Source of the DNA: Burkholderiaceae bacterium
GTDB lineage: Bacteria; Pseudomonadota; Gammaproteobacteria; Burkholderiales; Burkholderiaceae
Reading direction: 5' to 3'
Length of the DNA: 37,097 bases
Assembly: GCA_947461805.1 (NCBI GenBank)
Contig: CANHMJ010000002.1
Location: forward strand, 1-37,097
The notes under the pieces are model-generated. The model searched no databases. It was given only the letters and a program-made list of their open reading frames with translations, and had not been told where the DNA came from. Below are positions 1 through 37,097 of this stretch, piece after piece (position 1 is the stretch's first letter; every line of letters starts with the position of its first letter). The position numbers were made by a program, and so were the translations under genes.

Positions 1-84
1 AAAATCAAGCAAAACAGGCTTATCAGATTGGAGAACATCTTGCTCGAATGAAGCGTCACTGACGTATTTAATGCCGGCACCCAT
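1..84 (-). CDS. trxA: Thioredoxin TrxA, N-terminal fragment (runs off the left edge)
   Basis: Reverse complement of 84..1 reads MGAGIKYVSDASFEQDVLQSDKPVLLDF, typical of a thioredoxin N-terminus; too short for the ORF track. Confidence 0.8.
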   Translation of the reverse strand, partial: MGAGIKYVSDASFEQDVLQSDKPVLLDF

Positions 85-181
85 GAAAAATTCCTTATTT
101 ATTAGTATGTCGAAGCTTATATTAGCAATAAGCCAGCTTTCCTGCCTAAAACAACAGATTACCGCATAAATCCAATCGCCC

Positions 182-3100
182 ATGAAAACCCCCGCTGCCT
201 TTCCGAGCATCTCTTTGCGTGATACGCCAGGATATGGGCGGCCGCAGGCGTGGTCGGTTCGTCCTGATCGGAATGCGCTAGAAACCCTCTCTGGCGGTAT
301 ATGGAATGTGGCCAAGCAAACAGGTCAGCGACCCCTGGTTGTCTTGAGTACGGCTGGACCATTAATGGCCTTGCGCAGTAGTTTGGAGCGCCATCGCCCC
401 GCAGAAATCAACCCCCAGATTGCCTTTTTGCCGGAGGTAATGAGTCTGCAGGATTGGCTGGGATCTGCCCCGCAAAGCTGGGTATTTCCAAAAGCCCAAA
501 CACCCCTAGAGCGTTGGTTAGCGGTGCATGCCGCACTTCAAGCGCACCCCAAACTGCGTGTCTGGTTTAAGGCGGAGAGTGAGGCAGGAGCATGGGGTTT
601 AGCTCAGGCCATTATTGCCGCCTGCGACACCTTATCGAGCACTGTGTTGTCCCAGTTATCCCTGTCGCCACTTGCGCTCGATCCCCAAGAGGGCGCGTCA
701 TCGGCTGATGCATGGTTGTCCTCATTAGAGCAATTGCTGGATAACGCGATCGAACAGGCTTATCCAGCACTAGCCCGCAAGGTGGTCGACCGAGAGGCAG
801 AGGTATTGCTGCTCTTTTGGCGTTACCTCAGCGATGCAGGTAACCCGATTGTGCGTAAGCACCTTGCACTCGCAGCATACTTACGGACTGCAAAAGAGGC
901 GCAGCATGCAAGGCCTTTTATTTGGGTTCAAACCGCCGATGGCCTCGCAAGTGATCGCGCTGTGATGCAGCGCTTTATGGACGAGTACGCAGTTCATGCT
1001 CCAGTAATTGATATTGGTCTGAACTGGAGCGATGTTGGCTTGTGGCCCGAAGCATTATCGGCGGTAGAGGGTGAAGCAAGCCAAGCAAAACAAGACGCGA
1101 TTCACAATGCCAAAACCGCGTATCGAGGTCAGTGGCGCTTGCTCTCGGCCAATCGATTTGAAGAGTTGGCATGGATGGCTGCCAAAAGCGTTGAGCAGCA
1201 CATCATCGCTGGCAAGAAAAACATCGCACTCGTTGCTCAAGACCGTTTAGCGGCCCGCCGAACCCGCGCACTCTTGGCGCGTTTTGGTCGAGCGCTCGCG
1301 ATTCGGGATGAAACGGGCTGGAAGTTATCGACGACGCGCGCTGCAGCAGCCCTGCACAGTTGGCTCTCCCTGATCCGCGCGCCCAAAGAGGGTCCTAGTG
1401 CTGCCGATCTATTGGAGTTTTTACAAAACCCGTTTGTCGATATATCAGCCATCTTAGGAAAAGATCCCCAAGACTGCAACGGCTTGATTGCCGAACTGGA
1501 AGATCGCCTGATCGCCAGCCAAGCCCATTCAGGATGGGAATCGTTCTACATTGCAATGGAAGGGGTGCGCTACGGCAACGTATTTCGTCAAGCGCCCGCC
1601 AATCCCTTGCTATTAGAGTTGCTTCAGCGCGTGCGTGGCCGCGCGGTTCAGTGGCGCAGTAAAAATGTGGATGTAAGGCAGGCCTACCAGCAGTTACAAG
1701 GCGACATCGCAGCATTTGGTATGGCAACGACCTTGGCTGCAGACTCTGCTGGCAAGCAATTGCTGGATGTACTTTTGACCTTAGAGATGCCATTGCAGAC
1801 AAGTGCGACGAAGCCAATCCAGCTGCGACTCAGCGAATGGATCAGCCTTTTAAGCTCGGCAATCGAAGAGGCTTCCTATCAAGAGGACAGTAAGCAGGCG
1901 CAGGCCAATCTCAGTATCTTGCCCTTAAGTTCTACGCGCTTGCGAGAATTCGATGCCGTGATTGTGGTTGGCTGCGATGAAAATCTGTTGCCGGCATTTT
2001 CTGAGCCGCCCTTGTTTTTTTCAGAAGCGCTCAATCGACTGCTGCACGGATCGACGATTGAAAATGAATTCAAACAACAAGCGCGCGATCTCTCGCAGCT
2101 CTTAGTGAGTTGCCCCGCAGTGGATTTGCTCTGGCAAAGTAAAAGCAGTAATGGTGAGCCCATTCGTGCTGCTGCATGGATTCAGCGTTTGCAAATGGCC
2201 TTGCCAGATTGGAAGCGAGATGACCAGGATACCTCCACTGGAGGCGTAAAACGCGTGGGCTATAGCGAGCGCATGGACGGCGCCAGCGCGACGCCCAATG
2301 CGGCATTACCTTTGCCTTTATCCATGAGCCCCAGTGCATATCGCACCTTACGTGACTGCCCTTATCGTTACTATGTCCGCAGTTTGCTTGGCTTGCGCAA
2401 GCAACATGGCTTTGATGACGGCGTCGACGCATCCCTAGCTGGGCAAACCATTCATTCGGTATTGCATCAATTTTTCCGGGCACTCAAAACCGAAGAGCAA
2501 ACCAATTTGGCTGCGATTGCCTATGGTAGTCCTGCGCGACGTGCGTGGATGGTGCAGCATTTAAACCAGACGTCTGAGCGGATTTTTGCCAGGTTGATTG
2601 AGGGCGACGAGCGCGTGCTGGGTGTACTGCGCGATTGGCAAAAACAAATTCCGAGCTTTATTGAGTGGGAATTGCAACGCGAGGCCGAAGGCTGGCATTA
2701 CCTTGATGGCGAAATTCAGGTTGGCTTTGATTTGTCGTTCACAACCGAGGACGGAGACCTGCGGATGATGCGCATCGAAGGGTATGTGGATCGCATCGAT
2801 ACCCATATTGATTCGGCAAGCGCAGCAGTGCTCGACTATAAGCACCAGACAGTAAAAAAAGTGCGCGATCGTGCCGCTGGCGTTTTAGATGATCCGCAGT
2901 TGTTAATCTATGCACGCGCAGTGACGGATGCCGACTCCAATGTGCCGATGCAAGGGCGATCGGTTACGGAAGCGGGGTGGGTTGCGCTGAAAACCGAATT
3001 AAAAAATGGCCATGGCAGCGCAGAGCGTTCGGTTGCCGTTGCCGACCTAGCCGATACGGCCAAGCAATCCATCGCACAAATGACCGAGGATGTGGAGCTA

Positions 3101-3193
3101 TTGTGGGCGCGTAAAACCATCAATGCATTTGCACCCGATAGTGTGTGCCGTTATTGTGAGTCGCGCGGTATTTGCAGAAAGGGGATGTGGTGA
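182..3193 (+). CDS. PD-(D/E)XK nuclease family protein, AddB-like helicase/exonuclease subunit
   Basis: 1003 aa. C-terminal nuclease region with GYVDRID...AVLDYKH and an AddB-type cysteine set (RDCPYRYYVR plus CRYCESRGIC) suggesting an Fe-S staple. Overlaps the UvrD-type gene. Confidence 0.85.
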   Translation: MKTPAAFPSISLRDTPGYGRPQAWSVRPDRNALETLSGGIWNVAKQTGQRPLVVLSTAGPLMALRSSLERHRPAEINPQIAFLPEVMSLQDWLGSAPQSWVFPKAQTPLERWLAVHAALQAHPKLRVWFKAESEAGAWGLAQAIIAACDTLSSTVLSQLSLSPLALDPQEGASSADAWLSSLEQLLDNAIEQAYPALARKVVDREAEVLLLFWRYLSDAGNPIVRKHLALAAYLRTAKEAQHARPFIWVQTADGLASDRAVMQRFMDEYAVHAPVIDIGLNWSDVGLWPEALSAVEGEASQAKQDAIHNAKTAYRGQWRLLSANRFEELAWMAAKSVEQHIIAGKKNIALVAQDRLAARRTRALLARFGRALAIRDETGWKLSTTRAAAALHSWLSLIRAPKEGPSAADLLEFLQNPFVDISAILGKDPQDCNGLIAELEDRLIASQAHSGWESFYIAMEGVRYGNVFRQAPANPLLLELLQRVRGRAVQWRSKNVDVRQAYQQLQGDIAAFGMATTLAADSAGKQLLDVLLTLEMPLQTSATKPIQLRLSEWISLLSSAIEEASYQEDSKQAQANLSILPLSSTRLREFDAVIVVGCDENLLPAFSEPPLFFSEALNRLLHGSTIENEFKQQARDLSQLLVSCPAVDLLWQSKSSNGEPIRAAAWIQRLQMALPDWKRDDQDTSTGGVKRVGYSERMDGASATPNAALPLPLSMSPSAYRTLRDCPYRYYVRSLLGLRKQHGFDDGVDASLAGQTIHSVLHQFFRALKTEEQTNLAAIAYGSPARRAWMVQHLNQTSERIFARLIEGDERVLGVLRDWQKQIPSFIEWELQREAEGWHYLDGEIQVGFDLSFTTEDGDLRMMRIEGYVDRIDTHIDSASAAVLDYKHQTVKKVRDRAAGVLDDPQLLIYARAVTDADSNVPMQGRSVTEAGWVALKTELKNGHGSAERSVAVADLADTAKQSIAQMTEDVELLWARKTINAFAPDSVCRYCESRGICRKGMW

Positions 3194-6100
3194 CCCGAGC
3201 GCAATCCAATCAGCAACGCGCGTGCGATCCAGCGCGCTCAGTGATGGTGTCCGCTTGCGCCGGTAGCGGCAAGACCTGGCTGCTAGTGGCGCGTCTGGTA
3301 CGCATCTTATTGGCCGGAGCCAAGCCCCATGAAATTCTGGCATTAACGTTTACGCGCAAGGCTGCCCAAGAGATGCGCGAGCGCTTGTATGGTCTCTTGG
3401 AGCAATTTGCCCGATGCGATGAGGCAACATTACTTGCTGCCCTGCTTGAGCGTGGCCTGAATGACACCGAGGCGCAAGCCGCCGTACCCCAAGCCCGTGC
3501 CTTATATGAAACCGTGCTAGCCAGCCCACAAGCCATTGTGATTGATACCTTCCATGGCTGGTTTGGCAAGCTCTTGGGCGCTGCCCCGGTATCGATTGGC
3601 ATTCAGCCAGGATTTAGTTTGCGCGAAGATAGTAAGCGCCTACAGGAGGAATGTTTAGCCGATTGGTGGAGTCAAGTACCCGAGGAGCTTAAGTCCCATT
3701 ACGAAACCCTATTACAACAGCTCGGTGCTCATGAAACCCTGCAATTTTTAACAGGCAGCTACAGTGCATTTAAGCAACGGGGTGCGTGGACTTTTTTTGA
3801 GGCGCACTGCGCCGAGCGGGGCACTACTCCCATTAAGGAGCTGCAAGGGATGCTGACGCAGGTTAGTGCGCCCGATGCCGTCTTGCGCTTGTGGAACACC
3901 CCGAATGCCCTTGCCGATTTAGAGCTCCTGATGCGTTGCTTTGCCAATAGTACGCAAACCGAAAAAAATTACTGTGCAGTAATTGAAAAAGCGATTGAAG
4001 CCAAAAAAGCCGGATTGGATATTACGCAACTCAACGAGTTAATCGCAGCGCTTGAAGCGATTTTCTTAACGAAAGATAAAACGCCGCGCACCGCCAATTC
4101 CAAAGTATCCGCGGATCTAAAAAAATGGCTGAACAAAACCGATCAGGGCATCAGCGAATCCAGTTACATTGCCTGCAAAGAGGCCTGGGCAGAAGCATTT
4201 TTAGCCAATGTTCAGCGTGAGCGCGAAGCATCTGCTCTAAAACTGAATACCGCCTGGTTTGCCATGAGCGCAGCGATGCTTGCCCATGTGCAGACCAGCA
4301 AAGAGGCGATGCGCGTGCGTGATTTTGATGACTTGGAGATTGGAGTAAGTCAGCTCATGGCGGATTCGAGCCATGCGGCTTACCTCCAGGCTCGGCTCGA
4401 TTCACGCTACCAGCATATCTTGATTGATGAGTTTCAGGATACCAACCCATTGCAGTGGCAGATCTTACGGTCGTGGTTGGAGGGCTATGGCGCTGACGTG
4501 AGCAAGCCGAGTATTTTTATTGTGGGCGATCCAAAGCAATCAATTTACCGTTTTCGGCGCGCCGACCCACGTCTTTTTAACACTGCAAAAGAATTTTTGC
4601 AGGGCGAGCTGGGCGCGGATTTAATTGAGCTCGACGTGACTCGGCGTAATGCGCCAAACATTAATGATGCCGTTAATCGTACCTTTACCAGCGCACTCTT
4701 GCCAGAAAGCTACCCCTATACGCTGCAAACTACGGCATGGACAGCACCACACTCGCTGGATGCAAGAGCAAATGCAGTCAATCAAGGTGAAGCCTATTTA
4801 CTCCCTTTAATTCCTCTGGTAGAACACGAGACGCATGAGCGATCGGGCAATGCCTTTGCAGGCCCATTGCCGGATTCGAGTGAGACGGGCAGTGTCGTGC
4901 AGCGCTATTGTGAGGGCCAGCGTATCGCCCAAATTATTCGCGAGGTGATGCAAACGCGTCGTGTGCTGGAGTCGGTGGATGGGGAGCAAGTTTGGCGCGA
5001 TCCGCGGCCAAGCGATTTCTTACTTTTAGTTAAGCGCCGCAAGTATTTACCGCAGTACGAGCGCGCCATGCGTGAAGCCGAACTTGCTTTTGAAAGTTCA
5101 CGCCTTGGGGGCTTATTAAATACCCTGGAGATTGATGATCTGATTGCACTCTTAACCGTACTCGTTACTCCACGCCATGATTTGCCATTGGCGCAGGTGT
5201 TGCGTAGCCCTCTTTTTGGAGCAAATGAAGATCAAATGCAGTCGCTGGCAATTTCGCTTGCAAGTGAGGGCTACCGATCTTGGTGGGACGCCTTGCAGGC
5301 TAGCCCCGATCCAGTATTACTGAAAGCAGGACGATACCTCGAGCACTGGCGTATTTTAGGGGAGCACTTACCGGTACATGACTTACTCGATCAAATTTAT
5401 GCCGAAAATGATGTACGCATGCGCTATGCGATTGCCTCCGATGATTTACTGAGGCCGCAGGTTTTGGCCAACATCGATGCCTTTTTAGAGCTCGCCCTCA
5501 ATCACGATGGTGGGCGCTATCCGAGTTTAGGTCGCTTTATTGCGGAGATGAAGGCCATGCGCCAGGGCGATGATGATGAAACTCCAGATGAAGGAGAAAT
5601 GGATCTGGATGGCGAGACCGCAGAAACCATTGAACTTGAGGATGCCAGCGCACTCTCCGACGCCGATCGCAATAAACGCGTACGCATGATGACCGTGCAT
5701 GGCGCTAAAGGATTGGAAGCGCCATTTGTGATTTTGCTGGATACCAACCACACCACTGGTATGAATCAGCACCGCGGCATCTTGTTAGATTGGCCCCCCA
5801 ATGAAGTTGCCCCGATTCATTTATCCGCTTATACCAAGGACACCATTACCAGTCCCCGCACGCAGATTCAGGAAGAAGAGCAGCGCATTGCCCGCAATGA
5901 AAACTGGAATGCACTTTATGTGGCCATGACCCGTGCCAAGCAAGGGCTTTGGATCAGTGGCGTAGCGACATCCTCCGCTAAAGAAGGTGGCCTTAATGTT
6001 GATTCCTGGTATCACCGCATTCAATCGGCTGAGCTATCGGATTATGTTGTATCAAAGGAAGTAGCTGCCGCCCCAGATGATGCAAGATCTACCTCCCAAA

Positions 6101-6762
6101 GCCAAGGCGAAGGTCAAAGCGATTCAGGCATGCCATTTTCGATCGATGACTTCGTACTCGACTGGGATTTGGCGCAATCCAGTCATGCCTTGCAACAAGC
6201 GAACATTGAAAGCGGCACTGCAAGTATTAATACTGCAGTTAATTCAACAGAGCCCGAGATTGACCCCCGTATTTTGGAAGACGGTGTGTATTTTCATGCG
6301 CTCTTGGAGTGCTGCACATTACAAAGTGGCGGTACTGCCGCTGATTTGCCGAGTCTGACTCATACTATGAATTGGTTCGGGATTGATGAGGCAAGGGCTA
6401 CGCTAGCTCTGTCGCGGGCTAAAACGGTCTTACAAACGGATACCTTGAAGCCCTACTTGCTGGATGGTAACTGGATTCAGGCGTGGAATGAAATTGATGT
6501 ACTCATTTCCGCTGATGTAACGCAAGAAGCAGGTGAAAACAGTAAAACCATTCATACACGGTTTGATCGTTTAGTTGAGTTTGCGGATCGCTTGGTGATT
6601 TTGGATTACAAACTCAGCCTACCCAAGGAAGGCGATCACAAATCCGCCCTGTATCAAAAGCAGTTGCAGCAGTACGCGACTGGACTGCAAGGCCTCCGAA
6701 ACGATAAACCCATTGCAGCTTATTTGGTTTCAGCGGAGGGAGAGCTGCTGCAATTGGTTTGA
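3172..6762 (+). CDS. UvrD/Rep-type helicase-nuclease, AddA-like
   Basis: 1196 aa. Walker A SACAGSGKT, Walker B ILIDEFQDTNPLQW, GDPKQSIYRFR, MTVHGAKGLEAPFV, VAMTRAKQ, C-terminal nuclease RFDRLVEF..LVILDYK. Confidence 0.9.
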   Translation: MQKGDVVTRAQSNQQRACDPARSVMVSACAGSGKTWLLVARLVRILLAGAKPHEILALTFTRKAAQEMRERLYGLLEQFARCDEATLLAALLERGLNDTEAQAAVPQARALYETVLASPQAIVIDTFHGWFGKLLGAAPVSIGIQPGFSLREDSKRLQEECLADWWSQVPEELKSHYETLLQQLGAHETLQFLTGSYSAFKQRGAWTFFEAHCAERGTTPIKELQGMLTQVSAPDAVLRLWNTPNALADLELLMRCFANSTQTEKNYCAVIEKAIEAKKAGLDITQLNELIAALEAIFLTKDKTPRTANSKVSADLKKWLNKTDQGISESSYIACKEAWAEAFLANVQREREASALKLNTAWFAMSAAMLAHVQTSKEAMRVRDFDDLEIGVSQLMADSSHAAYLQARLDSRYQHILIDEFQDTNPLQWQILRSWLEGYGADVSKPSIFIVGDPKQSIYRFRRADPRLFNTAKEFLQGELGADLIELDVTRRNAPNINDAVNRTFTSALLPESYPYTLQTTAWTAPHSLDARANAVNQGEAYLLPLIPLVEHETHERSGNAFAGPLPDSSETGSVVQRYCEGQRIAQIIREVMQTRRVLESVDGEQVWRDPRPSDFLLLVKRRKYLPQYERAMREAELAFESSRLGGLLNTLEIDDLIALLTVLVTPRHDLPLAQVLRSPLFGANEDQMQSLAISLASEGYRSWWDALQASPDPVLLKAGRYLEHWRILGEHLPVHDLLDQIYAENDVRMRYAIASDDLLRPQVLANIDAFLELALNHDGGRYPSLGRFIAEMKAMRQGDDDETPDEGEMDLDGETAETIELEDASALSDADRNKRVRMMTVHGAKGLEAPFVILLDTNHTTGMNQHRGILLDWPPNEVAPIHLSAYTKDTITSPRTQIQEEEQRIARNENWNALYVAMTRAKQGLWISGVATSSAKEGGLNVDSWYHRIQSAELSDYVVSKEVAAAPDDARSTSQSQGEGQSDSGMPFSIDDFVLDWDLAQSSHALQQANIESGTASINTAVNSTEPEIDPRILEDGVYFHALLECCTLQSGGTAADLPSLTHTMNWFGIDEARATLALSRAKTVLQTDTLKPYLLDGNWIQAWNEIDVLISADVTQEAGENSKTIHTRFDRLVEFADRLVILDYKLSLPKEGDHKSALYQKQLQQYATGLQGLRNDKPIAAYLVSAEGELLQLV

Positions 6763-6772
6763 GCCTACTCTA

Positions 6773-7438
6773 CTAGCCAGCCTCGAGGGCTTTGCGTAAG
6801 TAGGGATCAATATCGCCTTGGCCGAGTAACCATCGTTTGTAGTCGGCAGGTACCTCTGCGATTGCAACCCCTTTGTGTTTTCCAAAGGGCATGACGCTGG
6901 GGGATCGTGCGTTTTCTGAGGCAAGCCAAAGTGCTTCAATGCTGGTAATGGAGCGGGCTTGGCATATGTGCTGCAGGACGACGGCGCAGATCCCGACATC
7001 GGCTAGTGCGCTATGGGCATTTTTTAGCATGTCCTTTGCATTCTTGCGATCGAGAAAATACAGCAGGGCGCTTTGATTGTGGCTATCGAGATCAGGCCAA
7101 ATCGATCGGGCCAAGGCTAAGGTACAGATGCGCTTGATATCGGGATTACCAATGGCTTGCCAATCAAAATCGACGTTGTGACCAATCATGTATTGCGTAT
7201 CCGCTGGCAATGCAAAGGAAGCGCTCGGTGGGCAATCGATCAGCTCTTCATCCAAGATGTGGTGTGTTGCTAAAGCTCCCAAGCTAATCGGCTTGCCTGG
7301 GTTATAGCGTTGTACCCAAGGATTGCAGGTCGCAAATGGGCTTAAGGTGCTGAGCTCAAGCCATGCCGCCTCAATAATGACGGGATTATTTTTATCGGTT
7401 GCTTCGGTATCAAAAATGATGGTGATGGGCATGGGCAA
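6773..7438 (-). CDS. 3'-5' exonuclease (DnaQ/DEDD-like) with C-terminal DUF3820-like domain
   Basis: N-terminal IIFDTEATDKN, IGHNVDFDWQ and SALADVGICAVV (DEDD-like), followed by PFGKHKGVAIAEVPADYKRWLLGQGDIDPYLRKALE. Confidence 0.8.
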   Translation of the reverse strand: MPMPITIIFDTEATDKNNPVIIEAAWLELSTLSPFATCNPWVQRYNPGKPISLGALATHHILDEELIDCPPSASFALPADTQYMIGHNVDFDWQAIGNPDIKRICTLALARSIWPDLDSHNQSALLYFLDRKNAKDMLKNAHSALADVGICAVVLQHICQARSITSIEALWLASENARSPSVMPFGKHKGVAIAEVPADYKRWLLGQGDIDPYLRKALEAG

Positions 7439-7629
7439 TTGCCTGATGTGGTGTTTAGTGTGGATTCAGGTTAGCGACAAGGCTATTGATTTGATTTTAA
7501 GGTAATTGGAGTCGCATTTCATGAGCCACCCAGTGCATACCTTCAGTTATAAGGCGATTTACCGTTTAAGCGCCTATGAACCTAGGTTTTGGCATGGAAA
7601 ATTTGATTAAGCAGCTCATCCGCTTGCTC

Positions 7630-7655
7630 AAAAAAAGACCGCCGAGGCGGTCTTT
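7630..7655 (-). terminator. Intrinsic terminator for a minus-strand transcript
   Basis: AAAGACCGC-CGAG-GCGGTCTTT perfect 9-bp stem (7634-7655) followed on the minus strand by a T7 run (A7 at 7630-7636 on plus). Confidence 0.75.
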
Positions 7656-7711
7656 CAAACTTCAGGAGACAACTGTAATGCTGTAAAAGCGGTGTCGGCA
7701 TGTGCAATCAT
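7655..7711 (-). CDS. Candidate 18-aa small ORF MIAHADTAFTALQLSPEV (leader peptide or small protein)
   Basis: ATG at 7711 preceded by TGAGGAGGT-CGC (strong Shine-Dalgarno); stop directly abuts a strong minus-strand terminator. Not in the ORF track because of length. Confidence 0.4.
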   Translation of the reverse strand: MIAHADTAFTALQLSPEV

Positions 7712-7835
7712 GCGACCTCCTCATTGTCCATGAATCCGGCCGTTAAAACAGAGGGAAAACCCCAAGATTATTAATAATAATTATGCATAATTTCGTATAA
7801 AATCAACCCACCTTAACCAAAGTGGAGTTTGATAT

Positions 7836-9503
7836 ATGGCTACTGCAAAAGCCCCAGCAATGACCAAGGAAGAGCGGAAAGTTATCTTCGCTTCGTCATT
7901 GGGTACTGTATTTGAGTGGTATGACTTTTACTTGTATGGATCGTTAGCAGCCATTATTGCCAAACAGTTCTTTTCTGGACTGGACGAAGGATCGGCATTT
8001 ATTTTTGCCTTATTGGCATTTGCAGCTGGTTTTATCGTGCGCCCCTTTGGTGCTTTGGTGTTTGGTCGCCTCGGTGACTTAATTGGCCGAAAATACACAT
8101 TCTTAGTCACTATTGTGTTGATGGGTAGCGCTACCTTTTTAGTCGGTATATTGCCTACCTATGCAACCATTGGCGTTGCTGCACCAGTCATTTTGATTGC
8201 GTTGCGCATGCTCCAAGGCTTAGCCCTTGGCGGTGAGTACGGTGGCGCGGCTACTTATGTTGCTGAGCATGCTCCGCAAGGTAAGCGTGGCGCCTATACG
8301 GCCTGGATACAAACCACAGCAACATTGGGTTTATTTCTGTCCTTATTGGTTATTTTGTTTACCCGTGAATTGACTGGCCCTAATTTTGAAGTATGGGGCT
8401 GGAGGGTACCTTTTATTCTGTCTATCGTTTTGCTTGGCGTTTCTGTTTACATTCGACTTTCCATGAATGAATCGCCAGCCTTCAAAAAAATGAAGGAAGA
8501 AAACAAGCTTTCTAAGGCGCCTTTAACCGAGTCGTTTGCTGAGTGGAAGAACTTAAAGATTGTTATTTTGGCTTTGTTTGGCCTGGTAGCAGGGCAAGCG
8601 GTTGTTTGGTATACCGGTCAGTTCTATGCGCTGTTCTACCTAACGCAGGTACTCAAGGTAGACCCTAAAACAGCCAACTTATTGATTGCTGCTTCTTTGG
8701 TGATTGGAACGCCATTCTTTATCTTCTTTGGTAACTTGTCGGATAAGATCGGCCGCAAGCCCATCATTATGGCGGGCCTCTTGCTGGCAATCATTACGTA
8801 CATTCCAAATACGCCAGTATCGATTTTTAATGGCTTGACGCACTTTGCGAATCCAGCCCTTGAAAATGCTATGGCTAAATCACCGGCTAGCGTAACGGTC
8901 GATAAAAGCGAGTGTTCCTTCCAATTCAACCCGACCGGTACGGTTAAGTTCACTAGCTCATGCGATATTGCCAAGCAGGTTATGGCAAGCAACTCGGCTA
9001 GCTACACCACGGTCGATGGAGCTCCAGGATCAACTGCCATCGTGAAGATTGGCGAGGTTGAAATTGAAGGTTATAGCGCCAAGGGTTTATCGGGTGATGA
9101 GCTAAAGGCAAAAGATGCAGCCTTTAAGAAAGCCATTCGTACCGCTCTGAATGATGCCGGTTATCCAGCAAAGGCGGATTCCAGCGCTATTAACTACCCT
9201 ATGGTGTTAGCGCTGTTGGTATTGCTGGTGATCTATGTCACGATGGTTTATGCGCCGATTGCTGCAATGCTGGTTGAGATGTTCCCAACCCGTATTCGCT
9301 ACACGTCGATGTCATTGCCATATCACATTGGTAACGGCTGGTTTGGCGGCTTGATGCCTACCATTGCGTTTGCCTTGGTTGCACAGAACGGTAATATTTA
9401 CTATGGTCTGTGGTATCCGATCATTATTGCCGGTATGACATTCATCATTGGTATGCTGTTTGTAAAAGAAACCAAAGATGTTGATATCTATGCGCGTGAT
9501 TAA
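7836..9503 (+). CDS. MFS transporter, metabolite:H+ symporter (MHS) type
   Basis: 555 aa, many TM segments; GTVFEWYDFYLYGSLA, GRLGDLIGRKYTF, LQGLALGGEYGGAATYVAEHAP, YTAWIQTTATLGL. Contains an unusual ~110-aa extramembrane insertion. Confidence 0.9.
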   Translation: MATAKAPAMTKEERKVIFASSLGTVFEWYDFYLYGSLAAIIAKQFFSGLDEGSAFIFALLAFAAGFIVRPFGALVFGRLGDLIGRKYTFLVTIVLMGSATFLVGILPTYATIGVAAPVILIALRMLQGLALGGEYGGAATYVAEHAPQGKRGAYTAWIQTTATLGLFLSLLVILFTRELTGPNFEVWGWRVPFILSIVLLGVSVYIRLSMNESPAFKKMKEENKLSKAPLTESFAEWKNLKIVILALFGLVAGQAVVWYTGQFYALFYLTQVLKVDPKTANLLIAASLVIGTPFFIFFGNLSDKIGRKPIIMAGLLLAIITYIPNTPVSIFNGLTHFANPALENAMAKSPASVTVDKSECSFQFNPTGTVKFTSSCDIAKQVMASNSASYTTVDGAPGSTAIVKIGEVEIEGYSAKGLSGDELKAKDAAFKKAIRTALNDAGYPAKADSSAINYPMVLALLVLLVIYVTMVYAPIAAMLVEMFPTRIRYTSMSLPYHIGNGWFGGLMPTIAFALVAQNGNIYYGLWYPIIIAGMTFIIGMLFVKETKDVDIYARD

Positions 9504-9520
9504 GTTATTGCGTTACTGAA

Positions 9521-9553
9521 AGAAAAACCCCGCTGATGCAGCGGGGTTTTTTA
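9521..9553 (+). terminator. Intrinsic terminator downstream of the MFS gene
   Basis: aaaaaCCCCGCtgatgcaGCGGGGttttttatt. Confidence 0.85.
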
Positions 9554-9561
9554 TTGGCAAA

Positions 9562-9747
9562 TTATTTTTGTTCGGCTGGCTTTGATTCTTTATTTTCTTT
9601 TGCTTCTTTAGATTGATCATGCGCCTGAGTTGCCTCGGCTCCGTGTTTTTCGCCGCCCATATCAATGGGCTCATCGCTTACGGCCAATAGATATCCTGTG
9701 GCTGCCAACAAAATTAGTACTGTAATTGCAATTGCTTTATTACTCAT
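9562..9747 (-). CDS. Small membrane-anchored protein with Lys/Glu-rich tail, unknown function
   Basis: Likely start at MSNKAIAITVLILLAATGYLLAV (9747) with GGAGGGG upstream; one TM helix and a charged C-terminus. The track start at 9819 is probably too long. Confidence 0.55.
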   Translation of the reverse strand: MSNKAIAITVLILLAATGYLLAVSDEPIDMGGEKHGAEATQAHDQSKEAKENKESKPAEQK

Positions 9748-9772
9748 AACATCCCCTCCTAAGATAAGTGCA

Positions 9773-9967
9773 TCAGATAAATAGAAAAATGCCGTACATG
9801 GACAGCAAAACCACAGCAAATATGACCAGTAATTTTTTGAGGTAATGGCTTAACTCATTGGTGGTATGTTCTTTGCTAGGAAAGTACACGTCGTATTTTT
9901 TCCACGCTAGAACACCTAAGCCAACAGGCAATAAAATACCAAGCATAAAAATGAGAATAGTCATCAA
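9773..9967 (-). CDS. Small (64 aa) two-TM hypothetical membrane protein
   Basis: ORF with two hydrophobic helices, tightly packed between neighbours on the same strand. Confidence 0.6.
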   Translation of the reverse strand: MMTILIFMLGILLPVGLGVLAWKKYDVYFPSKEHTTNELSHYLKKLLVIFAVVLLSMYGIFLFI

Positions 9968-9974
9968 AAGCCTT

Positions 9975-10523
9975 TTATGGGGAATGGTGTTTTTGTATCT
10001 TCTTTACAAATCGGTTTAAGAACATCAGCAAATACAGGAAGATAAAAGAGCCGACTACGTTGGCAGCAAACGCCATCGTTAATTGGTCTATGCCATAAGG
10101 CTTATCTGCCATATAAAAGTAGACATTACGAAATAGGGCGGTTAGGTAAGAATGTAAAAAAACCAGATAGCAAAGTTGCGTGAAATGAACATCATCAAAA
10201 TCATCTTGTTTTTTATACGCACTAAGCCAGTATCGGTAGGCAATCATGGGCGCAAGGGAGGATAAAATGCTAAGGTATGTCGCATCAATTAGGCTATAGT
10301 CGCGGAGAAAAATTTCCCCGATAAAGTATCCAATCAGGATGCCCCAAAATCCAACCCAGCCAAAGGTAATGATGGCAACAAGCCGTAATCCAGAGAGCCA
10401 ATAGACAAAATAAATTAATTCATCGGTATTCAAGCCTAAGTAGCCTTGATTGATTGACTCTAGGGCTAACCAAAAGCTGGCAATAAAGCCTACAAGAATT
10501 AGGTCTTTTGACCTGTTGTTCAT
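9975..10523 (-). CDS. Hypothetical integral membrane protein (182 aa)
   Basis: Multiple hydrophobic segments; 7-nt gap to the downstream small ORF suggests an operon. Confidence 0.65.
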   Translation of the reverse strand: MNNRSKDLILVGFIASFWLALESINQGYLGLNTDELIYFVYWLSGLRLVAIITFGWVGFWGILIGYFIGEIFLRDYSLIDATYLSILSSLAPMIAYRYWLSAYKKQDDFDDVHFTQLCYLVFLHSYLTALFRNVYFYMADKPYGIDQLTMAFAANVVGSFIFLYLLMFLNRFVKKIQKHHSP

Positions 10524-10590
10524 GGATATTATTAATAATTATTAGGAAAAAGAATTATGCTAATATACCATGTGATTTGTTGCTATCCTA

Positions 10591-10974
10591 TTGATATTGC
10601 TACTAGAACATACAAGAGACTCGCATTTGAAGACAACCATCCAAAACGCCTATTTTCGTTTTAATAAGCTCATGGAGACCATGGAGCAGGGTCCATCCTT
10701 CCCGAAATTAGATGACATTGAGCGTAAATTGCTGAATTCCATCGCTGAGGCATCGCTATCTGGCAAACCCTTTTTGATATCAGACGTCATTTTTGCTAAT
10801 AGCATTGGCTCTCCCGCTACATTGAGTCGCAGGCTTACTAGCTTGGTCGATAAAGAGTTGATTGTGTACAGTTCTTATGATGACAATCGTAAGAAATTTC
10901 TAGAGCTGACGCCCAAGTCAAAAAAATACTTTGCGAAATTGAGTGAGCTTGTATTACAGGCTAGCAAAAAGTAA
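10591..10974 (+). CDS. MarR-like winged-helix transcriptional regulator
   Basis: LLNSIAEASLSGKPFLISDVIFANSIGSPATLSRRLTSLVDKELIVYSSYDDNRKKFLELTPKSKKYF resembles a MarR wHTH plus wing. Track start is TTG; another in-frame TTG at 10627 is possible. Confidence 0.65.
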   Translation: MILLLEHTRDSHLKTTIQNAYFRFNKLMETMEQGPSFPKLDDIERKLLNSIAEASLSGKPFLISDVIFANSIGSPATLSRRLTSLVDKELIVYSSYDDNRKKFLELTPKSKKYFAKLSELVLQASKK

Positions 10975-11011
10975 GCCATTAACGTCGGACTAAAGGGGTA
11001 TCCCTCTTGGT

Positions 11012-11040
11012 CTGCGCCATTCGCAGGCTAGAAGTTAGCC
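11012..11040. terminator. Adjacent short hairpins between convergent genes, possible terminator
   Basis: CTGCG-ccatt-CGCAG (11012-11026) and GGCTA-gaagt-TAGCC (11026-11040) followed by TTT. Confidence 0.3.
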
Positions 11041-11418
11041 TTTGGCAGATCGATAGTGCCGAGAAAAATTAGCGATCGATGAAAATCCGAGGATGACCAG
11101 TATTGCCGCCGTTATAAAGGCATCGGTAACATTGAAAAGGGCTGCAAAGTCTGGAGTTAGCCAAGTTGCCATCAGAATTCCGCTGCTGGTTAGAAAAACC
11201 ACCCAATACTGCGGTACAAACAAGCCAATCGTGATGGCAAGGATCACCAAGATGATGTCGCCAGTCAACAAATCCACTTCCTTAAAAATAGCTGCGGTAC
11301 TGGCAAGCTCTAAATACTGCCCAGCAAGGTAATAGGCAATCACAATCAAGATTGCAAGCGCATTAGGAAGATAGGGTTTAAGGGTATTGGGGTTCATATG
11401 ACCAGACGTACTGATCAC
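11035..11418 (-). CDS. Hypothetical membrane protein (127 aa)
   Basis: Four hydrophobic segments over a full-length ORF. Confidence 0.55.
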   Translation of the reverse strand: MISTSGHMNPNTLKPYLPNALAILIVIAYYLAGQYLELASTAAIFKEVDLLTGDIILVILAITIGLFVPQYWVVFLTSSGILMATWLTPDFAALFNVTDAFITAAILVILGFSSIANFSRHYRSAKG

Positions 11419-11492
11419 TTAATTATAAGCCCTGCATCTCTATTTTATGGGCTGTCAAGAAAGAGTCGCAATACTGTGCTCTAATCGCGCCC

Positions 11493-12158
11493 ATGATTAC
11501 AGTTGTTATCGCCTCGTACCAGTACGGGCACCTCGCAGCACATTGCATCGAATCGCTGCTGTCGCAAAGCCGCATGCCGGAACGCATTCTATTTGTGGAT
11601 GATGGCGCGCATGACTGCGCGCATCTGCCGCTGCTGTATCCCGATATCGAATTTATTTTGCGCCCACACAATTTAGGTACGGTGGCCAACTTTCAAGACA
11701 TGCTGTCGCGGGTTGAAACCAAGTACGTACTCTTTATCGGGGCTGACAATTGGTTGCGTTCTGATTCGATTGAATTGCTGACTGCCCATGCGGGTGCAGA
11801 TATTGTGACCTATGACATTGTGGTGACTGGCGAGCTCAAGGCAGAGATTACGTTGCGCGTTCCTGGCCAAACCCAGCTGCATCAGGGCGATTTATATTGG
11901 GATCGGCAGGGATTGCACCATGGCTCAATGATGTATCGCACTGCACTCGGTAAACAGATTGGCTACCACAAGCGCTTTGCTGAGCGTTCCAATCCCCAAG
12001 AAGACTGGAATCTCTGGGATAAGATGCGAGAGCAGGGTGCTTCCGTTTCCAGTATTCAAGAAGGCTTGCTGTACTACCGCCGTCACCGTGAAAACTTCTT
12101 AAAGTACGGTGTGGCCGATTACGCGCCACACCTTCAGGAGCTGGCATTGCAGGAGTAA
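11493..12158 (+). CDS. Glycosyltransferase family 2 protein
   Basis: ITVVIASYQYGHLAAHCIESLLSQSRMPERILFVDDGAHD ... ADNWL, GT-A fold start and DxD-like region. Confidence 0.85.
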   Translation: MITVVIASYQYGHLAAHCIESLLSQSRMPERILFVDDGAHDCAHLPLLYPDIEFILRPHNLGTVANFQDMLSRVETKYVLFIGADNWLRSDSIELLTAHAGADIVTYDIVVTGELKAEITLRVPGQTQLHQGDLYWDRQGLHHGSMMYRTALGKQIGYHKRFAERSNPQEDWNLWDKMREQGASVSSIQEGLLYYRRHRENFLKYGVADYAPHLQELALQE

Positions 12159-12168
12159 GCCGTTCGCT

Positions 12169-12564
12169 TTACTCGTTGAGTGCTCGTAATTGATTCAGGG
12201 CAGCTTCGTCGAGGTGTAGTTTGACTCCCAGTGATCCAGAGCCATTGTGTACAGGGCTTTTGCACAAGCCGATTTCCAATGCAATGATTTCAGAATAAAT
12301 AGAACACGCCTGAGCAATTCGGCTAATGAGGCGCTCTTGGGTTTCGTAATGGCAATCTCCGGCGAGGCGATCAATTTCAAGTATCAGCGGATCATAGTCA
12401 AAAACATATTCCATGCCGTCTTGCCTAATTAAAACTAGGCTTGCATCAATCCAGAGACTGAGAGTGAGCAGGTGATTATCTGCTACGGTGTCACCTGGCT
12501 GGTACGTGCCTATCTTGGTACGGAGTTTTAGGTCTTTAAGTTCAATAGAGGCTGTTATGGTCAT
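12169..12564 (-). CDS. Dihydroneopterin aldolase (FolB)-like protein
   Basis: From MTITASIELKDLKLRTKIGTYQPGD... ; FolB-like pattern (LxLxTxIGxY; YxxLIxEI; VHNGSGSLGVKLHL). The track N-terminus (to 12798) lies in the chromate transporter gene and is not credible. Confidence 0.65.
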   Translation of the reverse strand: MTITASIELKDLKLRTKIGTYQPGDTVADNHLLTLSLWIDASLVLIRQDGMEYVFDYDPLILEIDRLAGDCHYETQERLISRIAQACSIYSEIIALEIGLCKSPVHNGSGSLGVKLHLDEAALNQLRALNE

Positions 12565-12587
12565 GGGAATAGTGGCGTAGAAATAAA

Positions 12588-13106
12588 TTACAGCAATTGC
12601 GGAATGGCAAATAGCATTCCAGCCGCCACAATAACGAGGACTGGATTGACTTTGGTGCGGACTAAGACAATAAAGGCGATGAGAGCAAGACCAAAGGTAG
12701 CGGGGGTAACGGCTGCGGCCTTGCCAACCGCATAAACTCCAGAGACCATTAAGCCAATCGAGATTGGCTCCAGTGCATTTTGAATGGCTCGGCGCCAAGG
12801 GCTTTCACCCATTTTCATCCACAGGCGACCTACAAATAAGCACAAGACGCTGGATGGAATAAAGAAGGATAAAAAAACGACGGCAGCGCCGAGCATTCCA
12901 GCCACTTGCAAGCCAATCACCAGCACCATCAGCATATTGGGTCCTGGTGCCAATTGACCCAGGCTATAGATATGTACAAATCGATCGTGCGTTAAGCCAA
13001 ACTCATGCAATAAGATCGATTGCATTTCAGGGAGAACGGCAGTTCCGCCTCCGACCGCAAGCAAGGACAGCAATCCAAACGTCAAGGCAAGGTGAACTAG
13101 AAGCAT
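12588..13106 (-). CDS. Chromate transporter (CHR), second half-size subunit
   Basis: GLLSLLAVGGGTAVLPEMQ ... LAPGPNMLMVLVIGLQVAG; start abuts the stop of the preceding half gene (TAA-ATG). Confidence 0.8.
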   Translation of the reverse strand: MLLVHLALTFGLLSLLAVGGGTAVLPEMQSILLHEFGLTHDRFVHIYSLGQLAPGPNMLMVLVIGLQVAGMLGAAVVFLSFFIPSSVLCLFVGRLWMKMGESPWRRAIQNALEPISIGLMVSGVYAVGKAAAVTPATFGLALIAFIVLVRTKVNPVLVIVAAGMLFAIPQLL

Positions 13107-13736
13107 TTAGGCACTGCCTTTGGGGCGATAAATAAAAAGGCTGATGGGAGCCATAAGCGCAAGCACTTCCAGCAGCGGCAGTTTTACGATACTCATTAAA
13201 ACAAAAGTAGCTGTAATCAAGATGAGGGAGATGGGCTTTTTCCAATGCTCGTCACCAATCCGATAGGTGACTGCGGCAAGAAGGCCGGTAGCGCCAGCAG
13301 CAATGCCCGTTAACAATAAAACCGTAATCGCGTGATCGGTTAGTGCGGTATAGACAAAGCCCAGCATCAGAACGAGGGTAGAGCCAGGCAATACCAGTCC
13401 AAGTAAGGCAATGATTGATCCCTTGATGCCTCTTAAGTAGTCGCCGGTTAAGATCGCCAAATTGACAGAGTTCAGGCCGGGCATCGTTTGACTGATGGCC
13501 AGGTAAGCCATAAATTGATCGGCATTAAGCCACTTGCGTTTCTCGACTAGCAGGATCCGCTCGTAGGCAATAATACCGCCACCAAAACTGACGGCACCCA
13601 CCATTAAAAACTGCAGAAACAAGTCGAGCAGTGGAACGGCTTTCTGCGTGAGGCTTTGAGCTGGGGTCGGAGCCGAGTTGAGCACGACGGGCTTATTCCG
13701 GCTTGCCGTATACCAAGGCGGTTTTAGTGCTGCCAA
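13107..13736 (-). CDS. Chromate transporter (CHR), first half-size subunit
   Basis: FLMVGAVSFGGGIIAYERILLVEKRKWLNADQFMAYLAISQTMPGLNSVNLAILTGDYLRG, typical CHR domain; true start may be internal. Confidence 0.8.
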   Translation of the reverse strand: MAALKPPWYTASRNKPVVLNSAPTPAQSLTQKAVPLLDLFLQFLMVGAVSFGGGIIAYERILLVEKRKWLNADQFMAYLAISQTMPGLNSVNLAILTGDYLRGIKGSIIALLGLVLPGSTLVLMLGFVYTALTDHAITVLLLTGIAAGATGLLAAVTYRIGDEHWKKPISLILITATFVLMSIVKLPLLEVLALMAPISLFIYRPKGSA

Positions 13737-14523
13737 TCTCTAGCCAATTTTCAAGCTCAAACTGCAGTGCACTAAAAAATGCATCGGCCCGTTTATGGGC
13801 CTTTACTTGACTACGATTTTCATCGGTAACGCGGTAGGCAAAGGCCAGCTCACCCACAATGGGATCCCCGACGCTGCGCATCCAGATGGCGATTTCACAA
13901 TGGGCTTGGACCCCATCACCAAACACTAAATTACCTAATGGCAAACAGGCTTCAAGGATCTTATTGGTGCTACCACCCACAATGCGGATTGGCGTCTTCT
14001 TTTCGAGGGATTCAATTTCCAGTTTCGGAAAAAACCGGGTAATGCCTGTAAAACTGCGATCAAAGATGTTGTCGAGCAATACCGCATCTAATATTGCATT
14101 GTGCGAATACAAGACGCGCGTTGAACCCAGTTTATCGCCGCGCAGTATTTCCTCTTTTAAACGCAGACGGTACTTCAACCCTTTTTTTGGAGTGGGGTCT
14201 ATGGCGATAGCGTCCTTGATCTCATGCGAGCGATGCTTTAAAGTCACCTCACACCAATCGTCCACCCAGATGTTTTGACGCGATTCGCGTACGCGCAGAA
14301 TAAGGTTGTTTTGCCGAAAGTGCTCGCTAGCCGTATCGTAAAAATAGATATTGCGCAATGCAGTGCTGGCATTGTCTAGATGAAAAAATCCGACCTTCTT
14401 CTTGCTGCAAAAGAGCCGAATTTGCTCACTCAATTTAGTGATGCGGCTTAAGCGATCGAGGCCTTGCGGCTTAATCAAGAGCTTGAATTCACGATTGGTA
14501 ATGCGTTTGTGTGGCTTAGTCAT
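13693..14523 (-). CDS. CYTH/triphosphate-tunnel-like domain protein (tentative)
   Basis: From MTKPHKRITNREFKLLIK...; YFYDTASEHFRQNNLILRVRES, DWCEVTLKHR and FPKLEIESLE resemble CYTH-type strands. Confidence 0.4.
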   Translation of the reverse strand: MTKPHKRITNREFKLLIKPQGLDRLSRITKLSEQIRLFCSKKKVGFFHLDNASTALRNIYFYDTASEHFRQNNLILRVRESRQNIWVDDWCEVTLKHRSHEIKDAIAIDPTPKKGLKYRLRLKEEILRGDKLGSTRVLYSHNAILDAVLLDNIFDRSFTGITRFFPKLEIESLEKKTPIRIVGGSTNKILEACLPLGNLVFGDGVQAHCEIAIWMRSVGDPIVGELAFAYRVTDENRSQVKAHKRADAFFSALQFELENWLEIGSTKTALVYGKPE

Positions 14524-14761
14524 GCAAAGTAGGATTTTTGGTGTGGCGATGCTTTCTATCCTAATGGTAATGCAGCGATCGCCCATAATCTCGGCATTAC
14601 TCTAAAAAATCTCAATGCAATCAATTATTTAAGTTAGTTCGGGTATACGCTTACGCACCAAGAGAGTGAATTGCATTGAAATGGTTTAGGCTTATAAATT
14701 GAATGGGTATCCACTTCCCGGCGTGGGGAGGTGCGCCTTCTGAATGTTCTAAGTATGCGAG

Positions 14762-15922
14762 ATGAGACCAATGCACACGAGTGATGTGGAGACCCAAGCA
14801 TTGACCCATGCCCAATCCATTGGCTTTGCCATCTCGCTTGTAGATCGGGTGGATTTAGAGAGGCGTCTGCGTCAAGTGCGGCGCTGCTTGCGCTTATTAG
14901 GTATTGATGGCTTGCTTGATTGTGAAATTCACAGCGCTAGCGATCTGTCTTGGCTGCACCTTAGCGCAAATGATCGGCTTCAAGCCTTGTGCCCGAATTT
15001 TGATACCGCCCCAATACAAGCTTATTTGTCTGGACATAGGCCAGATAGTGAGAGCCGAATGCTTGCTGAAATCATCTTGGCGATGGCGCTCAGTCCGCAG
15101 ACCATTCCGTTCAAGACCACGCGCGAGTTTAAAAGTGCACTGCGGATGCGCCGTAATGCCGTTGACGTAGCCTCCCGAACGGAGTTAAGTTTTGATACGG
15201 ACGCAATTACTCGTCCGCAAGCCTACTGGGTCTACACCAAGGAGAATGGCTTTTTATTACGGCAAAGGGTTTCTTTAGCAGAGGGCTTGGAACGCGCTTT
15301 ATGTCCTGATGTGAGTGGATCCACCTATGCTTTTTCATGTCAGCGTGCTTCCGAATATTTAATGCTGTACGCGGTTGTACGTGAGTTGGCCAAAGTAAAT
15401 CAAGCAGACTTGCATGCAGTTGAGGAGCAGTGGCGTAAGCGTGCTTTAACGGGCGATGATTTTCTGTTCCGTTTTTTAGAGGAACGGGGCACGCGTGAAA
15501 ATCCCATGCCGATGCGGTATTACATTCCGGGTGATCGCATTTGGTTTAAGAACCCCGATGACCATTCTTCTGATATTGAAGGGTTCGAAGGATCGTGGGT
15601 CATTTATTTAGGCGGCGGACGCTTCTGTAATTTATGGGATCGCCAGAGCCCCTACACACTTGAAGAGAAGTGCTTGGAGATTTTCTATTGGAGCAAATCA
15701 ACTGCAGTCAATGGCAATGGCATGCTCTATATGAATGAGGCTGTAGTGAAGGAGCGGGTGGAAGAGGCGCTTCGTGATCCTGCTATTCAGCGTTCGATAC
15801 TAGAAAAAATGATGGTGTACCGCGACCCCACCGGTGTATACGCAGACGGTGGTTGCATTGATTTAAGTCGCGATTCATTTAGCGCTCTGAGTAACATATC
15901 GGAGCGCATGCAATCCGCTTAA
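14762..15922 (+). CDS. Tgl-like protein-glutamine gamma-glutamyltransferase homolog
   Basis: Residues ~124-300 align by eye with Bacillus Tgl: FKSALRMRRNAVDVA.., AYWVYTKENGFLLR, YAFSCQRASEYLMLYAVV, GDRIWFKNPDDHSSDIEGFEGSWVIYLGGGRF vs Tgl FELKLRMNIVAAAK, TYWRVSPEGALELK, YAFECATAIVIIYYLAL, GDCLYFKNPEFDPQKAQWRGENVILLGEDKYF. Confidence 0.6.
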   Translation: MRPMHTSDVETQALTHAQSIGFAISLVDRVDLERRLRQVRRCLRLLGIDGLLDCEIHSASDLSWLHLSANDRLQALCPNFDTAPIQAYLSGHRPDSESRMLAEIILAMALSPQTIPFKTTREFKSALRMRRNAVDVASRTELSFDTDAITRPQAYWVYTKENGFLLRQRVSLAEGLERALCPDVSGSTYAFSCQRASEYLMLYAVVRELAKVNQADLHAVEEQWRKRALTGDDFLFRFLEERGTRENPMPMRYYIPGDRIWFKNPDDHSSDIEGFEGSWVIYLGGGRFCNLWDRQSPYTLEEKCLEIFYWSKSTAVNGNGMLYMNEAVVKERVEEALRDPAIQRSILEKMMVYRDPTGVYADGGCIDLSRDSFSALSNISERMQSA

Positions 15923-15982
15923 CGGTGTTTGCTACGGCATCAAATCAGCATGGGCTGGTGATTTCACTTACACTCGCCCTCT

Positions 15983-17752
15983 ATGGTAAATAAACTCAAT
16001 AGCCTGACTCGCTGGCTTCGCGACTATCACGTTCTTGCGCGTTACAGAACACAGTGGATCTTAGCGGGGCTTTTTTTACTGTTGGCCGCAGCAGCCACCT
16101 TGGCAGTGCCGTTGGCCTTTCGGGGGGTGGTCGATACTGGCCTAACCAGTAATGCCATTGACTTGCAGTTCATTTACTTATTGCTATTGGCGGCTGTCTT
16201 GGCGGTAATGACCGCCAGCCGTTTTTACATGATGTCGTGGCTGGGTGAGCGCGTCGTGGCAGATATCCGGCAGCGCGTTTTTGAAAACGTATTGCGCCAA
16301 AGCCCCCGCTATTTTGAAACCCTGCAAACAGGGGAAGTGTTATCGCGCTTAACGAGCGACACCACCTTAGTGCAAACCTTGGTAGGGTCAAGCATCTCGA
16401 TTGCACTCCGCAGTTTGGTGATGTTAATTGGCGGCATGACCATGATGCTGGTGACCAGCGCTTGGTTGGCCGGCATCATGATTATTCTGCTTGCCGTCAT
16501 TGTCTTGCCGCTCTGGGCGCTGGGCCGGCGCGTACGAAAAATGTCACGCACAAGCCAAGATAAAGTTGCTGATACGAGTGCCATGGCTGGAGAGGTATTG
16601 AACGCCATCACGACGGTGCAAGCATTTACCCGTGAGCCCCATGAACAGCAGCGCTTTAATGCGGCAGTAGAAGCTGCTTTCCTAGAGGCGAAGAAGCGCA
16701 TCACTATGCGCTCCTTGCTTACCGCCATGGCGATTGTGATGTCCTTTGGTGTGATCGTATTTGTACTTTGGATTGGGGCGCAGCAAGTAACTGCCGGGGT
16801 GATGACCTTAGGTGAGCTAACGCAGTTTGTGCTCTATGCGGTATTGATCGCTGGATCGATTGGCGCGCTTTCGGAGACTTGGGGTGATTTACAGCGGGCA
16901 GCTGGGGCCATGGAGCGCTTGGTTGAGTTAATGCAAGCAACGCCCGACTTGGTTTATCACGATGCCACTACCAGCCAAGAGCGAATTCCGTTCCAGCCCC
17001 CATCGCCATCGGCCCCTCAAGTGGATGCGATGGTATTCAGTAGCGTGTCATTTGCGTATCCGTCCCGCCCCGACTTTATGGCCATCAAAGGCCTTTCATT
17101 TGCAGTGCGGCAAGGCGCTCGGTACGCACTAGTGGGGCCGTCTGGGGCTGGCAAAAGTACCTTGTTTGCGATGCTCTTACGTTTTTATGCACCGACGATT
17201 GGGCAGATTGCTGTTTTTGGCCGAGACATTACGCAATGGCCAGTAAGCGAACTACGTAATCTGATTGGCATTGTTCCGCAAGAGCCGATTATTTTTGCCT
17301 CGAGCGCCATGGAAAACATTCGCTATGGCAAATTGGATGCAAGCGATGAAGAAGTGATTGCTGCTGCAAAAACGGCCCATGCCGATGGGTTTATCTCTGC
17401 GTTGCCAGAAGGCTACAGCAGCTTTTTAGGAGAGCGTGGTGTGCGCTTATCGGGTGGACAAAAACAACGGATTTCGATTGCCCGGGCCATATTAAAGAAT
17501 CCACCCATCTTACTTTTGGACGAGGCTACCAGCGCGCTTGACGCAGAATCCGAACGTGAAGTTCAGTTGGCCTTAGATAGCGTGTTACCAGGAAGAACAT
17601 CTCTGACGATTGCCCACCGTTTGGCTACGGTGCTGCGCGCCGATTGCATCTTGGTCTTAGAAGAAGGGCAGTTAGTTGAGCAGGGGAGTCACGCTGATCT
17701 GATCAAGCAGGGCGGATTGTATGCGCGCCTGGCTGACTTGCAATTTGCCTAA
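15983..17752 (+). CDS. ABC transporter, fused permease/ATPase (MsbA/ABCB-like exporter)
   Basis: N-terminal TM domain; Walker A GPSGAGKST, signature LSGGQKQRISIARAI, Walker B ILLLDEATSALD. Confidence 0.92.
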   Translation: MVNKLNSLTRWLRDYHVLARYRTQWILAGLFLLLAAAATLAVPLAFRGVVDTGLTSNAIDLQFIYLLLLAAVLAVMTASRFYMMSWLGERVVADIRQRVFENVLRQSPRYFETLQTGEVLSRLTSDTTLVQTLVGSSISIALRSLVMLIGGMTMMLVTSAWLAGIMIILLAVIVLPLWALGRRVRKMSRTSQDKVADTSAMAGEVLNAITTVQAFTREPHEQQRFNAAVEAAFLEAKKRITMRSLLTAMAIVMSFGVIVFVLWIGAQQVTAGVMTLGELTQFVLYAVLIAGSIGALSETWGDLQRAAGAMERLVELMQATPDLVYHDATTSQERIPFQPPSPSAPQVDAMVFSSVSFAYPSRPDFMAIKGLSFAVRQGARYALVGPSGAGKSTLFAMLLRFYAPTIGQIAVFGRDITQWPVSELRNLIGIVPQEPIIFASSAMENIRYGKLDASDEEVIAAAKTAHADGFISALPEGYSSFLGERGVRLSGGQKQRISIARAILKNPPILLLDEATSALDAESEREVQLALDSVLPGRTSLTIAHRLATVLRADCILVLEEGQLVEQGSHADLIKQGGLYARLADLQFA

Positions 17753-18252
17753 TGGTTCAGCTGTCGCCAGAGCAGCACTCCGCCGCTCGCAAGCTGAATC
17801 AAGAGGAGGCTGATTGATAGTGCAGACAGCGTTATGAAGTAAGCCGCTGAGGGTGCGTAGAGAACAGGAAGTCCATCGAGCAAGGCAGTCTCGCGCAAAT
17901 AATCCATTCGAGGTATTAGCATAAATGCCACGATTGCAGTCGAGGCTGCCAAGGTAATGGTAGGCATGCGCAAGCGCTTGTATTCCACTAGGCCCCGCTT
18001 AATTAGTAAATTTGAGACGCTCAGAACAACAAAAGCAATGCCCAAAAAATAGTTGGCCAAGTATTGCGTAATGATGTCCGCCAGCATGCCGCCCGCTTGG
18101 ATGTCCGAAGAAGCAGCGCGCACAACAATAATGCTAAGCAATTGGGCTGCAAGGCCGCCGCTCAGCAAAAGGCAAAGGCAGCTAATAAAACGCCGTGCAC
18201 TGCGGTGCGGATTGGCGGGTTCTGCCGTGTTTATAAGGTTAGGTTGCTGCAT
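17749..18252 (-). CDS. Hypothetical membrane protein (167 aa)
   Basis: Four hydrophobic segments, Arg at helix ends; convergent with the ABC exporter (4-nt overlap). Confidence 0.6.
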   Translation of the reverse strand: MQQPNLINTAEPANPHRSARRFISCLCLLLSGGLAAQLLSIIVVRAASSDIQAGGMLADIITQYLANYFLGIAFVVLSVSNLLIKRGLVEYKRLRMPTITLAASTAIVAFMLIPRMDYLRETALLDGLPVLYAPSAAYFITLSALSISLLLIQLASGGVLLWRQLNH

Positions 18253-18425
18253 GGCTTATTTCAAGATTGGCAATGAATCAGGGCTAGTTCTAGGCTTTAG
18301 AGTCATTTCCCCTTATTTCAAGGATTTAAAAAGGGTTTTTACGGTAGTTTTGCACATTCGTCGCAATAAAAGAGCAAACTAACATAGTTCCTTGATTTTC
18401 CTTAATAGGATTGATAAATAGCGCC

Positions 18426-19046
18426 ATGATTCAGATACAAATTTGGGGTGATTTTGAGTGCCCCTACTCCTATCTTCAGACGGTGGCGCTGGCCAAGCTG
18501 AAAGAGCGCTATCAGGATGGTATTGAGATTATTTGGCGGGCGATTGAGCTGACCCCCACGATTGGTACGATGCTGCCATCGGATTCCTACCTGAAGAAAC
18601 TGCAGCAGGCTGCTGCAGAGCCGATAGTGCAAGAAGAACGATTGGTATTAAATGCCCCGACTTTTCTAACCTACACCTGGTTGGCGCAGGAGAGTGTGTG
18701 TTTTGCCAATAAGCACGGCAAGTCACTGCAATTGGCATTGGCCATCTTTAAGGCAGTCTTTAGTCAGGGCGCCAACATTAGCAATGAGGATGAAATCATC
18801 ACCCTCGCCGAGCAAGTCGGCGTAGAACCCAATGCCTTGCGTGAAGCGTTTGATGATGGGGTAGTGACTAAGCAAGTGATTGCCGATGAAGAAGAATTCA
18901 AGGCAAACGGTTTTCAGGGCGTGCCAGCGATGCTGATTGGGGAGAAGAATTTTTCACCCAAAAGTTTTATACCGGTAACCGGCTATACCAACGTAGATGA
19001 GCTCGAAAAGTTAATTCCAAGCAGAACACTATCCAGCAGCGCTTGA
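18426..19046 (+). CDS. DsbA-family (FrnE-like) thioredoxin-fold protein
   Basis: From MIQIQIWGDFECPYSYLQTVALAKLKERY ... GFQGVPAMLIGEKNF; CPYS at the active-site position, cis-Pro VPA. Confidence 0.8.
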   Translation: MIQIQIWGDFECPYSYLQTVALAKLKERYQDGIEIIWRAIELTPTIGTMLPSDSYLKKLQQAAAEPIVQEERLVLNAPTFLTYTWLAQESVCFANKHGKSLQLALAIFKAVFSQGANISNEDEIITLAEQVGVEPNALREAFDDGVVTKQVIADEEEFKANGFQGVPAMLIGEKNFSPKSFIPVTGYTNVDELEKLIPSRTLSSSA

Positions 19047-19068
19047 GTTAAATGCGCTTCTATTGATT

Positions 19069-19082
19069 AAATCGATCGATTT
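19069..19082. promoter_or_regulatory. 14-bp perfect palindrome AAATCGATCGATTT upstream of the alternative oxidase gene
   Basis: Direct reading; 78 nt upstream of the ATG. Confidence 0.35.
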
Positions 19083-19160
19083 CGGTTGTTGCAAACAAAA
19101 ATAACCAGTTTCTAATACCATCTAGGGATACCTTCATACCTATCTAGGCCAGCCAATCCC

Positions 19161-19772
19161 ATGGAACACTACCAAGTTAATACGATATCCGACAGGGTTG
19201 CGCTGTCCTTTACGAAAAGCATGCGTTTCTTTGCGGATACCTTCTTTAAAAAACGCTATGGCCATCGGGCGGTGATATTAGAAACGGTAGCCGGTGTACC
19301 GGGCATGGTTGCGGGTATGTGGACCCATCTCATGAGCTTGCGGCAAATGCGCCATGGCTATGGCCCTAAGATACGCACCCTCTTAGCGGAAGCTGAAAAT
19401 GAGCGGATGCATTTGATGACATTCATTGAAGTTGCCAAGCCCAATCGGTTTGAGCGTTATTTAGTTTTATTTGCACAGGCCATTTTTTGGAATGTCTTTT
19501 TTATCATCTATGTCTTCTTTCCGCGCACCGCGCACCGCATTGTGGGTTACTTCGAAGAGGAGGCGGTGTATTCCTATACAGAGTATTTAAAAGAGATTGA
19601 TGAGGGCCGAACGCCCAATATTGCAGCGCCCCAAATTGCGATTGATTACTGGAAGCTACCAGCCAATGCAACCCTGCGCGATGTAGTATTAGTAGTGCGT
19701 GAAGATGAGGCAGGGCACCGCGACGCGAACCATGCCTTTGCGAGTGAATACGATAAACCGGAACAAAAGTAA
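19161..19772 (+). CDS. aox: Alternative oxidase (di-iron ubiquinol oxidase)
   Basis: AOX motifs LET ([10 protein letters not shown]), [29 protein letters not shown]. Confidence 0.92.
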
Positions 19773-19795
19773 CCTATTCAAGGCGATTATCTGCG

Positions 19796-20209
19796 ATGAA
19801 GATGTATGACTTAATTACCCTTGCCGAAAAAGCGATCTTAATTTTGATCGCCATTTTTACGATTGTTAGTGTCGGCATCGAGATGTATACCGTGATCATC
19901 AACGGCAAGATTTCCTTAACGGATCTGTTGCTGATGTTCATCTATGCCGAGGTGCTCGGTATGGTGGCAGCCTTCTACAAATACAACAAGATCCCCATTA
20001 CCATTCCGATCTTTATTGCCATTACAGCCCTGTGCCGCCTCATCATTTTGCAAGGCAAAGGTATAAGTACGATCGATTTGATTTACGAGAGTGCTGCAGT
20101 GCTATTACTTGCAATTGCTGCGATTGTGATTCAGAAGGTGATGAAAGAATCCGATAGCGATAGTCAAGCTAAAGATAAAGCATTAGAAGATAGAGAGTCT
20201 AATAAGTAA
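19796..20209 (+). CDS. PsiE-family (phosphate-starvation-inducible) membrane protein
   Basis: 137 aa, four TM; LLLMFIYAEVLGMVAAFYKYNKIPITIPIFIAITALCRLII; 23-nt gap from aox. Confidence 0.8.
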   Translation: MKMYDLITLAEKAILILIAIFTIVSVGIEMYTVIINGKISLTDLLLMFIYAEVLGMVAAFYKYNKIPITIPIFIAITALCRLIILQGKGISTIDLIYESAAVLLLAIAAIVIQKVMKESDSDSQAKDKALEDRESNK

Positions 20210-20231
20210 AATTGATGCACCATCGATTTTT
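20209..20231. terminator. Bidirectional intrinsic terminator between psiE-like and WYL genes
   Basis: AAATTGATG-CAC-CATCGATTT + TT: 9-bp stem (one G-U) between convergent genes, overlapping both gene ends. Confidence 0.5.
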
Positions 20232-21204
20232 AACTGGTGTACAAATGAAGCGCTTTATCTAATTCTGCTTTCACTTTGCTTTTTAAGCTAGCCGGCCCCA
20301 AGACTTCAACCCCTGAGCCGTGTTTCAAAATATCCATGATGAGCTCTGGATCTTGGTTGTAATCAAACTCCAAGATATAAAAGCCTTCTTTATCAAAGCT
20401 GCCTACTTGTTGGCCATGCCATTTTTCAGTGGCAACCCAGCGCGCATGCTCGGGGGTAAAGCGCAGCTTGGCCCGTTGCGTGGCTTTCCCCGAAAAGATG
20501 CCATAGCTTTCTGCAAAATGCTCTTGCGCTTGCTTTTCGGAAACCTCATCGGCTTTGGTATTGGTCAGAACTGCTTTACGTATGCCATCGACGGCAAAGC
20601 TGCGCAATTCTTTACGTAAGTGGCAGTAGGCATCGAGGTACCAGTTTTCACGATAAAAAATCAGGCGCTGCGGAGAAATCACCCGCTGGGTTAATTCATC
20701 TTTGCCTTTGGAGTAGTAGGCAACATCCAAGCGATTGCGTTTGAGTAGGGCAGCGCCAATTTCGGCAAAGTTCTCGATGCTGTTCTTACGGCTGCCCATC
20801 CCCAATACCTTAATGCGTTTGCGCAGTTCCTTAGCAGTGGTTTCGGATTGGCCCAAGATGCCATCGATGATGGCGGTAAGGGGCTCTATGTGTGGACCAA
20901 TTAAACCGCCTTGATCAAGTGACGAGAGTAAGTGCTGCATGAGAACAAGGGCAGTGGCTTCTTTTTCCGTAAACCACAAGCCGGGCAATTCGGTTTTTTC
21001 TGCATCTTGCGGGCTCTCAAATTGATAGCCTCCTGCGTAACGGTCATAGATGATGGAGGCATTCATGCGGCTACGCAGATATTCCAGATCCCGCTTAAAG
21101 GTGGCTTCGGAGATCTCAAGCTCATCTAAAAAGGCCTGTTTCGGCACACTTTTCCGTGCCTGAATCATGTACTTGATGCGGTGCAGTCGCTCCATGTCAC
21201 TCAT
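20230..21204 (-). CDS. WYL-domain transcriptional regulator (YafY-like)
   Basis: N-terminal HTH (RLHRIKYMIQARKSVPKQAFLDELEISEATFKRDLEYLR) and WYL region (RLIFYRENWYLDAYCHLRKELRSFAVDGIRKA). Confidence 0.88.
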   Translation of the reverse strand: MSDMERLHRIKYMIQARKSVPKQAFLDELEISEATFKRDLEYLRSRMNASIIYDRYAGGYQFESPQDAEKTELPGLWFTEKEATALVLMQHLLSSLDQGGLIGPHIEPLTAIIDGILGQSETTAKELRKRIKVLGMGSRKNSIENFAEIGAALLKRNRLDVAYYSKGKDELTQRVISPQRLIFYRENWYLDAYCHLRKELRSFAVDGIRKAVLTNTKADEVSEKQAQEHFAESYGIFSGKATQRAKLRFTPEHARWVATEKWHGQQVGSFDKEGFYILEFDYNQDPELIMDILKHGSGVEVLGPASLKSKVKAELDKALHLYTS

Positions 21205-21389
21205 AGCATTTCCTTAATAAATAGAACTATTCGCAATTAAAGCAGATTAAATGGATACAGGCTCATATTTTGAGCTTGTGCCTTAAAACACCATTTATGT
21301 CCATGAAATAGGCTGATAACCGATATTGGCCTCGTTACGATGAAATAGCGCCTTCATCACCCCGTCATAAAAGTCGCTAAAATTACGGC

Positions 21390-21929
21390 ATGTACCAAGA
21401 AAATCCTACCCCAAACTTGAAAAAATTACGTCCATTACCACGTTGGATCTTTATGTCCCGTTGGTTGCAGGCGCCCCTCTACATCGGTCTGATTGTTGCC
21501 CAAGCTGTTTACGTTTGGCAGTTCTGGTTGGAATTGGTGCACCTGATTAGCATGATGGCCGATAAGTCGATGACTGAAACCGCGCTGATGTTAATTGTGC
21601 TCGGCCTCATTGATGTGGTGATGATCTCCAATTTGTTGGTGATGGTCATCGTGGGCGGGTGGGAGACCTTTGTGTCTCGCCTTGACCTTCAAGATCATCC
21701 GGATCAGCCCGAGTGGCTATCCCATGTGAATGCCGGGGTGCTGAAAGTAAAACTGGCAACCGCCATTATCGGAATTTCATCGATTCATTTGCTCAAGACC
21801 TTTATTAATGCTTCTACTTACGATGAAAAAACACTGCTGTGGCAGACGGTAATTCACATGACTTTTGTTTTTTCTGCCATTGCCATCGCCTACACCGACA
21901 AGTTGGTTAATTCAGTACACAAGCATTAG
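21390..21929 (+). CDS. UPF0114/YqhA-family membrane protein
   Basis: 179 aa; [56 protein letters not shown]. Confidence 0.85.
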
Positions 21930-21970
21930 GCATTGAGCATCTCAATTGAATAGGTAGGCAGACATCCATC

Positions 21971-22198
21971 ATGACGCGCCGCAATTCGCCGAATCAAATT
22001 GACGGCTTGGCCGGCCTAAGTCAGCTTGCTGATATTGTGGTGGATAAGCGCCTAGGCCAGCGCGCGCAGGCTAAAAAGGCTCGGCGCAACCGCCATTATG
22101 AAAAACAGTTTATTCGCAATACCTTGACCCAGGTTGCTGCTAGTCGGTTGACAGACATTGAGGCCTTGCCTGAAAGTCCCACTAGTTTTGGGGATTAA
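21971..22198 (+). CDS. Small basic hypothetical protein (75 aa)
   Basis: ORF with plausible start; DKRLGQRAQAKKARRNRHYEKQF basic stretch. Confidence 0.5.
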   Translation: MTRRNSPNQIDGLAGLSQLADIVVDKRLGQRAQAKKARRNRHYEKQFIRNTLTQVAASRLTDIEALPESPTSFGD

Positions 22199-22343
22199 AG
22201 CTGCCTAAATCGCCATATTTAAGCAAAAAAACCGCATCCCTGAATAGTCATTTCTAGCACCTAGTTTGGCTCCATTGTCCAACGTAGCAAATGGTGTATT
22301 TGCACTATGATGAAGTTCGTTCACTACTGCAGGAGCACTGAAT

Positions 22344-22943
22344 ATGAACCCCCAAGAAAAAGTCCAATTGGAGCAGTTTTTACAGCAGCTTAATAGCACC
22401 CAAGCTGGAGCAAAAGACAGTGATGCGAACACCTTGATTGCAGAGTCTGTAAAACAGCAACCCGATGCATCCTATCTGTTAGTTCAGCGCGCCATGGGTT
22501 TAGAAATGGCCTTGCAAGTGGCGCAAAAGCAAATGGCAGAGATGCAGGCGCAAATCGACCAAGCCAATCAAGCGAACAAACCGAGCTCGGGTTTTTTGAG
22601 CGGCATTAACTCGTGGGGCAGGGCAGCGCCAACGCAGGCTCCACCAGCCAATGCAATGGCTGCAGCAAGACCAGCAGCAGGAGCGGCACAGCCAAGCGCG
22701 TGGGGATCGGGAATGTTAGGCGCAATCGCAACGACTGCGATTGGAGTGGTGGCGGGCTCCATGCTCTATCAAGGCATTCAGAGCATGATGGGGCAGAGCA
22801 GTACGCCGGATGCTGGCAATGGATTGGGCCATTCCAACGCCCCTGCAGATTCAGGGCAGCAAGTTGCTCAGAATGATGACAACAGCGCATCGAACTACGA
22901 CAGCGACTTTGGTGGTGACTTTGATAGCGATGGGTTTGCGTAA
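22344..22943 (+). CDS. DUF2076-family protein
   Basis: MNPQEKVQLEQFLQQLN...DANTLIAESVKQQPDASYLLVQRAMGLEMAL, Gly-rich membrane segment, acidic Gly/Asp/Ser-rich tail. Confidence 0.8.
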   Translation: MNPQEKVQLEQFLQQLNSTQAGAKDSDANTLIAESVKQQPDASYLLVQRAMGLEMALQVAQKQMAEMQAQIDQANQANKPSSGFLSGINSWGRAAPTQAPPANAMAAARPAAGAAQPSAWGSGMLGAIATTAIGVVAGSMLYQGIQSMMGQSSTPDAGNGLGHSNAPADSGQQVAQNDDNSASNYDSDFGGDFDSDGFA

Positions 22944-22992
22944 TCCAAAGTGCTATTCATCTTGACTGTACCCATCTTTTAATCGGAAAACT

Positions 22993-23373
22993 ATGTTTAG
23001 TCACATTATGTTGGGCGCCAATGATTTAGAAGCGTCAAAAGGGTTCTATGACGCCACCCTTGCCACATTAGGTATTAGGGCGGGCGTGTTTAGTCACAAT
23101 AAGTATTTCTATCGCAGTCCTACCGGCGTTCTAGCAATTACAAAGCCAATTGATGGAAAAGAGGCAAGCCCTGCTAATGGCGGCACGATTGGCTTTAGCG
23201 CCAAATCAGTTGAGGATGTGAATGCCTTTCATGCAACTGGTTTAGCGCACGGTGGCTTTGAGTGTGAAGGCGAGCCCGGTTACCGAGAGGGTGCTGCCGG
23301 CACGATTTACATTGCCTGGTTACGCGATCCAGTAGGCAATAAGATTTGTGCCATGCATCGACCGGCGAAATAA
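22993..23373 (+). CDS. VOC-family (glyoxalase-like) protein
   Basis: MFSHIMLGANDLEASKGFYDATLATLGI ... YIAWLRDPVGNKICAMHRP. Confidence 0.85.
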   Translation: MFSHIMLGANDLEASKGFYDATLATLGIRAGVFSHNKYFYRSPTGVLAITKPIDGKEASPANGGTIGFSAKSVEDVNAFHATGLAHGGFECEGEPGYREGAAGTIYIAWLRDPVGNKICAMHRPAK

Positions 23374-23419
23374 GTTAACTACGTAACTACGCGCGCACGT
23401 TCATTTTTTAAATCCTCTA

Positions 23420-23425
23420 TATAAT
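23420..23425 (+). promoter_or_regulatory. Candidate -10 element (TATAAT) of the selenium transporter operon
   Basis: TATAAT 26 nt upstream of the binding-protein ATG; no strong -35 seen. Confidence 0.35.
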
Positions 23426-23450
23426 TTGAGTTTTATTAAGTGATCAAAAC

Positions 23451-24305
23451 ATGACACGCTATCTCAAATCAGTCCTTTGCCTTTGCCTCTTTGCTACTTC
23501 ACTAGGATTAAGTGCGCAAACCGTCTTGCGCGTAACCACCATTCCAGAGGAAGCTGCAACCGAGCAGATGCGTAAATTTGGCCCCTTGACCAAGTACCTC
23601 GAACGTACGCTAGGCACTAAGGTCGATTTTGTACCAGTCAATGACTATCCTGCCGCAGTAGAAGCGCTCGTGAACAAGCAAGTTGACCTGGTATGGTTTG
23701 GTGGCTTCACCTATGTACAAGCGCAAATTCGTTCTGGCGGAAAGATTGTTCCCATTGCGCAGCGTGAAGAAGATACTAATTTCCGATCCGTATTTATCAC
23801 CCAAACCAATTCGGGTATTAAGCGCCTTGCTGATTTAAAAGGAAAGCAAGTCAGCTTTGGCTCGCAATCAAGTACCTCGGGCCATCTAATGCCTCGCTCT
23901 TTTTTATTGGATGCGGGAATCGATCCAGATAAAGATTTTAAACGGGTAGCCTATTCTGGAGCGCACGACGCAACCATTGCAGCGGTTGTGAGTGGTCGTG
24001 TTGATGCAGCAGCGCTAGATATAACGGTATGGCGTAAATTTGTGGCAGAAAAAAAGGTGGACACAAGTAAGGTCAACGTATTTTTCACAACTCCGCCGTA
24101 CTTTAATTACAACTGGTCGGTGCATGCAGACATGCCAGCAGCGCAACGTGAAAAAATAACTAATGCGTTGCTTATTCTCAATATGAATAATCCAGAGGGC
24201 ATTGAAATCTTGACCCTGAATCGTGCCACTAAATACATCCCCACTAAACCAGAAAACTATAAAGGCCTGGAGAGCGCAGGGCGAAGTGCCGGCTTGATTC
24301 GTTAA
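23451..24305 (+). CDS. Putative selenate/phosphonate-type ABC transporter substrate-binding protein (TIGR04553-like)
   Basis: Signal peptide; PhnD-like fold with LVWFGGFTYVQAQIRSGGKIVPIAQREEDTNFRSVFI, GKQVSFGSQSSTSGHLMPRSFL; adjacent to the sen genes. Confidence 0.8.
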   Translation: MTRYLKSVLCLCLFATSLGLSAQTVLRVTTIPEEAATEQMRKFGPLTKYLERTLGTKVDFVPVNDYPAAVEALVNKQVDLVWFGGFTYVQAQIRSGGKIVPIAQREEDTNFRSVFITQTNSGIKRLADLKGKQVSFGSQSSTSGHLMPRSFLLDAGIDPDKDFKRVAYSGAHDATIAAVVSGRVDAAALDITVWRKFVAEKKVDTSKVNVFFTTPPYFNYNWSVHADMPAAQREKITNALLILNMNNPEGIEILTLNRATKYIPTKPENYKGLESAGRSAGLIR

Positions 24306-24312
24306 TTGACAC

Positions 24313-25176
24313 GTGCAGAGTCAAATTACTACTCGCAATGACTTTGGCATTGAGCTGAGCGAGGTCACTGCTCAGCATCCCGCGGCATCGGAACACGCTC
24401 CCCCAGCAATTCAAGGACTCAGCTTAGTAATCGCACCAGGGGAGCATGTCGCCATCATCGGCCCCTCAGGTTCGGGTAAAACCAGCTGTCTGCTAGTGAT
24501 TGCGGCCGCTTTAAAAGTACAGTCTGGAAATATCGCACTAAATAACCAGTCCGTTTGGAAGTTGCCCATGCGTAAGCTGCAAAAATTACGCGGTAATCTT
24601 TTTTATGCGCCGCAAACTCCACCCTTACCCCCTCGGCAGCGTGTCATTACTGCACTCCTAGCAGCTAAATTACCAGTACAGTCTTTCTTTGCTAGCCTGA
24701 TGAGTTTGATTTATCCCCGGGATATAAAAGAAGCCAGTGACGCTCTTGCGCAATTTGACCTTGCGGATAAGCTTTGGCAACGGGTAGACCGCCTTTCTGG
24801 CGGTGAGCGCCAGCGTGTTGGATTAGCACGTGCCTTGCTGGCGCCTGCAAAGATCTGGTTAATTGACGAGCCACTTTCGGCCTTAGATCCCACCCGAGCA
24901 CGCCAGGCTATCGAAAGCTTGATTACACATGCTAAAGAGCATGGGGTTACTTTAATTACGAGCTTGCACCAAGTGGACGTGGCAACGACCCAATTTCCAC
25001 GTGTCATTGGCTTGCGTGATGGAAAGCTGGTCTTTGATCTGCCGAGCGGCGAAGTCAGTAAAGAACATTTGGCAGATCTGTATAAGCAGCATGAACACGA
25101 GCTTGATCAAACTACACCTGTCTCACTCGATATTCCTCCTGAGCCAGCTCCAGTCAAGATCATTCACTGTCGGTAA
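24313..25176 (+). CDS. ABC transporter ATP-binding protein (PhnC-like)
   Basis: GTG start; Walker A GPSGSGKT, LSGGERQRVGLARAL, Walker B IWLIDEPLSALDP. Confidence 0.88.
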   Translation: MQSQITTRNDFGIELSEVTAQHPAASEHAPPAIQGLSLVIAPGEHVAIIGPSGSGKTSCLLVIAAALKVQSGNIALNNQSVWKLPMRKLQKLRGNLFYAPQTPPLPPRQRVITALLAAKLPVQSFFASLMSLIYPRDIKEASDALAQFDLADKLWQRVDRLSGGERQRVGLARALLAPAKIWLIDEPLSALDPTRARQAIESLITHAKEHGVTLITSLHQVDVATTQFPRVIGLRDGKLVFDLPSGEVSKEHLADLYKQHEHELDQTTPVSLDIPPEPAPVKIIHCR

Positions 25177-25182
25177 TCAGCA

Positions 25183-26025
25183 GTGTCCGCGTCTTTAGCC
25201 CAACCTATTAACCCTGCGCTACGAGATCCGGCTTGGATGGGCCGACTATTTTGGTCGATAGCGATCCTTGTTCTCTTGGTGCCCGCATTCGTCGCAACGG
25301 AGTTTAGGCCTTGGATTTTGCTGGAATCGGAGAATCTCAAAGTCAGCTCTCGATTTCTAGCGGATTTTTTCCCGCCCGAGACAAAGCCTGATTTTTTGTT
25401 ACTCGTTGCCAAGGAGGCGTGGCGAACCATTGCGATTGCAACCGCCGGTACTTTTTTAGCGCTGCTACTAGCAATCCCACTGACATTGATCTCAACCCGG
25501 GTGTTATCGATCTCATCCTTATCGGGACGAATGCATCATTTGCCGTTTGCTGTACGTCAACTCGTGCGTTGGATTTTAATTATCATTCGCAGTGTTCCCG
25601 AGTTAATTTGGGCCTTGGTATTTGTCCGGGTCGTTGGACTTGGACCAGCTGCAGGGGTCTTAGCAATTGGCTTAACGTATGCAGGGATGCTGGGTAAGGT
25701 CTACACCGAGATCCTGGAAAGTGGTGATCATCACGTCTCAAGTAATTTAATGCGCAATGGCTCTAGTCGCTTACAAGCATTCTTTTATGGAGTCTTGCCA
25801 CAGAACGTAACCGAGCTGACTAGCTATACCGTGTATCGCTGGGAGTGCGCTATTCGGGCATCTGCTGTGCTTGGATTTGTGGGAGCAGGGGGCCTCGGGC
25901 AACAACTTGATAATTCGATGCGGATGTTTAATGGCGGCGAGGTAGCAACCATTTTGATCGTCTTTATGCTCTTAGTTGGCTTAGCAGACCTATTAAGTGC
26001 CTGGCTCAGAAAGATCTTGCAATGA
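25183..26025 (+). CDS. ABC transporter permease 1 (PhnE-like)
   Basis: GTG start; EAWRTIAIATAGTFLALLLAIPLTLIS, IIRSVPELIWALVFVRVVGLGPAAGVLAIGLTYAGMLGKVYTEILE. Confidence 0.88.
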   Translation: MSASLAQPINPALRDPAWMGRLFWSIAILVLLVPAFVATEFRPWILLESENLKVSSRFLADFFPPETKPDFLLLVAKEAWRTIAIATAGTFLALLLAIPLTLISTRVLSISSLSGRMHHLPFAVRQLVRWILIIIRSVPELIWALVFVRVVGLGPAAGVLAIGLTYAGMLGKVYTEILESGDHHVSSNLMRNGSSRLQAFFYGVLPQNVTELTSYTVYRWECAIRASAVLGFVGAGGLGQQLDNSMRMFNGGEVATILIVFMLLVGLADLLSAWLRKILQ

Positions 26026-26825
26026 TCAATCCACAGGCCAATCCATGGTTTCGTTGGAACTGCTCGGTGTGCTGGGTCACGCTGGGCATATTGCTATTAA
26101 CGATCCTCAGTTTTTGGACTTTGGATCTTCAGTTAGAGCGATTATTTTCGGTTGATAGCGCCAAGCTTATGGGGCGGTTTTTAGGTGAACTTCTATCACC
26201 TGACGTACGGGCTGTTTTTTTACATAAACTGTGGATTGCTAGCGTAGAGACCTTGGCAATGTCGGCAGTGGGCACTATCTTGGCTGCTTTTTTTGGCTTA
26301 CTGCTGGCAATTCCGGCAAGTAAAAGTCATCCTGGTGACCCTGCACATTGGCGTTTTTTATGTCGTCTCATACTGAATGGCCTGCGCTCCATACCCGAAC
26401 TCGTATGGGCAGCGTTAGTCTTGATATCAGCCGGCTTAGGGCCATTTGCCGGGACACTCGCATTGGCGCTACACACTACGGGTGTTCTTGGGCGCTTGTT
26501 TTCGGAGTCGATCGAGAATGCACCGCAAGCAGCAGCGCAAGCTCTGCGTGTGCAGGGCGCTTCAGAGAGTCAAGTATTTTTATACGCCACCTTACCCACG
26601 ATCATTCCGCAACTCATGTCCTATTCCCTGTATCGCTGGGAGAATAATATTCGTGCAGCTGCTATTTTGGGCGTGGTGGGCGGAGGTGGCTTGGGGCAAA
26701 TGCTAGCGTTTCATATGGGTCTATTTCAAATGCAAGAGACCAGTAGTATCTTGATCGCCATGATATTACTTGTTGTTCTGGTCGATACCTTGTCTTACAC
26801 TGCTCGACGTCTGATGTCACGCTAG
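26022..26825 (+). CDS. ABC transporter permease 2 (PhnE-like)
   Basis: ATGA overlap with permease 1; LRSIPELVWAALVLISAGLGPFAGTLALALHTTGVLGRLFSESIE. Confidence 0.88.
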   Translation: MINPQANPWFRWNCSVCWVTLGILLLTILSFWTLDLQLERLFSVDSAKLMGRFLGELLSPDVRAVFLHKLWIASVETLAMSAVGTILAAFFGLLLAIPASKSHPGDPAHWRFLCRLILNGLRSIPELVWAALVLISAGLGPFAGTLALALHTTGVLGRLFSESIENAPQAAAQALRVQGASESQVFLYATLPTIIPQLMSYSLYRWENNIRAAAILGVVGGGGLGQMLAFHMGLFQMQETSSILIAMILLVVLVDTLSYTARRLMSR

Positions 26826-26847
26826 TTTAAGCACGAAGCCCTCCGAA

Positions 26848-26853
26848 TATAAT
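26848..26853 (+). promoter_or_regulatory. Candidate -10 element (TATAAT) upstream of senA
   Basis: TATAAT in the 75-nt gap before senA. Confidence 0.3.
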
Positions 26854-26900
26854 CTTGAGGCGTGTATTGATAAGGCGCCAGAATCGCAAATTTATACCCC

Positions 26901-28052
26901 ATGCCCCATACCCCATTAGCCGATCACCTCCTGTATGAGCCCCATCCTAGTTCTGCGCTTTTGGATGGCTGGCTGCTCAGTACGAATAGCCTGACACGCA
27001 GCATTCTGGAAAACATGAGGCCGGGCGATGAAGTAGTTGCGATCGATGCCATTTTAAATCCCCCGCATTGGGAGTTTGGTCACCTCACGTGGTTTCATGA
27101 GTTTTGGGTGCATCGCGGTGGGCAGGTATCTAGCCCATCCCTATTGCATGACGCCGATTATCTATTTAATTCTTCTGAAATTGCGCATCGGGATCGATGG
27201 ACAATTCCTATTCCACCGCTGGATGTACTGCTTGATTACAACGCACGCGTTATGCAAAAGACGCGCGAGCTCCTAGTAAAGCCCATTGATGCAGAGAAGG
27301 CCTACTTTATTCAGTTAGCCATTTTTCATCAGGATATGCACAATGAGGCTTTTGCGTATATGTGGCAAACCTTAGGCTATCCGTCACCATTCGAACCATT
27401 TTCTCTACCTAAGTTAGCTACTAATCCAGCGTCCGCAACCATTCATTTTCCAGAAACGAAAGTAATGGTTGGCTCTGAATCCAAGAGTGGTTTCATTTTT
27501 GATAATGAAAAGTGGTCGCATTCGATAACGTTATCCGCTTTTACTATTGCGGAGCGGGCCGTGAGCAATGCCGACTATTTGGAATTCATTGAATCACCAG
27601 CAAATCAAGCCGATTTGAACCCAGTCACAGCCCCAATGCATTGGAAAAAGGAAAGGGGGGTGTGGTACCAGCGCTATTTTGATGCGTGGCAGGGTTTTTC
27701 TGAGCTTGAACCAGTACGGCACATTTCCTATAGTGATGCCAAACGGTATTGTGAGTGGCGTCAATTGCGCCTTCCTAATGAGCATGAGCTCAGCGTATTA
27801 ATGGCTCAAAAACAGCACGATTGGCAACCGTCCCAGTTATGGGAATGGACGAGCAGCCCGTTTGCACCCTTTCCTGGATTTAGCAGTGACCCCTATGCCG
27901 ATTACTCCCAGCCGTGGTTTGATGGGAACCATCAGGTCTTAAAGGGGTGGAGTATGTATACCCCGGAGCGCTTGAGACGTAGTAGCTTTCGTAATTTTTA
28001 CGCCCTGCATCGCCAAGACCATTTTTGCGGCTTTCGCACGTGTTTACTCTAA
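26901..28052 (+). CDS. senA: Selenoneine synthase SenA (EgtB-like: DinB_2 + FGE-sulfatase domains)
   Basis: NPPHWEFGHLTWFHEFWVHR, FHQDMHNEAFAYMWQTLGY (candidate metal ligands H61, H143, H147) and FGE C-terminus WEWTSSPFAPFPGF...FRNFY...FCGFRTCL. Called SenA rather than EgtB from the NPPxWExGHxxWFxEFW style and adjacency to selD/senB. Confidence 0.78.
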   Translation: MPHTPLADHLLYEPHPSSALLDGWLLSTNSLTRSILENMRPGDEVVAIDAILNPPHWEFGHLTWFHEFWVHRGGQVSSPSLLHDADYLFNSSEIAHRDRWTIPIPPLDVLLDYNARVMQKTRELLVKPIDAEKAYFIQLAIFHQDMHNEAFAYMWQTLGYPSPFEPFSLPKLATNPASATIHFPETKVMVGSESKSGFIFDNEKWSHSITLSAFTIAERAVSNADYLEFIESPANQADLNPVTAPMHWKKERGVWYQRYFDAWQGFSELEPVRHISYSDAKRYCEWRQLRLPNEHELSVLMAQKQHDWQPSQLWEWTSSPFAPFPGFSSDPYADYSQPWFDGNHQVLKGWSMYTPERLRRSSFRNFYALHRQDHFCGFRTCLL

Positions 28053-28112
28053 ATTGAGTAAGCTTACCTAGTTCTGGCATTTGCTATCCTTTCAATACTT
28101 GATCAATTCTTT

Positions 28113-29159
28113 ATGACTACTTCCTATAATGGCCGCCTGACTTCTTTATCGCATGGTGGAGGCTGCGGCTGCAAGATTGCTCCGGGCATCCTGAGCGATA
28201 TTCTGAAAGCCTCACCCATCCGCAATTTACCGGCCGCGCTGCTGGCCGGTTCTGACAATAATGAAGATGCCGCGGTCTATCAAATTAATGAGCACCAAGC
28301 GATTGTGGCCACAACGGATTTCTTTATGCCCATCGTGGATGATCCCTTTGAGTTTGGCCGGATCGCCGCAACCAATGCCATTTCGGATATCTATGCCATG
28401 GGTGCGCAGCCTCTTTTTGCACTCGCTCTATTAGGTATGCCGATTGCAGTTTTACCCTTAGAGGTAATTCAACAGGTAACGGCAGGCGGTGAATCCGTTT
28501 GCAATGACGCTGGCATCATGATCGCTGGTGGCCACTCGATCGATACGGTCGAGCCCATTTATGGCTTAGTAGCGATTGGTATCGTCGACCCCAAAAAACT
28601 CAAGCTCAATAGTGGCGCCCGGGCAGGCGACAGTATCATTTTAAGTAAGCCATTAGGGGTAGGCATACTCTCTGCCGCTCTGAAAAAAGAGCTGCTTTCA
28701 GCGGCAGGCTATCAAGAGATGATTGCGCTGACGACCAAATTAAATAAGCCTGGTGTTGCCCTCGCGCAGCTAGAAGGAGTCCATGCTCTAACGGATGTCA
28801 CCGGTTTTGGCTTGGCAGGACATCTTTTAGAGATGGCCAGGGGATCAAAGTTAATGGCGCAGGTCTACTGGGATGCTATTCCGGTGATTCAGGAAGCAGT
28901 TGAACATGCCAAGGCTGATATCTATACCGGCGCCTCTACGCGCAATTGGGCTGGCTATGGCGGTGAAGTAACCCTCGCGAGTAATTTAGCGATATGGCAA
29001 CAAAACCTCTTGACCGATCCTCAGACGAGTGGCGGCCTGCTCATTTCGTGCGCGCCAGAACAAGAAGCTGAAGTCCTCTCGATTCTCAATTTAGGCGGCT
29101 TTGCTAGTGCAAAGAAAATAGGTCATTTTGCTGCGGGGACCGGACTATCCGTTGTATAG
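28113..29159 (+). CDS. selD: Selenophosphate synthase SelD (Cys-type); predicted SenC role
   Basis: SHGGGCGCKIAPGIL, NEDAAVYQI, TTDFFMPIVDDPFEFGRIAATNAISDIYAMG, LTDVTGFGLAGHL, DPQTSGGLL. Catalytic position C18 is TGC (28164-28166). Confidence 0.95.
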   Translation: MTTSYNGRLTSLSHGGGCGCKIAPGILSDILKASPIRNLPAALLAGSDNNEDAAVYQINEHQAIVATTDFFMPIVDDPFEFGRIAATNAISDIYAMGAQPLFALALLGMPIAVLPLEVIQQVTAGGESVCNDAGIMIAGGHSIDTVEPIYGLVAIGIVDPKKLKLNSGARAGDSIILSKPLGVGILSAALKKELLSAAGYQEMIALTTKLNKPGVALAQLEGVHALTDVTGFGLAGHLLEMARGSKLMAQVYWDAIPVIQEAVEHAKADIYTGASTRNWAGYGGEVTLASNLAIWQQNLLTDPQTSGGLLISCAPEQEAEVLSILNLGGFASAKKIGHFAAGTGLSVV

Positions 29160-29171
29160 GAAGGCCATACA

Positions 29172-30107
29172 GTGAAACAGACCTTGCTTGAAGAATTGCA
29201 TCTGAGCCTAACTGCGGATGTGCCGTTTATATCCCCCAAGTTTTTCTACGATGAGATCGGCTCGCATCTCTTTGATGTCATTACATTGCTCGAGGAGTAT
29301 TACCCAACGCGAACAGAGCAGTGGATCATGGATGCCCATCGCGCTGCTATTGCCAAGGCCGTAGGCTACTGCGACGTATTGCTCGACCTTGGAGCGGGCA
29401 ATTGCGCTAAGGCAAGCCAGCTTTTCAATAGCATTAAACCAAAGCAGTACCGAGCATTGGATATCTCAAAAGAATATTTGGAAGCGGCCGTTGCTGATCT
29501 GCAAAAACAGTTTCCACAGATTGCCATGCGCGCAGAAGCGATTGACTTAAGCTTGCCTATGGCATTTCCGGATATTGCAGAACGCCATAAGATCTTTTTC
29601 TTTCCAGGATCCTCGATTGGAAACTACGATCCTGAAAAAGCAGACCATTTTTTTACGAATATCGCGCAGGAATGCCATGGCAATGGCGGCCTCTTAATCG
29701 GCGTTGACTTAGTCAAGGATCGTGAAACCTTGCATCTTGCGTATAACGACCCTTTGGGGGTTACCGCAGCATTTAATTTAAATATTCTGTTAAACGTCAA
29801 TCGAATCATGGGCAGTAACTTTCATCTGCCGAATTGGGAACACGTCGCCTTTTTTAATGAATCCCTGTCCCGCATTGAGATGCACCTGCGTGCGCGAGCG
29901 GATCTAGAGGTGATTCTCCCCAGTGATGGTACTAAAGAGCATGTGATTCAGTTCAAGGTCGGTGATTTGATCCATACCGAAAATAGCTATAAATACACGC
30001 AAGACGACTTTACAGAAAAACTCCTCCGTGCAGGGTTTGATCCTATCCACACGTGGACGGATCCCAAGCAACACTTTTTAGTGTGCTTTGCCAATGCGAA
30101 GAACTGA
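29172..30107 (+). CDS. egtD: L-histidine N(alpha)-methyltransferase EgtD
   Basis: GTG start 12 nt after selD; FYDEIGSHLFDVITLLEEYYPTRTE, LLDLGAGNCAKA, FFPGSSIGNYDP, YNDPLGVTAAFNLNIL, HTENSYKYTQDDF. Confidence 0.93.
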   Translation: MKQTLLEELHLSLTADVPFISPKFFYDEIGSHLFDVITLLEEYYPTRTEQWIMDAHRAAIAKAVGYCDVLLDLGAGNCAKASQLFNSIKPKQYRALDISKEYLEAAVADLQKQFPQIAMRAEAIDLSLPMAFPDIAERHKIFFFPGSSIGNYDPEKADHFFTNIAQECHGNGGLLIGVDLVKDRETLHLAYNDPLGVTAAFNLNILLNVNRIMGSNFHLPNWEHVAFFNESLSRIEMHLRARADLEVILPSDGTKEHVIQFKVGDLIHTENSYKYTQDDFTEKLLRAGFDPIHTWTDPKQHFLVCFANAKN

Positions 30108-30132
30108 ACTAAAGCTAATTCAATTACTACAT

Positions 30133-30154
30133 AGTTAATGCGCAGTTAATGCGC
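30133..30154. repeat. Two tandem copies of an 11-bp unit AGTTAATGCGC
   Basis: 30133-30143 and 30144-30154 identical; overlaps the senB stop codon. Confidence 0.9.
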
Positions 30155-31105
30155 AATTAGACTGCCCACTAACTCTTTTATAGATTGTTTTTCACGCGCT
30201 GGTGTAATTAGCTCTCTGCGTAAATTAATACACTTTTGCAGTGAAGCATAAAAGGCGGGTGTGTTTTCTGCGCGATATAAAAGCGTAGCCAGTGCATGCT
30301 CATCGGCCACTGGGTGGTACCCAGGGTAGTCTTCACCCAGCAAGCCGCGATTGCCTGGAATGTCGGATGCGATCACTGGAATACCGAGTGCAATCGCCTC
30401 GGAGACGACGTGAGCGCCACCTTCCATGCGGCTGGAAATGACCATCAGGCGACTTTGAGCAAGTATCTTCAAGGCATCTGCATGACTTATCTCACCAAGC
30501 CACTCGTAGCGATCGACTGTTGCATTAAAGTTTGTGGCTTGGTCTTTCATTTGGGAATTCATTGCCTGACCTAAATGCTTTACCGTAATTTTAGAATCGG
30601 ATGGCAAGAATGGGAGGCTCCGCACCACACAAAAGGGATCCTTCTCTTCCCTCAGGTGCCCAATAATACTCACTACAAAATCGTCTTTCGTAAGCAAATC
30701 TGCTGTATCAACCTCAACCGATTGATAGATAACTTGGACTTTATCTCGAAGGCGAGCGGGTACCGAATCGACTGCGGCTGACTGCAAGACAATGAGCTGA
30801 TCTGCCATCTCCATCGACTCCATCACTTCACTGTGATTTGCTATGTCTCGATAAATATCAGTCCCGGTCAAAATCAAAACAAGGGGTTTGATGGGGTATT
30901 GTTTCTTAAAATCCACAATCGATTGGTAGCTGCGATACGCATGCAGTGCGATTAATAAACTGGCATCACCTCCAGACCACGACTCGGTTACCTCGACCGA
31001 ATAGCCAAGCTCCTCCAAAAACCCTTGCCAGCGCAGGGCAGTCATCCGGTTTCCATGAAGGCTCCCCAGTGGTGCGGGGGTCACGATTTCAATAAGGGGT
31101 TTGAT
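30146..31105 (-). CDS. senB: Selenosugar synthase SenB (TIGR04348-family glycosyltransferase)
   Basis: TPAPLGSLHGNRMTALRWQGFLEELGYSV...LLIALHAYRSYQSI, VISSRMEGGAHVVSEAIALGIPVIASDIPGNRGLLGEDYPGY. Start placed at ATC 31105 (AAAGG 6 nt upstream); track start is GTG at 31084. Confidence 0.8.
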   Translation of the reverse strand: MKPLIEIVTPAPLGSLHGNRMTALRWQGFLEELGYSVEVTESWSGGDASLLIALHAYRSYQSIVDFKKQYPIKPLVLILTGTDIYRDIANHSEVMESMEMADQLIVLQSAAVDSVPARLRDKVQVIYQSVEVDTADLLTKDDFVVSIIGHLREEKDPFCVVRSLPFLPSDSKITVKHLGQAMNSQMKDQATNFNATVDRYEWLGEISHADALKILAQSRLMVISSRMEGGAHVVSEAIALGIPVIASDIPGNRGLLGEDYPGYHPVADEHALATLLYRAENTPAFYASLQKCINLRRELITPAREKQSIKELVGSLIAH

Positions 31106-31117
31106 GTTCGGCCTTTA

Positions 31118-32635
31118 TTAAGCGTTCTTAGTCTTTAGTTTAGCCGTTAGCAAGGCTTGCGCTAACAAAGCCAAAATAGCTGCCGGAATTGCTCCCGCAA
31201 GCATCAGGGTATGGTCATTGACTGCAAGCCCAGCCACGATGCGATCACCAAAGCCGCCAGCGCCGACGAGTGCTGCCAGGGTGCATGTGCCAACGCCAAT
31301 GACGGTAGCGGATGCCAGGCCAGTCATGATGATCGATCTTGCGGAGGGAAGCTCGATGGATAAAAGCAGTTGCCTGTTGTTGCAACCTAGGGCGAGGGCC
31401 GCTTCTTTTAAATTGGCAGGTACTTCCATGAGGCCAATGTGGGTTGCATTCACAATCGGTAGCAGGCCATACAGAAAGAGGGCGATGACAGCGGGGACAG
31501 CGCCAATTTGATCTAAGGCGGCTATCAGGATGGTAAGCAGAGCCAGTGACGGAATGGTCTGCAAGATTCCAGCTGCGCCCAATATCCATACTGCAAAACG
31601 AGGGCGGCGCTGCGCCAGAATACCCAAGGGAATGCCAACCATAAGGGCAAATGCCGAGGAGATGGCGACTAACAAAACATGGTCGCGCAGTGCAGTAAAA
31701 AAATCAGGCGCAAAGAGGAGTTTAAAAAAACGAGAGGAAGTCGATGCATTATTGGCTTGAACGGACGCAGAGTTCAAAAACGTTCTCGCCACCTGTTCAA
31801 AATTAGTACCTGCTTCGGCTTGTCCGTTGAGTTTTGCCATTGTGGCTTCGTTTAATCGGTTGCTTAAGTTTTGCAGGGGCTTTTCATTAAAATCCGCGCG
31901 CATTAATAGTACTGCGTCGTAACGCGGAAATGCCTGCCGATCATCTTCGAGCAAGACTAAGTTTTGTTTCTCAATTGCCGCGTCCGTCGTGTACGCATCG
32001 ACAATATCAACATCACCACGGGCTAGAGCGCCATACGCTAAACCATGCTCCAAAACCCGTTGGGGCCCAATCGTCAGGTTATAGCCTTTGACTAGGGCAG
32101 GCCATCCATCCATGCGCGTCTTAAACTCAGGGGACAGGGCAATGCGCAGTTTCGATTGTTGCTCCGGCGTCAATCTTGTAATGTCACTGATTTTTTTGAG
32201 ACCCAAAGCATTGGCGCGATCCGCCTTCATGGCCAAGGCGTAGGAATTATTAAAGCCGAGGGGTATCGCAACCTTAAGGCCCATGGGCGCTAGCATGGCA
32301 TTGAGCTCAGCAAGCGAAACCTGAGTTTCTGGCCGCTTCAGTATCTCGCGCACAATAGTGCCCGTGTATTCAGGATAAATATCAATTTGCCCGGTGGTGA
32401 GGGCTTTCAGGACGATTGCAGTATTACCAAGACCCTGGCGATGAGTGGATTGAACCCCGGCATCGCGCAAGGATAGATTGATGATCTCGCCCAGTACATA
32501 ACTCTCGGTAAACCGCTTTGAGCCAACCGTTACATTCGGTTCTGTGGGCTGCGCTATAGCAGAGTAGCTCAATGCCAGCCCAAGGCATAAGCTGACGTTG
32601 ATCCAGGCGCGAAGAAGATAGCGATTAACTGACAA
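31118..32635 (-). CDS. OpuC/EgtU-like ABC transporter: N-terminal substrate-binding domain fused to C-terminal permease
   Basis: Signal peptide, then VTVGSKRFTESYVLGEIINLSLRDAGV...GQIDIYPEYTGTIVREIL (quaternary-amine binding fold), then TM domain HVLLVAISSAFALMVGIPLGILAQRRP...LGCNNRQLLLSIELPSARSIIMTGLA. 12 nt upstream of senB, same strand. Confidence 0.85.
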   Translation of the reverse strand: MSVNRYLLRAWINVSLCLGLALSYSAIAQPTEPNVTVGSKRFTESYVLGEIINLSLRDAGVQSTHRQGLGNTAIVLKALTTGQIDIYPEYTGTIVREILKRPETQVSLAELNAMLAPMGLKVAIPLGFNNSYALAMKADRANALGLKKISDITRLTPEQQSKLRIALSPEFKTRMDGWPALVKGYNLTIGPQRVLEHGLAYGALARGDVDIVDAYTTDAAIEKQNLVLLEDDRQAFPRYDAVLLMRADFNEKPLQNLSNRLNEATMAKLNGQAEAGTNFEQVARTFLNSASVQANNASTSSRFFKLLFAPDFFTALRDHVLLVAISSAFALMVGIPLGILAQRRPRFAVWILGAAGILQTIPSLALLTILIAALDQIGAVPAVIALFLYGLLPIVNATHIGLMEVPANLKEAALALGCNNRQLLLSIELPSARSIIMTGLASATVIGVGTCTLAALVGAGGFGDRIVAGLAVNDHTLMLAGAIPAAILALLAQALLTAKLKTKNA

Positions 32636-32695
32636 AACGATTGGACACCCTGATTGAATAGATGCCCATCATAAATCACGAATCCAGTAATTGCG

Positions 32696-33049
32696 TTAAG
32701 CCGTTTTTAAGCGCCGGCTTTTGCGTGTGCGCTCAAAAAAATCATCTGGCTTTAGACGAACCCACGCGATAAAGCCCGCCATCTCTTCTTGCTGTTTTAG
32801 GTGTTCAATCGAGTTATATTGGCGGGCTAACTCGGTTTCTGTAAAAACCGCATGAATCTGTCGGTGGCAAATGCGGTGTAACACGACAGTTTGACGCCCG
32901 CCATGGGACTTTGGAATCAGGTGGTGTTCGTCGCGTTGTAAAGGGGGTATTGTTCTATCGCACAGCCGGCAAATCACGTCTTCAGGCTGTAGTGCTATGA
33001 ATTGACTGCGTTCAGCCTGAATTTGTTTTTTCTTGATGCGTCCAGTCAC
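32696..33049 (-). CDS. HNH endonuclease-like protein
   Basis: CRLCDR..DEHHLIPKSHGGRQTVVLHRICHRQIHAVF. Confidence 0.8.
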   Translation of the reverse strand: MTGRIKKKQIQAERSQFIALQPEDVICRLCDRTIPPLQRDEHHLIPKSHGGRQTVVLHRICHRQIHAVFTETELARQYNSIEHLKQQEEMAGFIAWVRLKPDDFFERTRKSRRLKTA

Positions 33050-33082
33050 GATCTAAAGTTTGAACTGATTATTTTGTAATGC

Positions 33083-34057
33083 TTAGGGCTTATACGGCAT
33101 GGGCAGTGGTTTTTGATCAAGCCAGGCTTCTAGGGTTTCAGTAATGCCTTTAGCAAATGCAGCAAAAATGGGTTCAGCGATAAAGCCCAAGTGGGGAGTT
33201 ACCAGTAGGTTGGGGGTGTTGCGCAGTGGATCGTCTTTTGGAAGCGGTTCCACATCGAACACATCAATCGCCGCTTGCCCAGGACTGCCCTTATTCAATG
33301 CGCTTGCTAAGTCGGGCATCGAAATTAAAGCCGAACGGGACGTATTGACCAAAATGGAATCGGGGCGCATGAGTGCCAGCTGATCGGCGCCGAGGATGCC
33401 TTTAGTGCCTGGACCAGCTACCAAATGCAAGCTCACTACTTTTGAGGTGCTTAATAGTTCATCCAGGCTAACCGACTTCGCGTTTTCAGCAGCAGCGCGT
33501 TCCGGTGTCATTTTGGGGCTCCAGCAAACGACTTCCATACCGAAAGCCTGACCAACCCGAGCAACCCGGCTACCAATCGCGCCTAAACCCATGATGCCTA
33601 GGCGTTGCCCCGAGAGCATCGGTAAAACCGAATGGGAATCGCGCCAACCGCCGCTAGCAAGTAAAGCGCGTTGTTCCACTAAACGCTTTGCGGCTCCGAG
33701 GATTAATGTCCAGGTGAGTTCCGCAGTCGTTTCTTTAGAGGGCCCGCCATAGGTGCATGCAATCGGAATGTTGCGCGCGTTCAGTGCTGCTGCATCGAGC
33801 GTGCCGTTGCGCTCGCCCGTAAACATCAGCATTTTCAGTTTGGGGAGGCGCTCAATCAGCACTGCATTAAAGGGAGCACGATCGCGCACGATGACGATGA
33901 CATCGGCATCCTTCACGGCTTCATACAGAGCTTCACCCTGAAGAGGCTCATGGTGAATGGTGATCTTGGCGCGTTGGTCCAGGGCTTCCCAGTTGGAGAA
34001 ACGACGCAAAGCACGTTCGTAATCGCCCAGAATGACGATATTAGCTAATGAGGACAT
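33083..34057 (-). CDS. D-2-hydroxyacid dehydrogenase family protein
   Basis: LGIMGLGAIGSRVARVGQAFGMEVVCWSP, LVNTSRSALISMPDL, AAIDVFDVEPLPKDDPLRNTPNLLVTPHLGF. Confidence 0.9.
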   Translation of the reverse strand: MSSLANIVILGDYERALRRFSNWEALDQRAKITIHHEPLQGEALYEAVKDADVIVIVRDRAPFNAVLIERLPKLKMLMFTGERNGTLDAAALNARNIPIACTYGGPSKETTAELTWTLILGAAKRLVEQRALLASGGWRDSHSVLPMLSGQRLGIMGLGAIGSRVARVGQAFGMEVVCWSPKMTPERAAAENAKSVSLDELLSTSKVVSLHLVAGPGTKGILGADQLALMRPDSILVNTSRSALISMPDLASALNKGSPGQAAIDVFDVEPLPKDDPLRNTPNLLVTPHLGFIAEPIFAAFAKGITETLEAWLDQKPLPMPYKP

Positions 34058-34336
34058 AGTGAGTGTTAAGTAGTGGTGTGATCAAGCAGGGGTGAAGCAA
34101 GGTAACTTGATTCTACTATTGACCACAGCTAGCGCCTTAGAAGCTACAAAAATGAGTTGGAACAACAGCAGAAACAATGACTTTCAGATGTTGAAATCAG
34201 GTGCGGCATAGATGCCCAGAACAATACTATTCGATGGAATGTCGTAGATCCGACTTGGCATTGGCAGGTAGCTCGATGGTCAGATGTCTAATTTGTCGGG
34301 TTGACCGACATTGCAATATTCAGAATTTAAGGCAAT

Positions 34337-37097
34337 CTAACCAGTATTTCTAAGCCCAGCCGCAATTCCATTAATAGCAATATGAATACCCCTCTGTACC
34401 CTATCATCATGCTTGCCTGCTCGGTAGCGTCTTGCTAACTCGATCTGTAAATGATGCAGTGGGTCGATATAAGGAAAGCGGGTCCGTATCGATCTTGCTA
34501 GGGATGGATTATTGGCGAGACGTACTTTTTCTCCAGTAACTAAGTTTAAGGCATCTACTGTTTTATTCCACTCAGCTTCGATAGCAGTAAATATTTTCTT
34601 GCGTAGCTTCACATCAGGGACTAGTTCGCTATAACGAGAGGCCAATGCTAAATCACTCTTGGCTAGAGCCATATCCATATTCGATAACAAGGTCCTAAAA
34701 AATGGCCAATCCGTATACATCTTTTGCAAAAGAGCGAGTGCCGCTTTCTTATCTGCAGCCTTCGGGTGATTTAAGAACTCGTCAACCGCAGAACCAAAGC
34801 CAAACCAACCCGGAAGGGTCAAACGGCATTGACCCCAGCTAAATCCCCAGGGAATCGCCCTTAAATCTTCGATTTTCTGACTGGCCTTACGACTCGCTGG
34901 TCTAGAACCAATATTGAGCTTTGCAATCTCTCGAATCGGTGTTGCATCAAAGAAATATTCTGCAAATTCTGGAGTCTCATATACAAGGGCTCGGTAAGCA
35001 TCCATACTGTCTTGCGAGATTTTCGCTGCGGCTTCTAAGAACGCCTTACTGGCTGGCTTGGTTGGCTTTAGTAAAGTGGCCTCTAGCGTGGCAGCTACTA
35101 AGGTTTCTAAATTTCGTCTACCAATCTCGGGGTTGGCGTACTTTGACCCAATCACTTCGCCCTGCTCGGTTAACCGAATTTGACCACGAACGGTGCCCGG
35201 AGGTTGAGCGAGAATTGCCTCGTAACTTGGGCCGCCGCCACGACCAACGGTACCGCCTCTGCCATGGAATAAGCGCAGTTTTACGCCATGCTTTTCCTCC
35301 AACGGTTCGAATACCTTAACTAAGGCAAGCTCCGCACAATACAACTCCCAATTGCTGGTGACAATCCCGCCATCCTTATTAGAGTCAGAGTAGCCCAACA
35401 TAATGTCTTGCTCGGCACCAGAGCGCTTTACTAAATCCAAAATACCTGGCAAGGCATAGAAATCGTGCATGATCGGGGCGGCATTGCGCAAATCTTCAAT
35501 GGTTTCGAATAATGGAACAACAATGAGGTCAGCCGAGGACTTCTTACCTAAAGTTTCATGCATTAAGCCCACTTCTTTTTGCAGCAGCAGAACCTCTAAT
35601 AGATCACTCACAGTCTCAGTGTGACTGATGATGTAGTGGCGAATAGTGTCATTACCAAAGAGCTGGCGCGTTTTTTTGGCCATTTCAAAAATAGCGATTT
35701 CAGAAAGTGCAAACTCAGAGTATTGATGGCCAACCACACGCAGTGGTCTTGGGTCTTTTAAGAGAGATAGCAAAAGCTCGCGTCTTTGCTCTTCTGAAAG
35801 ACTCGAATAATCCGCTTGAATGGATGCCACTTTAAGAAGTTCAGCCAAAACAGATTCATGCATATCTGAGCTTTGACGCAAATCCACTGTAGCTAGATGA
35901 AAACCAAAGACTTCAACTGCTCTAATTAAGCCACGTAAACGTCGATCTGCTAGCGGCTTTGCACCCTGAGAAATGAGTGAAGATTCGATTGTCTTGAGAT
36001 CGGATAAAAAATCGTGTGAACTGCTGTAGGGGTTTTGCGGCGCCACAGCATGACGGGCGGCATCTGATCCAGTTAACGTCTTTAAGGTAGCTGCCAGCCG
36101 AGAATACATGCCGGTGAGTGCCCTGCGATAGGGCTCATCCTGACGATGCTCGTTGATATCTGGGGAGCTTGCTGCTAGCCCTTGCATCTTTTTTGGGAAT
36201 TTTAGGAGCAGGGCGGATACGGATAGTTCTCTACCCAAGTAATGCACTTCAGTTAAATAGTGGCGCAATACCATTTCAGCCTGTCTAGACACTGCGTACT
36301 CCAGTGTCTTGGCGCTGACATTGGGGTTGCCATCACGATCACCGCCAATCCACTGACCCATCTTCAGAAAGCTAGCCACGGGATTTCCGGCAAGGGAGTC
36401 TTCCAATTGAGCATAAATTTTGGGAATTTCTCTTAAAAAAGTGGTCTCATAATAGGTGAGAGCATTCTCAATCTCGTCAGCAACCGTGAGCTTAGTAAAC
36501 CGCAGTAAACGCGTATGCCAGAGCTGAAGTACTCGTGTACGAATTTGCTCTTCATTTGCCTTAAGCTCTTTATTGAGTAAGGCATCTTTTTTAGGGTTGT
36601 TTGCTCTAGATGATTCTTTAATCTGATCTCGTACAGTCAAGTGATTGGCGATATCACGCTCAGCCTCCAAAATACTTGTTCTTTGCACTTCAGTAGGATG
36701 GGCTGTAAGCACCGGGGAGATCAAACTTTCTTCCAGCGTCTTGGAGATCAGCTTATTTGTTACGCCTGCAGCATGCAGTTTTTTCATGGCCATAGAAATA
36801 CTGCCGTCTTGATGGCTACCAACGCGCTCATACGCTATACGAAGACGAATGTCATGCCTATCTTCAGCCAAATTAGCTAAATGACTAAAGTAAGTAAAAG
36901 CACGCAGTACTTTTACAGCGCTTTCGCTAGTAAGGCCTTGAAGTAGCTTCCCTAGCTCTTTATTAGCCTTTTGATTTGCATCCCGATGAAAGGCTACGGA
37001 TAGTTTTCTGACTTGCTCTACCAAAACATAGACAGGCTCGCCCTCTTGCTCGCGAATGATGTCGCCTAGAATTTTTCCTAATAGGCGGATGTCATCG
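34337..37097 (-). CDS. ppc: Phosphoenolpyruvate carboxylase, 5' end beyond the right edge
   Basis: [59 protein letters not shown]-terminal [11 protein letters not shown]. Frame stays open to the edge: [32 protein letters not shown]. Confidence 0.97.

Follow-up and report, generated by a model that had tools for sequence, protein, structure and literature searches.

Which compound does a transporter handle when its gene lies directly upstream of a selenoneine biosynthetic gene? The question is raised by a window of 37,097 nucleotides (the whole stretch of DNA analysed here) from a metagenome-assembled genome (MAG) that, judging from its named close relatives, appears to be of the Polynucleobacter type. 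A gene encoding a binding domain fused to a permease precedes senB on the same strand, and a sequence-only reading had taken its product for a candidate transporter of selenoneine, ergothioneine or hercynine.

A transporter fusion within a complete selenoneine locus

The neighbours of the fusion gene form a complete selenoneine locus, comprising a selenate-type phnDCEE transporter, senA, selD, egtD and senB, of which all but senB lie on the plus strand (Table 1). No ATG, GTG or TTG start of senB preserves the conserved N-terminus IEIVTPAP, and the probable ATC start is preceded by a Shine-Dalgarno-like AAAGG and kept in four close relatives. At loci L147, L149, L150 and L151, as in the window (31084-31117), the apparent senB start is this conserved ATC behind AAAGG. 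The spacing of 12 nt proposed in the sequence-only reading stands, together with the shared strand, if senB begins at the ATC (31105), and widens to 33 nt when the listed GTG (31084) is taken as the start. The arrangement itself is limited to one small clade, and other relatives place the fusion elsewhere. A small HNH-type protein (32696-33049, minus strand; its PF14279 match falls slightly short of the cut-off) is encoded some 60 nt ahead of the fusion, in the same orientation, in several relatives, which looks like ordinary synteny.

Table 1. Features of the selenoneine locus and of the fusion protein
Feature	Window position	Strand	Residues	Remarks
phnD-phnC-phnE-phnE, putative selenate ABC transporter	23451..26825	+		TIGR04553 binding protein
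senA-type selenoneine synthase	26901..28052	+		Best match NF041186, 391 bits, just below the 420 cut-off
selD/senC, selenophosphate synthetase	28113..29159	+		
egtD, histidine N-alpha-trimethyltransferase (hercynine)	29172..30107	+		TIGR03438, 333 bits
senB, selenosugar synthase	30146..31105	-		TIGR04348, 382 bits (cut-off 300); probable ATC start at 31105
Fusion ORF	31118..32635	-	505 aa	TTG start; binding domain and permease
Signal peptide			~1-29	
OpuAC binding domain (PF04069)	31772..32536	-	34-288	Cage, carboxylate and imidazole-side residues; family signature
Linker			~289-298	
Permease			312-496	
EAA loop			~412-430	

By its domains the protein belongs to the quaternary-amine ABC importers, joining a ProX/OpuCC-type binding domain to a permease, and the window genome (75% complete) contains one such fusion. 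Matches to PF04069 (OpuAC; E = 1.4e-48) and PF00528 (BPD_transp_1; residues 334-496, E = 4.6e-19) both lie above cut-off, and hydropathy and an AlphaFold model place a signal-type helix at residues 3-27. This model, built with 37 relatives (mean pLDDT 84), has a two-lobed binding domain, a flexible or disordered linker at residues 290-297 and a helical permease. The architecture described beforehand, with a signal peptide and a quaternary-amine-type binding domain ahead of a C-terminal permease, is thus borne out. Hydropathy and the model are also compatible with five membrane helices, and we predict that the permease N-terminus lies outside and the EAA loop in the cytoplasm. The EAA coupling motif, EAALALG-x9-IELP (EAALALGCNNRQLLLSIELP), is intact and falls between predicted TM3 and TM4.

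A betaine-carboxylate pocket with its own signature

To map the pocket, we transferred the ergothioneine contacts of SpEgtUC (PMC9732360) through the alignment. The cage residues of EgtU (F293, Y341, Y419, Y443 and N339) correspond to Y90, Y132, Y215, Y239 and N130 of the fusion, the carboxylate contacts (K242, T296 and R379) to K40, T93 and R174, and the imidazole-side contacts (E375 and T275) to E170 and T72. All of these residues are invariant in the 37 relatives. The aromatic cage for a trimethylammonium group fits the ligand class assigned earlier. K40, T93, R174, E170 and T72 are also common to AfProX. The positions that set EgtU specificity differ (G244 is replaced by F42 and F293 by Y90), as do I243 (R41) and T274 (N71). 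R41, F42, N71 and W178 make up a family signature, in which R41, N71 and W178, at the pocket mouth, are invariant; at these three positions N, S and L are found in the generic Burkholderiaceae binding proteins that we examined (28-35% identical). The conserved cage and contacts, the replaced specificity positions and the distinct mouth residues together describe a separate type of betaine-carboxylate pocket, whose ligand cannot be named from sequence alone. Because the signature does not differ between carriers that have senB and those that lack it, the best fit would be a ligand shared by the two groups, such as ergothioneine/selenoneine.

The fusion co-occurs with senB and egtD

Among 186 Polynucleobacter congeners, 35 have an ortholog of the fusion (42-97% identity), 62 have senB and 84 have egtD. 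senB was found in 32 of the 35 carriers versus 30 of 151 non-carriers (p=1.7e-15, a value inflated by relatedness, as are the others at genus level); the three carriers without senB are two incomplete MAGs (G331 and G353) and G356. When only egtD-positive genomes were considered, the fusion was present in 32 of 54 with senB versus 1 of 30 without it (p=1e-7), and it was absent from all eight genomes with senB but no egtD. The fusion thus tracks the combination needed for selenoneine, neither half alone.

A sample of 349 Burkholderiales contained 65 fusion carriers and 109 senB-positive genomes, with 46 having both. Here senB accompanied 46 of the 65 carriers versus 63 of 284 non-carriers (odds ratio 8.5, p=2.5e-13), and 26 of 35 versus 30 of 113 when the sample was collapsed to genera (p=7e-7). 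None of these p-values carries a correction for the genome tree, and the most conservative test took one genome per family (the first of each of 49 families), giving 10 of 12 versus 9 of 37 (p=5e-4). A distribution unlinked to senB would speak against the sequence-only reading; the association held within the genus, in the genus-collapsed order and with one genome per family.

senB is not universal among carriers. Outside Polynucleobacter, 36 of 50 named carriers have senB and 49 have egtD, and in the family sample genera g3 and g24, which appear to be Cupriavidus/Ralstonia-like, contributed 35 sampled carriers, all with egtD and almost none with senB. As about 29% of the carriers in the order sample (19/65), sampled Cupriavidus/Ralstonia-like ones included, lack senB, selenoneine cannot be the sole use of the fusion.

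We also noted variation in the sen genes themselves. The eight senB-positive Polynucleobacter without egtD suggest another selenosugar-based product or export. In G188 (L068 8688-10834) senB and an MFS-like gene overlap, and 19 kb of sequence contain no further sen gene; in G156 (L071 7358-9380) selD and senB are the only pair.

Repeated and varied linkage to sen genes

In at least 27 of the 33 Polynucleobacter carriers that could be assessed, the fusion and sen-locus genes are no more than about 10 kb apart, in several arrangements, although two of these carriers (G227 and G358) count as linked through proximity to phnDCEE only. Physical linkage also occurs at four loci outside Polynucleobacter. 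At least six arrangements were seen beside sen genes: the fusion precedes senB (the window clade; G237/G341) or senA (G206, G209, G257 and others; G245), stands divergent from senA with egtD following (G248 and G324) or divergent from senA (Undibacterium L208), follows phnDCEE (G227; Rubrivivax L216) or senB and selD (L227), or sits between an ATPase gene and a run of senA, selD, phnDCEE and egtD (Sheuella L212). On the gene tree of the fusion about nine changes of linkage are required, and the Polynucleobacter fusions fall into two distant clades, both sen-associated. A third, divergent type, with the permease first and its own ATPase, is found in G203, G207 and G307, all three with senB and egtD.

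In five Polynucleobacter carriers whose surroundings could be read (G204, G250, G252, G353 and G356), the fusion lies away from sen genes. G204, a closed genome, retains all the genes, although hundreds of kilobases separate the fusion, senB/senA/selD and egtD. In G353 the fusion occupies the same site and no sen cluster adjoins it.

Several further features of the loci were recorded. The three permease-first fusions, in the EgtU/OpuF order and with their own ATPase, are at L127 (6071-8444), L129 (6969-9288) and L130 (8920-11275). An MsbA-type exporter gene, homologous to window 15983-17752, is directly upstream of the fusion at L211, L224, L225, L238, L241, L246 and L248, and in most of those betaproteobacterial loci it runs a few bases into the start of the fusion gene. 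In G094, a closed 1.66-Mb genome (L063 6590-17720), ppc, the fusion, senA, phnC, egtD and senB are broken and selD is intact; we discarded this joint decay as evidence of linkage because the neighbouring ppc is broken too.

The missing ATPase

No OpuCA/ProV-type ATPase gene adjoins the fusion in the window, in agreement with the sequence-only reading. The only importer ATPase nearby is of the PhnC type (24313-25176), encoded on the opposite strand and belonging to the selenate-type transporter. In relatives, an importer-type ATPase gene directly precedes the fusion at L207, L212, L222 and L236; the one in Sheuella (L212) is closest to ProV (TIGR01186) and overlaps the fusion gene in ATGA. Using it as the query, we looked for the orphan OpuCA-type partner that had been supposed to lie elsewhere in the genome, and found no dedicated ATPase in the window genome (G000, 75% complete) or in the complete relative G211. 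Across 23 genomes the search returned general ATPases only, in carriers and non-carriers alike, except in G203, where the match is the ATPase beside its permease-first fusion. Since the window genome and G211 have no ortholog of the ATPase yet the EAA motif is retained, an ATPase shared in trans seems likeliest. An ATPase near the fusion in G245/G243 was considered as a partner and rejected: it is 33% identical to the Sheuella protein, sits in a purL neighbourhood and, as we interpret it, resembles LolD rather than ProV. An orphan ABC permease poses a clean question, namely which ATPase powers it.

Proposed function and alternatives

The anatomy of the fusion, its retained EAA motif, the co-occurrence with senB and egtD, the repeated and different linkages and the like behaviour of separate lineages point to an importer of a hercynine-derived betaine. 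We propose, with a probability of roughly 0.55, that the fusion provides the binding and membrane parts of a type I ABC importer whose ligand is most likely such a betaine, probably selenoneine and/or ergothioneine. The signal peptide would send the binding domain to the periplasm, where the aromatic cage would grip the trimethylammonium group and K40, T93 and R174 would hold the carboxylate. The tethered domain would then pass its ligand on to the C-terminal permease, acting as a homodimer, and the EAA loop of the permease would dock an ATPase encoded elsewhere or, in relatives such as Sheuella, by the preceding gene. Selenoneine and/or ergothioneine may in this way be imported, or recovered after leaking out, by cells that are themselves producers. 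Several observations weigh against this reading: F42 and Y90 are shared with the glycine betaine binder AfProX, some carriers lack senB, five are unlinked, the searches found no dedicated ATPase and the genomes compared are related.

An ordinary importer of osmoprotectants (glycine betaine, proline betaine or choline), placed near sen genes by chance, would account for the likeness of the cage and of F42/Y90 to AfProX, the best sequence match, as well as for the carriers without senB and for one relative annotated as a glycine betaine binding protein. We nevertheless consider it unlikely, given the strong association with senB and egtD at every level tested, the repeated independent linkage and the invariance of R41, N71 and W178, which the generic binding proteins lack. 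Import of hercynine, or of another histidine betaine without selenium or sulfur, as a precursor for SenA is improbable. Although hercynine belongs to the same ligand class and senA/egtD adjacency and the presence of egtD in nearly all carriers agree with it, carriers make their own through EgtD, so import would be unneeded, and egtD-positive Polynucleobacter without senB almost never carry the fusion.

We likewise give little credence to the idea that the fusion supplies SelD with selenium by taking up an onium form of organoselenium, for instance trimethylselenonium or a selenobetaine. The locus does include selD and a selenate-type transporter, and the aromatic cages found in this family can accept other onium ions, for example arsenobetaine (PDB 5nxy); however, the fusion is missing from the Polynucleobacter with senB and no egtD, where a selenium source would be equally useful, and present in carriers without senB. 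That the sen link reflects hitch-hiking on a mobile genomic island, with no shared function, is very improbable: gene order does vary among Polynucleobacter loci, but G204 keeps all the genes although they are far apart, and the two fusion lineages and the permease-first type have the same association.

The importer of selenoneine and/or ergothioneine thus remains our preferred reading, and the protein is a candidate for the first selenoneine (or ergothioneine) transporter known from bacteria. A literature search found no bacterial selenoneine transporter, with most subscription papers outside its reach and absence therefore unproven, and according to a 2026 review prokaryotes have no known specific, high-affinity system for selenium transport (PMC13188914). 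More tentatively, the protein could be the founder of a family of bacterial selenoneine importers, marked by a K40-R41-F42, N71 and W178 signature, that salvages selenoneine/ergothioneine and uses a shared ATPase where a dedicated one has been lost. If the preferred reading is right, the gene and its pocket, together with cultured strains, are now named for a direct test of the uptake of an organoselenium antioxidant, and release and retrieval of selenoneine in freshwater communities would be suggested.

Comparison with known systems

The senABC cluster of Variovorax paradoxus, as described, names only SenA, SenB and SenC and mentions no importer (PMC10891094). SenA, SenB and SelD/SenC are likewise present at the window locus, which differs in having the fusion.

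The closest folds to the binding domain are AfProX, Lmo1422/BilE, S. pneumoniae EgtUC and H. pylori EgtU. AfProX of Archaeoglobus fulgidus (PDB 1sw2), an OpuCC-type protein, is closest by sequence (E = 6e-39) as well as fold, with the same cage and with Tyr and Phe at positions 90 and 42. It is, however, a free binding protein for glycine/proline betaine and lacks the R41, N71, W178 and H197 of the fusion. OpuA imports glycine betaine under osmotic regulation and has its own ATPase. By sequence it is the best solved relative of the fusion permease (PDB 7ahc); it too fuses permease and binding domain, but in that order.

EgtU resembles the fusion in its Tyr cage, its Lys/Thr/Arg carboxylate contacts and its imidazole-contacting Glu (S. 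pneumoniae; H. pylori PDB 8dp6/8dp7), and both are linked to thio/seleno-histidine betaines. SpEgtU (EgtU/EgtUBC, subcluster F-III) is also a permease fused to a binding domain, which occupies residues 232-503, confirming the permease-first order given in the sequence-only reading; its authors did not test selenoneine (PMC9732360). In the fusion the equivalents of K242, T296, R379, E375 and T275 are all present, but the domain order is reversed, no ATPase gene is adjacent, and G244 and F293 are absent. Likeness to EgtU in the strict sense does not hold, and membership of EgtU is not supported. The fusion also occurs in producers of the compound, not only in consumers, and on its sequence it classifies as a variant of the quaternary-amine ABC importers that departs from EgtU in two defining features.
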